A stretch of DNA of 64,000 nt from Pseudomonas sp. Os17 (lineage in GTDB: Bacteria > Pseudomonadota > Gammaproteobacteria > Pseudomonadales > Pseudomonadaceae), in assembly GCF_001547895.1 (NCBI RefSeq), contig NZ_AP014627.1:499501-563500 (forward strand), in the 5' to 3' direction. Positions within the stretch are counted from its first letter, which is position 1; every line of letters starts with the position of its first letter. The position numbers and the translations under genes were made by a program. Under the pieces are notes generated by a model. That model saw only the letters and a list, made by a program, of their open reading frames with translations. It ran no database searches and was not told where the DNA came from. Shown here piece after piece: positions 1 to 64,000 of this stretch.

Positions 1-1056
1 GCCGTCCCAGACATGGGGCGGCAGCGCCTGGTCGGGGTTGTCGGCACTCAGGGCCAGCCAGCAGAACGCCGCTTCCAGGGCTCCGGCGGCGCCCAGGGTG
101 TGGCCGCTCATCGGCTTGGTCGAGGAGCAGGGCAGGCCCTCGGGGAACAGCTGGGCCACCGCCAGGCTTTCCATGGCGTCGTTGTGCTGGGTGGCGGTGC
201 CGTGCAGGTTCAGGTAGTCGATCTGCTGCGGCTGCAGGCCGGCGCTGCGCAGCGCCAGGCCCATGGCCTGCAAGGCACCGCGGCCATCGGGGGCCGGGGC
301 GGAAATATGGTAGGCATCGGAGCTGGCGCCACCGCCGAGCAGGGCCACAGGGGCGTCGCCGGCGGCCTCCCTGCTCATCAGGAACAGCACTGCCGCCTCG
401 CCGATGTTGATCCCGTCACGGTTGCGCGAGAACGGATTGCAGCGCTGCCCGGACACCGCTTCCAGGGCGCTGAAGCCGTTCAGGGTGAGCTTGCACAGGC
501 TGTCGACCCCGCCGCACAGCACGGCGTCGCACAGGCCCAGGTCCAGCAGGCGCCGGGCGCTGATCAGGGCCCGGGCGCTGGAGGTGCAGGCGGTGGAAAT
601 CACATAGGCCGGGCCGCACAGTTGCAGCCAGTCGGCAAGAAAGTTGGCCGGCGCGCTGAGTTCCTGCTGGCGGTAGTCGTAGTCCGCCGGGAATTGCCGG
701 TCCTGCAGATAGCGGGCAATGCCGCGGCTGGCCTCGTCGATGCCCGAGGTGCTGGTGCCCAGGACGATGCCGATGCGGCCGCGGCCGTAGCGCCGGATCG
801 CCTGGCGGATGTCGTCCTCGATCTGCAGCGTGGCCTCCAACAACAGCTGGTTGTTGCGGCTGCTCTGCGCCTGCAGCCCGGCGGGCATGCTGGCCAGCGC
901 GCCGCGCACCGCCGCCACCGGCAGGCTGCGGTCGGGCACCCAGTGGCTTTCGGCGCGCAGGCCCGAGCAGTCCCCGGCCCACAGGCTGCGGGCGACTTCC
1001 CGGCGATTGCGCCCCAGGGCGCAGATCACTCCGAGGGCATTGAGGTAGGCCGTCAT
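1..1056 (-). CDS. beta-ketoacyl-ACP synthase of the aryl-polyene cluster (3' end cut by window edge)
   Basis: This is a condensing enzyme of the KAS I/II (FabF-like) family that would extend the polyene chain on an acyl carrier protein. Reading leftwards from ATG at 1056, the frame is open to the window edge for 352 codons, so the C-terminus is missing. The nucleophile is Cys157 in the motif STACTSSARA. A first histidine follows in LHGTATQ and a second in SGHTLGAAGA, so the Cys-His-His triad is complete. The start overlaps the stop of the upstream lipoprotein gene as ATGA, which indicates translational coupling. The position at the distal end of an operon with ACPs, dehydratase and exporter fits the elongating ketosynthase of an aryl-polyene system. 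Confidence 0.9.
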   Translation of the reverse strand, partial: MTAYLNALGVICALGRNRREVARSLWAGDCSGLRAESHWVPDRSLPVAAVRGALASMPAGLQAQSSRNNQLLLEATLQIEDDIRQAIRRYGRGRIGIVLGTSTSGIDEASRGIARYLQDRQFPADYDYRQQELSAPANFLADWLQLCGPAYVISTACTSSARALISARRLLDLGLCDAVLCGGVDSLCKLTLNGFSALEAVSGQRCNPFSRNRDGINIGEAAVLFLMSREAAGDAPVALLGGGASSDAYHISAPAPDGRGALQAMGLALRSAGLQPQQIDYLNLHGTATQHNDAMESLAVAQLFPEGLPCSSTKPMSGHTLGAAGALEAAFCWLALSADNPDQALPPHVWDG

Positions 1057-1538
1057 GGCATGCCCCCGGTGCTCAGTGGGCTGATGTGGTAATGCGGGCC
1101 TTGGGGCAGGTTCAACTCGAAATCCAGAGGTTGTTGATAGTCAATCCGCCAGCGTGGGCCGAGGGTGCGTCGAGTGCCTTGCTCAAGGGCGCCGGGGTAG
1201 TTGGCCCGCAGTTCGGCCTTGGGGGTGAGGGCGAACAGCAAGGCGGCGAACAGCTCCCGAGCTTCCGGGTTGGGCGGTAGCAGACCGTCGGCCTGCCAGT
1301 GGCCGGCCACCAGGCGCTGGCGGGCCTGGGGGATGCCCAGGGGGTCCATCAGCGACCAGCGCAGCTCCGGGCCTTCGGCCTGGATCACCAGCAGCCAGTC
1401 CTGGCGTTGTCCGTCGGCCTGGCGCTCGACATGCAGCTGCAATGGCAACGCCAGGGTGGGCATGCGCTCGGGCAGCGGAGCCTGACTGACGCAAGCGCTC
1501 AGCAACAGGACACAACCGAGCAGCAGAGCGCGGATCAT
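1053..1538 (-). CDS. DUF3261-type lipoprotein of the aryl-polyene cluster
   Basis: A 161-residue predicted lipoprotein. The N-terminus is a short hydrophobic signal ending in the lipobox LSAC with Cys16, followed by a soluble domain with no catalytic motif that I recognise. Small lipoproteins of the DUF3261 type are regular members of aryl-polyene clusters; that assignment rests on length, the lipobox and location. It is probably outer-membrane or periplasmic and helps deliver or anchor the polyene lipid together with the LolA-like carrier and the MMPL exporter of the same operon. It overlaps both neighbours by 4 nt (ATGA), so all three are co-translated. Confidence 0.8.
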   Translation of the reverse strand: MIRALLLGCVLLLSACVSQAPLPERMPTLALPLQLHVERQADGQRQDWLLVIQAEGPELRWSLMDPLGIPQARQRLVAGHWQADGLLPPNPEARELFAALLFALTPKAELRANYPGALEQGTRRTLGPRWRIDYQQPLDFELNLPQGPHYHISPLSTGGMP

Positions 1539-2296
1539 GCCGACTCACCTGCCCCGGCAACGCTGGCATCCAGAGGCTTGCGCGCCACCACGTTGACCAG
1601 GGTTTCCTCGCGTTGGCCCACCGGCGGCGGCTGGCGCAGACCGAGGCGCTCCAGCAGGCCGAAGTCCTTGGCGCGGCTCCACCACAGGTAGGGATAAGAC
1701 ACGTTCTGCGGGCCGAATTCAAAGCCCTGCCGACGAATCATCTGCAAATATTCGGCGGCGCTTTTCTGCACATGCATCGGATGGCGGAACAGCCAGCGGA
1801 TCACCCAGGTATCGATGTAGGCCTCGGTGGATTCGGCGAACAGCAGGTAGCCCCCAGGCTTGAGCACCCGGTAGAACTCGGCCAGGGCCTTTTCCTGTTC
1901 CACCAGGTGATGGAAGGTCTGGTGGCAGAACAGCAGGTCGACACTGGCGTCGGCCAGTTGCAGGGTCGCGCAGTCGCTGCCGATCAGCTCCACCTGCAAT
2001 TGCTGGCGCCGGGCTTCTTCGGCGCTGAGCTTTAGGCTGTGAGGGTCGGCGTCGATGCCGATCAGGCGCTGCGGGGCGAACACCTGGCGCAGGTGCTGGA
2101 ACGACTTGCCCTGGCCGCAGCCGGCATCCAGCAGCACCGGATGGGCGGGCGGCTCGCCGTCGAACAGCGAGCGCAGGTCGTTGATTGCCACCCGCAGCAC
2201 ATGGTGCTGCCAGGTGTGGCTGCGCAGGAACCAGAAACCGAAGCGGGTTTCCTCGACGTAGCTGGGGCTCAGGTACTGGTCGCTTTGCTCGCTCAT
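1535..2296 (-). CDS. class I SAM-dependent methyltransferase
   Basis: A 253-residue Rossmann-fold methyltransferase. The S-adenosylmethionine loop is LLDAGCGQG (about residues 55-63), followed by the acidic motif GIDAD and the post-loop segment FCHQTFHHL. In aryl-polyene pathways a methyltransferase of this class methylates the aryl head group, and that is the inferred role here; the substrate cannot be read from sequence. It overlaps the flavin oxidoreductase upstream by 4 nt (ATGA) and the lipoprotein gene downstream by 4 nt. Confidence 0.88.
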   Translation of the reverse strand: MSEQSDQYLSPSYVEETRFGFWFLRSHTWQHHVLRVAINDLRSLFDGEPPAHPVLLDAGCGQGKSFQHLRQVFAPQRLIGIDADPHSLKLSAEEARRQQLQVELIGSDCATLQLADASVDLLFCHQTFHHLVEQEKALAEFYRVLKPGGYLLFAESTEAYIDTWVIRWLFRHPMHVQKSAAEYLQMIRRQGFEFGPQNVSYPYLWWSRAKDFGLLERLGLRQPPPVGQREETLVNVVARKPLDASVAGAGESA

Positions 2297-3540
2297 GCCA
2301 CGTCCCTCGCGCAGACTTCCGACAGGGCCTTGAGCCGGCGCTTGGGCTCGCTGACGAAGGGGTTGCGTTCATCCCAGGCGTAACCGGCGAGGATCGAACT
2401 GATCATGCGGCGGATTTCCGGCGAGCTGCCCGGGTGGTAGATCACGTCCTGGAAGGTGCCGGCGTACCAGCCCTCGACGTAGCAGCGGAAGGTGTCGACG
2501 CCGCGCTTGAGCGGCTCGGCGAACTCGCTCGCCCAGTCGACGCTTTCGCCCTGCAACTGCCGGTGCAGCACGGCGGCGGCCATGCTCGACGAGCGCATGG
2601 CGATGGTCACCCCGGAGGAGAACACCGGATCGAGGAACTCCGCGGCATTGCCCAGCAGGGCGAAGCCCGGGCCGTGCAGGGTGGTGACGTTGGCCGAGTA
2701 GCCGCCGATGGTCCGCGCCGGGGTGTCCCATTCGGCGTTTTCCAGGACCCTGGCCAGGCTCGGGGTTTGCTCGATGAAACCGCGCAGGCAGGCGTCCAGG
2801 TCGCCATCGCGCCCGGCGAAGTGTTCATCGGCGGCCACCACGCCCACCGAACAGCGGCCGTTGCTGAAGGGGATGCTCCAGAACCAGATGTCGCGGTGTT
2901 CCGGGTGGGTGGTGATGAGGATCTTGTTGCGGTCGAAATGCTCGCAGTCGATGCGGTCTTCGACATGGGTGAACACCGCCCGGCGTACCGGGAAGTTCGA
3001 CGGCGCCTCCAGCTCCAGCAGGCGCGGCAGCACCCGGCCGTAGCCGCTGGCGTCGAGGATGAAGTCGGCTTCGATGCGGTACTGGCTGCCGTCCTCGCGA
3101 CGGCAGTCGAGCTGCGGCAACGGCCGCGCCACGTCCACCGCGATGATCTCCTCGCCGTAGCGGATCTCGACCCCTTGCAGCGCCGCCTGATCGGCCAGCA
3201 GCTTGTCGAAGTCGGCGCGCTGCACCTGGAAGGTGGTGGGCTTGCCGTGGCTGAAGGTGTCGCCGAAATCGAAGGTGCTGTAGTGCTCGCCCCAGGCGAA
3301 CGCCGCGCCGTTTTTCAACTGGAACCCGGCGGCCTGCACGGCCTCCAGCATCCCGGCTTCCTCGACGAAATCCAGGCAGTGGGACAGCAGGCTTTCGCCG
3401 ATGGAGAAACGCGGGAAATGTTGCCGCTCGACGATCAGCACGTCGTGGCCCTGGCGCTTGAGCAGCGCGGCCGCGATGGCCCCCGAGGGGCCGGCACCGA
3501 TCACCACGACCTGGCGACGTTGCATTTCAACTGTTGGCAC
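2293..3540 (-). CDS. FAD-dependent oxidoreductase with halogenase signatures
   Basis: A 415-residue flavoprotein of the PHBH/halogenase superfamily. The FAD-binding GxGxxG lies at about residues 15-20 (GAGPSG). The segment FPRFSIGESLL (43-52) is followed by GFQLKNGAAFAWG, whose Lys76 aligns by eye with the catalytic lysine of flavin-dependent phenol and pyrrole halogenases. A WxWxIP motif is present as W219-F-W221-S-I223-P224; this motif is characteristic of flavin-dependent halogenases. The later FAD motif reads GNAAEFLDP. It lies between the Kef-like protein and the methyltransferase in the operon. Brominated aryl polyenes (xanthomonadins) are known, so halogenation of the aryl ring is plausible but unproven. 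A plain aryl hydroxylase or reductase is the alternative. Confidence 0.85.
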   Translation of the reverse strand: MPTVEMQRRQVVVIGAGPSGAIAAALLKRQGHDVLIVERQHFPRFSIGESLLSHCLDFVEEAGMLEAVQAAGFQLKNGAAFAWGEHYSTFDFGDTFSHGKPTTFQVQRADFDKLLADQAALQGVEIRYGEEIIAVDVARPLPQLDCRREDGSQYRIEADFILDASGYGRVLPRLLELEAPSNFPVRRAVFTHVEDRIDCEHFDRNKILITTHPEHRDIWFWSIPFSNGRCSVGVVAADEHFAGRDGDLDACLRGFIEQTPSLARVLENAEWDTPARTIGGYSANVTTLHGPGFALLGNAAEFLDPVFSSGVTIAMRSSSMAAAVLHRQLQGESVDWASEFAEPLKRGVDTFRCYVEGWYAGTFQDVIYHPGSSPEIRRMISSILAGYAWDERNPFVSEPKRRLKALSEVCARDVA

Positions 3541-4717
3541 TGGGGCTCCTTGCCGGTTTGGCGATGTTCAGATTCAAGGGGGCAGCGTGGGTCGCTGCCG
3601 GGGGCGTTCGGTGCATCCCGGCCAGGGCCGGCAGCAGGGTGGCGATCAGGCCCATGAGCATCAGCGCGAAGTACAGCGCCGGGCTGATCAGCTGTTGTTG
3701 CAGCAGCAGGTTGAGAAAGACGATCTCGCTCAAGCCGCGAATGTTCAGCAGCAGGCTTTCCCGCCAGCGGCTGGCGCCCGTGAAGGAGGCGCCGGCCCAG
3801 CGCAGGCCCAGCCAGTTGCCCAGCAGCTTGCTGGCAATCGGCAGCACCAGCAGCGCTGCCAGTTGCACCCAGCCGAGGCTGTCCATGGCGCTGTGCACAT
3901 TGATCTGCACGATGCCGAACGTGAGGATCAGCGGGATGGCGATGCTGCTCTGCAAGCGGTTCATCCAGGCAGCCTTTAACGGCAGCACCAGCGGCAGCTT
4001 GAGGGCGGCCATGCACAGCAGGTAGCCGATGCCGAAGATCAGCGCATTGAGCTTGTAGTGCTCGGCCACCACCAGCAGGCCGAAGAACCCCAGGCTGTGC
4101 AGCAGCGGCTGGCGCAGGCCCAGGCCACGCAGCAGCAACGGCAGGCAGGCGCCGGCCAGGGGCAGCAGCAGGCTGCTCAGGTGCAGGCTGCCCTGGGCCA
4201 GGGCGAACAGGCTCCAGCAGGTCAGGTCGATGAGGATCGCCGTCTGCACCAGGCGCCGGGTGGCGGCGGGCGGGTACTGGATGTGCCGCAGGTACAGGTA
4301 GAGCACCGGGATCGCCGTGATGGCGAACAGCAGGCCCACCGCCAGGGAGCTGATCCAGGGTTGCGCCGGCAGCAGCCAGAAGGCCGTGGCCAGGCCGCAG
4401 GCGAAGGGAATGCCGAAGCTCGGCACGGCGATCTTCAGGCTCTGGCGATCCAGGCGCAGGTCGATCACGTCGCTGAGGATATGCCCCAGCAACAGGGCGA
4501 AGCTCAGGCCGTACAGGTGCTTGAGCCACTGCGGCGCCACCAGTTGCGCGCCGTCAAGCTGCCAGTGCGGCTCGATCCATAGCAGCATCAGCAGGGGCAG
4601 GCCGAAGGTCGCCAGCAGCAGTTGGCTGACGATCGGGATCAGGCCCAGGTGCCGCCCGAGATGGGTGGCCAGGGCGAACAGCCCCAGGACCAGCAGCCAG
4701 AACAGCAGGATCAGCAT
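3527..4717 (-). CDS. Kef/NhaP-like cation:proton antiporter-type membrane protein
   Basis: A 396-residue polytopic inner-membrane protein with about a dozen hydrophobic segments and a hydrophilic C-terminal tail. The architecture, and fragments such as LSDVIDLRLD and the late RGLSEIVFLNLLLQQ, resemble the CPA (Kef/NhaP) monovalent cation:proton antiporters, although the pore aspartates are not obvious. The start at 4717 was chosen because it gives a normal membrane N-terminus and overlaps the MMPL exporter stop by 7 nt. The downstream end overlaps the flavin oxidoreductase by 14 nt. Its role in pigment biosynthesis is unknown; ion or pH homeostasis coupled to export is one possibility. Confidence 0.75.
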   Translation of the reverse strand: MLILLFWLLVLGLFALATHLGRHLGLIPIVSQLLLATFGLPLLMLLWIEPHWQLDGAQLVAPQWLKHLYGLSFALLLGHILSDVIDLRLDRQSLKIAVPSFGIPFACGLATAFWLLPAQPWISSLAVGLLFAITAIPVLYLYLRHIQYPPAATRRLVQTAILIDLTCWSLFALAQGSLHLSSLLLPLAGACLPLLLRGLGLRQPLLHSLGFFGLLVVAEHYKLNALIFGIGYLLCMAALKLPLVLPLKAAWMNRLQSSIAIPLILTFGIVQINVHSAMDSLGWVQLAALLVLPIASKLLGNWLGLRWAGASFTGASRWRESLLLNIRGLSEIVFLNLLLQQQLISPALYFALMLMGLIATLLPALAGMHRTPPAATHAAPLNLNIAKPARSPSANS

Positions 4718-7053
4718 GGGCCGCGCTCCGCCTCGGGCGTCGGGTGCGGCGTGTGGCCGGCCCAGGGCGCGAGGATAAAGCTGAAGGCCAGCCCCAGGCT
4801 CACCGCCAGCCCGAAGTTGCTCACCGCCGGGGTGCTGGACACCGCCAGCAGGCCGAACGACAGCCAGGTGGTCAGGGCCGCCAGCAGGGTGCCCAGCAGG
4901 CTCACCGCGGCACCGCCGATCTGCTCGCGCATGAGGATCGCGTAGTCGACACTGATGGCCGTCACCAGCAACAGGCCAAACAGGCTGAACAGGGTCAGGG
5001 GCTGGCCCAGCCAGCCGAGGCTGGCCAGGCTGCACAAGGCGGCCAGCAGCGGCAGCGCCACCAGGCGCAAGGCGCCCCCGAAGCCGAAGGGCAGGATCAG
5101 CAGCAGGACGATCAGCACACAGGAGGCCAGCTTGAGTTCGGCGGCGCTGACCTGGGTCGCGGCGAACACCCGGTTCAATTCACCGAGGCGGTCCACCAGT
5201 TGCACCCCGGGCAGATCGTCGGCCTGAACCCGCAGCAGGGCGGCGTCGTTCAACCCTTGCAGGCTGACCATGGCGGCCACGCCGTCGGCATTGGGCCCCA
5301 GCCACAATGGGCGATAGGGTTCGGCCAGGGGGCCGTTGAGGGCGCTGTCGATATCGCTGGGCGGCAGTTCCTGCAGTTGCTGCAACTCGGCCTGCAACGC
5401 CTCCAGGGGCACGCCCAGGGCCAGCAGTGGCTGCCAGAACTGCGGCAGTTGCTGCAGCGCCTGGCGCAGCCGCTGCTGGTCCCGGGCCTGGCTGAGCAGT
5501 TGCTCCAGGGACAGGTAGCCCTTGAGCTTGCCCAGGTTCACTAGTTGCTGCAGGCGTTCGTCCAGGGCGCCCAGACGTTGCAGCAATTGCTCCTGGCTGG
5601 CCGCGCGCACCAGAAAGAACTGGCTGGTGGGTTGATAGCCGGTGATCCGGGCAATGGCCTGGGCCTCTTGCAGCAGTTGCGGCGGTGCGCCGACCCACTG
5701 GCGGATATCGTTCTTGCTTTCCAGTTGCCACAGGCCGCCCGCGCAGAACAGCGCCAACAGGGCCAGCAGCGCCGGGCTCGGCACACGCTTGAGCAGCGCT
5801 TCACGCACCCTGAGCAACGCTTCGGCGACCCGCAGCGGCCATTGCGCCGGACGCAGTTCGACGCCCTTGAGCAGCGCCGGCAGCAGGCACACCGCCGACA
5901 GGTAGGCCCCCAGCAGGCCGGCGGCGGAGAACGCGGCGATCTGGGTCAGGGCCGGGAACGGGGTCCAGGCCAGGGCCAGGTAACCGATGCAACTGGTGAT
6001 CAGGCTCAGGCTCAGCCCCGGCAGGGTCAGGCGCAGGGCCGGCCAGCTGCGCCAGGGCTTCAGGCTCCAGCTCTTGGACAGGTAGTGCAGCGGGTAGTCG
6101 ACGGCCACGCCGATCAGGCTCGACCCCAGCACCAGGGTCATCACGTGCATGTGGCCGAACAGGGCGACACAGGCCACCGCGCCGAACAGCATGCCCACCA
6201 GCACCGGAACGAAGGCCAGCAAGGCCCGCCAGCGGCGGAAGGCCAGGAGCAGCAGCAACAGGATTCCCAGGGTCGCGCCACCGCCGACCCAGGTGATCTC
6301 GCGGCTGGCTTGCTGCTGACCGTTGGCGGCGTACAGCAGGCCACTGGCGGCCAGCAGCTGGACCCCGCCCTGGCTCGCCTGTTCCCGGCTGTGGCGCAGC
6401 AGCTCGGCCACTTGCAGGGGCAACTGCATGTCGAACGCGTTGCCGCGGGTATGGGCCCGCAGCAGCACCCAGTGCCGGCCCTCGGCTTCGGCCACCAGGG
6501 CGCCGCTGCCGATATCCAGCTGCACCGCGCCATGTTGCGGCTGGCTGTTCTGGATGCGTCCGGTCAGGCCCAGCCAGTCATCCTGGCTCGGCACCAGGGA
6601 GAAGCCGGCAAAGGGGTCGAACAGGCTTTGCACCCGCTGCTCGATGAACGCCTGGGGCTGGTTGATCAACTGCTCCCGGTCCTTGGCCGCGAGCATCGCC
6701 AGTCGTCCTTGGAGCAATTGCTTGCGCAAGGCCGGCAGGTCGGCCTCAAGGTTCCACTGCACCTTGTCGAACAGCCCGCTGGCCTGCCACTGCTCGGCCA
6801 ACTGGCGGGCCATGTTCAGCGCCTGCGGGCGCTCGGCGTGACCCACCAGCACCAGGATTTCCCGGTTCAGCGGCTCTTGCATGCGTTGTTCGGCCTGCAG
6901 CTCCAGGGCATCGGGAGCGGTGCCGGGCACCAGTTCCATGAGGTTGGCCGACAGCGGCGCGCCGTGGCGCCATTGCCAGGCACCCAGGGCCAGCACCGCC
7001 AGCAGCAGGATCAGGAAAGCACGGGGCAGCCAGCGTTCACTCGGCAAAATCAT
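4711..7053 (-). CDS. MMPL/RND-family exporter
   Basis: A 780-residue RND-superfamily transporter of the MMPL type. There is one N-terminal transmembrane helix, a large periplasmic loop, a first cluster of helices (around residues 250-400), a second periplasmic loop and a second cluster near the C-terminus, so the protein has the duplicated RND layout in compact form. Such proteins sit in aryl-polyene clusters and are thought to move the finished polyene lipid across the inner membrane. It overlaps the LolA-like gene upstream by 17 nt and the Kef-like gene downstream by 7 nt. The pairing with a LolA-like carrier supports an export relay to the outer membrane. Confidence 0.9.
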   Translation of the reverse strand: MILPSERWLPRAFLILLLAVLALGAWQWRHGAPLSANLMELVPGTAPDALELQAEQRMQEPLNREILVLVGHAERPQALNMARQLAEQWQASGLFDKVQWNLEADLPALRKQLLQGRLAMLAAKDREQLINQPQAFIEQRVQSLFDPFAGFSLVPSQDDWLGLTGRIQNSQPQHGAVQLDIGSGALVAEAEGRHWVLLRAHTRGNAFDMQLPLQVAELLRHSREQASQGGVQLLAASGLLYAANGQQQASREITWVGGGATLGILLLLLLAFRRWRALLAFVPVLVGMLFGAVACVALFGHMHVMTLVLGSSLIGVAVDYPLHYLSKSWSLKPWRSWPALRLTLPGLSLSLITSCIGYLALAWTPFPALTQIAAFSAAGLLGAYLSAVCLLPALLKGVELRPAQWPLRVAEALLRVREALLKRVPSPALLALLALFCAGGLWQLESKNDIRQWVGAPPQLLQEAQAIARITGYQPTSQFFLVRAASQEQLLQRLGALDERLQQLVNLGKLKGYLSLEQLLSQARDQQRLRQALQQLPQFWQPLLALGVPLEALQAELQQLQELPPSDIDSALNGPLAEPYRPLWLGPNADGVAAMVSLQGLNDAALLRVQADDLPGVQLVDRLGELNRVFAATQVSAAELKLASCVLIVLLLILPFGFGGALRLVALPLLAALCSLASLGWLGQPLTLFSLFGLLLVTAISVDYAILMREQIGGAAVSLLGTLLAALTTWLSFGLLAVSSTPAVSNFGLAVSLGLAFSFILAPWAGHTPHPTPEAERGPC

Positions 7054-7717
7054 GTTGCTCCGTCGCGCTCAGCGGCTCGGCGCTGCTGCTGTCCTGCATG
7101 ATCAGCAGGGTGCGGTCGCCCTGGGCTTCCAGCAGTTCGATGCGTTGCACCAGTGCGCCGCCGTCGATGTTGATCTGGTTGAAGATCTGTTTCAGCAGCA
7201 GGGAGCGGGGGATCAACTGCAGGTGCCAGTCTTCGGCGCTGCCTTGCAGCTTGAGCTCGAAGTCCCGTTGCAGGCCGCTGCTGTCGCCTTGCAGCACGGC
7301 CAGGAACAGGCGGTTCTGCTCGGCCCCGGCGCTCTTGCCGGGGAGCATCTGCCAGCCGCCGGCATCGCGCCGGGCAATGCCTTGGGCGGTGATGCGGTAG
7401 TCCTGTTGCAGCGGGGTTTGCAGCAGCCACAGCAGGCCGTGGTTTTTCGCCAGGACGAAGTGGCCCTTGCTGGTCAGCGGCTGGGGCAGGGCACGCAGGT
7501 GTTTCTCCTGGACGAAGCGGCCGTGGATCACCTCCGGCCGCGCCAGCTGATCGCTCAGCTGTTGCAGGTCGAAGGCCTGGGCCAGGCCCGGAACACAGCA
7601 CAGCACCCAGAGTGCAGGCGCGAGCTTGCTCGCGAACCGCCGCAGTACGGTGCGCAGCGCCGAGCACTGGGCAGACAGGCCGACCCGCTTCGCGAGCAAG
7701 CTCGCTCCCACGGTCAC
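7037..7717 (-). CDS. LolA-like outer-membrane lipoprotein carrier, start inside a REPIN
   Basis: A 226-residue periplasmic protein related to LolA; inferred role is shuttling the polyene lipid or a lipoprotein from the MMPL exporter to the outer membrane. The only sensible start is GTG at 7717, which overlaps the thioesterase stop as GTGA. The first 30 or so codons are encoded by the REPIN at 7618-7711, so the signal peptide is odd: a long polar lead, the charged VLRRFASK segment, a hydrophobic core, and cleavage after GLAQA before FDLQQL. The mature part shows the LolA-like pattern HGRFVQEKHL. A second in-frame GTG at 7711 is an alternative start. The mature domain call is solid; the N-terminus is uncertain. 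Confidence 0.82.
   Translation of the reverse strand: MTVGASLLAKRVGLSAQCSALRTVLRRFASKLAPALWVLCCVPGLAQAFDLQQLSDQLARPEVIHGRFVQEKHLRALPQPLTSKGHFVLAKNHGLLWLLQTPLQQDYRITAQGIARRDAGGWQMLPGKSAGAEQNRLFLAVLQGDSSGLQRDFELKLQGSAEDWHLQLIPRSLLLKQIFNQINIDGGALVQRIELLEAQGDRTLLIMQDSSSAEPLSATEQHDFAE
7618..7711. repeat. REPIN (pair of inverted REP sequences) overlapping a gene start
   Basis: Two inverted copies of a Pseudomonas REP core, GCGAGCTTGCTCGCGAA at about 7620-7636 and TTCGCGAGCAAGCTCGC at about 7690-7706, flank a spacer of about 53 bases. This is the arrangement of a REPIN, normally an intergenic non-autonomous element mobilised by RAYT transposases. Here it lies entirely inside the 5' coding part of the LolA-like gene. 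Confidence 0.85.
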
Positions 7718-8139
7718 GGCAGGGCCCTCGCGACGGCGTCGGTGAAGACCTTGGGCGAGGCCAGCTGCATCTCCCGGCTGGCGATCTCCACCGCCACCTG
7801 CACCGAGCTGGCGCGGGTCAGGCGCTCGCCACTGGCCAGGTCGGTGATCAGGTAGTTGATCTTCAGGCGGTTCTCCCACTCCACCAGGCTGGCGCGCACG
7901 TTCAGGGTCTGGCCGAACACCGCGCCGCGCACGTAGCGCAGTTGCAGGTCGATCACCGGCCAGGCGTAGCCGGATTCGAGCATCTGGTTGTAGTTGTGGC
8001 CGAGCTTGTCCAGCAGGGCGCAGCGGGCCACTTCCAGGTACTTGACGTAATGCCCGTGCCAGACGACGTGCATGGTGTCGACGTCGAAGAACGGCACCAG
8101 CACCTGGGTGTCGGCGTGGATCACTCCCTTGCTACGCAT
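7714..8139 (-). CDS. hotdog-fold acyl-CoA thioesterase
   Basis: A 141-residue single-domain hotdog thioesterase of the 4-hydroxybenzoyl-CoA thioesterase/YbgC type. The signature is FFDVDTMHVVWHGHYVKYLE near residues 17-36, with the catalytic Asp in the VD pair and the following His/Tyr residues of the active-site helix. In aryl-polyene clusters such a thioesterase is thought to release or edit acyl intermediates on the carrier proteins. Its start overlaps the ammonia-lyase stop by 8 nt and its stop overlaps the LolA-like start (GTGA). Confidence 0.9.
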   Translation of the reverse strand: MRSKGVIHADTQVLVPFFDVDTMHVVWHGHYVKYLEVARCALLDKLGHNYNQMLESGYAWPVIDLQLRYVRGAVFGQTLNVRASLVEWENRLKINYLITDLASGERLTRASSVQVAVEIASREMQLASPKVFTDAVARALP

Positions 8140-9676
8140 GCAGCCTCCAGTGTTGTTCGGCGATGCGCTGCAGGCACAGGCGCAGTTCGCGCTCCAGGGC
8201 GCGGTCCTCGATCACCGGTGGGAAGTCCGCGGCCAGTTGCCGGTGCATGGCGTCCAGGGCCGGCGGCAACGGCCGGGCATCGGCTTCCTGGCGGCGCAGC
8301 CAGACGCCCTGGTTGGCCGCGAGCAAGGTGGCGGCGGCCACTTGTTCGGTCAGTTCCAGCACCCGGATGGCGTCGCGGGCGGCGATGGTGCCCATGCTCA
8401 CCTTGTCCTGGTTGTGGCACTCGGTGGAGCGCGAGAACACGCTGGCCGGCAGGGTGTTCTTCAGGGCTTCGGCGGTCCAGGCGCTGGCGCCGATCTGCAC
8501 CGCCTTGAAGCCGTGATTGAGCATGGCGCGTTCGGCGCTGGCGCCGGACAGGTTGCTCGGCAGGCCGTGGTTGTAGCGCACGTCCACCAGCAGCGCCAGT
8601 TGCCGGTCCAGCAGGTCGGCGACGTTGGCCACCAGGTTCTTCAGGCTGTCCATGGCAAAGGCGATGTGGCCGCCATAGAAGTGCCCGCCGTGCAGCACGC
8701 GCTCGGCTTCGGCGTCGATGATCGGGTTGTCGTTGGCGCTGTTGAGTTCGGTTTCGATAAAGCTACGCAGCCAGTTCAGGCTGTCGGCCAGCACCCCGAG
8801 CACGTGGGGCGCGCAGCGCAGCGAGTAGCGGTCCTGCAGGCGGTGCAGGGGCGCGGTCGGTGCATCGATCGCCAGGTCCTGGCGCAGCCACGCGGCCACT
8901 TGCATCTGCCCCGGGTGCGGCTTGGCGGCGAACAGGCGCTCGTCGAAGTGCTCCGGGTTGCCTTGCAGGGCCACCACGTTGAGGGCGGTGATGCGGGTCG
9001 CCAGGCGCAGCAGGTAGTCGGCCCGGGCAAAGGCCAGGCAGGCCAGCCCGGTCATCACCGCGGTGCCGTTCATCAGCGCCAGGGCTTCCTTGGGCCGCAG
9101 CACCAGGGGCTCCCAGCCCAGCTCGCGGTGCACGTCGGCGGACTCACGACGCTCGCCACGGAACAGCACCTCGCGTTCGCCGGACAGGGTCGCCGCCACA
9201 TAGGACAGCGGCGTCAGGTCGCCGCTGGCGCCCACCGAACCCTCTTCGGGGATCAGCGGCAGGATGTCCTGGTCGAGGAAGGCCTGCAGGCGTTCCAGCA
9301 GTTCTACCCGCACCCCGGACACGCCGTGGCACAGCGACTGCAAGCGCGCCGCCAGCACCGCGCGGGTGGCCTGGGCGTCCAGCAGCTTGCCCAGGCCGCA
9401 GCCGTGGAAGGTGTACAGATGCCGGGGCAGGGCCTCGACGTGCTGCAGCGGCACGGCCACCACGCAGGAGTCGCCATAGCCGGTGGTCACGCCATAGATC
9501 ACCCCTTCCTTGTCCAGCAGGGAATCGAGGAACTGCGCGCCCTTGGCGATCCGCTGGCGCCAGGCGGCGTCGTCTTGCAGGCGGGTCGGCGCCTGGCGAT
9601 TGGCCAGGGCCAGCACGTCTTCGATGCGCAGGGGGTGTTCGCCGAAGGTTACCGGCTCATGGGTCGAGGTCGTCAT
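8132..9676 (-). CDS. aromatic amino acid ammonia-lyase (HAL/PAL/TAL family)
   Basis: A 514-residue MIO-dependent ammonia-lyase. The Ala150-Ser151-Gly152 triad (GSVGASGDLTPLS), which cyclises to the MIO electrophile, and the catalytic tyrosine Tyr61 (YGVTTGYGD) are intact. The inferred reaction is deamination of an aromatic amino acid to an aryl acrylate that primes the polyene. The substrate-selectivity pair on the inner loop reads Phe90-His91, unlike the Ser-His of histidine lyases, the Phe-Leu of phenylalanine lyases or the His-Leu of tyrosine lyases, so the substrate is open. The acyl-CoA synthetase in the same operon would activate the acid. The gene overlaps the LpxL-like acyltransferase upstream by 20 nt. 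Confidence 0.92.
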   Translation of the reverse strand: MTTSTHEPVTFGEHPLRIEDVLALANRQAPTRLQDDAAWRQRIAKGAQFLDSLLDKEGVIYGVTTGYGDSCVVAVPLQHVEALPRHLYTFHGCGLGKLLDAQATRAVLAARLQSLCHGVSGVRVELLERLQAFLDQDILPLIPEEGSVGASGDLTPLSYVAATLSGEREVLFRGERRESADVHRELGWEPLVLRPKEALALMNGTAVMTGLACLAFARADYLLRLATRITALNVVALQGNPEHFDERLFAAKPHPGQMQVAAWLRQDLAIDAPTAPLHRLQDRYSLRCAPHVLGVLADSLNWLRSFIETELNSANDNPIIDAEAERVLHGGHFYGGHIAFAMDSLKNLVANVADLLDRQLALLVDVRYNHGLPSNLSGASAERAMLNHGFKAVQIGASAWTAEALKNTLPASVFSRSTECHNQDKVSMGTIAARDAIRVLELTEQVAAATLLAANQGVWLRRQEADARPLPPALDAMHRQLAADFPPVIEDRALERELRLCLQRIAEQHWRLHA

Positions 9677-10601
9677 CGGTCTTCCAGAATGGGTAAAAGT
9701 TGAACCATTGTTGCGGTGCCTGCAGGCAGTACTGGCCCAGGCGCTCGGCGTAGCGGGCGGTCCACTGGGCGATCACCTGCTGGCGGTCGTTGCGCTTCCA
9801 CTGCACGGCCTCGGCGAAGGGTTCCAGGGTCACCTGGTAGCGGCCCTGCTGTTTCAGGCACAGCAGCAGGTTGACCGGGCACTTGAGCAGCCCCGCCAGC
9901 AGCCAGGGGCCCTGGGGGAAGGCCGCCGGATGGCCGAGGAAATCCACCCGCACATTGCGCCCGCCGTGCAGCGGCACGCGGTCGCCGGCAATCGCCAGCC
10001 ACTCGCCGCGATCCAGGCGCTGGCTCAGTTGCAGCATGATCGCCGGGTCCAGCTCGCTGACCTGGATCAGCCGCAGGTTGCTGGCCCCGGCTTCGCCCAG
10101 CAGGCGGTTGAAGCGTTCGGCGTGCTTGGTGTGCACCAGCACGTTCATGGTCACCTGCTCCCCCAGCTCGGCCAGGGCCCGGCAGACTTCCAGGTTGCCC
10201 AGGTGCGCGCCCACCAGCAGTTGCCCGCGTTCACCGCGCAGTTGGTGGCGCAGCATCGCCGGGTCGATGATCTCGATCTGTTCGATGCGCAGCTTGCCGT
10301 TCCACACGTCGAGCTTGTCCAGCAGGGCATCGGCAAAGGCCATGAACTGAGCGAACACCCGCCCGTGGCTGGGGCGCAACTCTGCGCGCCCGCTCCATTG
10401 CGCCAGACGCTGCTGGTACTGCCAGATGCTGCGCCGGGCGCGGCGGCCGAACAGGAAGAAATAGAACACGATGACGTACAGCACCGGGCTCAGGACGCGG
10501 CGTCCCAGGACCCGCACGCCGAAGGCGGTGAGCTTCATCAGCCAGAAGCTGCCGCGCTCCTGGTGCTCGGCCCAGTGTTCGTTGGGGGGCGTCTGGCTCA
10601 T
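9657..10601 (-). CDS. LpxL/HtrB-like lysophospholipid acyltransferase
   Basis: A 314-residue membrane-anchored acyltransferase of the lipid A late-acyltransferase family. A hydrophobic helix near residues 35-55 precedes the catalytic HxxxxE motif in GAHLGNLEVC, and a FLGHPAAFPQGP segment resembles the second LpxL block. In aryl-polyene clusters such enzymes attach the polyene or a fatty acyl chain to a glycolipid-like anchor. The start at 10601 overlaps the glycosyltransferase stop as ATGA; that coupling decided the start. Confidence 0.88.
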   Translation of the reverse strand: MSQTPPNEHWAEHQERGSFWLMKLTAFGVRVLGRRVLSPVLYVIVFYFFLFGRRARRSIWQYQQRLAQWSGRAELRPSHGRVFAQFMAFADALLDKLDVWNGKLRIEQIEIIDPAMLRHQLRGERGQLLVGAHLGNLEVCRALAELGEQVTMNVLVHTKHAERFNRLLGEAGASNLRLIQVSELDPAIMLQLSQRLDRGEWLAIAGDRVPLHGGRNVRVDFLGHPAAFPQGPWLLAGLLKCPVNLLLCLKQQGRYQVTLEPFAEAVQWKRNDRQQVIAQWTARYAERLGQYCLQAPQQWFNFYPFWKTDDDLDP

Positions 10602-11377
10602 GGGCGCCACCGGCGCCAGAGGATCAGCGGCAGGCGCGCCAACATGCCGCAGAACAGCTTGGCGTGCATCTTGGAAATCAGCGCGTTGTCGTGGAACAGG
10701 CGAAAGTGCGAGAGGCCGTCCTGCGGGTAGTGCACCCGGGTCGGCAGCCAGTGCATGGGCTGGTTGCGCCATGACAGGCGCACCAGGATCTCCGGGTCGA
10801 AGTCCATGCGCCGGCCCAGTTGCACCGAGTCGATCAGCGCCAGCGCCGCAGGCAGGGGATAGACCCGGAAGCCGCACATGGAATCCGGGATCTGCAGCGA
10901 CAGGCTGTTGATCCAGACCCAGACATGGGTCAGGTAGCGGGCGTACAGGCGGCCCTTGGGCACGCTGGCGTCGTACTGTGGATAACCGCAGATCAGCGCT
11001 TCGGGATGGGCTTGGGAGCGTTGGATGAAGTGATCCACATCCGTGAGGTCGTGCTGGCCGTCGGCGTCCACTTGCAGGGCGTGGCTGAAGCCCAGCCGCG
11101 CGGCTTCGCGCAGGCCGGCCATGACCGCGCCGCCCTTGCCCTGGTTGACCGCCAGGCGGATCAGGAACACCTGCTCGCGCCCGGCCATTTGTTCCAGCAC
11201 CGCCGCACAGGCCGGGCTGCTGGCATCGTCCACCAGCACGCAGGGCAGGCCCCGGGCCAGGAGCGCATCGATCACCGCGGGCACGGCGGTTTCATGGTTG
11301 TACACCGGAATCACCGCACAAGGCCTATGCATGGCCGCAGGCCCCTGCACGGCAGGAGCCGGGGTGCCGGGTTCCAT
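10598..11377 (-). CDS. family 2 glycosyltransferase
   Basis: A GT-A fold, family 2 glycosyltransferase of about 250 residues. The N-terminal strand CAVIPVYNHE, the acidic VDDAS motif and the metal-binding DADGQHD motif are all present, followed by a C-terminal LPLILWRRW tail. It probably glycosylates the lipid anchor or the head group of the polyene. Two starts are possible: ATG 11377 used here, 10 nt after the upstream stop, or ATG 11332, which puts the first strand right at the N-terminus. Neither has a strong ribosome-binding site, so translation may depend on coupling. Confidence 0.85.
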   Translation of the reverse strand: MEPGTPAPAVQGPAAMHRPCAVIPVYNHETAVPAVIDALLARGLPCVLVDDASSPACAAVLEQMAGREQVFLIRLAVNQGKGGAVMAGLREAARLGFSHALQVDADGQHDLTDVDHFIQRSQAHPEALICGYPQYDASVPKGRLYARYLTHVWVWINSLSLQIPDSMCGFRVYPLPAALALIDSVQLGRRMDFDPEILVRLSWRNQPMHWLPTRVHYPQDGLSHFRLFHDNALISKMHAKLFCGMLARLPLILWRRWRP

Positions 11378-11387
11378 TTCCTGCAAC

Positions 11388-13061
11388 TTATCCACAGCTG
11401 GCCTCCAGAACGATCCGCCCACTGGAGCAAGGAGCGCCGTCATTGAGGTAGGCGAAATACAGTTTCTGGCGCTGGGCATCGAAGCGCAGGTTGAGCTGGA
11501 TACGATCACCGGGGCGCACCAGTTGCTGGAACTTCAGCACTTCCATGCCGGCGAAGCGGCCCGGCAGGTCGAGCAGTTGCTGGCCCAGGGCCAGGGCCCA
11601 GTCCACTTGCACGACCCCCGGCAGCACCGGGGTGGCGGGGAAGTGCCCGCTGAAGTAGGCCAGGTCCGGCGGAACCGCCAGTTGCAGTTGCCATTCATTG
11701 GCGTGCTGCAGCTGTTCCAGCACCTCCGGCGCTTTGGGGCGCGGCGCCAGCAGCAGGGCCTGGACCTCGGCCTGGGGCAGCTTGCCCTGGTTGTTCAGCG
11801 GCAGTTGCCGCACCAGGCGCCAGCGTCGCGGCAGGGCCAGGGCCTCACAGTGCCGGGACAGGTGCTGGCGCAGGGTCTGGGTCAGGTGACGCCGACCCTG
11901 ATTGCGCAGGGCATGCAGGCCGGATTCGCTGAGCACCAGCAGGGCGCCGAGGTAGGCGCGGTTGTCTTCGACCACCCCCAGGCGCGCTTCCGCCACCCAG
12001 TCGTGGCTTTCCAGGGCCTGTTCCAGCATGGGCAGGGAGAGGCGCTTTTCTTCCAGTTTGACGATGCGGTCCAGGCGGCCCAGCAGTTCGAAGCGGCCGT
12101 CGGCGGCAATGCGCGCGGCGTCGGCGGTGTGTTCGACATGCCCGGGCGGCAGATAGGGTGAGGCGATCAGCAGTGCGCCGTCAGGGTCCTGGCTCAGGCG
12201 GACGTCGGCGAAGGGTTGCCACAGGTCCGCCCCCTGGCGCCAGGCGATACCGCCGGTTTCCGAGCTGCCGAGGATTTCCGTCGGCCACTGCTGCAGCCGT
12301 TGCTGCAGGCTGTCGGCGGCTTCGGCCGGCAGGGCGCCACCGGAAGAGAACACCCGGCGCACCGGGCTCAGGGCCGGCCAGTCGAGGTTGTCGCCCATGC
12401 GTTTGAGCAGCGCGGGGCTGGCCACCCAGGCGAAGGCCGGGCATTCGCGGCTGGCCCGTTGCAGGTCTTCGGGGAAGGGCAACTGGCGGCGCACGAAGGG
12501 GCGCCCGGCGCACAGTGGCCAGAGCACGCGGAACAGCAAACCGTAGATGTGCTGGGTGGCGACGCTGCCGATGATCCAGGCCGGGCCCAGGTCGGCGCCC
12601 CACAGGTGCTCCAGGGCCTGGACCTCGTTGGCCAGCTGGCGCAGGCTTTTGTCGATGCGCTTGGGCTCGCCGCTGGAACCGGAGGTGCACAGGCTCAACC
12701 GGCAGGCGTCCAGGTCCAGCTCGGCCGGCTCCAGGGGCTGGGCCTGCAACTGCTGCAGCGGCGTGTCCTGATCGGTCAGCCACAGGTCGACGTCCGCCGC
12801 CCAGCGTTGGCGGGTCTGGGGCTGCAGGTCGGCGGGCAGCAGCACGCTGACCCCGGCACGCCAGGCGCCGAGCAGGGCCACGGCCAGGTCCACGGCGTCT
12901 TCCAGGTGCAGCGCCAGGCGGCTCACGCCGCGCTGCTGCAGGGCGGCGGCCAGGCTCAGGGCCTGTTGCTGCAGACCCTGCAGGTCGATCCCGGGCTGGG
13001 CACTGACCACGCGCGGTGCTTGGGTCTTGAGCAACAGCCGCTCAAGGGCAATCCAGTTCAT
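11388..13061 (-). CDS. acyl-CoA synthetase fused to an ApeI-type dehydratase
   Basis: A 557-residue two-domain protein. Residues 1-445 form an AMP-forming ligase with the phosphate loop [12 protein letters not shown] (about 125-136) and the adenylation-domain motif [15 protein letters not shown]. Residues from about 455 to 557 form a small hotdog dehydratase with the signature [16 protein letters not shown], whose His is catalytic in FabA/FabZ/ApeI. The ligase would activate the aryl acrylate made by the ammonia-lyase and the dehydratase would act on 3-hydroxyacyl-ACP intermediates. As I recall the E. coli/Xenorhabdus systems, these are separate proteins (ApeH, ApeI). It overlaps the upstream membrane protein by 4 nt. 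Confidence 0.9.
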
Positions 13062-13603
13062 CTACGGCCTCGTACCCGTTGTCGTAAAAGCCATTCAATG
13101 GCAAACAGCAGACCCATCAGCCCATAGGCGATCAGGCCGTTGTACAACGTCCACCAGCTCAGCGGCGCCCACAGGGTCAGGGCCGCGGCGAGCACGCCGT
13201 TACAGAGAAAAAACACGCTCCAGGCGATGGTCACCTGGCGGGTATAGCGGATGGCTTTTTCCGGCAGGTCCGGCTCGCCAAGGCGCGCCAGGCGTTCCGC
13301 CACCGGCGGGCCATATTTCAGGCTCAGGCCGAACAGACCGAGCATGAAGCTGCTGATCAGCACCGGGTACCAGCGCAGCAGCGCCGGGTTGTCGAACCAG
13401 GCCAGGAGCAGGCAGAACGCGATTGCCACAATGGCCATCCACAGGCTGCCGGGGCGGCGTTCGCCGGTCAGCGCCCGGGCCAGCCACAGGCCGCCCAGCA
13501 GCAGACCGAACTGCCAGGGCGCGAAGTGCTCCATGCCGAAGTACACCGCGAAGGGGTAAAGCAGGCCGGCCAGCAACAAGCCCAGGCCGATCAGCCGGCT
13601 CAT
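13058..13603 (-). CDS. COG4648-type inner-membrane protein of the aryl-polyene cluster
   Basis: A 181-residue integral membrane protein with about six hydrophobic segments and a strongly basic C-terminus (RQRVRGRR). It has no catalytic motif that I can identify. A protein of this size and topology sits between the acyl carrier proteins and the acyl-CoA synthetase in aryl-polyene clusters (ApeG in enterobacteria), and the placement here is the same. It probably helps assemble the membrane-bound biosynthetic complex; this is inference. It overlaps its neighbours on both sides by 4 nt. Confidence 0.85.
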   Translation of the reverse strand: MSRLIGLGLLLAGLLYPFAVYFGMEHFAPWQFGLLLGGLWLARALTGERRPGSLWMAIVAIAFCLLLAWFDNPALLRWYPVLISSFMLGLFGLSLKYGPPVAERLARLGEPDLPEKAIRYTRQVTIAWSVFFLCNGVLAAALTLWAPLSWWTLYNGLIAYGLMGLLFAIEWLLRQRVRGRR

Positions 13604-13854
13604 GCGGCCGGCTGGACCAGACGGTAGACCGCCTCGACCACGTCGTTGACGGTGCGCACCGACTTGAATTCCTCGGCGGCGATTTTCTTGCCGGTCTGAC
13701 GCTTGATGTGGTCGATCAGGTCGACGGCGTCGATGCTGTCGATTTCCAGGTCCTGGTACAGGTTGGAGTCCAGGCTGATGCTGTCGGGGGCCAGTTCGAA
13801 GAGTTCGACCAGGGCATCGCGCAGGGTGTTGAAGATGTCGTCACGGGTTTGCAT
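13600..13854 (-). CDS. acyl carrier protein 2
   Basis: An 84-residue acyl carrier protein. The phosphopantetheine attachment serine is in the motif DLEIDSIDAVDL at about residue 39. The protein is acidic and predicted helical along its length. It is one of two carrier proteins in the operon, which is typical of aryl-polyene clusters where priming and elongation use different carriers. It lies 9 nt downstream of the first ACP gene and overlaps the membrane-protein start by 4 nt. Confidence 0.93.
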   Translation of the reverse strand: MQTRDDIFNTLRDALVELFELAPDSISLDSNLYQDLEIDSIDAVDLIDHIKRQTGKKIAAEEFKSVRTVNDVVEAVYRLVQPAA

Positions 13855-13863
13855 GGTCGGTTC

Positions 13864-14136
13864 TCAAGCTGCCTGTTTTGCAGTGACGAACGCCGCAAGG
13901 CTCGCCACGTTACTGAAGTGGTTGCGGGTGTCCTTGGCGTCGGCATCGATCTTGATGCCGTACTTTTTCTGGATCGCCAGGCCCAGTTCCAGGGCGTCCA
14001 CCGAGTCCAGGCCGAGGCCTTCGCCGAACAGCGTCTGATCGTTGCCGATGTCCTGGGCGCTGATGTCTTCGAGGCCCAGGGCGTCGATGATCAGCAGTTT
14101 GATTTCAAGCATCAGGTCCGGGTGTGTATCGCTCAT
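13864..14136 (-). CDS. acyl carrier protein 1
   Basis: A 90-residue acyl carrier protein with the phosphopantetheine site in GEGLGLDSVDALEL. The start at 14136 (MSDTHPD) was chosen over a longer in-frame extension because it has the ribosome-binding sequence GGAGCTC just upstream and gives the usual ACP length. It overlaps the end of the acyltransferase gene by 32 nt. It is paired with the second ACP immediately downstream. Confidence 0.92.
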   Translation of the reverse strand: MSDTHPDLMLEIKLLIIDALGLEDISAQDIGNDQTLFGEGLGLDSVDALELGLAIQKKYGIKIDADAKDTRNHFSNVASLAAFVTAKQAA

Positions 14137-14926
14137 CTCTGGCGAGCTCCTTAATGAAGTAGTGGTGCAAGTGCTCATTGAGCTTGCGCGAAGCCTGGGG
14201 CGCCGGGCCTTGGGCTGCAAAGGTCTGTGGGTCTATATCGGCACCGACGTGAAAACTGAAGTGCACACGGCGTTGTGGAATGCGGTACCAGGGCTCGGCC
14301 TTGGTCAGGGTGGTGGGGCTGACCCGGATCACCACTGGCGTGATGATTTTCGCACCGCGCAGGGCAATGGCCGCAGCCCCCCGATGAAAGGCGGGGGCGC
14401 TGCCGGGCTGGGTGCGGGTGCCTTCGGGAAAGACGATCAGGGTCTGGCCTTCCTGCAGTGCCCCGGAGGCCGCATCGAGCATGTCCAGGCTGCCGTCGTT
14501 GCTGATGTACTGGGTAGCGCGCACCGGGCCGCGGGTGAAGGGGTTGCTCCACAGGCTCTGCTTCACCACGCAGTTGGCGTCGCGCACCAGGCCGATGAGG
14601 AACACCACGTCGATCAGCGACGGGTGGTTGGCGATGATCATCTGCCCCGGTCGCCCGAGCCGTTCGGCGCCCTGCACCTCATAGGTGAGCACGCCGCTCT
14701 TGGCCATGAAGCGGATGAACAGCCAGAACAGCCGGCTCACGGTGTTGCGCGCCCGCTGGCGGTGGCTGTGGGCATCGCCGGGCAGGCAGGCAAGCAGCGG
14801 GAAAATCACCAGGCGCAGGCACAAACCACCTATTCCGAACAGTGCAAAGCTCAGAGCGGTGGCCATCAGGCGCCAGTGGTAGGCATTGCGGCCCTTGGCG
14901 CTCAGTGCTTGTGTTGCCAGGTCCAT
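14105..14926 (-). CDS. PlsC-like 1-acyl-sn-glycerol-3-phosphate acyltransferase
   Basis: A 273-residue PlsC-family acyltransferase. An N-terminal hydrophobic stretch (about residues 20-45) anchors it in the inner membrane. The catalytic motif NHPSLID (HxxxxD) and the acceptor motif FPEGTRT are both present. The start at 14926 (MDLATQALS) was chosen because upstream codons in this frame read as low-complexity shadow sequence and because it overlaps the chain-length-factor gene by 25 nt, as is usual in this operon. Inferred role: transferring the polyene acyl chain or a fatty acid to a glycerol-phosphate or glycolipid acceptor. Confidence 0.9.
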   Translation of the reverse strand: MDLATQALSAKGRNAYHWRLMATALSFALFGIGGLCLRLVIFPLLACLPGDAHSHRQRARNTVSRLFWLFIRFMAKSGVLTYEVQGAERLGRPGQMIIANHPSLIDVVFLIGLVRDANCVVKQSLWSNPFTRGPVRATQYISNDGSLDMLDAASGALQEGQTLIVFPEGTRTQPGSAPAFHRGAAAIALRGAKIITPVVIRVSPTTLTKAEPWYRIPQRRVHFSFHVGADIDPQTFAAQGPAPQASRKLNEHLHHYFIKELARDERYTPGPDA

Positions 14927-15621
14927 ACACGATTCATCCAGGCATGTTGGCAAGTGTTCTGTGCACCGAGCAGCAGGCGCAGCAGGTTCAGGGCGTGGGG
15001 CCACGGGGCCTTGGGGGTTTGACCGTCGTCGCAGCCCAGCGACAGCTGCCAGTCGTCGCCCGGCGTCAGCAGCAGGCCCAGGGCGTAGGGGAACGGCACG
15101 TCGTCGATCCAGCTGGCATAGGCTTCGGGCGGCTGCTCCTCGGTGATCACCAGCAACACGTGGGGCGCGCCGTCGGCCAGCAGGCTGGCGGCTTCCAGCA
15201 GGCCGTGTTCCAGGCCATCGCCGGCGGCGGCCAGAGCGGTCATTTCGCTGGTTTCGCCGCGCATGATCGACCACAGGCCGATCACCGCGTTGTGCACCGA
15301 CAGGCTGAACTGGGTGGGCGACAGCGGCTGCTCGGCGGCCAGGTCGCTGAGGATGTCGAAGGTGCGCGGGGTTTCGCCATGCCGGGAAATGAACACCAGC
15401 GGCAACTGCTCCAGGCCCTCGGCCAGGGGCCAGCCGACGCTGAAGGCCATGCGTGCCAGGCGGCTGAGGCGCCGGCGCTGCATGGCGGGCAGAAAGGACA
15501 CATCGGGAGCGGCATCGCTGCTTTCCGGCAGGGTCGGCTGGTGGCTCCAGGCCTGCCAGGCGTCCACGCTTTCGAGCCCAGGGGCCCACGCACGCCATTG
15601 AGCGATGTTGAACTTGATCAC
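14902..15621 (-). CDS. ketosynthase-like chain-length factor, first gene of the aryl-polyene operon
   Basis: A 239-residue protein of the ketosynthase-like N-terminal family (chain-length factor type). It contains MQRRRLSRLARMAFSVGW near residues 47-64 and a later segment around HNAVIGLWSIMRGETSEMTALAAAGDG, but not the Cys-His-His set of an active ketosynthase. It would act as the non-catalytic partner of an elongating ketosynthase. The start is GTG at 15621; no better ATG in frame follows within the conserved part. It is the promoter-proximal gene of the leftward operon, preceded by 345 bp without a convincing gene. Confidence 0.82.
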   Translation of the reverse strand: MIKFNIAQWRAWAPGLESVDAWQAWSHQPTLPESSDAAPDVSFLPAMQRRRLSRLARMAFSVGWPLAEGLEQLPLVFISRHGETPRTFDILSDLAAEQPLSPTQFSLSVHNAVIGLWSIMRGETSEMTALAAAGDGLEHGLLEAASLLADGAPHVLLVITEEQPPEAYASWIDDVPFPYALGLLLTPGDDWQLSLGCDDGQTPKAPWPHALNLLRLLLGAQNTCQHAWMNRVWTWQHKH

Positions 15622-15966
15622 TTGAATTCATCCCGCCCCTGCGGGCTTCCTTGACGCGGTGTATCGCTTCGATTGGCGATTGACCTGGGTGACGCGAAGG
15701 CGTCAGTGGCGCGCATTATCCCGGTGCGACTGGCTTGTAGCAAATGCTGCTTGGGTTGTTGGTCGCAAAAACGCCGAATCTGATCTGAGAGAAGGTGTCT
15801 ATTTGCCACTATCGAGGACCGCTCTGAGCGCAAGCCGCCGTGGCCAAGCCTTGGTCCGGCCCGACCCGGCGCTGCCAGGACTGCGCAAAGTCTTGCGCTG
15901 TCGAGGTAGCTAAGGGCCGACGTGGCCTACTACACTCGGTGATCTTTGATACAGGGAGGTCTAGAC
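15622..15966. other. intergenic region between the aryl-polyene operon and parA
   Basis: A 345-bp divergent region that should hold the leftward promoter of the aryl-polyene operon and the rightward promoter of parA. A small hairpin CCCGCCCCTGCGGG lies at about 15628-15641, close to the start of the operon. The parA ribosome-binding site GGGAGGT is at 15954-15960. I see no convincing promoter boxes, operator repeats or additional gene. Confidence 0.5.
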
Positions 15967-16737
15967 ATGCGGCGTGTGGTGTTCAATCAGAAAGGTGGCG
16001 TCGGCAAATCCAGCATTGCCTGCAATCTGGCGGCGGTCAGCGCCAGCGAGGGCTATCGCACCTTGCTGGTGGACCTGGATGCCCAGGCCAACTCGACTCA
16101 GTACCTCACCGGCCTGACCGGCGAGGACATTCCCATGGGCATTGCCGATTTCTTCAAGCAGACCCTGTCGTCCGGGCCGTTCGCCAAGAAGAATCAGGTG
16201 GATATCTACGAAACGCCCTTCGACAACCTGCACGTGGTGACCGCCACCGCCGAGCTGGCGGACCTGCAGCCCAAGCTCGAGGCCAAGCACAAGATCAACA
16301 AGCTGCGCAAACTGCTGGACGAGCTGGTCGAGGATTACGATCGGATCTACCTGGACACCCCGCCTGCCCTGAATTTTTATGCGGTATCGGCGCTGATCGC
16401 CGCTGATCGCGTGCTGATTCCCTTCGACTGCGACAGTTTTTCCCGTCAGGCGCTGTACGGCCTGCTGGCGGAGATCGAAGAGTTGAAGGAAGACCACAAC
16501 GAGGGCCTGGAGGTCGAGGGCATCGTGGTCAATCAGTTCCAGGCCCGGGCCAGTCTGCCGCAGCAGATGCTCGATGAGTTGATCAGCGAAGGTCTGCCGG
16601 TGCTGCCGGTGTACCTGGGCAGTTCGGTGCGCATGCGTGAATCGCACCAGGCCAGCATGCCGCTGATCCATCTCGACCCACGGCACAAGCTGACCCAGCA
16701 GTTCGTCGACCTGCACAACCTGCTGGAAAACGCCTGA
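15967..16737 (+). CDS. orphan ParA-family ATPase
   Basis: A 256-residue ParA/MinD-type deviant Walker ATPase. The deviant P-loop is KGGVGKSS at residues 9-16 with the signature Lys9, followed by the switch motif DLDAQANST and the Walker B-like IYLDTPPAL. The start ATG 15967 sits 6 nt after GGGAGGT. There is no ParB gene or parS-like site next to it; the next gene, trxC, is convergent. Orphan ParA proteins position chemoreceptor arrays, carboxysomes or other cargo, so the partner here is unknown. From memory, a similar orphan (PA5028) exists in P. aeruginosa. Confidence 0.9.
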
Positions 16738-16750
16738 CCCTCAAGTCCTC

Positions 16751-16779
16751 GTGAGCGCAGGCTGTGTCCTGCGGCTCAT
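16751..16779. terminator. hairpin between convergent parA and trxC
   Basis: The inverted repeat TGAGCGCAGG / CCTGCGGCTCA, with one bulged base and a short loop, sits between the two stop codons. There is no clear T-run on either side, so it may be a weak or factor-assisted bidirectional terminator. Confidence 0.5.
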
Positions 16780-16788
16780 GACGTCGCG

Positions 16789-17223
16789 TTAGATCCCCTG
16801 GCTGCGCAACCAGCCCAAGAGTTGTGGCAATGGCAAGGCGCCGCTTTGCCGGGCCACTTCCCGGCCGTTCTTGAACAGGATCAGGCTGGGAATCGAGCGA
16901 ATGCCCAATTGCCCCGAGAGCTGCGGGTTGGCTTCACTGTCCAGCTTGGCCAGCCGGCACTTGCCACTCAGTTGCGCGGCGGCCTGCGCGAAGATCGGCG
17001 CAAAGGATTTGCACGGCCCGCACCAGTCGGCCCATACGTCCACCAGCAGCGGCAGGTCGCCCTTGATCTGGCTGGCGTAGTCGCCCTGTTTCAAGTCAAA
17101 AGGCCTGCTCAGCAAGACCTCGGCCTTGCAGCGTCCGCATTTGGGGTGATCGCCCAGGCGTTCGCCGGGGATGCGGTTGAGGCCGTTGCAGTGCGGGCAG
17201 GGAATCAGCAGTGGCTCGGACAT
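16789..17223 (-). CDS. trxC: thioredoxin 2 (zinc-binding thioredoxin)
   Basis: A 144-residue cytoplasmic thioredoxin. The N-terminal zinc ribbon has Cys9, Cys12, Cys29 and Cys32 (CPHC and CGRC). The thioredoxin fold carries the active site WCGPC (Cys68, Cys71) and the cis-proline loop SIPSLILF. This two-part layout defines TrxC, an oxidative-stress protein disulfide reductase. It is convergent with parA and lies 91 bp from the stop of the lipoprotein gene on the same strand, so it is probably transcribed alone. I see no OxyR-like site that I would defend. Confidence 0.95.
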   Translation of the reverse strand: MSEPLLIPCPHCNGLNRIPGERLGDHPKCGRCKAEVLLSRPFDLKQGDYASQIKGDLPLLVDVWADWCGPCKSFAPIFAQAAAQLSGKCRLAKLDSEANPQLSGQLGIRSIPSLILFKNGREVARQSGALPLPQLLGWLRSQGI

Positions 17224-17314
17224 GATGGGCTCCGCAAATAGGTGGAGCGCCTTAGATGGCGGCGCCCGGGGTGAATATCAAGTTGGCGCTCGCCGGGCAG
17301 GTGTCGCCATGGCC

Positions 17315-18265
17315 TCACGTGCTGGGCGGGGCCAGTTCGACGCTGAGCAGACGGTCCATGGAGCGGCCGATGTAGAAGGTGAAGGGCCGGCCCAGGTCCA
17401 TGGCCATGCCCTCGCACCTGCCCATGAAGCCTATGTGCTGAAACGGAGAAATCTCCCCATCCTCGTGGTACTGCAAGCCCAGGGAACCGACACTGAAGCC
17501 GACGCGGTCGGCGCGGCGATCCACTCGCGAGCCCCAGGAGGTCTTGATCGCGGACAGTTGGATGCGGTTGTCGAACAGCATCTGGTTGAGCATGGGGTTG
17601 GCGAACCTGATGTTGCCGAACAAGAACTGCGCCGGTTCGCGCTTGTGGTCTTTCCACTCCAGATACACGTTGTAGTCCCCTGGTCCGCTCCCGGCCTTGC
17701 TGCCCATCTGGCTGAACGGCATGCCCGGCGCCTGGAGGGTGGCCTGGTATTGGCAAAACGCCTCGTTGGGCGTGCCGGTGGCCGAGAGCTTGCCGCTGAT
17801 CAATTCCTCCATCGAGTAATGAAACATCACCGCGGCGTACTTCACCGGCTCCAGCGCCAGGGAGAAGTGGCGCGGCAAGGCCATGGCTCTTTTGCGGTAC
17901 TCGGGGCTGGTGTATTTCCCGGTTTCCGGGGCGATCTCCAGAACGGCCTCGAAGGTGCCGGCTGCGCGCGCCTCGACAATTTCGTTAAACAGCGCCCGCA
18001 GACGCTGGCGCTGGCTGTCGGGCACGCTGCTGTCCAGGCTGATATGCAGGGTCTTGTCGTCCTTGCGGTCCATCTCCAGGCCGATGGCGTCGGGCTCGAT
18101 GCCGATCCCAGTGGCCATCTGAGTGATGGTCTCTGCAAAGTACGGCACGATCCGGGCCTGCTTGGGGTCGCCCACTTCGTCCTGGAAATGCAGGGTCAGG
18201 TAGGTCTGCTTGCAGCCGGTCAGCAGCATCAGCAGCAGGGCTGCCGTGCAGAGGCGTCGGTTCAA
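17315..18265 (-). CDS. predicted lipoprotein, paralogue A of a tandem pair
   Basis: A 316-residue lipoprotein of unknown function. The start is TTG at 18265, preceded at a good distance by AAGGA; this gives a compact signal peptide ending in the lipobox LLTGC with Cys18. The mature protein begins with a TLHFQDEV segment and ends with LGRPFTFYIGRSMDRLLSVEL. Both blocks recur in the next gene, so the two are tandem paralogues. It lies 26 bp downstream of paralogue B and is probably in an operon with it and the small membrane protein. I recognise no enzymatic motif. Confidence 0.85.
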   Translation of the reverse strand: MNRRLCTAALLLMLLTGCKQTYLTLHFQDEVGDPKQARIVPYFAETITQMATGIGIEPDAIGLEMDRKDDKTLHISLDSSVPDSQRQRLRALFNEIVEARAAGTFEAVLEIAPETGKYTSPEYRKRAMALPRHFSLALEPVKYAAVMFHYSMEELISGKLSATGTPNEAFCQYQATLQAPGMPFSQMGSKAGSGPGDYNVYLEWKDHKREPAQFLFGNIRFANPMLNQMLFDNRIQLSAIKTSWGSRVDRRADRVGFSVGSLGLQYHEDGEISPFQHIGFMGRCEGMAMDLGRPFTFYIGRSMDRLLSVELAPPST

Positions 18266-18291
18266 TGGAGGTCCTTGTTGCGCAATGGCGC

Positions 18292-19236
18292 TTAGCGGAA
18301 GTCGACGCTGGTCAAGCGATCCAGGGTCCGGCCTATTTGAAAGGTGAATGGCCGACCCAGGGTCTGCATCTTTTGATCGCACAGCGCTTGCAGCTCGTCC
18401 TTGCGGGTGTCGAAGGGCAGGGCCGAGGTCAGGGTCTGGACGCCGATGGAGCCGATGACGATGGCGAATTCGTCGAGGGGCACCGGTGCGGGCCGGGTGA
18501 TCTTCGAGCTGGATGGCCAGGCCTGGACGGTTTTCTGCTGCAGGAGCCGGTTCAGGTCCGGGTCATCGAAATGCACCTTGAGTGGCACCTTGGCAATGCT
18601 GCCGCTGCGGGTCAGCAAGGAGATCAGGCCGCGCTCGCTGTTGTCCTGTTCAAGGGCTTCGTAGGCGATCAGTTTCAAGGGCATGGGCAGCGTCAGGCGC
18701 GCGGTGATCTTGCAACTGACCGGGCCTTGGATTTCGCTCGCGTTGACGATGGCCTGCATGCTGTCTTCGTAGCTGCGGTCCAGCAGCATGCCGAACTCCG
18801 GCTCGAACGCCAGGCCGGCGTCGAGTCTGTCCGGCAAGTCGCTGCTGCCCGACGGGGTGACCTTGGCTTGGGCGTTGTCCAGTTCCAGGTGCAGGTTCAT
18901 CGAGCTGGCCTTGCGCGCCTCGGTGACCTGCTCGAAGACGGCCCGGAGGCGGCCCCGTTGCTCCGGGCTCAGGGAGTAGTCCACCAGGCGCAGCTGGATC
19001 ACCTTGTCATCCTCCTTGTCGCGCTCCAGGGCAATGGCATCCGGGTCCAGGCCCTGGGCACGGAGCGCCGTGTAGATACTCTGCTTGTACGCCTCGTGCA
19101 CCAACTGGTCGGAGTATTGCGGGCCGGCCTTGGGATCGGAGCGCACCGAATCCTGGAAGTGCAGGGTGGCGAAGTCTTCCTTGCACCCGGTCAGGGCGAA
19201 CAGCAGGGGCAACAGCAGCAGGTAGCGAGGTTTCAT
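18292..19236 (-). CDS. predicted lipoprotein, paralogue B of a tandem pair
   Basis: A 314-residue lipoprotein of unknown function. ATG 19236 gives a signal peptide ending in the lipobox ALTGC with Cys18. As in its neighbour, the mature region starts with TLHFQDSV and ends with LGRPFTFQIGRTLDRLTSVDF. Between them is an acidic, mixed alpha/beta sequence with a repeated LxAxFEQVTEAR-like segment also seen in paralogue A as LRALFNEIVEARA. It is the middle gene of a likely three-gene operon on the minus strand. Function unknown. Confidence 0.87.
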   Translation of the reverse strand: MKPRYLLLLPLLFALTGCKEDFATLHFQDSVRSDPKAGPQYSDQLVHEAYKQSIYTALRAQGLDPDAIALERDKEDDKVIQLRLVDYSLSPEQRGRLRAVFEQVTEARKASSMNLHLELDNAQAKVTPSGSSDLPDRLDAGLAFEPEFGMLLDRSYEDSMQAIVNASEIQGPVSCKITARLTLPMPLKLIAYEALEQDNSERGLISLLTRSGSIAKVPLKVHFDDPDLNRLLQQKTVQAWPSSSKITRPAPVPLDEFAIVIGSIGVQTLTSALPFDTRKDELQALCDQKMQTLGRPFTFQIGRTLDRLTSVDFR

Positions 19237-19322
19237 GGCGGACTCTTGCAGGGTGTCGACGGGGGGGGACAGGGCTCGTGGCATGGGCGAGTGGTGAAGG
19301 TGGCAGTCGGGCCGCCGGTGCG

Positions 19323-19769
19323 TCACAGGGCCAGGCGATGCCCGTTGAGGCCGATGACCACGGCGAACGTCTTGGCGATCACCACTTCGGCCTGGTTGCT
19401 TTCAGCCAGGAAGCTGGCCATCGGGTAGGGGAATTCCACGGGAATACCGGCGATCGACACGTGTTTTATCGACAGCGCCTGCAGGTCCAGCCCGTCGCTC
19501 GCGGTGCCGCCGCTAATCAGATAGACGCTGTCGCTGATCGGCTCGTAGGAGATGCCGCCGCTGCCCTGGATACGTTGCAGGCTGGCGGTCTGTTTGGTCA
19601 GTTCGTCCCGTTCGGCCTGGGTAATGGTGCGGTGCGGTTTACCGTGCAGGCGCAGGTCCTGCAGGTTCATGCGGTACTTGGCGCGGCGGCTCAGGTAGAT
19701 GACGGCCGACACCAGGGTGATCACGCCCAAAGCCAGGGTGACCAGGGTCAGGAACAGGTTCATGCGCAT
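19323..19769 (-). CDS. small membrane-anchored protein of unknown function
   Basis: A 148-residue protein with one N-terminal transmembrane helix (residues 4-26, LFLTLVTLALGVITLVSAVIY), a short basic stretch (SRRAKYR) and a soluble C-terminal domain. I do not recognise the family. Start codons MRMNL (19769) and MNL (19763) are both possible. The gene lies 86 bp upstream of the two paralogous lipoprotein genes in the same orientation, so it may act with them in the envelope. Confidence 0.72.
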   Translation of the reverse strand: MRMNLFLTLVTLALGVITLVSAVIYLSRRAKYRMNLQDLRLHGKPHRTITQAERDELTKQTASLQRIQGSGGISYEPISDSVYLISGGTASDGLDLQALSIKHVSIAGIPVEFPYPMASFLAESNQAEVVIAKTFAVVIGLNGHRLAL

Positions 19770-19941
19770 CCTTGCAGGTACTGGACATCAGGGGCGGGCA
19801 TTATCCGCATCCGCTGCCGACGGGTCCATGCGCAATCTTGTGTTTGGCGCTTTTCTGCACGATGGCCGAGGCGCTGGCCCTGGCACTCGATGAGCTGTTG
19901 GACATCATGGCGAAGACGAATCGCACCCACTGGCTTCGCTG

Positions 19942-20184
19942 GTGGACATCATGGGTGACTGGATCGAGGCCTACGACGAAGAGCACCATCCGATGCCGGC
20001 GGTCAGCGCCGTGGAGGTTCTACGTTCGTTGATGGGTGTACATGGCCTGACTCAAAGCGACCTGCCCGGGGTGGGCGCGCAGTCGGTGGTGTCGCAAGTG
20101 CTCAGCGGCAAGCGCCAGCTCAACCTGCGGCAGGTCCGCTGGCTGGCCGAGCGCTTCAAGGTGTCGATGGAGACCTTCGTCTGA
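19942..20184 (+). CDS. HigA-like helix-turn-helix antitoxin, probably 5'-truncated by a frameshift
   Basis: An 80-residue XRE-type helix-turn-helix protein. The DNA-binding part reads GLTQSDLPGVGAQSVVSQVLSGKRQLNLRQVRWLAERF, typical of HigA-family antitoxins. The family normally has about 30 more N-terminal residues. The expected beginning (MAEALALALDELLDIMA) is found at 19862-19912 but in a different frame, and the codons just before this start (DESHPLASLVDIMGDW) look coding in the present frame. A single missing base near 19912 would join them. No toxin gene is adjacent. The shortened protein could still bind DNA, or the gene may be a relic. Confidence 0.68.
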   Translation: MDIMGDWIEAYDEEHHPMPAVSAVEVLRSLMGVHGLTQSDLPGVGAQSVVSQVLSGKRQLNLRQVRWLAERFKVSMETFV

Positions 20185-20185
20185 C

Positions 20186-25052
<4,867 letters not shown>

Positions 25053-25117
25053 AGAAGTCGGTCAAGCAAATAGGAATGGGGGGACGCGTCGCGACCAGGT
25101 CCGACGCGCTCCGCAGT

Positions 25118-26860
25118 TTAGAGGAAGAGGCCGGGGCCGGGGCGACTTCCTTCGGGGAATCTGACGCCCACCTTGCCGATCTTGTTCCCGTCCATCACCG
25201 CCACGGTCCAGATGGTGTTGTTCCACTCCACCTGGTCGCCGACCACCGGTGCACCGCCGACCTTCTGGGCGATGAACGCCCCCAGCGGCATGTCCGCGTC
25301 CTGGCCGTCGAGCTTGAGCCCGTAGAGCGCCGACACCGCGCCCAGCTGGGCGTCGCCTTCGAGGACGAAGTCGCCGAAGAAGCGCAGGTCCAGCCCGCGC
25401 TCCGGCGCCTGGCTGAAGAGTTTGCCCAGGGCCGGAAGGTTGTGTTCATGGCCGATCACGCACAGCAAGTCATCGGCCTCAAGCACGGTACTACCCGACG
25501 GATGGAGCAGTTGCTGGCCGCGAAACAGCGCAGCAATCCGCGTGCCTTCGGGCATCTTCAGCTCCCGCAGGGCGGCGCCGATGCACCACTTTTCCGCTCC
25601 CAGGCGGTAGACGAACATCTCCCACTCGCTGGTGACATGGACTTCCAGGGCCGATCGGGAGATCGGCGCCGGGTCCGGCGGCACCGTGACCTTCAGCCAC
25701 TTGGCCACCCACGGCAGGCTGGTGCCCTGCACCAGCAGCGAGATCAGCACGATGAAGAACGCCAGGTTGAAGTACAGCTGGGCGTTGGGCAGCCCGGCCA
25801 TCAACGGGAACACCGCGAGAATGATCGGCACCGCGCCCCGCAGGCCGACCCAGGAGATAAAGGCCTTTTCCCGGCCGTGGAAGGCCTTGAACGGCGCCAG
25901 GCCCACCAGCACCGACAGCGGCCGGGCGAACAGGATCATCCACAGCGCCAGGCCCAGGGCCGGCAGGGCGATGGGCAGCAGGTCGTGGGGGGTGACCAGC
26001 AGTCCCAGCACCAGGAACATGCCGATCTGTGCCAGCCAGGCCATGCCGTCGAGCATGTGCAGGATGCCGTGGCGGCTGCGCACCGGGCGGTTGCCGATCA
26101 CCAGGCCGCACAGGTACACCGCCAGAAAGCCGCTGCCGTGCAGGGCGTTGGTCAGGGCAAAGACCACCAGGCCGCCGGCGATCACCAGGATCGGGTACAG
26201 GCCGTTGGCCAGGTGGATGCGGTTGACCAGTTGCAGCATCAGCCAGCCGCCGCCCAGGCCGATCACCGCGCCGATGCCGAATTCGCGGACCAGGTCCCCC
26301 AGCAGGCCCCAGTGCAGGCCGGTGTGGCCGCTGGCGAGCATGTCGATCAGGGTCACGGTGAGAAACACCGCCATCGGATCGTTACTGCCGGACTCAATCT
26401 CCAGGCTGGCGGTGACCCGTTCGTTGAGACCCTTGCCCCCCAGCAGCGAGAACACCGCCGCGGCGTCGGTGGAGCCGACGATGGCGCCGATCAGCAGGCC
26501 CTGGATCAAATTGAGGTCGAACAGCCAGGCCGCGGCCATGCCGGTCAGCCCGGTGGTGATCAGCACCCCCACCGTGGCCAGGGACAGCGCCGGCCACAGG
26601 GCCACGCGGAAACTCGCCACCCGGGTGCGCAGGCCGCCGTCCAGCAGGATCACGGCCAGGGCCAGGTTGCCCACCAGGTAGGCGGTCGGGTAGTTGTTGA
26701 AGATGATGCCGCCGCCGTCGACCCCGGCGGTCATGCCCACGGCTAGGATGATCACCAGAATCGGGATGCCGAGCCGGGAGGACAGTGAACTCACCAGAAT
26801 GCTCGCACCTACCAGCAACGCGCCGATCAAGAACAGGCTGTTGATGGTCGTCGCATTCAA
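25118..26860 (-). CDS. nhaP2: K+/H+ antiporter NhaP2 (CvrA)
   Basis: A 580-residue CPA1-type antiporter. About twelve transmembrane helices span residues 5-400, with conserved ion-path motifs GSTDAAAVF and [10 protein letters not shown]. The cytoplasmic C-terminus has a TrkA_C-like domain (about 405-490) and a CorC/HlyC-like domain (about 500-580), the combination typical of NhaP2. It exports K+ in exchange for protons and limits cytoplasmic K+ at low osmolarity. It precedes mscK in the same direction, which fits a shared osmotic role. Confidence 0.94.
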
Positions 26861-26977
26861 AGGCAGTACTCCAGGGTGAAAAAGGCGGGCGCAAACTGAC
26901 CATGCAGTCTGCGTGCCAGCGATTCTAACCTGTTGAAATGTGCCGCTGTCAAAAAGCTTTCAATGGCACCGGCCGAT

Positions 26978-27000
26978 CCGGCGCACGTGCTGTGCGCCGG
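26978..27000 (-). terminator. hairpin downstream of the first chemoreceptor gene
   Basis: A perfect 9-bp stem, CCGGCGCAC / GTGCGCCGG, with a 5-base loop lies 27 bp after the chemoreceptor stop on the minus strand. No T-run follows, so terminator strength is uncertain. Confidence 0.45.
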
Positions 27001-27026
27001 GTCTTTGCCGAGCCTGGCCCGGTGCT

Positions 27027-28652
27027 TCAAAGGCTGAAGCGCGCCACCAGGCTGTTGAGGTCCACGGCCAGGCGCGACAGCTCGTTGCTGGCTGCACTGG
27101 TCTGGTTGGCGCCGGTGGACGATTGCACCGACAAGTCGCGGATGTTCACCAGGTTGCGGTCGACTTCCCGGGCCACCTGGGCCTGTTCCTCGGCGGCGCT
27201 GGCGATCACCAGGTTGCGTTCGTTGATCTCGATGATGGCGCTGTTGATGGTGTCCAGGGACAGACCGGCGCCACGGGCGATGTTCAGGGTCGACTCGGCG
27301 CGTTCGGTGCTGTTGCGCATCGAGTCCACGGCATGTTCGGTGCCGCTCTGGATGCTGCCGATCATGCGTTCGATTTCGCTGGTGGACTGCTGGGTACGGT
27401 GGGCCAGGGCGCGTACTTCATCGGCGACCACGGCAAAGCCGCGGCCGGCCTCGCCGGCACGGGCGGCTTCGATGGCGGCATTGAGCGCCAGCAGGTTGGT
27501 CTGGTCGGCCAGGCCGCGGATCACGTCCAGCACCTTGCCGATGTCCCGCGACTCGTTGGCCAGATCGCCGATCAGGCTGGCGGTGCTCTGTACGTCCGAG
27601 CTCATGCGCTCGATGGCGGACACGGTTTCCTGCACCAGGTCGCGACCGTCGCCGGCGGAGGTGGTGGCGTTCTTCGAGGCTTCGGAGGTGCTGACGGCGT
27701 TGCGGGCCACTTCTTCCACGGCGCTGGTCATTTCATTGACCGCCGTCGCGGCTTGCTCGATCTCGTTGTTCTGCTGGGTCAGGCCACGGGCGCTTTCGTC
27801 GGTGACGCTGTTGAGTTCCTCGGCCGCCGAGGCCAGTTGGCCGGCGGAGCCGGAGATGCGTTGCAGGGTGTCGCGCAGTTTTTCCTGCATCTTGGCCATG
27901 GCCTGCAACAGGCGCCCGGCCTCGTCGCTGCCGTCGATCCGGATCGGCCGGGTCAGGTTGCCTTCGGCGATCTCTTCGGCGGCGCTCAGGGCGTTGGCGA
28001 TCGGCAGGGTGATGCTGCGGGTCAGCAGCCAGGCGAACAGCAGGGTCAGGGCGGTAGCCAGCACCAGCAGGCCCACCACCAGAGCGAAGGCCGAGGAGTA
28101 CTGCTCAGCGGCTTGCTGGTTGGTGTCCAGGGTCTGCTGGGTGTTGATCTCCAGCAGGCGGTTGAGCACGGTGTTCATGGCTTCGGAGTTGTTCAGCAGG
28201 TCGGTGTTGAGCAGGTTGCGCAACTCGTCCACCTGATTGCTGCGGGACAGGCTCTTCATCCGCTCTTCGATCTGCCGGTACTGGCCCAGCAACTGCACGT
28301 ACTGGTCATAGGCGGCTTTTTCCGCCGGGCTGCTGATCAGCTTTTCATAGGTCGTCTGGGCCGTGCGGATCTGCTGGTTGCGCATCTCCAGCAGTTCCAC
28401 GGTCTTTTGCTGCACATCCGGCTCGCGGTTGACCAGCAAACGGTAGGACAGCACCCGCAGGCGCAGGGTCAGCTGGGTGAATTCGTCGAGGCTCTTGATG
28501 CTCGGCACGCTGCTCAGGGTGATGTCCTCGGCGGCACCGCGGATCTTGCTCATCTGATTCAGGGCGAACACCCCGAGGATCAGCATCAAGCCGCCGATCA
28601 TGGCAAAACCGAGGAAGGCCCGCGGAGCGATATTCATATTACGAAGGGACAT
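27027..28652 (-). CDS. methyl-accepting chemotaxis protein, 4HB type (copy 1 of a tandem pair)
   Basis: A 541-residue chemoreceptor. Residues 10-30 are the first transmembrane helix, about 32-190 a periplasmic four-helix-bundle ligand domain, about 190-212 the second helix, then a HAMP domain and a long cytoplasmic helical hairpin with the tip motif around [19 protein letters not shown]. The start at 28652 ([10 protein letters not shown]) matches the start of the adjacent copy. From the end of HAMP to near the C-terminus it is almost identical to the next receptor, while the ligand domains differ, so the pair probably senses different signals through the same output. Ligand unknown. Confidence 0.95.
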
Positions 28653-28800
28653 GGTGAGTACCAAAAAGGGCGCATCCGTGCGGGGCTTGAGACTGATCTA
28701 CCGTGACATATCGGTCGTACGACTAAAGTCTTGAGTCACGCCGCGGATTTAGCCGCCCGCCCATGCACCGCCCCGGCAGCGCCAAGCGCCGCTACCCCTG

Positions 28801-28830
28801 GCTCCAGCCCCCGCACTAGAGGGCTGGAGC
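28801..28830 (-). terminator. hairpin between the tandem chemoreceptor genes
   Basis: A perfect 10-bp inverted repeat, GCTCCAGCCC / GGGCTGGAGC, with a 10-base loop lies 18 bp past the stop of copy 2. It has no T-run. Confidence 0.5.
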
Positions 28831-28848
28831 AGGACGCAAGGGGGGGTG

Positions 28849-30474
28849 TTACAGCTGGAACCGGGTCACCAGATTGTTCAGGTCCACGGCCAGGCCCGAC
28901 AATTCGCTGCTGGCGGAGCGGGTCTGGTTGGCCCCGGTGGTGGATTGCACCGACAGGTCGCGGATGTTCACCAGGTTGCGGTCCACTTCCCGGGCCACCT
29001 GGGCCTGTTCCTCGGCGGCGCTGGCGATCACCAGGTTGCGTTCGTTGATCTCGATGATGGCGCTGTTGATGGTGTCCAGGGACAGACCGGCGCCACGGGC
29101 GATGTTCAGGGTCGACTCGGCGCGTTCGGTGCTGTTGCGCATGGAGTCCACGGCATGTTCGGTGCCGCTCTGGATGCTGCCGATCATGCGTTCGATTTCG
29201 CTGGTGGACTGCTGGGTGCGGTGGGCCAGGGCGCGCACTTCATCGGCGACCACGGCAAAGCCGCGGCCGGCCTCGCCGGCACGGGCGGCTTCGATGGCGG
29301 CATTGAGCGCCAGCAGGTTGGTCTGGTCGGCCAGGCCGCGGATCACGTCCAGCACCTTGCCGATGTCCCGCGACTCGTTGGCCAGATCGCCGATCAGGCT
29401 GGCGGTGCTCTGTACGTCCGAGCTCATGCGCTCGATGGCGGACACGGTTTCCTGCACCAGGTCGCGACCGTCGCCGGCGGAGGTGGTGGCGTTCTTCGAG
29501 GCTTCGGAGGTGCTGACGGCATTGCGGGCCACTTCTTCTACGGCGCTGGTCATTTCATTGACCGCCGTCGCGGCTTGCTCGATCTCGTTGTTCTGCTGGG
29601 TCAGGCCACGGGCGCTTTCGTCGGTGACGCTGTTGAGTTCCTCGGCCGCCGAGGCCAGCTGGCCGGCGGAGGCGGAAATGCGTTGCAGGGTGTCCCGCAG
29701 CTTTTCCTGCATGGTGAGCATGGCCTGCAACAGGCGGCCGGCTTCGTCGCGGCCATCCACGGTGATCGGTTGGGTCAGGTTGCCTTCGGCGATGGTTTCG
29801 GCGGCATGCAGGGCGTTGGCGATCGGCAGGGTGATGCTGCGAATCAGTCGCCAGGCGAACAGCAGGGTCAGGGCGCTGGCCAGTACCAGCAGGCTCACCA
29901 CCAGATTGAAGGCGGTGGTGTATTGCTCGGCCGCGTCTTGATCGGCGGCCTGGGAGTACTGGGTGTTGATCTCCACCAGTTGGTTGAGGAGGGCGTTGAT
30001 CTTTTCGGCGCTGGCCATCAGTTCGGTGTTGAGCAACTGCTGCATGCTTTCGAGCTGGTTGTTGTGCGACAGCTCGATCAACTGGGCTTCCAGTTGGCGG
30101 TGGTGGCTCAGCAGCTCCAGGTACTGATCGTAAGCGGCTTTTTCCTCGGGGCTGCTGATGAGCTGTTGGTAGCGGGCCCGGGTTTCATCGATCTTCTGGT
30201 TGCGCTGGCTGATGGAGTCCAGGGTCTTTTGCTGTTCCTCGGGGTCGCGGTTGAGCAGCAGTCGATAGGCCTGGACCCGCAGGCGCAGGCTCAGTTGGGT
30301 GAAGTCGTCGACGCTCTTGATGCTGGGGATGGTGTCCTGGGTGATGCGTTCGGTCGCCGCGCGGATCTTGCTCATCTGGTTCAGGGCAAAGATCCCCAGA
30401 AACAGCATCAAGCCACCTATCAGGGCAAAACCGAGGAATGCCCTCGGAGCGATATTCAGGGTACGCAGGGACAT
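28849..30474 (-). CDS. methyl-accepting chemotaxis protein, 4HB type (copy 2 of a tandem pair)
   Basis: A 541-residue chemoreceptor with the same layout and exactly the same length as its neighbour: TM1, four-helix-bundle sensor (about 32-190), TM2, HAMP and signalling hairpin with the conserved tip [19 protein letters not shown]. The two genes align without gaps at an offset of 1822 bp. The sensor halves differ at many positions whereas the cytoplasmic halves are nearly identical in protein and DNA. No CheR-binding pentapeptide (NWETF-like) is present at the C-terminus. Ligand unknown. Confidence 0.95.
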
Positions 30475-30785
30475 TGAACCTACCTCGGATGTGCGCAGCT
30501 TGCGCGTGTGGGGCTGGGAAGTACCTGTGCTATCGCGTTGAAAAAATGCTTCTTGAATCGTCAGGAGCAGTTTCAGAAAAGTCTGAGTGCTCGTTGGGAA
30601 ATTTCAGAAAAGTCCCGACGGCCCGACGGAACGTCAGGAACCCACAGGGCGAATGGCAGTCTCTAGCAGCTCTCGCGGAAGGGTCACCGCCAGTAAAATC
30701 AAGGCCTTGCGCCTGGATAACCCTGGTATCCAAGGTGACTTTTCTTTATCGTACGCGCCCTTTGCAAAAAGCCCGGAAGATCAAA
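30475..30785. promoter_or_regulatory. divergent regulatory region with a direct repeat
   Basis: This 311-bp region separates the leftward chemoreceptor from the rightward ZapB-like gene. The 13-mer TTTCAGAAAAGTC occurs twice, at 30571-30583 and 30602-30614, 31 bp (three helical turns) apart, so both copies face the same side of the helix. That spacing suits a DNA-binding protein acting on either promoter. No gene or RNA is recognised here. Confidence 0.45.
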
Positions 30786-31016
30786 ATGTTGGAAGCATCC
30801 CTCAGCCAATTGGAACAGCTGGTCAGCGACCTGGTGCTACAGAACCAGGAGCTGCTCGGCACGAACGCAGCCCTCAAGGAACAACTGGCCCAGGCCAAGG
30901 ATGAAAACGAAAGCCTGCAATTGAGCCTGATGGAACAGGAAGAGAAACAAGGCGCGACCGCAGCCCGCATCCAGGCCCTGGTTGAGCGCGTCAGTGCGAG
31001 CCCGGCCAACCCATGA
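30786..31016 (+). CDS. ZapB-like coiled-coil protein
   Basis: A 76-residue all-helical protein with heptad spacing of Leu/Val/Ala along most of its length (LSQLEQLVSDLVLQNQELL and following). It resembles short coiled-coil division proteins of the ZapB/TIGR02449 kind, which bridge the Z-ring factor ZapA to other partners. ATG 30786 follows a weak GGAAG ribosome-binding site. Its stop overlaps the start of the ZapA-like gene by 4 nt (ATGA), so the two are co-translated, which is the strongest support for the call. Confidence 0.75.
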   Translation: MLEASLSQLEQLVSDLVLQNQELLGTNAALKEQLAQAKDENESLQLSLMEQEEKQGATAARIQALVERVSASPANP

Positions 31017-31315
31017 GACACCATATCGATGGGGTGAAGGTGATCTCGATCCTGGGCGAGGATTACTCGATCAAGGCCCCGGCCGGTGAGGAACAGACCC
31101 TCATGGACGCCGCGCTGATGCTCAAGGCGGCCCTGGCCGACACCAAGAAGAAATACCCGACGCTGATTGGCGAGCGCCTGCTGGTGCTGGCGGCGATGAA
31201 CCTGTGCTCGCAGCAGATCGAGATGCAAAAGCGCCATGCCCAGGAACTGGCCCGTTATGAGGAGCAGGTGAGCGCCACCGTCGAGGTGATCGCCAAGACC
31301 ATTCAACAGAATTGA
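31013..31315 (+). CDS. zapA: ZapA-like cell division protein
   Basis: A 100-residue ZapA-family protein. The N-terminal alpha/beta part reads [19 protein letters not shown], the helix [12 protein letters not shown] follows, then [15 protein letters not shown], and the C-terminal half is a long coiled coil. ZapA binds FtsZ and bundles Z-ring filaments. It is translationally coupled to the ZapB-like gene (ATGA). The usual downstream partners in Pseudomonas, the 6S RNA gene and the formyltetrahydrofolate cyclo-ligase gene, are absent: a chemoreceptor gene starts 118 bp later. It may therefore be a second, divergent ZapA. Confidence 0.82.
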
Positions 31316-31433
31316 TGGAAGTGCACACAGCCGGCGGGTAACGGGTTGGACAAGCAGGGTCAATGTTTGTATACAACTTCCCGCGGCTGGCGCGGTATCT
31401 CAGCCTCTTATAACCATAAGAAAGAGGTGTTCC

Positions 31434-33371
31434 ATGCAATTCTGGCGACGCAGTATTCAATGGCAGCTGATCCTCAGCATGGGGTCGGCCCTGTTGGTCA
31501 GCCTGCTGGTGGTAGTAGCCATCTACACGGTACTGATCAATCACCTGACCCAGAACTATCTGGTGGACAGGGCGCTACCTTCGAGCATCGAAGCCATGCG
31601 CAACGATATCGAGCGCATTCTCACCCAGCCGCTGACCGCCGCCCGGGACCTGGCCGGCAACGGCATGCTGCGCGACTGGCTGGCGGCGGGCGAGGACCCG
31701 GCTCGGGCGCAGAGCTTCATCAGCTACCTGGAAGACATCCGCGCCGAGAACCAGGCGTTCACCACCATGATGGCCAGCCCGCTCAGCCATCATTACTACA
31801 ACCAGAAAGGCCTGGACCGGACCCTCAGCCGGGACAATCCCAAGGACGCCTGGTTCTATCGCTTTATCGACAGCGGCAAGCCGCGAGTGCTGAACATCGA
31901 TATCGACGTTGCCAGCGGCGAGCTGGCGCTGTTCATCAACTACCGGGTCGAGAAGGACGGTGCGCTGGTGGGCGTCACCGGCCTGGGCTTGCGCATGACC
32001 GAGCTGTCGAAGCTGATTCACGACTACAGCTTTGGCGAGCGCGGCCGGGTGTTTCTGGTGCGCAGCGATGGTTTGATCCAGGTCCATCCGGACGCCGAAT
32101 TCAGTGGCAAGCGACAGTTGTCCGAGCAGATCGGCGCGACCGCCGCCGAGGCGCTGATGGGGCACGAGGGGCTGACCAGCAGTCATTTCGAGCGTGACGG
32201 CGAAGACTACCTGGCCCTGAGCCTGCCCCTGCGCGGCTTTGGCTGGAGCCTGGTGGCCGAGGTGCCGCAGGAGCAGATCTACGCCGAGGCGCATCGGGCG
32301 ATCTGGCTCACCAGCCTGATCGGCCTGGGCATTGCCGCGGTCTGCCTGTTGCTGGTGGTACTGCTGGCCCGTGGCCTGGTGCGTCCGGTCCGGCAAGTGA
32401 CCGAGGGGCTGGTGGCCATCGGCAGCGGTGGCGGTGACCTGACCCTGCGCCTGGACGCCAGCCGCGCCGACGAACTGGGGGACTTGGCGCGGGGCTTCAA
32501 CCGCTTCCTCGACAGCCAGCGCGGCATGATCGGCGAGGTGCTGGCCACCACCGAACGCCTGCGTTCCTCGGTGAGCCAGGTGGCGGCGGTGGTGGAGAAC
32601 ACCGCCGAGCGCTCCGGACAGCAACAGGAAATGACCGACACGGTGGCCACTGCGGTGCACCAGATGGGCCTGACGGTCCAGGACATTGCGCGCAATGCGG
32701 GGCAAGCGGCGGACGCTTCCCAGGCGGCCCGGGACGAAGCCTTGCAGGCCCGGGAGGTGGTGGGCGGCTCGATCCGGCATATCGAAAGCATGTCCGGGGA
32801 CATTGCCCTGGCCGCCGGCGCCGTGAGCGAGCTGGCGGAACAGGTGGCCTCCATCGACCAGGTGCTGGCGGTGATTCGCGGGGTTTCCGAACAGACCAAC
32901 CTGCTGGCCCTCAACGCCGCCATCGAAGCGGCCCGGGCCGGCGAGATGGGCCGTGGCTTTGCCGTGGTCGCCGATGAAGTGCGCACCCTGGCCCAGCGCA
33001 CCCAGACCTCCACCGATGAAATCCAGCAAATGATCCAGGGCCTCAAGCAAGGCGCGGAGAACGCGGTGTCCTCGATGCATGCCGGGCAGACGGCGACCGG
33101 CACCGGCGTTGAATCCAGCCAGCGCACCGGCGCCTCGCTGACCGCGATCACCGGGCAGGTGGAGCGCATCAGCGACATGAATCAGCAGGTGGCCACGGCC
33201 ACGGAGCAGCAGTCGACGGTGACCGAAGAGATCAACCGCACGGTGCAGGGGATTTCCGATCTGGCCCGGGCCACGGCGGCCGAAGTGCATGGCTGCCGTG
33301 AAGACTGCCGGACCCTGCAGCGCCTGGCCGAGGATCTGGTGCGCCAGGTGGGTGGTTTCAAGCTGCACTGA
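31434..33371 (+). CDS. methyl-accepting chemotaxis protein with a large Cache-type sensor
   Basis: A 645-residue chemoreceptor. TM1 is at residues 11-35, a large periplasmic sensor of about 245 residues follows (about 36-280, consistent with a double Cache domain), then TM2 (about 285-310), HAMP and the signalling hairpin with tip [19 protein letters not shown]. The sensor includes the PAS/Cache-like strand [17 protein letters not shown]. It does not show the amino-acid receptor motif that I would expect for PctA-type receptors, so the ligand is unknown. It starts 118 bp after the ZapA-like gene and is followed by the REPIN array. Confidence 0.94.
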
Positions 33372-33378
33372 CCAGCCT

Positions 33379-33716
33379 GTAGGAGCTGGCTTGCCAGCGA
33401 ACCTCGGGCCGCGCAATGCCAGGCCTGACGCTTTCGCCGGCAAGCCGGCTCCTACGGGTGTGGAGTGAAGGTTCTGGTAGGAGCTGGCTTGCCAGCGAAC
33501 CGCGCGCCGCGCAATGCCAGGCCTGACGCTTTCGCCGGCAAGCCGGCTCCTACGGGTGTGGAGTGAAGGTTCTGGTAGGAGCTGGCTTGCCAGCGAACCT
33601 CGGGCCGCGTAGTGCCAGGCCGGACGCTTTCGCCGGCAAGCCGGCTCCTACGGGTGTGGAGTGAAAGTTCTGGTAGGAGCTGGCTTGCCAGCGAACCGCG
33701 CGCCGCGGTGTGACAG
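33379..33716. repeat. tandem array of 98-bp REPIN units (three full plus one partial)
   Basis: The REP core GTAGGAGCTGGCTTGCCAGC recurs with its A at 33381, 33479, 33577 and 33675, a constant period of 98 bp. Each full unit ends in the inverted partner GCCGGCAAGCCGGCTCCTAC followed by a spacer GGGTGTGGAGTGAA. The internal bases alternate between copies (CCTCGGG in 1 and 3, CCGCGCG in 2 and 4). The array lies between convergent genes and fills the 357-bp gap between them. Confidence 0.92.
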
Positions 33717-33728
33717 GCCGCCTGGGCC

Positions 33729-35531
33729 TCAGAACCAGGCGTCCTGCATCTCCAGGCAGGTGGCGTCCCGTGCTTCCAGCAGGGTCAGCTCATGCTGGCA
33801 GGCCGGCACTTCCCAGGTCAGGAAGTAGCGCGCGGCCTGCAGCTTGCCCCGATAGAAATCCCGATCCGCCGCCACTTCCCGGGCCAGTCCTTCCTCGGCC
33901 CTGATGGCCTGTTCCAGCCAGCGCCAGCCGATCACCGCGTGACCGAAGGCCTTCAGATACAGCGCCGAGTTGGCCAGGGTCGCCGTGACCTTGCCAGTGG
34001 CCAGATCCCCCAGCAGACCCAGGGTCACGCCCTGCAGGCGCGACACCAGTTGCTCCAGAGGCTGGCGCAGGGCATCCAGCGACGGATGGGCGCGGGCCCG
34101 CTCGCCGGTCTCGGCGATCAGGCGGATCAGGCGCTTGAGCCCGGCGCCGCCGTTCTGCGCCAGCTTGCGGCCCAGCAGGTCGAGGGACTGGATGCCGTGG
34201 GTGCCTTCATGGATCGGGTTCAGGCGGTTGTCGCGGTAGTACTGCTCCACCGGGTATTCCCGGGTATAGCCGTGGCCGCCGAGGATCTGGATCGCCAACT
34301 CGTTGGCCTTGAGGCAGAACTCCGACGGCCAGGATTTGACGATCGGGGTCAGCAGGTCCAGCAGTTCGTGGGCCTGCTGGCGTTCGCCGTCGTCGGCCAG
34401 GGTGGTGGTGTCATCGAACAGCCGCGCCGCATACAGCCCCAGGTCGAAGGCACCTTCGACGTAGGCTTTCTGGGTCAGCAGCATGCGTCGCACATCGGCG
34501 TGCTGGATGATCGAAACCGGTGCGGTGGTGGGGTCCTTGCTGTCCGGCAGGCGACCTTGCGGGCGTTCACGGGCGTATTCCAGGGAATACAGGTAGCCGG
34601 CATAACCCAGCATCACCGCGCCCATGCCGACGCCGATCCGCGCCTCGTTCATCATCTGGAACATGTAGCTCAGGCCCTGGTGCGGCTGGCCCACCAGATA
34701 GCCGACGCAGTGGCCGTTATCGCCGAAGTTCAGCGCGGTGGAGGTGGTGCCGCGCCAGCCCATCTTGTGGAACAGCCCGGCCAGCAGCACGTCGTTGCGC
34801 GGCCCCAGGCTGCCGTCGTCGTTGACCAGGAACTTGGGCACGATAAACAGCGAAATGCCCTTCACCCCGGGCGGTGCGTCCGGCAGCTTGGCCAGGACCA
34901 TGTGCACGATGTTCTCCGACAGCGGGTGGTCACCGCCGGAGATGAATATCTTGTTGCCCTTGAGCCGGTAGCTGCCATCGCCTGCCGGTTCGGCGCGGGT
35001 GCGGATATCGGCCAGCGAGGAGCCGGCATGGGGCTCGGTCAGGGCCATGGTGCCGAAGAAGCGGCCGTCGATCATCGGTTGCAGGAAGCGTTGTTTCTGC
35101 TCGTCGGTGCCAAAGCTTTCGATCAGGTTGGCCGCGCCCATGGTCAGGAACGGGTAAGACGTGGTGGCCGCGTTGGCCGCCTGGAAATGGGCGAAGCAGG
35201 CCTGGGACAACAGGGTCGGCAACTGCATGCCGCCTGCGTCGAAACTGCGCGCGGCGTTGAGGAAGCCGGCTTCGAGGAAGGCGTCCACCGCCGGTTTCAC
35301 TTCAGGAATCAGCACCGCCTGGCCGTCTTCGTAGCGCGGCTCGTGTTCATCGCCCTTGCGGTTGTGCGGGGCGAAGTACTTCTCGGCGATGTTGCGCGCG
35401 GTGCCCAGGGCGGCATCGAAGGTTTCGCGATTGTGCTCGGCAAACCGCTCGCGCTGGGTCAGGCCCTCGGCGTCGAGCACCTCATACAGTTCGAAAGCCA
35501 GATTGCGGGAACTGAGCAGCGTCTCGGACAT
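33729..35531 (-). CDS. acyl-CoA dehydrogenase
   Basis: A 600-residue acyl-CoA dehydrogenase with the extended C-terminal domain seen in DmdC-type and related proteins. It shows the FAD-binding TMALTEPHAGSS segment, LKGNKIFISGGDH, and the active-site region YRDNRLNPIHEGTHGIQSLDLLG with the likely catalytic Glu in HEGTHG. It would oxidise an acyl-CoA to the enoyl-CoA and pass electrons to ETF; the chain length cannot be read. It is convergent with the chemoreceptor and separated from putA by a repeat tract. A similar gene (PA5020, from memory) lies near msrA in P. aeruginosa. Confidence 0.93.
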   Translation of the reverse strand: MSETLLSSRNLAFELYEVLDAEGLTQRERFAEHNRETFDAALGTARNIAEKYFAPHNRKGDEHEPRYEDGQAVLIPEVKPAVDAFLEAGFLNAARSFDAGGMQLPTLLSQACFAHFQAANAATTSYPFLTMGAANLIESFGTDEQKQRFLQPMIDGRFFGTMALTEPHAGSSLADIRTRAEPAGDGSYRLKGNKIFISGGDHPLSENIVHMVLAKLPDAPPGVKGISLFIVPKFLVNDDGSLGPRNDVLLAGLFHKMGWRGTTSTALNFGDNGHCVGYLVGQPHQGLSYMFQMMNEARIGVGMGAVMLGYAGYLYSLEYARERPQGRLPDSKDPTTAPVSIIQHADVRRMLLTQKAYVEGAFDLGLYAARLFDDTTTLADDGERQQAHELLDLLTPIVKSWPSEFCLKANELAIQILGGHGYTREYPVEQYYRDNRLNPIHEGTHGIQSLDLLGRKLAQNGGAGLKRLIRLIAETGERARAHPSLDALRQPLEQLVSRLQGVTLGLLGDLATGKVTATLANSALYLKAFGHAVIGWRWLEQAIRAEEGLAREVAADRDFYRGKLQAARYFLTWEVPACQHELTLLEARDATCLEMQDAWF

Positions 35532-35626
35532 GGCGGCATACCTGTTGGTTAGGGAATGGACCGAGTCTAGGCGCGTGAATAAAGGCTGAATAGAAAGATT
35601 GATGAAGGTGATGGAGGGGCAGAAGC

Positions 35627-35689
35627 AGCTACAAGCTACAAGCTACAAGCTACAAGCTACAAGCTACAAGCTACAAGCTACAAGCTACA
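35627..35689. repeat. heptanucleotide tandem repeat (AGCTACA)x9
   Basis: Nine perfect copies of AGCTACA run from 35627 to 35689, followed by a degenerate tenth. The related inverted sequence CTTGTAGCTTGCAGCTTG stands at 35725-35742, so the last units can pair with it as a long hairpin just after the putA stop. A related tract is found at 52241-52319. Confidence 0.95.
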
Positions 35690-35745
35690 AGCTGCAGGCA
35701 AAGGCGTTGCACCCTTACTTGCCGCTTGTAGCTTGCAGCTTGTCG
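35690..35745 (-). terminator. hairpin downstream of putA
   Basis: AGCTGCAGGCAA at the end of the heptamer tract pairs with TTGCCGCTTGTAGCTTGCAGCT across a short loop. Located directly after the putA stop codon on the minus strand, it could end the putA transcript. Together with the repeat it may form alternative foldings. Confidence 0.45.
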
Positions 35746-35751
35746 CTGCTC

Positions 35752-38700
35752 TTAACCGATGGTCATCAGGCTGGCGTTGCCGCCGGCCGCCGCGGTGTTG
35801 ACGCTCAGGGCGCGCTCGATCACCAGGCGTTCCAGGGCAATCGCCGTCTCGCCCTGGGACAGGCCCTGGACGCCGACGATGGCGCCGGCACGCTGGGCCA
35901 CTTGCTGGCAAACGCCGCGCAGTTGGTCAGAGTCGCCGTGGTGCAGGACCGCGTCGAACACCACCTCGTCCTTGGTCCAGTCGGCCACACGCTGGATGCG
36001 TGCCTGCACGTCCTTCGGCAGACGGGCGAACAGTGCCTTGCTGAGCTCGCTTTCCGGCCAGACTGCCGAACCGCCGACTGCCAGCACGGCCGCCAGTTGG
36101 GTCAGCAGATCGCCTTCGATGTCCGCCAGGCACAGCACGTGCTCGCGAGGCAGGATGGCGTAGCTGTTGCGTTCGCCGGTCGGGCCGGTCAGTTGCCGGG
36201 TGATGCCGCTTTGCGATTGGCCGGCGAACTGTTTGCACAGGGTCGCCAGTTCCGCCAGCTTGTTGCTCTCGGCCCAGGCTTGCAGGGCATTGAGCGGCTT
36301 GCCGAGGACTTCGCGCAGGCGCAGGTCCGGAGCGTTGGCGGCATCGGCGCGGGCGAAGGATTGCTCGATGGCGTCCACCGGACGGGTCGACAGCAGGCGG
36401 TACAGGTACAGCGGGCCGCCGGCTTTCGGGCCGGTGCCCGACAGGCCTTCGCCGCCGAACGGCTGCACGCCGACCACGGCACCGACGATGTTGCGGTTGA
36501 CGTAGACGTTACCGGCGTGGACGTTGTCCACCACCTTGGCGATGGTTTCGTCGATCCGGGTGTGCACACCCAGGGTCAGGCCATAGCCGGAGGCGTTGAT
36601 CTGGGCGATCAGCTGGTCGATGTCCTTGCGCTTGTAGCGCACCACGTGCAACACCGGGCCGAAGATCTCGCGTTGCAGCTCATCGAAGCTTTCCAGCTCG
36701 ATCAGGGTCGGTATGACAAAGGTGCCGCGCTTGCATTCTTCGCTGTCGGCAATGGCCATCTGGTACACGCTGCGACCTTTGTCGCGCATGGCCTGGATGT
36801 GCTTCTCGATGCCGGCCTTGGCTTCGGCGTCGATCACCGGGCCGATGTCCACCGACAGGCGCTCCGGGTTGCCCAGGCGGCTTTCGGCCATGGCGCCCTT
36901 GAGCATTTCGATCACGCGGTCGGCGGAATCTTCCTGCAGGCACAGCACGCGCAGGGCCGAGCAACGCTGGCCGGCGCTGTCGAAGGCCGAGGACACCACA
37001 TCGATGACCACTTGTTCGGTCAGGGCCGAGGAGTCGACGATCATCGCGTTCTGGCCGCCGGTTTCGGCGATCAGCGGGATCGGGCGGCCCTGGTTGTCCA
37101 GGCGCCCGGCGATGTTGCGTTGCAGCAGGCGCGCGACTTCGGTGGAACCGGTGAACATCACGCCCTTGACGCGCTCGTCACCAACCAGGCGGGCACCGAC
37201 GCTTTCGCCCTGGCCCGGCAGCAGTTGCAGCACGCCTTCGGGAATCCCGGCTTCGAGCAGCAGGCGCACGGCCTGGGCCGCCACCAGCGGGGTCTGTTCG
37301 GCCGGCTTGGCCAGTACCGGGTTGCCGGCGGCGAGGGCGGCGGCGACCTGGCCACTGAAGATCGCCAGCGGGAAGTTCCACGGGCTGATGCACACCACCG
37401 GACCCAGCGGACGATGGGCGTCGTTGCTGAAGTCATTGCGAGCCTGCACCGCGTAGTAACGCAGGAAGTCCACGGCTTCACGCACTTCGGCGATGGCGTT
37501 GGCGAAGGTCTTGCCGGCTTCGCGGGCCAGCAGGCCCATCAGTGGCTGGATCTCGCCTTCCATCAGGTCGGCGGCGCGTTCCAGGATCGCGGCGCGTTCG
37601 GCCGGCGGCGTGGCCTGCCAGATCGGCGCGGCGTTGAGGGCGCACTGGATGGCGTTGTCGACGTCTTCGACCGTGGCTTCCTGTACGTGGCCCACCACAT
37701 CGCGATGGTCCGACGGGTTGAGGACCGGCGCCGGGGTTTCGTTGCTGGCGGCGCAACCGAGCATCGGCGCGGCCTTCCAGTTGTTGTGGGCGGTGGCCAG
37801 CAGTGCGCAGGACAGCGACGCCAGGCGGTGTTCGTTGGCCATGTCGATGCCGGCGGAGTTGGCGCGTTCGGCGCCATACAGGTCACGCGGCAGCGGAATG
37901 CGCGGGTGCGGCAGGCCGAAGCCGCCTTCCAGGGTGGCCATCTGCTCGATCTGGCTCACCGGGTCGGCCACCAGTTCCTGGATCGAGATCGACTGGTCGG
38001 CAATACGGTTGACGAACGAGGTGTTGGCGCCGTTTTCCAGCAGGCGGCGAACCAGGTAGGCCAGCAGGGTTTCGTGGGTGCCGACCGGTGCGTACACGCG
38101 GCACGGACGGTTCAGCTTGCCATCGGCGACCTTGCCCACCACTTGCTCGTACAGCGGTTCGCCCATGCCGTGCAGGCACTGGAACTCGTACTGGCCGGGG
38201 TAATAGTTCTGACCGGCAATGTGGTAGATCGCCGACAGGGTGTGGGCGTTGTGGGTGGCGAACTGCGGGTAGATGACTTCCGGCACCGACAGCAGTTTGC
38301 GTGCGCAGGCGATGTAGGAAACGTCGGTGTACACCTTGCGGGTATAGACCGGATAGCCTTCCAGGCCTTCGACCTGGGCGCGCTTGATCTCGCTGTCCCA
38401 GTAGGCGCCCTTCACCAGGCGGATCATCAGGCGGTGACGGCTGCGACGGGCCAGATCGATCACGTAGTCGATCACGTACGGGCAGCGCTTCTGGTAGGCC
38501 TGGATCACGAAGCCGATACCGTTCCAGCCGGTCAGTTGCGGCTCGAAGCACAGGCGTTCCAGCAGGTCCAGGGACAGCTCCAGGCGGTCGGCTTCCTCGG
38601 CGTCGATGTTCAGGCCGATGTCGTACTGCTTGGCCAGCAGGGTCAGGGACAGCAGGCGCGGGTACAGCTCTTCCATCACGCGCTCGTACTGGGCGCGGCT

Positions 38701-39705
38701 GTAGCGCGGGTGCAGGGCCGAGAGCTTGATCGAGATGCCCGGGCCTTCATAGATGCCGCGGCCGTGGGAGGCCTTGCCAATGGAATGGATGGCCTGCTCG
38801 TAGGAGGCGAGGTATTTCTGCGCGTCGTGCTCGGTCAGTGCCGCTTCGCCGAGCATGTCGTAGGAATAGCGGAAGCCCTTGGCTTCGAACTTGCTGGCGT
38901 TGGCCAGGGCTTCGGCGATGGTTTCGCCGGTGACGAACTGCTCGCCCATCAGGCGCATGGCCATGTCCACGCCCTTGCGGATCATCGGCTCGCCGCTCTT
39001 GCCGATGATGCGGCTCAGGGAAGAGGTCAGGCCGGCCTCGTTGTGGGTCGACACCAGCTTGCCGGTGAGCAACAGGCCCCAAGTGGCAGCGTTGACGAAC
39101 AACGACGGGCTGTTGCCCAGGTGCGGCTGCCAGTTGCCGGTGCTGATCTTGTCGCGGATCAGCGCGTCACGGGTGCCCTTGTCGGGAATGCGCAGCAGGG
39201 CTTCGGCCAGGCACATCAGCGCCACGCCTTCCTGGGACGACAGGGAGAATTCCTGCAGCAGGCCCTGGACGATACCGGCACGGCCGCCGGCGCTCTTCTG
39301 GTTGCGCAGTTTCTCGGCGATCGAGGCCGCCAGCTTGTTCGCGGCTTCGGCGGTGGCGGCCGGCAGGCGCGCCTGCTCCAGCAGCATCGGCACCACTTCC
39401 GGCTCCGGACGACGGTAGGCGGCGGTGATCGACGCGCGCAGCACCGATTGCGGGAGGATGCTCTCGGCGAACTCCAGGAAGCATTGGTGAGCGTGATCGG
39501 TCTGCACCTCGCCGGCGTCATCGCCGTCTTTGGCGGTGACACTGCTCAGCTCGGACAGGGTTGCACCACCCTCGAGTTTTTCCAGGTAATTGAAAATCGC
39601 CTGCTTGATCAGCCAGTGCGGCGTACGATCGATCGAGGCCGCAGCGGCCTTGAGGCGCTCGCGGGTTGGGTCGTCGAGTTTGACCCCGAGGGTGGTGGTA
39701 GCCAT
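35752..39705 (-). CDS. putA: trifunctional proline utilisation protein PutA
   Basis: A 1317-residue PutA, about the length of E. coli PutA (1320). An N-terminal ribbon-helix-helix (residues 1-47) makes it a DNA-binding autorepressor. The proline dehydrogenase barrel includes GISIKLSALHPRYSR and ends near residue 560. The P5C dehydrogenase domain has ETGGQNAMIVDSSAL and the catalytic Cys in SAGQRCSALRV. It oxidises proline to glutamate in two channelled steps. ATG 39705 follows GAGGA; a longer start at 39741 would add residues ahead of the ribbon-helix-helix and is less likely. It is divergent from putP, with PutA-type sites between. Confidence 0.97.
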   Translation of the reverse strand: MATTTLGVKLDDPTRERLKAAAASIDRTPHWLIKQAIFNYLEKLEGGATLSELSSVTAKDGDDAGEVQTDHAHQCFLEFAESILPQSVLRASITAAYRRPEPEVVPMLLEQARLPAATAEAANKLAASIAEKLRNQKSAGGRAGIVQGLLQEFSLSSQEGVALMCLAEALLRIPDKGTRDALIRDKISTGNWQPHLGNSPSLFVNAATWGLLLTGKLVSTHNEAGLTSSLSRIIGKSGEPMIRKGVDMAMRLMGEQFVTGETIAEALANASKFEAKGFRYSYDMLGEAALTEHDAQKYLASYEQAIHSIGKASHGRGIYEGPGISIKLSALHPRYSRAQYERVMEELYPRLLSLTLLAKQYDIGLNIDAEEADRLELSLDLLERLCFEPQLTGWNGIGFVIQAYQKRCPYVIDYVIDLARRSRHRLMIRLVKGAYWDSEIKRAQVEGLEGYPVYTRKVYTDVSYIACARKLLSVPEVIYPQFATHNAHTLSAIYHIAGQNYYPGQYEFQCLHGMGEPLYEQVVGKVADGKLNRPCRVYAPVGTHETLLAYLVRRLLENGANTSFVNRIADQSISIQELVADPVSQIEQMATLEGGFGLPHPRIPLPRDLYGAERANSAGIDMANEHRLASLSCALLATAHNNWKAAPMLGCAASNETPAPVLNPSDHRDVVGHVQEATVEDVDNAIQCALNAAPIWQATPPAERAAILERAADLMEGEIQPLMGLLAREAGKTFANAIAEVREAVDFLRYYAVQARNDFSNDAHRPLGPVVCISPWNFPLAIFSGQVAAALAAGNPVLAKPAEQTPLVAAQAVRLLLEAGIPEGVLQLLPGQGESVGARLVGDERVKGVMFTGSTEVARLLQRNIAGRLDNQGRPIPLIAETGGQNAMIVDSSALTEQVVIDVVSSAFDSAGQRCSALRVLCLQEDSADRVIEMLKGAMAESRLGNPERLSVDIGPVIDAEAKAGIEKHIQAMRDKGRSVYQMAIADSEECKRGTFVIPTLIELESFDELQREIFGPVLHVVRYKRKDIDQLIAQINASGYGLTLGVHTRIDETIAKVVDNVHAGNVYVNRNIVGAVVGVQPFGGEGLSGTGPKAGGPLYLYRLLSTRPVDAIEQSFARADAANAPDLRLREVLGKPLNALQAWAESNKLAELATLCKQFAGQSQSGITRQLTGPTGERNSYAILPREHVLCLADIEGDLLTQLAAVLAVGGSAVWPESELSKALFARLPKDVQARIQRVADWTKDEVVFDAVLHHGDSDQLRGVCQQVAQRAGAIVGVQGLSQGETAIALERLVIERALSVNTAAAGGNASLMTIG

Positions 39706-40171
39706 ATTTTTATCCTCATGTTTGCCACGCACGTGTGGCATCAGCTGGCGGCAAGATTATCCGCGCGCTGAAATAGGTGCAACCGGGTGCAACCCATTTT
39801 CGGACGGAAAAAACCGCAGCTTGTCAGGAATAAAATTCCTGCCTGATCCGGCTTGCCTCCTGATGGTGCATTTACTTCTGAAAAACCGGTTTCTTGCTCC
39901 AAAAGGGAGCAAAAGCGTCGTTGGCAGCCGATTATTCGACAAGGTGCAACTTAATCGCCGCAAATTGGTTGCACCTTGTTCATTTTGTTGCATAGGATTC
40001 GCGCCCAAGGTGCAACCGACCCCTTTTTGGGGTGGTTCATCGGCTGATGGCTTTCCTGGGGAAACATCAGTCATAAATGCGCGGCTCGCCTGACCGTCTG
40101 CCAAATACCATCGTTTGGCGTCGGCGGGCAGTGACCGCCGCACCATAAAAACAAAGCCAGGGCGTAACTCA
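39706..40171. promoter_or_regulatory. putA-putP divergent control region with six GTTGCA-type PutA sites
   Basis: In this 466-bp region the hexamer GTTGCA, or its complement TGCAAC, occurs six times: 39778-39783, 39788-39793, 39945-39950, 39968-39973, 39987-39992 and 40011-40016. GTTGCA is the core recognised by the PutA ribbon-helix-helix in E. coli. Two sites lie close to putA, 10 bp apart, and four cluster nearer putP. Several are embedded in the longer form GGTTGCACC. The arrangement fits looping autorepression released by proline. No other gene is evident. Confidence 0.85.
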
Positions 40172-41656
40172 ATGAGTGCAAGCAATCCCACCCTGATCAC
40201 CTTCGTGATCTACATCGCAGCAATGGTGCTGATCGGCTTCATGGCCTATCGCTCCACCAACAACCTTTCCGACTACATTCTGGGCGGCCGTAGCCTGGGC
40301 AGCGTGGTGACTGCGCTTTCCGCCGGTGCTTCCGACATGAGTGGCTGGTTGCTGATGGGCCTGCCGGGCGCCATCTACATGTCCGGTCTGTCGGAAAGCT
40401 GGATCGCCATCGGCCTGATCGTCGGTGCCTACCTGAACTGGCTGTTCGTGGCCGGTCGCCTGCGGGTACAGACCGAGCACAACGGCGATGCCCTGACCCT
40501 GCCGGACTACTTCTCCAGCCGTTTCGAAGACAAGAGCGGCCTGCTGCGGATCATCTCTGCGGTGGTGATCCTGGTGTTCTTCACCATCTATTGCGCCTCG
40601 GGCATCGTTGCCGGCGCCCGTCTGTTCGAAAGCACCTTCGGCATGCCTTACGAGACAGCCCTGTGGGCCGGCGCGGCCGCGACCATTGCCTACACCTTTG
40701 TCGGTGGTTTCCTGGCAGTGAGCTGGACAGATACCGTACAAGCCACCCTGATGATCTTCGCCCTGCTGCTGACCCCGATCATCGTGCTGCTGGCCACCGG
40801 TGGCGTCGACACCACCTTCCTGGCCATCGAGGCTCAGGACCCGACCAACTTCGACATGCTCAAGAACACCACCTTCATCGGCGTGATCTCGCTGATGGGC
40901 TGGGGCCTGGGCTACTTCGGTCAGCCGCACATCCTGGCGCGCTTCATGGCGGCGGACTCGGTGAAATCGATCGCCAACGCTCGTCGCATCTCCATGACCT
41001 GGATGATCCTGTGCCTGGGTGGCACCGTGGCCGTGGGCTTCTTCGGCATCGCCTACTTCTCGGCGCATCCGGACGTGGCCGGCCCTGTGAGCGAAAACCC
41101 TGAGCGGGTGTTCATCGAACTGGCCAAGCTGCTGTTCAACCCGTGGGTTGCCGGTGTGCTGCTGTCGGCCATCCTGGCGGCGGTAATGAGTACCCTGAGC
41201 TGCCAGTTGCTGGTGTGCTCCAGTGCCCTGACCGAAGACTTCTACAAGGCCTTCCTGCGCAAGCACGCCTCGCAGCTGGAACTGGTATGGGTCGGTCGCG
41301 CCATGGTGCTGGTGGTGGCGCTGATCGCCATCGCCATGGCGGCCAACCCGGAAAACCGCGTACTGGGCCTGGTGAGCTATGCCTGGGCCGGTTTCGGCGC
41401 CGCCTTCGGTCCTGTGGTGCTGATCTCGGTGATGTGGAAAGGCATGACCCGCGACGGCGCGCTGGCCGGGATCATCGTCGGTGCCGTCACCGTGATCCTG
41501 TGGAAGCACTTCGCTCTGCTGGGCCTGTACGAAATCATCCCGGGCTTCATCTTCGCCAGCCTGGCGATCCTGCTGGTGAGCAAGATGGGCGCGCCGACCG
41601 CTGGCATGGTTCAGCGTTTCGAAGCGGCCGAGAAGGATTTCAAGCTCAACCACTGA
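40172..41656 (+). CDS. putP: sodium/proline symporter PutP
   Basis: A 494-residue sodium:solute symporter with about thirteen transmembrane helices. Typical PutP blocks are SDYILGGRSLG, LSAGASDMSGWLLMGLPGA, FGQPHILARFMAA and LSAILAAVMSTLSCQLLV, including the Na+-site serines. It imports proline to feed PutA. ATG 40172 is preceded by AGGGCG; the upstream in-frame codons are not membrane-like. It is divergent from putA and ends at a strong terminator. Confidence 0.97.
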   Translation: MSASNPTLITFVIYIAAMVLIGFMAYRSTNNLSDYILGGRSLGSVVTALSAGASDMSGWLLMGLPGAIYMSGLSESWIAIGLIVGAYLNWLFVAGRLRVQTEHNGDALTLPDYFSSRFEDKSGLLRIISAVVILVFFTIYCASGIVAGARLFESTFGMPYETALWAGAAATIAYTFVGGFLAVSWTDTVQATLMIFALLLTPIIVLLATGGVDTTFLAIEAQDPTNFDMLKNTTFIGVISLMGWGLGYFGQPHILARFMAADSVKSIANARRISMTWMILCLGGTVAVGFFGIAYFSAHPDVAGPVSENPERVFIELAKLLFNPWVAGVLLSAILAAVMSTLSCQLLVCSSALTEDFYKAFLRKHASQLELVWVGRAMVLVVALIAIAMAANPENRVLGLVSYAWAGFGAAFGPVVLISVMWKGMTRDGALAGIIVGAVTVILWKHFALLGLYEIIPGFIFASLAILLVSKMGAPTAGMVQRFEAAEKDFKLNH

Positions 41657-41694
41657 GTACGAAGGCCAGGCCCTGATTCTCCAGGGCGCTGAAC

Positions 41695-41732
41695 AACGGC
41701 CCGCTGCGTTATCGCAGCGGGCCGTTTTTTTT
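41695..41732 (+). terminator. rho-independent terminator of putP
   Basis: The perfect inverted repeat AACGGCCCGCTGCG / CGCAGCGGGCCGTT with a TTAT loop is followed by a run of T. It lies 39 bp after the putP stop. Confidence 0.93.
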
Positions 41733-41739
41733 GCGGTTC

Positions 41740-42150
41740 GGCTAGCGGCTGCCGCAGGCTGCGAACCTGATGGGCGGCATTCCGGCGCAGCGGTGGCGGC
41801 GCTCTGAAGAACGCCAAGGCTCGTCTGGCAATCGCCAGGCAAGGCCTTGCCATGGCTCGGCAGCGGCTACAACCAATGCCGATCCGAGATTGGTGTAGCC
41901 GCTGCCGCAGGCTGCGAACGGCCCGAAGGGACGCGGCGCTCTCACGGCCGATGAGCTCCGACAGGGGATCGCCAGGCAAGGCCTTGCAGGCCTTTGCGCA
42001 GCCTCGCCATGGCTCGGCAGCGGCTACAACCAATGCCTATCCGAGATTGGTGTAGCCGCTGCCGCAGGCTGCGAACGGCCCGAAGGGACGTGGCGCTCTC
42101 AAGGCCGATGAGCTCCGACAGGGGATCGCCAGGCAAGGCCTTGCAGGCTC
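41740..42150. repeat. direct repeat array of about 157 bp (two near-full copies plus a partial)
   Basis: The sequence starting CAGCGGCTACAACCAATGCC at 41861 starts again at 42018, a period of 157 bp, with few differences. A partial, more diverged copy occupies about 41740-41860. Each unit contains a REP-like palindrome, AGCGGCTACAACCAATG with TTGGTGTAGCCGCT, and the block GATCGCCAGGCAAGGCCTTG. The array lies between the putP terminator and the DUF2165 gene and contains no gene. Confidence 0.88.
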
Positions 42151-42163
42151 GGCGGCGGCAGGG

Positions 42164-42658
42164 TTAGTGCAGTTCTGCGTCCGGCTGGTTGAGGAAGATC
42201 AACACGCCAAGGATCGCCATGTAGAACTTGAAGGCGGCGTCCTGGCCGTTCCAGACCTTGGATTGCCACATCATGAACCACTCGCCGCCCACCACCATGA
42301 AGCCGAAGAACCAGACGCAGAAGCCCAGGCAGAAGCCGGCAATGGCCCAGCCCTTGGAGCGGTTGAAGTAGCTGGCCACGCCGTGCCGTGCCAGCCACAG
42401 GCGCAGCGCGCCGACGACCAGCAGCACACCGGTCAGGGCTTCGCCGCCGATGATCAGCCAGTAACCGAGGTTCCACAGCAGCGGCAGGGTCACGGCGCGG
42501 TCGGTGGCGGTGTTGTCGGGGAACACGCTGTCCATGCTCAGTACATGCTGGACAAAGGCAAAGTTGGAGCCGTAGTCGCTGATGTTGTTGTAGGCCACCA
42601 GCAGCGCGAAGGCCGCGACAGCCAGGGTCATGGTGATCTTTACGTAACGCACAATCAT
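42164..42658 (-). CDS. DUF2165 family membrane protein
   Basis: A 164-residue integral membrane protein with four predicted helices: an N-terminal one at residues 5-25, one around LGYWLIIGGEALTGVLLVVG, one around IAGFCLGFCVWFFGFMVV, and a C-terminal one around FYMAILGVLIFLNQP. A conserved GGEWF/MMWQS segment lies in the last loop. Length and pattern fit DUF2165, a family without assigned function. ATG 42658 follows AAGGA at good distance. The next gene upstream on this strand is the broken metY. Confidence 0.82.
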   Translation of the reverse strand: MIVRYVKITMTLAVAAFALLVAYNNISDYGSNFAFVQHVLSMDSVFPDNTATDRAVTLPLLWNLGYWLIIGGEALTGVLLVVGALRLWLARHGVASYFNRSKGWAIAGFCLGFCVWFFGFMVVGGEWFMMWQSKVWNGQDAAFKFYMAILGVLIFLNQPDAELH

Positions 42659-42751
42659 GGTTGAGTCCTTTGCGGGTAAGAGAGGTTCCTGGGGGCTGTC
42701 GGTGGGGAGGGCGCGCCGGTGCCGACGCGGGTTGCTCAATGCTTGGGACAC

Positions 42752-42779
42752 GGGCCCGCCACCCTCGGGCGGCGGGCCT
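42752..42779 (-). terminator. GC-rich hairpin downstream of metY
   Basis: GGCCCGCC and GGCGGGCC pair around ACCCTCGGGC just after the metY stop on the minus strand. No T-run is present; it may be a weak terminator. Confidence 0.45.
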
Positions 42780-42786
42780 TGCGGGG

Positions 42787-44059
42787 TCAGGCCTGGCGCA
42801 GCGCCTGATCGAGGTCCTCGAGCAGGTCTTCGATGGCTTCGATGCCCACCGAGAGACGGATCATCTCCGGTTTGACCCCGGCCTTGGCCTGCTCTTCTTC
42901 GTTCATCTGCCGGTGGGTGGTGGAGGCCGGGTGGCAGGCCAGGGACTTGGCGTCGCCGATGTTCACCAGGCGCTTGAAGATCTGCAGGGCGTCGTAGAAG
43001 CGCACGCCCGCGGCGTAGCCGCCCTTGAGACCGAAGGACAGGATCGCCGACGGCTTGCCCTGCATGTACTTGCGCGCCAGTTCATGGTGCGGGTGATCGG
43101 GCAGGCCGGCGTAGCTGACCCAGGCCACCAGCGGGTGATCCTTGAGGAACTGCGCGACCTTGATGGCGTTGTCGGTGTGGCGCTCCATGCGCAGGGCCAG
43201 GGTTTCCAGGCCTTGCAGCAGGAGGAAGGCGTTCATCGGCGCCAGCGCCGCGCCGGTGTTGCGCAGCGGCACGGTGCGGGCCCGGGCGATAAAGGCCGCC
43301 GGGCCGAAATTTTTCGGTGTAGACCACACCGTGGTAGGCCGGCTCCGGGGTATTGAGGCTGGCGAATTTCTGCGGATGCTCGGCCCAGGGGAAGTTGCCG
43401 CTGTCGACGATCACCCCGCCCAGGGAGTTGCCATGGCCGCCGACGTACTTGGTCACCGAGTGCACCACGATGTCGGCGCCGAACTGGATCGGCTTGCACA
43501 GGATCGGCGTGGCCACGGTGTTGTCCACCATCAGCGGCACGTTGCGGGCGTGGGCGGCCTGGGCCAGTCCCTCGATGTCGACGATGTTGCCCGCCGGGTT
43601 GCCGATGCTCTCGCAGTACACCAGCTTGGTCTTGTCGTCGATCAGCTCGGCGATGGCCTCTGGCGAATCGTCCCGGGCGAAACGCACTTCGACGCCGAAG
43701 CTGGGCAGCAGGTGGGCGAACAGGGTGTAGGTGCCGCCATACAGCTGCGGGGTGGAAACAACGTTGTCGCCGGCCTGGGTCAGGGTCTGGATCGCGTAGT
43801 GGATCGCGGCGCTGCCGGCGGCCACCGCCAGCCCGGCGATCCCGCCTTCCAGAGCGGCCATGCGCTGCTCCAGCACATCGTTGGTGGGGTTCATGATGCG
43901 GGTATAGATGTTGCCGGGCACATCCAGGTTGAACAGGTCGGCACCGTGCTGGGCGTTGTCGAACTCGAAGGCGACGTTCTGGTAGATGGGCACGGCCACG
44001 GCCTTGGTGGTCGGGTCCGACTTGAATCCATGGTGCAGCGCAATCGTTGCGTCTTTCAT
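42787..44059 (-). pseudogene. metY: O-acetylhomoserine (thiol)-lyase MetY, interrupted by a one-base frameshift
   Basis: The two halves of a PLP-dependent Cys/Met-metabolism enzyme lie in different frames. The first half starts at ATG 44059 (MKDATIALHHGFKSDP) and runs through the PLP-lysine region HSVTKYVGGHGNSLGG to VVYTEKF. The second half continues with FGPAAFIARARTVPLRNTGAAL to the C-terminus at 42787. Joining them needs removal of one base at about 43306-43308, where the plus strand reads CCGAAATTTTTCGG and CCGAATTTTTCGG would restore the frame. Restored length is about 423 residues, normal for MetY. Everything else looks intact, so this is either a very recent mutation or a sequencing error. 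Confidence 0.85.
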
Positions 44060-44170
44060 AAATCCTCGACTCAGTAGCAATCCGTTTATGAGCACAGCCA
44101 GGCAGGTCGTGTGCCCGCGCAGCAGTCAGTGGTCCCGTGTGTCTGAGTCGCCAGCAACCGCTTGATGTGC

Positions 44171-44191
44171 CCGCCGCTCGGTGGCGGGCGG
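44171..44191 (-). terminator. hairpin between the FGGY kinase and metY genes
   Basis: CCCGCC and GGCGGG pair around a short GCTCGGT loop in the 222-bp gap, downstream of the kinase stop on the minus strand. No T-run is seen. Confidence 0.4.
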
Positions 44192-44281
44192 GCGCGTCAG
44201 TGTCCAATAGGCGTGGCGGATCGGCAAGGGGAGCGCAGGCGTTCCGCGAGAGTGGCGGCCATCCTTGGCCACTGGAGCGTT

Positions 44282-45706
44282 TCAGCGTGGCTGTGACCAG
44301 CCTTGGGAGCGCTTGACCGCGGCGCTGAAGGTGCGGCGCCAGGCGTCTGCCGTGGCCCGGTCGATGCGCGGGTGGTAGTCGGTGCGGGTGTTGTCCAGCT
44401 CGGGCAGCTCCAGGCCCAGGCCGCGGGCAGCCAGGGCGGCGCAGCCCAGGGCGGTGAGTTCGTCGAAGCGCTGGGTGACGATGGTGCGCTGCAGGATGTC
44501 GGCGAGAAACTGGGCGAAGTACGGGCTGCGGGCCAGCCCGCCGTCGATCGATAGCTGGTCGGTGACGCTGAGGTGATCGTCCATCGCGGTGATGACTTCG
44601 GCGCTGCGCAGGGCCACGCCTTCCAGTACCGCCTGGCACAGGTCCTGGCGGCTGGTGGCGGCGTTCATGCCGATCCACACCGCCCCGGCACTGCGGTCCC
44701 AGTGCGGGCAGGCGAGCCCGGACAAGGCCGGGACGAAGGCCAGCTCACGGGAGATCGCCGGAGGCTGGTCAAAGGCAGCCAGCTCCGAAAAATCACTGAA
44801 CAGCCCCAGCCGCCCGGCCCACTCCACCGCGGCGCTGGCGTCATAGACGCCACCGTCCATGGCATACACCGGTTGGCCGTCGGCCTGCCAGGCGACGGTG
44901 GCCAGCAGGCCTTTTTCCGGGGCGCGGATGATCTGCTCGCCCGTGACCGTCAGGGCAAAGGCGCCGGTGCCGAAGGTGATCTTGGCATCCCCCGGTTTGC
45001 GGCAGCCGTGGCCGTAGAGCGAGGCTTGCTGGTCAACCACCGAAGCGCTGATGGGGGTCTGGCCGATGCGCCCGAAGTCGCCGACCGTGGCGCGGATTTG
45101 CGGCAGGGCCTGCAAGGGCACGCCAAACAGTGCGCAGAGTTCCGGGTCCCACTGGCCGCTGGCGAGGTTCATCAGCGAGGTGCGCGAGGCGGTGGTGATG
45201 TCGGTGGCATAGACCCCGGCCAGGCGGTCGAGGAAGTAGGCATCGGTGGTGCCCAGGCGCAGGCGGCCGGCGCTCAGGGCTGCTTGCGCCTCTGGCAGGT
45301 TTTCCACGATCCAGGCCAGCTTGCTGGCGGAAAAATAGGCGTCCAGGGGCAGCCCGGCGCGTTCCAGGGTCAGGGCTTCGGCGCCATTGGCCCGCAGTTC
45401 TTCGATGCGTGCGGCGCTGCGGTTGTCCTGCCAGACGATCACCGGGGACAGCGGTGCGCCACTGATGGCGTCCCAGGCCAGGCAGCTTTCACCCTGGTTG
45501 GCCAGGCCGATGGCGTCGACCCGGCCGGTGGCTTCCAGGCAGCGTTGCAGGTTGGCCAGCAGTTCCAGCGGGTCGTGCTCGACCCAGCCCGGACGCGGGT
45601 GGTGCTGCTGGTGGCGCAGCGCCAGTTGGATGTCGGCACGGCCTTGCATGTCCACGACCAGTACGCGGGTGCTGGTGGTGCCCTGGTCAAGTGCGGCTAT
45701 TCGCAT
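44282..45706 (-). CDS. FGGY-family carbohydrate/polyol kinase
   Basis: A 474-residue sugar kinase of the glycerol kinase/xylulokinase superfamily. The first phosphate motif is LDQGTTSTR (residues 6-14), the substrate region has VIVWQDNRSA, and the adenosine/phosphate-2 region has ITFGTGAFAL and the late IDGGLARSPYFAQFLADIL. True glycerol kinases typically have WQCRRT where this protein has WQDNRS, so the substrate may be a different polyol. It lies 27 bp downstream of an FAD oxidoreductase gene and ends a three-gene unit with two flavoproteins. Inferred role: phosphorylating the compound taken up by the neighbouring EutH-type permease. Confidence 0.87.
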   Translation of the reverse strand: MRIAALDQGTTSTRVLVVDMQGRADIQLALRHQQHHPRPGWVEHDPLELLANLQRCLEATGRVDAIGLANQGESCLAWDAISGAPLSPVIVWQDNRSAARIEELRANGAEALTLERAGLPLDAYFSASKLAWIVENLPEAQAALSAGRLRLGTTDAYFLDRLAGVYATDITTASRTSLMNLASGQWDPELCALFGVPLQALPQIRATVGDFGRIGQTPISASVVDQQASLYGHGCRKPGDAKITFGTGAFALTVTGEQIIRAPEKGLLATVAWQADGQPVYAMDGGVYDASAAVEWAGRLGLFSDFSELAAFDQPPAISRELAFVPALSGLACPHWDRSAGAVWIGMNAATSRQDLCQAVLEGVALRSAEVITAMDDHLSVTDQLSIDGGLARSPYFAQFLADILQRTIVTQRFDELTALGCAALAARGLGLELPELDNTRTDYHPRIDRATADAWRRTFSAAVKRSQGWSQPR

Positions 45707-45733
45707 GGTCTTTTCTCTTGTTGTGGGACGGGC

Positions 45734-46966
45734 CTAGTCGATGCAGATGTCCAGTTGGTCGAGGTGTTCCGGCAGTTGCAGTTCCTTGAGGGGAATCAGC
45801 AGGCGCCGTTCCGGCAGTGCCGAGACCGGGCGGCTCCAGAGGTCCAGGCCCTGGGCGCGGACCCGCAAGGTGCCACTGACCGCCCGGCTGACCCGCAGTT
45901 GGATGTGCCGCAGGCCCGCAAGCTCGCCGCGCACCAGCCTGCTCGGTACGCCGAGCTTGATCGGCTCTGCGTATTTCAGGGTCAGCGCGTCATGCGGGGC
46001 GGGTAGTTGGCCGCACAGGGCCAGGGCCATCAGGCTGCCGATGCGCCGCCCTTCACGGTACGACCAGCCGGCGGTCTCGATCGGCCGCAGCAGGTTGCCG
46101 GCGGCGAAGTAGGCCGGGTCCGAGCAGCGCCCGTACTGGTCGATCTTCGGCCCGCCGCTACCGCTGTCCAGTTGCAGGTGGCTCTGGCGCACCAGGCTCG
46201 ATTCCGGGGTGAACTGGCCCGTGAGCAGCACGCCGTCGCAGGCAATCTCGCGCAGCTGACCGTCGGCCAGGCGCACCTGGGCCGATTCCACCCGGCCGGT
46301 GCCATTGATTGCCAGCAGTTGCGCGCCGAAATGCATGGGGATGCCCAGCAAGCGTGGAAACAGCGACAGCGGCCAGCGTGCGGTTGCCCGGGTGTTGGCT
46401 TCGAGCACCGCCACCGGGCGGATTCCGGCGCGCCGGCAACTGAGCACGGCGGACAGGCTGACCAGCTCGGTGCCGACGATCAGCGGCCGCTCAAAGGGCT
46501 TGAGGTGCTGCATATAAAGGAAGTTCTGCAACGCTCCGGTGTTGATCACGCCCACCGGGCGGTCGCCGGACAGCAGGCGTGCCGAGCGTGGGGTTTCCCG
46601 GGCGCCGGTGGCGATCAGGACCTTTTGTGCCTGGATCTGCCGCGGCCCGTCGGGGCTGGCCAGGCGCAACAGGCCGCCGGGTTCCAGGCTGACCACGGTG
46701 TGGCGCAGCAGCACGACCACGCCGGCCTGCAACGCGGCCTCGACATTGCGCCGAGCGTAGGCCGGGCCACTGAGAACACGCTGGTATTCACCCATGCCGA
46801 AGGGCGGGTGAGCGCAGTGCCGGGGAATGCCGCCGGCCTCGCTTTCACGCTCGATGACAATCACCGGGCCGATGCCCTGGCGCCGCAGTTCAATGGCTGC
46901 CGCGAGGCCCGCCGGGCCGCTGCCGATAATGGCCGCTTCGGCCTGAAGAAGTTCAGTGCTGTTCAT
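45734..46966 (-). CDS. FAD/NAD-dependent oxidoreductase, partner of the GlpA-like dehydrogenase
   Basis: A 410-residue flavoprotein with two dinucleotide-binding folds. The FAD loop is IIGSGPAGLAAAIELRRQG (residues 13-31), followed by GGIPRHCAHPPFGMG, a segment also found in the accessory flavoproteins that accompany glycerol-3-phosphate dehydrogenases and in HcnB/opine-oxidase-like subunits. The second site reads IVGTELVSLSAVLSCRRAG, and the flavin segment is YFAAGNLLRPIETAGWS. ATG 46966 is preferred; it overlaps the dehydrogenase gene by 14 nt, which implies a two-subunit enzyme. Substrate unknown. Confidence 0.85.
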   Translation of the reverse strand: MNSTELLQAEAAIIGSGPAGLAAAIELRRQGIGPVIVIERESEAGGIPRHCAHPPFGMGEYQRVLSGPAYARRNVEAALQAGVVVLLRHTVVSLEPGGLLRLASPDGPRQIQAQKVLIATGARETPRSARLLSGDRPVGVINTGALQNFLYMQHLKPFERPLIVGTELVSLSAVLSCRRAGIRPVAVLEANTRATARWPLSLFPRLLGIPMHFGAQLLAINGTGRVESAQVRLADGQLREIACDGVLLTGQFTPESSLVRQSHLQLDSGSGGPKIDQYGRCSDPAYFAAGNLLRPIETAGWSYREGRRIGSLMALALCGQLPAPHDALTLKYAEPIKLGVPSRLVRGELAGLRHIQLRVSRAVSGTLRVRAQGLDLWSRPVSALPERRLLIPLKELQLPEHLDQLDICID

Positions 46967-48359
46967 GGCAACGACCTGTGGCAAGTGGGACGGCCAGCTG
47001 GCTGGCACTGAGTTCGGCGACCTGGGCCGAGCAATAGAAACCCTGGCAGCGTCCCATGCAGGCGCGGGTGCGACGTTTGAGCCCGCCCAGATCGCCAGGG
47101 GGCAGGGGGCTGTGCAAGGCGCTCTCGATTTCGCGACGGGTCACCAGTTCGCAATGGCAGACGATTTCGCCATAGCCGGGGCGTTGCCAGTCACGGGGCA
47201 AGTGCTCCGCGAGGTTGGGCATCTGCGGCCAGACCGGCTCCCGCACCGGATGGTGCTGGCGGCGCTGGCTGTACAGGCCATAGACGTGCCGGGCAATGCC
47301 CAGGGCGGCGGTGAGCCCGGTGGAGCGGATGCCGCCGACGGTGATCCAGTGCCGGGAGTGGTCGGCCTGGATCCGGTATTCCTTCTTTTCGCTGGCGGGG
47401 CGCAGCCCGGCGTAGGTGGCGGTGACCGGCATCCCCGCGAGGGCGGGAATCCGCTCCACGGCGGCGTCGATCAGGCTTTGCAGGGTCGGGCCGTCGAGCC
47501 CGGCATGCACCCGGTCTTCCTGTTCTTCGGCGGTGGGCCCCACCAGCAGGTTGCCGTAGACGGTGCGGGTCAGAACGATGCCCTTGGTGCGTTCGTTGGG
47601 CACCGGCAGGACGATGCGCTCCAGCAGTTTGGTCGCGGCCTTGTCGAAGACCACGAACTGGCCCTTGCGCGGCATGATGCGAAATTCGCTGTGGCCCAGC
47701 AGGTTGTGCTCCAGGGTGTCGCCGAACAGCCCGGCGCAGTTGATCACCTGGGCGCTGCGCAAGGTGCCCTGGTTGGTATGCAGGGTCCAGGCGTCACCGT
47801 CGAACTGGCCTTGCTGCACCTCGCACTGCAACTGCACCCGGGCACCGTGGGCCATGGCCTGTTGCAGGTAGCCCAGGGGCGCGGACCAGGGGTCGATCAG
47901 GTGTTCGTCGGGCACCAGCACTGCGCCCACGGCGTGATTGGCCAGATGCGGTTCAAGGGCGAGGATCTCGCTGCGTTCCAACAGGCGCGCATTGTCGACC
48001 CCATTGGCCTGGGCCTGGGCGAGGATCCCCGGCAGCTTGGCCTGGTCCTCGGCGTTCCAGGCCACCACCAGTGCCCCGCACTTGAGCAGCGGCAGGTTCA
48101 TCGTCGAGTGAATTTCCAGGTATTCCTGGTAGCCGGCCTGCATGCACTGCAATTCCAGGCTGTCACTGGGGGCATCGAAGCCGGTGTGCAGGATGGCGCT
48201 GTTGGCCTTGCTGGCGCCGGAAAGAATGTCGCTGCCCTTTTCCAGCAGCACCACCCGTGCGCCTTCCAGGGCAAAGCGCCGGGCCATGGCGCAACCGACG
48301 ACCCCGCCACCGACGACGGCCACATCGAAAGTCACATTGTTCGGATAAAGTTCGGTCAT
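46953..48359 (-). CDS. GlpA-like FAD-dependent dehydrogenase with a C-terminal [2Fe-2S] domain
   Basis: A 468-residue protein. Residues 10-370 form a DAO-type flavin domain with VAVVGGGVVGCAMARRFALEG and the conserved SGASKANSAILHTGFDA. The end carries a BFD-like iron-sulphur domain with Cys pairs CHC and CMGRCQGFYC. This layout is that of GlpA-type sn-glycerol-3-phosphate dehydrogenases that work with a second flavoprotein. The nearby kinase supports a phosphorylated polyol as substrate. ATG 48359 is the last good start before the flavin motif. It is the first gene of the unit and lies 158 bp after the regulator stop. Confidence 0.88.
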   Translation of the reverse strand: MTELYPNNVTFDVAVVGGGVVGCAMARRFALEGARVVLLEKGSDILSGASKANSAILHTGFDAPSDSLELQCMQAGYQEYLEIHSTMNLPLLKCGALVVAWNAEDQAKLPGILAQAQANGVDNARLLERSEILALEPHLANHAVGAVLVPDEHLIDPWSAPLGYLQQAMAHGARVQLQCEVQQGQFDGDAWTLHTNQGTLRSAQVINCAGLFGDTLEHNLLGHSEFRIMPRKGQFVVFDKAATKLLERIVLPVPNERTKGIVLTRTVYGNLLVGPTAEEQEDRVHAGLDGPTLQSLIDAAVERIPALAGMPVTATYAGLRPASEKKEYRIQADHSRHWITVGGIRSTGLTAALGIARHVYGLYSQRRQHHPVREPVWPQMPNLAEHLPRDWQRPGYGEIVCHCELVTRREIESALHSPLPPGDLGGLKRRTRACMGRCQGFYCSAQVAELSASQLAVPLATGRCHEQH

Positions 48360-48445
48360 ATAAATGCCTGTTTCCTGCGGTAACACCCAAGGATCTGTGC
48401 AGGAATCAAAGCATAATGCGCGCCATATTTGTTGTTTTTATTTTC

Positions 48446-48466
48446 TATTCGGTCATTTATCGGTCG
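48446..48466. promoter_or_regulatory. tandem TCGGTCA-type sites upstream of the dehydrogenase gene
   Basis: TCGGTCA at 48449-48455 and TCGGTCG at 48460-48466 form a direct repeat spaced 11 bp, about one helical turn, in an AT-rich stretch (TATTCGGTCATTTATCGGTC). The same heptamer appears in the divergent region around the permease promoter, so it may be the operator of the DeoR-type regulator. Confidence 0.5.
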
Positions 48467-48517
48467 ATATACTGTGGTTTTTGCTGTGGAAAACTATTTC
48501 CTGCAATAGCCCGGGGC

Positions 48518-49282
48518 TCAGGGCTGTGCCACGACATGCACGTCCACGCCGGCCTTCTCCAGTGCGGCCAGCAGCTCGGCACCGGGCTGGCGATCGATCA
48601 CCAGGCGGTCGATGCGCTCCAGCGGGAATACCTTGAACAGGCCACGGCGTTCCAGCTTCGATGAGTCGGCGATGACCGTCAGTTGGCGGGCCTGGGCAAT
48701 CATCGCGCGGGCCACTTCGGCTTCTTCGATGGAGAAATCCATGGCGCCGTCTTCATTCAGTGCACCGATGGTGATCACGGCATGCTCGGCGTTGAAGCGG
48801 GTGATCTGCTCCAGGGCCAGGGTGCCGACGTTCTGGGTCGAGTCGGGGCGATATTCGCCACCGATCATGAACACCCGGTTGCCCGATTCGCCAATGCAGC
48901 CGGCGATCGGCAGGGAGTTGGTGATGACCGTCAGGCGCGTGTGCTGCGCCAGTTCGCGAGCGAAGAACAGGGTGGTGGTGCCGGTATCGATGAAGATGCT
49001 GTCACCGGCGCAGAACAGGCCGGCGGCGTAGCGGGCGAGGGCGCGTTTCTCTACCGCATGTTCGTTCATGCGGGTCTGGAAGGTGTTTTCGTGCTCGCCG
49101 GTCGGTGGTAGCGCCGCACCGCCGTGGAACTTGGTGACCAGGCCGCTTTCCGCCAGTTCGCTGAGGTCGCGGCGGATGGTTTCCTGGGAGGTGGCGGTGA
49201 TGCGCGCCAGCTCTTCCACGGAGATCCGCTCGCGCTGGCGCAGGAGTTCGAGAATGTGCTGTCGTCGTTCGTTGGGGCGCAT
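48518..49282 (-). CDS. DeoR/GlpR-family transcriptional regulator
   Basis: A 254-residue DeoR-family repressor. An N-terminal winged helix-turn-helix occupies about residues 4-57 (RISVEELARITATSQETIRRDL), and the C-terminal sugar-phosphate-binding domain has DTGTTTLFFARELA and ITIGALNEDGAMDF. ATG 49282 gives the normal DeoR N-terminus. It lies between the dehydrogenase-kinase unit and the divergent permease and most likely represses both in response to a phosphorylated intermediate, as GlpR does with glycerol-3-phosphate. Confidence 0.93.
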   Translation of the reverse strand: MRPNERRQHILELLRQRERISVEELARITATSQETIRRDLSELAESGLVTKFHGGAALPPTGEHENTFQTRMNEHAVEKRALARYAAGLFCAGDSIFIDTGTTTLFFARELAQHTRLTVITNSLPIAGCIGESGNRVFMIGGEYRPDSTQNVGTLALEQITRFNAEHAVITIGALNEDGAMDFSIEEAEVARAMIAQARQLTVIADSSKLERRGLFKVFPLERIDRLVIDRQPGAELLAALEKAGVDVHVVAQP

Positions 49283-49662
49283 GGTGTTTTCCGTTAGTGG
49301 TACTTCGCCACACAAATGGGCATTTTTTGTTACTTAGGCACACTCATGACTCAGAAATGTGCGTATTCGGTCAAGTTCGCTGGAAAAGTTAAGCATTTAC
49401 TTGCACGTTTCACAATGCTCAGCAGTCATGAGGTTTCAATAGGGCTGTCGGCCTATCGGGGCAACACTGGGCGCTTTTTGTGACCGATATTTGGTTGTTT
49501 GTCTGTAAAAACCACAACTAATACACATTGTGGCACGGGATATGCCCTGTGTTTCCTCACCTGCTCCATCGCCACCTGTGCGATGGGTAACCCGTGCTGG
49601 CCTCAACAAGAACTTCCCCGGTGGGGGAACCCTATAAATGACGCTCAGAGAGATGAACCCAC
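49283..49662. promoter_or_regulatory. control region between the DeoR regulator and the EutH-type permease
   Basis: This 380-bp region holds two more TCGGTCA heptamers, 49367-49373 (plus) and 49481-49487 (as TGACCGA). The sequence TGGCACGGGATATGC at 49531-49545 fits a sigma-54 promoter, with GG and GC separated by 10 bases; it would start transcription about 100 bp upstream of the permease. A hairpin CCCCGGTGGGGG lies near 49617-49628. No additional gene is evident. Confidence 0.5.
49531..49545 (+). promoter_or_regulatory. possible sigma-54 promoter of the EutH-type permease gene
   Basis: TGGCACGGGATATGC matches the -24/-12 consensus TGGCACG-N4-TTGC with one deviation and keeps the GG-N10-GC spacing. 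No enhancer-binding activator gene is adjacent; the only regulator seen is of the DeoR type, so a remote activator would be needed. Confidence 0.35.
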
Positions 49663-50898
49663 ATGGCTGAATTTGGAAACTACGTCATTTACCTGATCAT
49701 GCTGGGCGCCGTGATCGGCGCCTTGTCATCCATCATCAAGCCCGAGAGTGGCCTGGGTAAGGAGTTCGTCAACGGTATCCACTCCATCGGCCCGGTGTTC
49801 CTGGCCCAGGCCGGGATCATGGTGGCGATTCCCTACCTGTCGCAGGGCATTTCCCATGCGTTGGGACCGTTTTTCAACGCCCTGGGGTCGGATGTGTCGA
49901 TTGCGGCGCTGTCGATCATCGCCGTGGACATGGGCGGCTACCAGTTGGCCAATGCGCTGACCGCCAACCGTGATCTGTGGATCACCGCGATGCTGGTGGG
50001 CTACACCTCGGGGGCGACCATCGTCTACCTGATCCCGGTGGGCCTGACGATGCTCGAACGCAAGGACCACAAGTACCTGGCCCTGGGCGCCATGGCCGGG
50101 CTGATCAGCATTCCCTTCGCGGTATTGATGTCGCTGTTGATCATCACAGCGACCCAGCTGCCGGTGCGGGACATCGTTTCCACCAACTCCGAGGCGCTGT
50201 ATTACCTGTCCCTGGGCTTGGTCGACATGCTCAAGCTGCTGGCGCCGCTGTTCGTGTTCTGCTTCCTGCTGGCGGCGGGGCTGCGCTACCGGCCGCAGAT
50301 GATGGTCAAGGGCTTCCTGGTGTTCGGCAAGATCATGGACGCGGCGATCAAGCTGATCCTGGCGCTGAGCATCGTCGAGCACTTCACCAAGTTCTTCAGC
50401 ATCAACTTCGGCGGCTGGGGCTTCGACCCGATGTTTGCCGACGAGAAGGAGCTGTTCCGGGCCATCGAGATCGCTGGCTACATCGGCATCATGCTCGCTG
50501 GCACCTTCCCCATCTGCTACCTGTTCCAGCGCTACTGCAAGAAGCCCATGGAACTGCTGGGGCGCCAACTGAACCTGTCGAGCACCGGTGCGGCGGGCTT
50601 TGTCATGGTGTTCGCCAACATCATCGCCACCTACCACCTGTTCAAGCACATGACTGCCCGCGACAAGGTGCTGTGCGTGGCCCTCGGGGTCTGTGCCCAG
50701 GCGCTGATCGGCGACCACCTGGCGTTCACCGCTAACTTCCAGCCAAGCCTGATCCTGCCGATTCTGTTCGGCAAACTGTTCGGCGGCCTGCTGGCGGTGG
50801 CGATCGCCATTCGTATCTCGGTGCCGGCCGCCCAGCGTTATGAGCAACAAGAGCAGGAACAGGCCGCGGCCTTTGCCCTGCAACCCGCGCGGGCCTGA
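49663..50898 (+). CDS. eutH: EutH-type permease
   Basis: A 411-residue inner-membrane transporter, close in length to E. coli EutH (408), with about eleven hydrophobic helices. Shared blocks include DMGGYQLANAL, ATIVYLIPVGL, KYLALGAMAGLISIPF, KPMELLGRQLN and IGDHLAFTANFQPSLILPILFGKL. One block is altered: where E. coli EutH has ANNIPMFGMMK this protein has ANIIATYHLFK, so the substrate may differ from ethanolamine. No ethanolamine ammonia-lyase or microcompartment gene is nearby; instead there is a kinase/dehydrogenase set. ATG 49663 follows GAGAG. Confidence 0.88.
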   Translation: MAEFGNYVIYLIMLGAVIGALSSIIKPESGLGKEFVNGIHSIGPVFLAQAGIMVAIPYLSQGISHALGPFFNALGSDVSIAALSIIAVDMGGYQLANALTANRDLWITAMLVGYTSGATIVYLIPVGLTMLERKDHKYLALGAMAGLISIPFAVLMSLLIITATQLPVRDIVSTNSEALYYLSLGLVDMLKLLAPLFVFCFLLAAGLRYRPQMMVKGFLVFGKIMDAAIKLILALSIVEHFTKFFSINFGGWGFDPMFADEKELFRAIEIAGYIGIMLAGTFPICYLFQRYCKKPMELLGRQLNLSSTGAAGFVMVFANIIATYHLFKHMTARDKVLCVALGVCAQALIGDHLAFTANFQPSLILPILFGKLFGGLLAVAIAIRISVPAAQRYEQQEQEQAAAFALQPARA

Positions 50899-50935
50899 AT
50901 GGCCCGCTCCACCTCCCCATGATTTCGAGGTCACG

Positions 50936-51292
50936 ATGCGCAAGATTTTCCTCGCCTGCCCCTACAGTCACTCCGAGCCGGCCGTCATCAATGAGCGTTT
51001 TCTCAAGTGCAACCAGGTGGCGGCGCAGATACTGGAAGCCGGGCATGCCGTGTTCAGCCAGGTGAGCATGTCCCACCCCATCAACCTGTGCCTGGAAGGC
51101 AAGGACAACGCCGCCATCGGCAAGCTCTGGGCCCCGGTGGATGCGCTGTACATGGCGATGATGGAGGAGCTGATCGTGCTCGACCTGCCTGGCTGGAAGG
51201 ACAGCGGCGGAATCAAGCGCGAGATCGAGGTCTTCGAATCCTCGGGACGGCGGGTCAGCCTGTGGTCCGAGGTCAGCCACGAGTTCGCCTGA
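50936..51292 (+). CDS. DUF1937 (nucleoside 2-deoxyribosyltransferase-like) protein
   Basis: A 118-residue protein of the nucleoside deoxyribosyltransferase-like superfamily, DUF1937 type. It begins with IFLACPYSHSEPAV, then has FSQVSMSHPINL, a metal- or substrate-binding MEELIVLDLPGW strand and SGGIKREIEVFESSGR, the order of the family's active-site segments. Related enzymes cleave or transfer N-glycosidic bonds, but the activity of DUF1937 members is not established to my knowledge. It lies 37 bp after the permease gene with no terminator seen, so it probably belongs to the same transcript. Confidence 0.8.
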   Translation: MRKIFLACPYSHSEPAVINERFLKCNQVAAQILEAGHAVFSQVSMSHPINLCLEGKDNAAIGKLWAPVDALYMAMMEELIVLDLPGWKDSGGIKREIEVFESSGRRVSLWSEVSHEFA

Positions 51293-51301
51293 GCCACTCC
51301 C

Positions 51302-51356
51302 CCGTACCCGTCGTCGACTGCGCCGGGTACGGGCCTGTCGTGAACTGACGACAGGC
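51302..51356 (+). terminator. two consecutive hairpins after the permease-DUF1937 unit
   Basis: CCCGTACCCG pairs with CGGGTACGGG around 51302-51335, and CCTGTCGT pairs with GACGACAGG around 51333-51355. They overlap slightly and could be alternative structures. No strong T-run. Confidence 0.5.
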
Positions 51357-51396
51357 TGCACACAAGGTAAACTTGCGCTCCTGCGCAGGAGCAACC

Positions 51397-52233
51397 ATGA
51401 ACTATCGTCACGCCTTCCACGCCGGCAATCACGCCGACGTCTTCAAACACCTGACCCTGACCCGCCTCATCGCCCTGATGTCGCGCAAGGAGCAGCCGTT
51501 CGCCTACCTCGACAGCCACGCCGGCATCGGTCTGTATGACCTCAAGGGCGATCAGGCGAGCCGTACCGGCGAGTACCTGGAAGGCATCGCCCGCTTGTGG
51601 GGCGAACAGGATCTGCCGGCGCTGACCGCCGACTACATGCAGGTGCTGCACAAGATGAACCCCGATGGTGAGCTGCGTTACTACCCGGGGTCGCCGGAGC
51701 TGGCGCGGCGCCTGACCCGCTCCCAGGACCGGGTGCTGCTCAACGAGAAGCACCCTGAAGACGGCCTGTTGCTCAAGGACAACATGAAGGGCGATCGGCG
51801 GGTGGCGGTGCACCTGGGGGAAGGCTGGCATGTGGCCCGGGCCTTGCTGCCGGTGGCGGAGAAGCGCGCGGTGATGCTGATCGACCCGCCTTTTGAACAG
51901 CTGGACGAAATGCAGCGCTGTGCGGCATCGCTCAAGGAAGCCATTGGCCGCATGCGCCAGACCGTGGCGGCCATCTGGTACCCGGTCAAGGACCAGCGCG
52001 CCCTGCGGCGTTTCTACCAGGACCTGGCCGGCACCGGTGCGCCGAAACTGCTGCGGGTGGAGTTGCTGGTGCATCCGCTGGATACGCCCAACAGCCTCAA
52101 CGGCTCGGGCCTGGCGATTGCCAATCCGCCTTGGGGCCTGGAGGAGGAGCTGCGCGAGCTGCTGCCCTGGCTGTCGAAGAAGCTCGGCCAGACCCAGGGT
52201 GGCTGGCAGATGGACTGGCTCATAGCTGAGTAG
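51397..52233 (+). CDS. rlmJ: 23S rRNA (adenine2030-N6)-methyltransferase RlmJ
   Basis: A 278-residue N6-adenine methyltransferase. It starts with the RlmJ signature MNYRHAFHAGNHADVFKH, contains YLDSHAGIGLYDL in the SAM-binding core, and has the catalytic motif DPPF at residues 163-166. It methylates A2030 of 23S rRNA. ATG 51397 follows GCAGGAG. It is convergent with msrA, separated by a repeat-type hairpin. Confidence 0.96.
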   Translation: MNYRHAFHAGNHADVFKHLTLTRLIALMSRKEQPFAYLDSHAGIGLYDLKGDQASRTGEYLEGIARLWGEQDLPALTADYMQVLHKMNPDGELRYYPGSPELARRLTRSQDRVLLNEKHPEDGLLLKDNMKGDRRVAVHLGEGWHVARALLPVAEKRAVMLIDPPFEQLDEMQRCAASLKEAIGRMRQTVAAIWYPVKDQRALRRFYQDLAGTGAPKLLRVELLVHPLDTPNSLNGSGLAIANPPWGLEEELRELLPWLSKKLGQTQGGWQMDWLIAE

Positions 52234-52234
52234 C

Positions 52235-52319
52235 AGCTACAAGCCTCAAGCCTCAAGCCTCAAGCCTCAAGTCGACGATGAATCTCTTGCAGCTTGAGGC
52301 TTGCAGCTCGCAGCTGCTT
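52235..52319. repeat. heptamer repeat (AAGCCTC)x4 with inverted partner
   Basis: After AGCAGCTAC come four perfect copies of AAGCCTC (52241-52268), a short spacer, and the inverted partner CTTGCAGCTTGAGGCTTGCAG from 52286, continuing to GCAGCTGCTT. The structure lies between the convergent stops of rlmJ and msrA and can act as a bidirectional terminator. It resembles the AGCTACA tract at 35627-35689. Confidence 0.88.
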
Positions 52320-52969
52320 CAAATGGGGCAAGTCACTCCGGTGCCGCCGATCCCGCAGTAGCCTTCAGGGTTCTTCGCCAGGTACTGCTGGTGGTAAGCC
52401 TCGGCGAAGTACACGGTCGGCGCTTCTTCGATTTCCGTGGTGATGGTGCCCAGGCCGGCCTTGGTCAGCTCCGCCTGGAACACGTCCCTGCTGTGCAGCG
52501 CCTGCTCCAGCTGGGCCGGGTTGGTGGTGTAGATCACCGAGCGGTACTGGGTGCCGATGTCATTGCCCTGGCGCATGCCCTGGGTCGGGTTGTGCAGTTC
52601 CCAGAACATCGCCAGCAGTTCTTTGTAGCTGACCTTGGCCTTGTCATACACCACCAGTACCACTTCGGTGTGGCCGGTTAAGCCCGAGCAGACCTCTTCA
52701 TATGTCGGGTTCGGCGTGAAGCCGCCGGCGTAACCGACCACGGTGCTGACCACGCCCTCGCGCTGCCAGAAGCGACGTTCGGCGCCCCAGAAGCAGCCCA
52801 GGCCGAAGATCGCGAAGTCGACGTCCTGGAAGAACGGACCCAGCAGCGGGGTGTCTTCGAAGACAAAGTGCTTTTCAGGCAGTGTCATCGGGGTTTCGCG
52901 GCCAGGCAGAGCTTGTTCTTTGGTAGGTAGCACGTTTTTTTTCACCAGAATTTCCGAGCGCAGAACCAT
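52319..52969 (-). CDS. msrA: peptide methionine sulfoxide reductase MsrA
   Basis: A 216-residue MsrA. The catalytic Cys59 is in [13 protein letters not shown], followed by [19 protein letters not shown] and GHTEVV. A resolving cysteine lies in the C-terminal [13 protein letters not shown]. It reduces methionine-S-sulfoxide in damaged proteins using thioredoxin. The stop codon overlaps the end of the repeat hairpin shared with rlmJ. The position next to dipA matches P. aeruginosa as I recall it. Confidence 0.97.
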
Positions 52970-53042
52970 GATCAGTCCTCTCAGTCAGGGTGGGATCGAG
53001 TAATTAATCAGACACGCAGTTTGCCCGAGTGTTACAGCGCTG

Positions 53043-55736
53043 TCAGGCAATTGGGCCGCGGGGATAGCGCTTGAGCTTGGCGATCAGCTCGGTGCCGGGA
53101 ATCGGTCGATCGAACAGATAGCCCTGGCCGACGTCGCAGCGATGGCGACGCAGGAACGCCAGCTGCTCGGCGGTTTCGATGCCTTCGGCGACCACCTTGA
53201 TCTTCAGGTTGTGGGCCATGGCGATCACCGCCGAGGTGATTTCCATGTCGTCCTGGTTGTCGGGGATCTCGTGGATGAAGCTGCGATCGATCTTGATGAT
53301 GTCGATGGGGAATTTCTTCAGGTAGCTCAAGGACGAATAGCCGGTGCCGAAGTCGTCCATGGCCAGGGTCAGGCCAAGCTTTTTCAGCTGTTCCAGTTGC
53401 TGGTGGGTGTCCTCGGTGGCCTCCAGCAGCAGCCCCTCTGTCAACTCAAGCTCCAGCAGTGAGGACGGCAGTTGTTCTTCCCTGAGGATGCTGGCGATGG
53501 AGGCCACCAGATCCGGGTCGGAGAACTGCTTGGGCGACAGGTTGATGGCCACGTGCAGGTTGCCCAGGCCGGCGGCGGTCAGCTGTTTGCTCATGCGGCA
53601 GGCCTGACGGGCGATCCACTTGCCGATGGGGATGATCAGGCCGGTTTCTTCCGCCACGCTGATGAACTGATCCGGACGGATCATGCCCTTTTCCGGGTGA
53701 TTCCAGCGCAACAGCGCTTCCATGCCCAGCAGGCGGCCGCTGCGCAGGCACAGCTTGGGCTGGTAGAACACGTCCAGCTCGTTCTGGGTCAGGGCGCGAC
53801 GCAGGTTGTTCTCGACGAACAGTTTGTAGCTGGCCTCGGCGTTGAGGGCTTCGGTGAACACCTGCACCTGGTGCTTGCCGTTGGCCTTGGCCTTGTGCAG
53901 GGCCAGGCCGGCGTTGCGCATCAGGGTCTGGGGGTCGCGGCCGTGCAGCGGCGCACTGGCCAGGCCCACCGAGCCGGTGACGCTGATCAGCTGGTTGTCG
54001 ACGAACATCGGCTTGTCCAGGGTCATCAGCAGTTGGCTGGCGATCTGCTGGCCGGATTCCAGGTCAGTGTTGTCCAGCAGTACCGCGAACTCGTTGCTGG
54101 CAAAACGCGCCAGACTGCCGCTGGGGCTCAGGCTGTTGCGCAGGCGCCGGGCCAGGCTGATCAGCAGTTTGTCGCCGGTCTGGTGGCCGAGGCTGTCGTT
54201 GATCCGCTTGAAGTTGTCGATATCCACCAGCAGCAGGCTGATCGGGGTATCGCTGTCTCGGGCGAAACGCTCATCCAGGTTGCGGATGAACGCGGGGCGG
54301 TTGCCCAGGTTGGTCAGGTTGTCGGTGTAGGCCAGGCGCTCGATGCGCTGCTGGGCCAGCTTGGTCTGGGTGATGTCTTCGTAGATGCCGATGTAGTGGG
54401 TCAGCTCGCGATTGTCGCCGTAGACCTTGGATATCGACAGCTGGCCCCAGTAGGGCTCGAGGTTCTTGCGCCGGCTCTTGAACTCGCCTTGCCAGCTGTT
54501 GCTCTTGGCCAGGCTGGATGGGGCATCGAACAGCAGTTCGCTGAGGTTCTCCAGGGCCGGAAGTTCGGACAGGCGATGGCCATGAACCTCTTCGGTGCTG
54601 TACTGGGTGATGGCGGTGAAGCTCGGGTTGACGTACTCCACCACGCCGTCGCAGTTGACCAGCAGGAAGGCGTTGGCGCTCTGTTCCACGGCGCGCTGGA
54701 ACAGATGCAGGGCGCTGGTGGCGGCACGCCGGTTGTGATTGTTGATGACCTGGGCGAACTGGTCCGCCAGCTCGCCGGCGAAGGCGATTTCGTCGGACTG
54801 CCAGGCGCGGGTCATGCCGGTCTGTTCCAGACAGAGGACGCCGACCACCTGGCCATCGATACGGATGCTGGCGTCGAGCATGGCGTTGACGTCCCTCGGG
54901 CGCAGGCTCTCGGCCATCTCCCGGGTGCGCGGGTCACGCATGGCGTTCTGCGCATCGATGGCGCGGGAGCTGTGCAGGGCTTCCAGATAATCGGGAAAGC
55001 TGCTGGCGTCGATGGGCTCCGGCATGCGGTATTCCTGCGGGCCGCGATGGTAGGCGGCAATCGGCACCAGTTGCCGGTCTTCCAGGTTCCAGATGCTGGC
55101 ACAGTCGATCTGGTAGATATCACAGGCGCAGCGGGTGATCAGTTCGGCGGCTTCCTTCAGGGAGTTGCCGCTGCTGTAGCGCTGGCGGGTCAGCAGCAGA
55201 ATCAGGTCCTGCTGGGCACGCACCCGTTCCAGGTGCTGAAGTTGTTCCTGCTGGGCCCGCTGGTTGAGTTCCAGGGCGATCTGCAGCCTGGTGTTCTGGG
55301 TTTCCAGGTCCTGGGTCGGCAGGGGCGCGGAACCGCTGAATAGGCCGTCGACGACCAGCAGGTAGCCGCGCAGCAGGTGCCGGTTGTGCTGTTTGTAGGC
55401 TTCCCCCAGCTCCAGGATGCTCAAGGGGCCCTGGCCGGTGTGCAGGGTGTAGCGGATCAGGTAATGGGGGCTGCTGCTCAGCTGTTCCTGGATGGTGTCG
55501 TGCAGTTGATAGCGCGCTTCGGGCTCCATCAGGCTGGCGTAGGGCGAACCCACCAGGGCACAGAGTTCGACGGCGGGCAGACCGAACTGGCGTTCGCAAT
55601 TGGGATCGAGAAATAGCAGCGCCCAGCTTGCTTCATTCAGCCGTTCGAAACGCAACATGCCGAGCCGCGAGGGCACGGGCAACTGCGTCACTACCTCGGC
55701 CGCCATACGGCTGGCGGCATCGGGTTGGCTTTTCAT
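53043..55736 (-). CDS. dipA: c-di-GMP phosphodiesterase DipA (PAS-GAF-PAS-GGDEF-EAL)
   Basis: An 897-residue multidomain protein without a signal peptide. A PAS-like region (about 1-130) and a coiled linker precede a GAF domain (about 185-340), a PAS domain (about 348-470), a GGDEF domain (about 475-635) and an EAL domain (about 645-890). The GGDEF motif is degenerate (ASNEF in RFASNEFAVLL), so cyclase activity is not expected. The EAL domain keeps E673-ALL, the INLSPKQF Asn, LELTEG, DDFGTGYSS, the IIKID Lys and AEGIET, so phosphodiesterase activity is. The context between msrA and aceF and the ASNEF motif identify it with DipA of P. aeruginosa, needed for biofilm dispersal. Confidence 0.93.
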   Translation of the reverse strand: MKSQPDAASRMAAEVVTQLPVPSRLGMLRFERLNEASWALLFLDPNCERQFGLPAVELCALVGSPYASLMEPEARYQLHDTIQEQLSSSPHYLIRYTLHTGQGPLSILELGEAYKQHNRHLLRGYLLVVDGLFSGSAPLPTQDLETQNTRLQIALELNQRAQQEQLQHLERVRAQQDLILLLTRQRYSSGNSLKEAAELITRCACDIYQIDCASIWNLEDRQLVPIAAYHRGPQEYRMPEPIDASSFPDYLEALHSSRAIDAQNAMRDPRTREMAESLRPRDVNAMLDASIRIDGQVVGVLCLEQTGMTRAWQSDEIAFAGELADQFAQVINNHNRRAATSALHLFQRAVEQSANAFLLVNCDGVVEYVNPSFTAITQYSTEEVHGHRLSELPALENLSELLFDAPSSLAKSNSWQGEFKSRRKNLEPYWGQLSISKVYGDNRELTHYIGIYEDITQTKLAQQRIERLAYTDNLTNLGNRPAFIRNLDERFARDSDTPISLLLVDIDNFKRINDSLGHQTGDKLLISLARRLRNSLSPSGSLARFASNEFAVLLDNTDLESGQQIASQLLMTLDKPMFVDNQLISVTGSVGLASAPLHGRDPQTLMRNAGLALHKAKANGKHQVQVFTEALNAEASYKLFVENNLRRALTQNELDVFYQPKLCLRSGRLLGMEALLRWNHPEKGMIRPDQFISVAEETGLIIPIGKWIARQACRMSKQLTAAGLGNLHVAINLSPKQFSDPDLVASIASILREEQLPSSLLELELTEGLLLEATEDTHQQLEQLKKLGLTLAMDDFGTGYSSLSYLKKFPIDIIKIDRSFIHEIPDNQDDMEITSAVIAMAHNLKIKVVAEGIETAEQLAFLRRHRCDVGQGYLFDRPIPGTELIAKLKRYPRGPIA

Positions 55737-56048
55737 GGGGAAACTCGCTTCGAAATTGCTGATCGCGCCGGGCTCACGCCCTCTTTACTGTTGCCTGCGG
55801 CAAGGTTGCATCATGGCGCATCGACTGACAAGTAAGATGAAGGCTAAGTGCTATAAACCTGTATCGGCAGGCACAAGTATTTCTGCAAAGTTACTTTTCT
55901 GGGCCTTTGCCTCACGGATTGATGGGCCAATGGTGAGGTTTTTTCGGCAAAAAAAAGCCCCGCCAAATTGACGGGGTTGAGGTACGAGCGTGGCGCTCGG
56001 AAAGCGTGCGATACCGGCCCGCCCTTGTCGGGAGGGCCGGTTCGCGGG
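55737..56048. other. intergenic region upstream of dipA, downstream of aceF
   Basis: A 312-bp region containing the dipA promoter and the end of the aceEF transcript. Besides the terminator listed separately, a hairpin ACCGGCCCGCCC / GGGAGGGCCGGT lies at about 56014-56042, immediately after the aceF stop. No gene is seen. Confidence 0.5.
55949..55978 (-). terminator. rho-independent terminator of the aceEF operon
   Basis: On the minus strand the stem CCCCGTCAATTTGGCGGGG is followed by a run of eight T, about 70 bp after the aceF stop. It is a textbook intrinsic terminator in the right orientation. Confidence 0.9.
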
Positions 56049-57980
56049 TTACAGCAGAATGGTGCGGATGTCCGCCAGCAGGTCGCTCAGACGCTTGGTG
56101 AAGCGTGCGGCGGCCGCGCCGTTGATCACACGGTGATCGTAGGACAGGGACAGTGGCAGCATCAGCTTCGGCTGGAAGGCCTTGCCGTCCCAGACTGGCT
56201 GGATGGTGGCCTTGGACACACCGAGGATCGCCACTTCCGGCGCGTTGACGATCGGCGTGAAGCCGGTGCCGCCAATGTGCCCGAGGCTGGAGATGGTGAA
56301 GCAGGCGCCTTGCATCTCGTCCGCGGAGAGCTTCTTGGTCCGGGCTTTTTCGGCCAGGGAAGCGGCCTCGGCGGCCAGTTGCAGCAGGCTCTTCTGGTCG
56401 ACGTTCTTGATCACCGGCACCAGCAGGCCATCCGGGGTGTCCACGGCGAAGCCGATGTTCACGTACTTCTTGCGGATGATCGCCTTGCCACTTGGGGCCA
56501 GGGAGCTGTTGAAGTCAGGCAGTTCCTTGAGCAGGTGGGCGCAGGACTTGAGCAGCAGCGGCAGGATGGTCAGCTTGACGCCGGCCTTCTCGGCCACGGC
56601 CTTCTGGGCAACGCGGAAGGCTTCCAGTTCGGTGATGTCCGCCGAATCGAACTGCGTCACGTGTGGCACGTTCAGCCAGCTGCGGTGCAGGTTGGCGGCG
56701 CCGGCCTGCATCAGGCGAGTCATCGGCACTTCTTCGATTTCACCGAAGCGGCTGAAGTCCACGACCGGGATCGGCGGGATGCCCGCGCCACCGGTTGCAC
56801 CGGCAGCCGGTGCTTCCTTGGCCTTCTGCATCATCGCCTTGACGTAGACCTGCACGTCTTCCTTGAGGATGCGACCGTGTGGGCCGCTTGGGCTCACGGC
56901 ACTCAACTCGACGCCGAATTCCCGGGCCAGTTGACGCACGGCCGGGCCAGCGTGAACTTTCGCGCCAGGCTTGGCCGGTGCGGCAACCGGGGCTGCAGCG
57001 GCAGGCGCGGCGGCGGCAGGAGCAGCTTCAGCTTTCGCCGGGGCAGGGGCGGCGGCAGGTGCCGGAGCGGCTGCCGGGGCGGCGCCCTTGACCTTGAGCT
57101 TGAGGATCAGGTCGCCGGTGCCGACTTCGTCGTCCAGCTTGATCGATACGCTTTCCACGATGCCGGCGGCTGGCGATGGGATTTCCATGCTGGCCTTGTC
57201 GGATTCGAGGGTGATCAGCGATTGGTCGGCAACCACGCTGTCGCCGGCCTTGACCAGGACTTCGATGATCTTGGCCTTGCCGGCCGAGCCGATATCCGGA
57301 ACGTGGATGTCCTGCACGCTGTCGGCCACCGGGGCGGCGGGTGCAGCGGCTGGCGCAGGTGCGGCGGCCTGGGCCGGGGCGGCAGCGGCAGCGGCAGGCG
57401 CCGAGGCACCGGCCACTTTCAGGGCCAGGATCAGGTCGCCCGTGCCAACTTCATCGTTGAGCTTGACGCTGATGCTCTCGACCACGCCGGCAGCCGGCGA
57501 TGGGATTTCCATGCTGGCCTTGTCGGATTCGAGGGTGATCAGCGACTGGTCAGCCTCGACGGTGTCGCCGACCTTGACCTGGATCTCGATGATCTGGGCC
57601 TTGCCCGACGAGCCGATATCCGGCACGTGAACCTGTTGCACCGAAGCGCTGGCCGGTGCGGCAGCCGGAGCGGCAGCAGCAGGCGCAGCGGCTGGCTGTG
57701 CAGGGGCTGGCGCAGCGGCGGCAGGGGCAGGGGCCGCAGCAGCGGCGCCCTCGACTTCCAGCTCCAGCAGTTCGTCGCCTTCTTTCAGGCGGTCGCCCAG
57801 CTTCACTTTCAGGCTTTTGACCACGCCGGACTTCGGTGCAGGGATTTCCATGCTGGCCTTGTCCGACTCGAGGGTCAGGATGCTCTGGTCGGCTTCGATG
57901 CGATCGCCGACCTTGACCATCAGTTCGATTACTTCACCTTCACCGCTGCCGATGTCAGGTACGCGAATGAGTTCGCTCAC
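56049..57980 (-). CDS. aceF: dihydrolipoyl acetyltransferase, E2 of pyruvate dehydrogenase
   Basis: A 643-residue E2 core subunit. There are three N-terminal lipoyl domains, each with the lipoylated Lys in ESDKASMEIP (the first is Lys41), separated by Ala/Pro-rich flexible linkers. Next come the E1/E3-binding domain (AGPAVRQLAREFGV, SGPHGRILKEDV) and the acetyltransferase domain ending with SLSYDHRVINGAAAARF, where His is catalytic. It accepts acetyl groups from AceE and forms acetyl-CoA. It follows aceE by 11 bp in one operon. Lipoyl domains 2 and 3 are very alike at DNA level, a sign of internal duplication. Confidence 0.97.
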   Translation of the reverse strand: MSELIRVPDIGSGEGEVIELMVKVGDRIEADQSILTLESDKASMEIPAPKSGVVKSLKVKLGDRLKEGDELLELEVEGAAAAAPAPAAAAPAPAQPAAAPAAAAPAAAPASASVQQVHVPDIGSSGKAQIIEIQVKVGDTVEADQSLITLESDKASMEIPSPAAGVVESISVKLNDEVGTGDLILALKVAGASAPAAAAAAPAQAAAPAPAAAPAAPVADSVQDIHVPDIGSAGKAKIIEVLVKAGDSVVADQSLITLESDKASMEIPSPAAGIVESVSIKLDDEVGTGDLILKLKVKGAAPAAAPAPAAAPAPAKAEAAPAAAAPAAAAPVAAPAKPGAKVHAGPAVRQLAREFGVELSAVSPSGPHGRILKEDVQVYVKAMMQKAKEAPAAGATGGAGIPPIPVVDFSRFGEIEEVPMTRLMQAGAANLHRSWLNVPHVTQFDSADITELEAFRVAQKAVAEKAGVKLTILPLLLKSCAHLLKELPDFNSSLAPSGKAIIRKKYVNIGFAVDTPDGLLVPVIKNVDQKSLLQLAAEAASLAEKARTKKLSADEMQGACFTISSLGHIGGTGFTPIVNAPEVAILGVSKATIQPVWDGKAFQPKLMLPLSLSYDHRVINGAAAARFTKRLSDLLADIRTILL

Positions 57981-57991
57981 AGAAAGTCTCC

Positions 57992-60637
57992 TCAGCAGTC
58001 CAGTGGGTTGCGTTTTTCCGGGTCGATACCGAACTTGGTAATGGCTTCAGCCACGACCTTGGGTTCGATGTCGCCACGGTCAGCCAAGGCTTCCAGGGCT
58101 GCCAACACCACGAAGTGACGGTCTACTTCGAAGAAGTGACGCAGTTTCTTGCGGCTGTCGCTGCGGCCGAAACCGTCGGTGCCCAGGACTTTGAATTCCT
58201 TGGACGGCACCCACTGGCGGATCTGTTCGGCAAACAGCTTCATGTAGTCGGTAGAGGCAATGACCGGACCCTTGCGGCCGCTCAGGCACTCTTCGACGTA
58301 GCTCAGCTTCGGCTTCTGGCCAGGGTGCAGGCGGTTGCTGCGCTCTACGGCCAGGCCATCGCGACGCAGTTCGTTGAAGCTGGTCACGCTCCACACGTCG
58401 GCGGCGACGTTGAACTCGTCACGCAGGATCTTCGCCGCTTCGCGGACTTCGCGCAGGATGGTGCCGGAGCCCATCAGTTGCACGTGGTGCGCGGCTTCGC
58501 GGGTGTCTTCTTCCAGCAGGTACATGCCCTTGATGATGCCTTCCTCGACACCTTCAGGCATGGCTGGCTGCTGGTAGGACTCGTTCATCACGGTGATGTA
58601 GTAGAAGACGTCCTGTTGCTCTTCGGTCATCTTCTTCATGCCGTCCTGGATGATCACCGCCAGCTCGTAGCCGTAGGTTGGATCAAAGGTGCGGCAGTTC
58701 GGGATGGTCCCGGCCAGCATGTGGCTGTGACCGTCTTCGTGCTGCAGGCCTTCACCGTTGAGGGTGGTACGGCCGGCGGTGCCGCCGATCAGGAAGCCGC
58801 GGGTGCGGCTGTCGCCGGCAGCCCAGGCCAGGTCGCCAATACGCTGGAAGCCGAACATCGAATAGAAGATGTAGAACGGCAGCATCGGCTGGTTGTGGCT
58901 GGAGTACGAAGTACCGGCCGCGATGAAGGAGCTCATGGCGCCCGCTTCGTTGATGCCTTCTTCGAGGATCTGGCCCTTCTTGTCTTCGCGGTAGAACATC
59001 ACCTGGTCTTTATCGACTGGCTCGTAGAGCTGGCCGACGGAGGAGTAGATGCCCAACTGGCGGAACATGCCTTCCATACCGAAGGTACGGGCTTCGTCCG
59101 GGATGATCGGCACGATGCGCTGGCCGATTTCCTTGTCCTTGACCAGCTGCGCGAGGATCCGCACGAAGGCCATGGTGGTGGAGATTTCGCGATCGCCGGA
59201 ACCGTCGAGGATGGCCTTGAGGGTATCCAGTGGCGGAGTCGGGATGCTGAAGCTCTTGGCGCGACGCTGAGGCACGAAACCGCCCAGCGCAGCACGACGC
59301 TCGCTCAGGTAGCGGGCTTCGGCGCTGCCTTCTTCAGGCTTGAAGAACGGCAGGTTTTCGAGGTCGTCGTCCTTCACCGGAATGTCGAAGCGGTCGCGGA
59401 ACAGACGCAGGCTTTCAACGTCGACTTTCTTGGTGTTGTGCGCGGTGTTCTTCGCTTCGCCGGCGCCGGTGCCATAACCCTTGATGGTCTTGGCCAGGAT
59501 CACGGTCGGTTGTTCTTTGTGGTTGACCGCCTCGTGGTAGGCCGCATAGACCTTGTACGGGTCGTGGCCGCCACGGTTGAGCTTCCAGATCTCGTCGTCG
59601 GACAGATCGGCAACCATCGCCTTGAGTTCAGGGGTGTTGAAGAAGTGCTCACGGACGAACGCGCCGTCCTTGGCCTTGTAGTTCTGGTACTCGCCGTCGA
59701 TGACTTCGTCCATGCGGCGTTGCAGGATGCCGTCGACGTCCTTGGCCAGCAGTGGGTCCCAGAAACGGCCCCAGACCACCTTGTTGACGTTCCACTGGGC
59801 ACCGCGGAACACGCCTTCGAGTTCCTGGATGATCTTGCCGTTGCCGCGAACCGGGCCGTCGAGGCGCTGCAGGTTGCAGTTGATGACGAAGATCAGGTTG
59901 TCCAGCTTCTCGCGGCCGGCCAGGGAGATCGCGCCCAGGGATTCCGGCTCGTCGCACTCGCCGTCGCCCATGAAGCACCAGACTTTCTGCTTGCCGGCCG
60001 GGATGAAGCCGCGGGCTTCCAGGTATTTCATGAAGCGCGCCTGGTAGATCGCCTGGATCGGACCCAGACCCATGGAAACGGTCGGGAACTGCCAGAAGTC
60101 AGGCATCAGCCAAGGGTGTGGATAGGACGATAGGCCGTTGCCATCCACTTCCTGGCGGAAGTTGTTCATTTGCTCTTCGGTGATGCGGCCTTCCATGAAC
60201 GCACGGGCGTAGACGCCTGGCGATGCGTGACCCTGGAAGTAGATCAGGTCGCCGCCGTGTTCGTCGGTCGGGGCCTGGAAGAAGTAGTTGAAGCCGATGT
60301 CATACAGGGTGGCGCTGGAGGCGAAGCTGGAGATGTGACCGCCCAGGTCAGAATCTTTCAGGTTCGTACGCATGACCATGGCCAACGCGTTCCAACGTAC
60401 CAGCGAGCGAATGCGGCGTTCCATGAACAGGTCGCCAGGCATGCGTGCTTCGTGGGTGACGGGAATCGTGTTGCGGTACGGCGTGGTGATGGCGTAGGGC
60501 AGTTGCGAGCCGCTGCGGGTCGCGAGTTCGCCCATACGGGTCATCAGGTAGTGAGCACGGTCTTCGCCTTCTTTGTCGAGAACCGATTCCAGGGCGTCCA
60601 GCCATTCCTGGGTTTCGACGGGATCGAGGTCTTGCAT
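57992..60637 (-). CDS. aceE: pyruvate dehydrogenase E1 component
   Basis: An 881-residue homodimeric-type E1, the usual length. It carries the thiamine diphosphate motif beginning GDGECDEPESLG and ending in INCN, the start-proximal DPVETQEWLDALES, and DIGFNYFFQ with the substrate channel region HASPGVYARAF. It decarboxylates pyruvate and transfers the acetyl unit to the lipoyl groups of AceF. It is the first gene of the aceEF operon. Its promoter region carries a pair of 13-bp operator-like palindromes. Confidence 0.97.
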   Translation of the reverse strand: MQDLDPVETQEWLDALESVLDKEGEDRAHYLMTRMGELATRSGSQLPYAITTPYRNTIPVTHEARMPGDLFMERRIRSLVRWNALAMVMRTNLKDSDLGGHISSFASSATLYDIGFNYFFQAPTDEHGGDLIYFQGHASPGVYARAFMEGRITEEQMNNFRQEVDGNGLSSYPHPWLMPDFWQFPTVSMGLGPIQAIYQARFMKYLEARGFIPAGKQKVWCFMGDGECDEPESLGAISLAGREKLDNLIFVINCNLQRLDGPVRGNGKIIQELEGVFRGAQWNVNKVVWGRFWDPLLAKDVDGILQRRMDEVIDGEYQNYKAKDGAFVREHFFNTPELKAMVADLSDDEIWKLNRGGHDPYKVYAAYHEAVNHKEQPTVILAKTIKGYGTGAGEAKNTAHNTKKVDVESLRLFRDRFDIPVKDDDLENLPFFKPEEGSAEARYLSERRAALGGFVPQRRAKSFSIPTPPLDTLKAILDGSGDREISTTMAFVRILAQLVKDKEIGQRIVPIIPDEARTFGMEGMFRQLGIYSSVGQLYEPVDKDQVMFYREDKKGQILEEGINEAGAMSSFIAAGTSYSSHNQPMLPFYIFYSMFGFQRIGDLAWAAGDSRTRGFLIGGTAGRTTLNGEGLQHEDGHSHMLAGTIPNCRTFDPTYGYELAVIIQDGMKKMTEEQQDVFYYITVMNESYQQPAMPEGVEEGIIKGMYLLEEDTREAAHHVQLMGSGTILREVREAAKILRDEFNVAADVWSVTSFNELRRDGLAVERSNRLHPGQKPKLSYVEECLSGRKGPVIASTDYMKLFAEQIRQWVPSKEFKVLGTDGFGRSDSRKKLRHFFEVDRHFVVLAALEALADRGDIEPKVVAEAITKFGIDPEKRNPLDC

Positions 60638-61020
60638 GGCTTGCTCCAGGGCGGAAAGGCTTCCAGAATCGGTTGCCTGAGTTTGCGACTGGCCTTGTGG
60701 GCAGACGATTATAAATTCTTGGATTGCCGGAGGTTGATCCGGCGGCGTGTAGTTTTACTACAAATCGTCGGCCATTTCAGCCTTTCGAATGTATATACGA
60801 GTAGTAAAACTACAGAAGAGCGGCTTATGGCCTCCTGCTGCGTTGTGAGAATAATCGTTACTGTTGGTCGGTGACTAACGGGAATAGGTAAAAAATTAAT
60901 GCCGGCTGCCAAAAAAAACCTATTTTCAGCTATTTCTAACTTTTGTTCGACAGTCCATCAGGCTGCTTGCCCTCGATATCCCTCTCCGCCTGCCTTTTCC
61001 ACGCCGATCAAGGATAGCCC
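60638..61020. promoter_or_regulatory. aceE-glnE divergent control region with paired 13-bp operators
   Basis: GTAGTTTTACTAC at 60749-60761 and its exact inverted copy GTAGTAAAACTAC at 60801-60813 are spaced 52 bp start to start, about five helical turns. Each is itself nearly palindromic (GTAGT-NNN-ACTAC). GTATATAC at 60791-60798, a plausible -10 element, lies between them. The pattern fits a dimeric repressor, for example of the GntR type, controlling aceEF. No gene is seen in the region. Confidence 0.62.
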
Positions 61021-63960
61021 ATGAGTCTGCCCGCGCTTGCCCCAGTTCCCGCGATTCTTCTGCCATTGGTCAGCCGTGCAGAGCAGTCGTTCCGCGCTGC
61101 GGTGGCGGCCATGGAAGACAGCCCCGGCGTCGCGGATTGGACTGCCGAGCGCTGGGCCGAGTTTGCCCGGGTCGGTGCCGCCAGCGACTTCGTCATTGAA
61201 CAGAGTCTGCGTGACCCTTTGATGTTGCTGGAGCTGGTGCGCAGCGGCGAACTCGATCGCGGTTTCGCCCCCGGAGAGTTGTGCGCACAGATTGCCGCAG
61301 CCGTGCACACCGCCGAGAGCGACGACCAATTGGGGCGAGTGCTGCGGCGTCAGCGCACCCGGCAGCAGGTGCGGATCATCTGGCGCGATCTGACCCGCCG
61401 GGCGGATCTGGTGCAGACCTGCCGCGACCTGTCCGATCTGGCCGACGCCTGCATCGACCAGGCCTATCAATGGCTGTATCTGCGTCATACCCAGCAATTC
61501 GGCGTGCCCACCGGTGGCCGCAGCGGCGAGCCGCAGCAGATGGTCATCCTCGGCATGGGCAAGCTGGGGGCGGTGGAACTCAACCTGTCGTCGGACATCG
61601 ACCTGATCTTCGCGTACCCCGAAGGCGGCGAGACGGTGGGGGTCAAGCGTGCCCTGGATAACCAGGAGTTCTTCATTCGCCTGGGCCAGCGGCTGATCAA
61701 GGCCCTGGACCCGATGACCGTCGACGGTTTCGTGTTCCGCGTCGACATGCGCCTGCGGCCCTACGGTTCCGTCGGGGCCCTGGTGCTGAGCTTCAATGCC
61801 CTGGAGCAGTACTACCAGGATCAGGGGCGCGACTGGGAGCGCTACGCCATGATCAAGGCCCGGGTGGTCGCCGGGGATCAGGTGGCCGGGGCGCAATTGC
61901 TGGACATGCTGCGGCCCTTCGTCTATCGCCGTTACCTGGACTTCTCCGCCATCGAGGCGCTGCGCACCATGAAGCAGCTGATCCAGCAGGAGGTGCGGCG
62001 CAAGGGCATGGCCGACAACATCAAGCTGGGTTCGGGAGGCATTCGCGAAGTCGAGTTCATCGCCCAGGCCTTCCAGCTGATTCACGGCGGTCGCGACCTG
62101 AGCCTGCAGCAGCGTCCTTTATTAAAGGTGCTGGGCACGCTGGAGGGACAGGGTTATTTGCCGGCGGCAGTGATCAGCGAGCTGCGCGAGGGCTACGAGT
62201 TCCTGCGTTATACCGAGCACGCGATCCAGGCCATTGCCGATCGTCAGACGCAGATGCTGCCGGACAATCCCCAGGACCAGGCGCGAATCGCCTTCATGCT
62301 CGGCTTTGCCGACTGGAGCGCCTTCCATGAACAGTTGATGTACTGGCGCGGACGGGTGGAGTGGCACTTCCGCCAGGTGATTGCCGATCCCGATGACGAT
62401 GACGGCGCGGAGAGCGAAGTGGTGGTGGGCGGCGAGTGGCTGCCGCTGTGGGAGGAGGCCCAGGACGAGGAGGCAGCCTGCCGGCAGTTGCAGGAGGGCG
62501 GCTTTGTCGATGCGCCCAAGGCCCTGCGGGCCCTGGCCAGTTTGCGCGGCAGCCCGCAGTTGCGCGCCATGCAGCGCCTGGGGCGCGAACGCCTGGATGC
62601 CTTTATTCCACGCTTGCTGGCCCAGGCCGTGGAGCACGCCAATCCGGATCTGGTGCTGGAACGGGTGCTGCCATTGGTCGAGGCTGTAGCCCGGCGTTCG
62701 GCCTATCTGGTGCTGCTCACCGAAAACCCTGGTGCTCTGCGTCGCCTGCTGACCCTGTGCGCGGCCAGCCCATGGATTGCCGAGCAGATCACCCGCTTTC
62801 CACTGCTGCTGGATGAATTGCTCAATGAAGGGCGCCTGTTCAAGCCGCCCCTGGCGCCGGAGCTGGCGGCCGAGCTGCGCGAGCGCCTGACGCGGATTCC
62901 CGAGGACGACCTGGAACAGCAGATGGAGGCGCTGCGCCACTTCAAGCTGGCCCACCGGTTGCGGGTGGCCGCCTCGGAGATCGCCGGCAGCCTGCCTTTA
63001 ATGAAGGTCAGCGATTACCTGACCTGGCTCGCCGAGGCGATTCTGGAGCAGGTGCTGGCCCTGGCCTGGCGCCAGACCGTGGCCAAATACGGTGCGCCAC
63101 AGCGCAGCGATGGCACCTTGTGTGATCCGGGGTTCATCATCGTCGGCTACGGCAAGGTCGGCGGCATCGAGCTGGGCCACGGCTCCGACCTGGACCTGGT
63201 GTTCATCCATGATGGCGACCCCCAGGCCGAAACCGACGGTCCGAAACCCATCGATGGTGCACAGTTCTTCACCCGGCTGGGGCAGCGCATCATCCATCTG
63301 CTGACCACCCAGACCAACTCCGGCCAGTTGTACGAAGTGGACATGCGCCTGCGGCCGTCCGGCGCGTCGGGGTTGCTGGTGAGTTCCCTGGGGGCCTTTG
63401 CCCGCTATCAGGAGAACGAAGCCTGGACCTGGGAGCATCAGGCGCTGGTCCGGGCCCGGGTGCTGGTGGGCAGCCAGGATGTGGGGCAGGCCTTTGAAAA
63501 GGTCCGGGCCGTGGTGCTGGGCAAAAAGCGCGACCTGCCGACCTTGCGTCAGGAAGTCAGTGAGATGCGGGCCAAGATGCGCGACAACCTGGGCAGTCGC
63601 CTGACCGCCGCCGGAACCGCGGCCAACGCCTTCGAAGCCACGGCGCCGTTCGACCTCAAGCAGGACGCCGGAGGTATCGTCGATATCGAATTTATGGTGC
63701 AATACGCGGCCCTGGCGTGGTCCGAAGAGCACCCGTCATTGCTGCGCTACACCGATAACATCCGCATTCTGGAAGGTCTGGAGCAGGTCGGCCTGATGCC
63801 GGCGAGCGATGCCAGCCTGCTGCGCGAGGTCTACAAGGCCTATCGTTCTGCGGCTCACCGACAGGCGTTGCAGAATGAGGCCGGAATCATTACCGGTGAT
63901 CAATTCGTGACCGAACGACGGGAAGTGTTACGGATTTGGCGCGAGCTGGGGCTAAGCTAA
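61021..63960 (+). CDS. glnE: bifunctional glutamine synthetase adenylyltransferase/deadenylase
   Basis: A 979-residue GlnE. The N-terminal deadenylase half has the nucleotidyltransferase motif LSSDIDLIF at about residues 189-197 after GMGKLGAVELN. The C-terminal adenylyltransferase half repeats it as GHGSDLDLVFIHDGD at about residue 720 after GYGKVGGIELG. It attaches AMP to, or removes it from, glutamine synthetase under control of the PII protein. ATG 61021 follows AAGGA. It is divergent from aceE; the same pairing is known in other pseudomonads. Confidence 0.97.
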   Translation: MSLPALAPVPAILLPLVSRAEQSFRAAVAAMEDSPGVADWTAERWAEFARVGAASDFVIEQSLRDPLMLLELVRSGELDRGFAPGELCAQIAAAVHTAESDDQLGRVLRRQRTRQQVRIIWRDLTRRADLVQTCRDLSDLADACIDQAYQWLYLRHTQQFGVPTGGRSGEPQQMVILGMGKLGAVELNLSSDIDLIFAYPEGGETVGVKRALDNQEFFIRLGQRLIKALDPMTVDGFVFRVDMRLRPYGSVGALVLSFNALEQYYQDQGRDWERYAMIKARVVAGDQVAGAQLLDMLRPFVYRRYLDFSAIEALRTMKQLIQQEVRRKGMADNIKLGSGGIREVEFIAQAFQLIHGGRDLSLQQRPLLKVLGTLEGQGYLPAAVISELREGYEFLRYTEHAIQAIADRQTQMLPDNPQDQARIAFMLGFADWSAFHEQLMYWRGRVEWHFRQVIADPDDDDGAESEVVVGGEWLPLWEEAQDEEAACRQLQEGGFVDAPKALRALASLRGSPQLRAMQRLGRERLDAFIPRLLAQAVEHANPDLVLERVLPLVEAVARRSAYLVLLTENPGALRRLLTLCAASPWIAEQITRFPLLLDELLNEGRLFKPPLAPELAAELRERLTRIPEDDLEQQMEALRHFKLAHRLRVAASEIAGSLPLMKVSDYLTWLAEAILEQVLALAWRQTVAKYGAPQRSDGTLCDPGFIIVGYGKVGGIELGHGSDLDLVFIHDGDPQAETDGPKPIDGAQFFTRLGQRIIHLLTTQTNSGQLYEVDMRLRPSGASGLLVSSLGAFARYQENEAWTWEHQALVRARVLVGSQDVGQAFEKVRAVVLGKKRDLPTLRQEVSEMRAKMRDNLGSRLTAAGTAANAFEATAPFDLKQDAGGIVDIEFMVQYAALAWSEEHPSLLRYTDNIRILEGLEQVGLMPASDASLLREVYKAYRSAAHRQALQNEAGIITGDQFVTERREVLRIWRELGLS

Positions 63961-64000
63961 GCGGCCTGACAGGGCCACTCCTATTTCGGCGAGCCTTGTG

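What the first reader, a model, noticed from the sequence alone, without database searches (positions are those of the whole stretch)
44282..51292. Unfamiliar catabolic locus: EutH-type permease with FGGY kinase, GlpA-like dehydrogenase pair, DeoR regulator and DUF1937 protein
Seen: a minus-strand unit (GlpA-like flavoprotein with [2Fe-2S] domain, second flavoprotein, FGGY kinase), a DeoR repressor, and a divergent EutH-family transporter with a deoxyribosyltransferase-like DUF1937 protein. Known: EutH normally serves ethanolamine with EutBC; GlpA/B-type flavoproteins oxidise glycerol-3-phosphate; FGGY kinases phosphorylate polyols. Here no ethanolamine lyase is present, the kinase has WQDNRS where glycerol kinase has WQCRRT, and the EutH block ANNIPMF is changed to ANIIATY. 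Inference: uptake, phosphorylation and oxidation of an unknown small polyol or amino-alcohol (a glycerol, serinol or erythritol relative). The DUF1937 protein may act on a related N-glycoside.
Basis: partly seen in the sequence, partly recalled or inferred. Interest (0 to 1): 0.75.

Follow-up and report, generated by a model that had tools for sequence, protein, structure and literature searches.

The report
Candidate amino-alcohol catabolic gene module
A six-gene Pseudomonas locus looks like a way to eat a small amino alcohol related to ethanolamine, using a modified glycerol kinase and a glycerol-phosphate-type dehydrogenase; no description of the pathway was found, and the exact substrate is unproven.

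Summary
In detail: window 44282-51292 encodes an FGGY kinase, a second flavoprotein, a GlpA-like flavoprotein, a DeoR repressor, a divergent EutH and DUF1937. It is a conserved unit. In 119 Pseudomonas genomes the kinase occurs in 6, and strong DUF1937 hits occur in exactly those 6. The GlpA-like gene has 541 relatives (best 80 read). The kinase is not the cell's glycerol kinase: 9 of 9 genomes tested also have canonical GlpK, and every kinase row read (69 of 69; 10 of 10) has Gly where GlpK has glycerol-binding Arg83. GlpF was found beside 0 of 88 loci. Neighbours often point to ethanolamine-type substrates: EutH, a permease 62% identical to one in a eutBC locus, TRAP systems of the ethanolamine-binder (4UAB) type, EutBC, and GS-like/ALDH genes. 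Best reading: uptake, phosphorylation and flavin-linked oxidation of a small amino alcohol; serinol (to DHAP + NH3) is the most economical candidate. Main counter-evidence: in 9 of 80 loci a GpdQ-like phosphodiesterase stands in place of the kinase, which suggests plain glycerol 3-phosphate and a phospholipid head-group rival. Substrate untested.

The parts
44282..45706 (-). FGGY kinase of a group separate from canonical GlpK; Gly72 stands at the EcGlpK Arg83 position, while the E84, W103, Y135, D245, Q246 and F270 positions are kept
   Evidence: (417 bits to TIGR01311, cut-off 590); EcGlpK numbering of W103 and Q246 recalled
45734..46966 (-). second flavoprotein (Pyr_redox_2), partner of the GlpA-like protein
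   Evidence: beside glpA in 78 of 80 loci
46953..48359 (-). GlpA/GlpO-like FAD oxidoreductase with C-terminal BFD [2Fe-2S] domain
48360..48517 (.). deoR-glpA intergenic region, possible operator
   Evidence: coordinates; no operator motif shown
48518..49282 (-). DeoR-family repressor, 36% identical to the DeoR/GlpR-like protein beside the genome's canonical GlpK
49283..49662 (.). divergent control region between deoR and eutH
   Evidence: coordinates; a search for a motif shared with the glpA upstream region in 6 loci found nothing consistent
49663..50898 (+). EutH-family transporter, about 53% identical to the genome's eutBC-linked EutH
   Evidence: (NF011668, 694 bits, cut-off 575)
50936..51292 (+). 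DUF1937 protein, relative of P. aeruginosa PA1492 (PDB 1T1J), N-(deoxy)ribosyltransferase-like superfamily

Best explanation
The locus encodes uptake and catabolism of a small amino alcohol of the ethanolamine family. EutH (replaced in other species by APC permeases or an EtoX-type TRAP system) brings the cationic alcohol in. A GlpK-related kinase that lacks the glycerol-binding Arg83, which should make the pocket more acidic and friendlier to an ammonium group, phosphorylates a hydroxymethyl group. The GlpA-like/[2Fe-2S] flavoprotein with its flavoprotein partner then oxidises the phosphorylated compound at C2 and passes electrons onward. DeoR represses both arms. Most economical substrate: serinol (2-amino-1,3-propanediol), giving serinol phosphate and then DHAP + NH3, since no further enzyme would be needed. 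Shown: gene content, conservation, Gly at the Arg83 position, canonical GlpK in the same genomes, transporter neighbours. Inferred: substrate class, phosphorylation site, oxidation chemistry, product, regulation. The 0.5 is for the amino-alcohol class; serinol itself about one in three.
For: Gly at the Arg83 position in 69 of 69 kinase rows (some rows are the same locus fetched twice, so not all independent) and 10 of 10 further loci. Arg83 is one of five specificity positions of GlpK and hydrogen-bonds glycerol (PMC3245297, PMC2680290, passages). Canonical GlpK (54-100% identical to the genome's own) in 9 of 9 module genomes. GlpF, sought with the genome's own GlpF only, in 0 of 88 loci; as control it is beside canonical GlpK in 6 of 6 Pseudomonas loci but 0 of 3 other loci read at about 4.5 kb. 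Neighbours in the best 80: EutH in 18, one of them an Emcibacteraceae MAG (L111, 77%); EtoX-type TRAP in 4 (L083, L107, L110, L125; 72-81% to the G563 protein; L107 and L110 lack the kinase in the stretch held); EutB and EutC in 4 (three strains titled Salipiger bermudensis, one Thioclava). The G563 TRAP protein matches 4UAB at 5.6e-135, next best 6e-15; 4UAB/Csal_0678 binds ethanolamine (PMC12410723, passage). Of 385 genomes drawn from the class of G563 (taken to be Alphaproteobacteria; unnamed), 12 have the GlpA-like gene at E 1e-150 or better, 12 of 12 with the kinase beside it; 5 have EtoX TRAP (3 genera), 3 (one genus) an APC-GS-like-ALDH-glpA-flav2-kinase run. The permease beside the Paraburkholderia kinase (L079) is 62% identical to the one beside eutBC in G044 and 37-39% to those in G091, G052, G059. 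In G059 a EutH remnant lies beside DUF1937 while an APC permease sits by the kinase.
Against: A GpdQ-like phosphodiesterase stands in place of the kinase in 9 of 80 loci, and 0 of 80 have both. The glpA tree interleaves the two kinds (at least 5 forced changes), and at an 85% threshold only position 423 separates them, so the dehydrogenase may act on plain glycerol 3-phosphate. The glycerophosphate-oxidase active-site residues (recalled numbering) look conserved. Within about 8 kb, 12 of 61 kinase loci show none of the transporters searched for (two of them short contigs; L071 has EutH further off), and others carry Pot-like, SBP_bac_5, NMT1-type, MFS or non-EtoX TRAP systems; the TRAP protein of G771 is not EtoX-like. 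In the class draw, 4 of 12 show no amine-type gene among those tested. No background rate for these neighbours was computed. Serinol is inferred from chemistry alone; the TRIS-degrading P. hunanensis Teo1 does not grow on serinol (PMC10848231, passage; whether it has the module is unknown). The role of DUF1937 is unexplained.
Confidence: 0.5

Rival explanations
1. Phospholipid head-group salvage. The kinase (a divergent glycerol kinase) or a GpdQ-like phosphodiesterase supplies glycerol phosphate, the GlpA-like pair oxidises it to DHAP, and the neighbouring ethanolamine genes handle the other half of glycerophosphoethanolamine. EutH here simply carries ethanolamine.
For: Kinase and GpdQ-like enzyme are alternative partners of the same dehydrogenase: 61 and 9 of 80, 0 with both. 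Only the L089 enzyme was compared with solved structures (best 2dxl, 2e-37); the other eight are 49-64% identical to it; that 2dxl is GpdQ is recalled. EutBC, GS-like and EtoX genes sit beside the module in some species. The GlpA-like protein resembles type 2 glycerol-3-phosphate oxidase (201 bits, cut-off 460).
Against: Gly at the Arg83 position in every kinase read; canonical GlpK in 9 of 9 genomes; no GlpF found in 88 loci; the 6 Pseudomonas module genomes already have EutB elsewhere, and in the four eut loci read a permease lies beside it.
Confidence: 0.27
2. The substrate is another amino alcohol: 3-amino-1,2-propanediol (C2 alcohol oxidised as in glycerol 3-phosphate, giving 3-amino-2-oxopropyl phosphate), alaninol, or ethanolamine itself via phosphoethanolamine.
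For: Same transporter and Arg83 evidence as the main explanation. 3-Amino-1,2-propanediol needs no change of dehydrogenase chemistry, which fits the lack of site differences between kinase- and phosphodiesterase-linked GlpA.
Against: Products are not central metabolites and no further enzyme was seen to be conserved in the unit; EutB is present elsewhere in 7 of 9 module genomes.
Confidence: 0.15
3. Neutral small polyol or ketose (erythritol, threitol, dihydroxyacetone type); the amine-type neighbours are incidental.
For: FGGY kinases normally act on polyols and sugars (established knowledge); DeoR repressors usually sense sugar phosphates (established knowledge); many loci have no amine-type neighbour.
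Against: Repeated association with ethanolamine-type transporters and enzymes in separate lineages; no isomerase or polyol dehydrogenase was seen to recur among identified neighbours.
Confidence: 0.08

Closest known systems
Glycerol catabolism, glpFKR-glpD / glpABC
   Same: GlpK-related kinase, GlpA-like flavoprotein with [2Fe-2S] domain, DeoR/GlpR-family repressor
   Different: Kinase below the GlpK cut-off and without Arg83; second flavoprotein not recognised as GlpB in the rows shown; no GlpF found; canonical GlpK coexists
Ethanolamine utilisation with EutH and EutBC
   Same: EutH-family transporter; EutBC lies beside the module in Salipiger and Thioclava
   Different: No lyase in the window locus; EutH only about 53% identical to the eutBC-linked paralogue
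Gamma-glutamyl-ethanolamide pathway with EtoX TRAP transporter (Phaeobacter, PMC10132767, passages)
   Same: EtoX-type TRAP systems, or a GS-like ligase with an aldehyde dehydrogenase, occur beside the module in some other species
   Different: In the window there is no ligase or aldehyde dehydrogenase; kinase and GlpA-like pair are extra
P. aeruginosa PA1487-PA1492
   Same: PA1487 is listed as a putative glycerol kinase, PA1490 as a transcription factor, PA1492 is structure 1T1J, the best match of the window's DUF1937; the six locus numbers fit the window's order
   Different: Not read here as DNA; correspondence inferred from paper passages and the 1T1J match

Membership tests
Glycerol kinase GlpK (TIGR01311) | score above NCBIfam cut-off 590 | tested here: not met
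   417.4 bits
Glycerol kinase GlpK (TIGR01311) | five specificity residues R83, E84, Y135, D245, F270 | tested here: not met
   Arg83 position is Gly in 69 of 69 rows; the other four are kept in the alignment of 9 module kinases with own GlpK; positions from PMC3245297
Anaerobic G3P dehydrogenase GlpA (TIGR03377) / type 2 G3P oxidase (NF033460) | score above cut-offs 552.8 / 460 | tested here: not met
   128.6 and 201.4 bits
GlpABC | GlpB partner | tested here: inconclusive
   no GlpB model among the 25 rows shown of 38 for the second flavoprotein
EutH (NF011668, PF04346) | score above cut-off 575 / 25 | tested here: met
   694.4 and 381.6 bits
Ethanolamine utilisation locus | EutBC lyase in the locus | tested here: not met
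   none of the six genes is EutB or EutC; EutB and EutC lie elsewhere in the genome, at about 6.06 Mb of C1
EtoX/Csal_0678 TRAP binding protein (related loci only) | full-length match and the glutamate that binds the ligand | tested here: met
   G563 protein only was compared with solved structures: 5.6e-135 to 4UAB. Glu at chain position 217 is conserved in 5 of 5 proteins aligned; that this is Glu220 rests on an assumed numbering offset
DUF1937 (PF09152) | score above cut-off 23 | tested here: met
   128.8 bits
Amino-alcohol kinase activity | phosphorylates serinol or a relative | not testable with these tools
   needs enzyme assay

The most novel reading that the evidence does not exclude
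A widespread, B12-independent route for 2-amino alcohols in proteobacteria: an FGGY kinase that became an amino-alcohol kinase by losing Arg83, coupled to a GlpA-type flavoprotein pair that oxidatively deaminates the amino-alcohol phosphate (serinol phosphate to DHAP + NH3), with EutH, APC and TRAP carriers swapped freely in front of it.
Probability: 0.35. Interest if true: 0.75.

Novelty: new variant of a known kind. Interest (0 to 1): 0.6.

Why it matters
If true, it gives a function to hundreds of genes that look like glycerol kinase, GlpA and EutH, shows an FGGY kinase acting on an amine-bearing alcohol, adds a third kind of amino-alcohol catabolism beside EutBC and gamma-glutamylation, and explains why EutH occurs without the lyase. 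It also offers a one-residue signature (NQGE(S/T) for NQRET) to stop misannotation as glycerol kinase.

Tried and rejected
Shared DeoR operator: a search for 16-mers with up to 3 mismatches between the deoR-eutH gap and the glpA upstream region in 6 loci gave no consistent motif. EutH structure by sequence: no PDB match. DUF1937 function: no paper held the term DUF1937; only its superfamily is described (PMC7308715, passage). Literature on PA1487-PA1492: 12 papers listed, several of them chance uses of the code; passages read in four; no function given. Searches for a paper joining EutH or ethanolamine with such a kinase and for serinol catabolism showed none that describes this module, but some lists were capped (20 of 28; 10 of 41; 15 of 441). 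Titles and abstract starts were seen; passages were read in seven further papers. The serinol review PMC3222319 had no hit for degrad, catabol, utiliz or kinase. A search for the active-site paper of the Mycoplasma oxidase found one unrelated paper, so those residues are recalled. A plain glycerol duplicate was rejected as the lead because, but kept as a rival. A difference between kinase-linked and phosphodiesterase-linked GlpA active sites was looked for and not found. In one search the phosphodiesterase was scored only where the kinase was absent, so mutual exclusion was re-tested without that condition (0 of 80 with both). The kinase tree holds 56 module rows: five were dropped for frame length and nine loci with a kinase match had no called frame. 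Structure prediction and the search for homologous proteins were not used.
Full report
Observation. glpA and flav2 overlap by 14 bp and the kinase follows after 27 bp; eutH and DUF1937 are separated by about 35 bp; deoR lies between the two arms. The window lies in a 6.89 Mb single-contig genome, which groups with Pseudomonas: the 7-kb stretch is 98.6% identical to Pseudomonas sp. Au-Pse12 and 91.7% to P. protegens FD6.

Conservation. Of 119 genomes drawn from the genus, the kinase occurs in 6. Four of these have the same EutH at 83% identity or more; the other two (G044, G059) have an APC permease beside the kinase instead. In G059 a remnant of EutH (residues 342-387, 78% and 71%, E 1e-12) survives between deoR and DUF1937. 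DUF1937 has strong hits in exactly these 6 genomes, and weak hits in two others (G031, G068); such an overlap has a chance of about 3e-10 if placed at random, though shared descent makes that only a guide. In G032 and G052 the glpA-flav2-kinase operon is turned round relative to deoR, yet the unit stays together.

Wider distribution. A scan of one genome per species with the GlpA-like alignment gave 541 relatives; the best 80 were kept, so counts from them lean to close relatives. Of these 80, 78 have flav2, 61 the kinase and 57 a DeoR above 40% identity in the stretch held; several are short contigs. The record titles are mostly alpha- and gammaproteobacteria, with some from Desulfobacterota-like and other groups.

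The kinase is not GlpK. It scores 417 bits against a 590 cut-off. In a tree of 56 module kinases, 6 canonical GlpKs and L044, a 100/100 branch sets the module kinases apart (the program warns of long branches, and the root is for drawing only). Gly stands at the Arg83 position in 69 of 69 rows and 10 of 10 more, while own GlpK and L044 have Arg. Arg83 is one of five GlpK specificity positions (PMC3245297, passage) and in the Plasmodium enzyme contacts the glycerol hydroxyls and makes a salt bridge to Glu306 (PMC2680290, passage). Losing an arginine beside kept acids would favour a cationic substrate; this is inference. The 9 module genomes examined also carry a GlpK 54-100% identical to the genome's own.

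What the neighbours carry. In the best 80: EutH 18, APC1-type permease 5, APC2-type 6, EtoX-type TRAP 4, EutB and EutC 4, GS-like 1; 35 of 80 have at least one of EutH, APC1/2, EtoX or EutB, 45 do not. Of the four EtoX loci, L107 and L110 have no kinase in the stretch held. Paraburkholderia (L079) has another amino-acid-type permease next to the kinase, 62% identical to the one in the eutBC locus of G044. The G563 TRAP binding protein is far closer to the ethanolamine binder 4UAB than to any other solved structure, and the presumed ligand glutamate is conserved in 5 of 5 aligned. GlpF: 0 of 88 loci; as control, 6 of 6 Pseudomonas canonical GlpK loci have it but 0 of 3 from other groups, so its absence says less outside Pseudomonas. 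To avoid the bias of the best-80 list, 385 genomes drawn evenly from the class of G563 were searched: 12 have the GlpA-like gene at E 1e-150 or better, 12 of 12 with the kinase (10 read; G492 and G563). Five have EtoX TRAP beside deoR (3 genera), three of one genus have APC-GS-like-ALDH-glpA-flav2-kinase on one strand, and four show no amine-type gene among those tested. No background rate for such neighbours was computed.

Against the reading. Nine of 80 loci lack the kinase and have a calcineurin-like phosphoesterase; 0 of 80 have both, and 10 have neither. The L089 enzyme's best solved match is 2dxl (E 2e-37; GpdQ by recall). Seven of the nine also have Pot-like ABC matches, in L084 only to the ATPase. 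The glpA tree needs at least 5 changes between the two kinds, though the labels are clustered, and at an 85% threshold only position 423 separates them. This suggests that the dehydrogenase sees the same kind of phosphate, plausibly glycerol 3-phosphate, in both settings. It weakens the C2-amine oxidation step and raises the head-group-salvage rival. Also, 12 of 61 kinase loci show none of the transporters tested within about 8 kb, G771 has a TRAP protein unlike EtoX, and in L068 and L071 other genes lie between kinase and deoR, in L068 a GltP-like symporter.

Which amino alcohol. EutB is present elsewhere in 7 of 9 module genomes, so ethanolamine is probably already served there. Serinol is the one relative considered whose phosphate would be turned into DHAP by GlpA-type oxidation without another enzyme; 3-amino-1,2-propanediol would fit the unchanged GlpA site better but ends at a product with no visible next step. 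This choice is inference, and I put serinol itself at about one in three.

DUF1937. It belongs to the unit in Pseudomonas and recurs in Buttiauxella beside glpA-flav2-deoR with a XylB-like kinase and an MlrC-like protein. Its function is not explained.

Literature. Within the held library no paper was listed that describes this module (searches, some lists capped). PA1487, PA1490 and PA1492 are mentioned singly. Most subscription papers are not held, so prior description cannot be excluded.

Noticed in passing
window 42787-44095 (-): A MetY/Cys-Met-type PLP enzyme gene (family recalled) just downstream of the kinase is split between two reading frames, while relatives (e.g. L051, L058) have one 430-residue frame; recent loss or a sequencing error.
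   Followed up: partly
L029, L030, L032, L035 (Pseudomonas genomes G024, G003, G066, G060): A third kind of EutH (about 50% identical) lies near a LuxR-type regulator with an SDR dehydrogenase or a FAD-linked sugar-lactone-oxidase-type protein, with no EutB called nearby; EutH may serve further alcohols.
   Followed up: partly
G000:C1:6061331-6064897 (L034): The genome's eut locus holds two EutB-like genes (about 40% identical), each followed by a EutC-like stretch.
   Followed up: partly
L095 (Buttiauxella sp. A111): glpA-flav2-deoR with a different, XylB-like FGGY kinase, an MlrC/M81 protein and DUF1937: a variant that may use another substrate.
   Followed up: partly
L073, L082 (Mesorhizobium, Kaistia): Module beside a SBP_bac_5 transporter and a 753-residue protein with a dimethylformamidase-like C-terminal domain (domain read in L082 only).
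   Followed up: no
L064 (record titled Pantoea sp. Ap-967): Module with both an APC permease and EutH; its kinase groups within Pseudomonas, so the record may be misnamed or the locus transferred.
   Followed up: no
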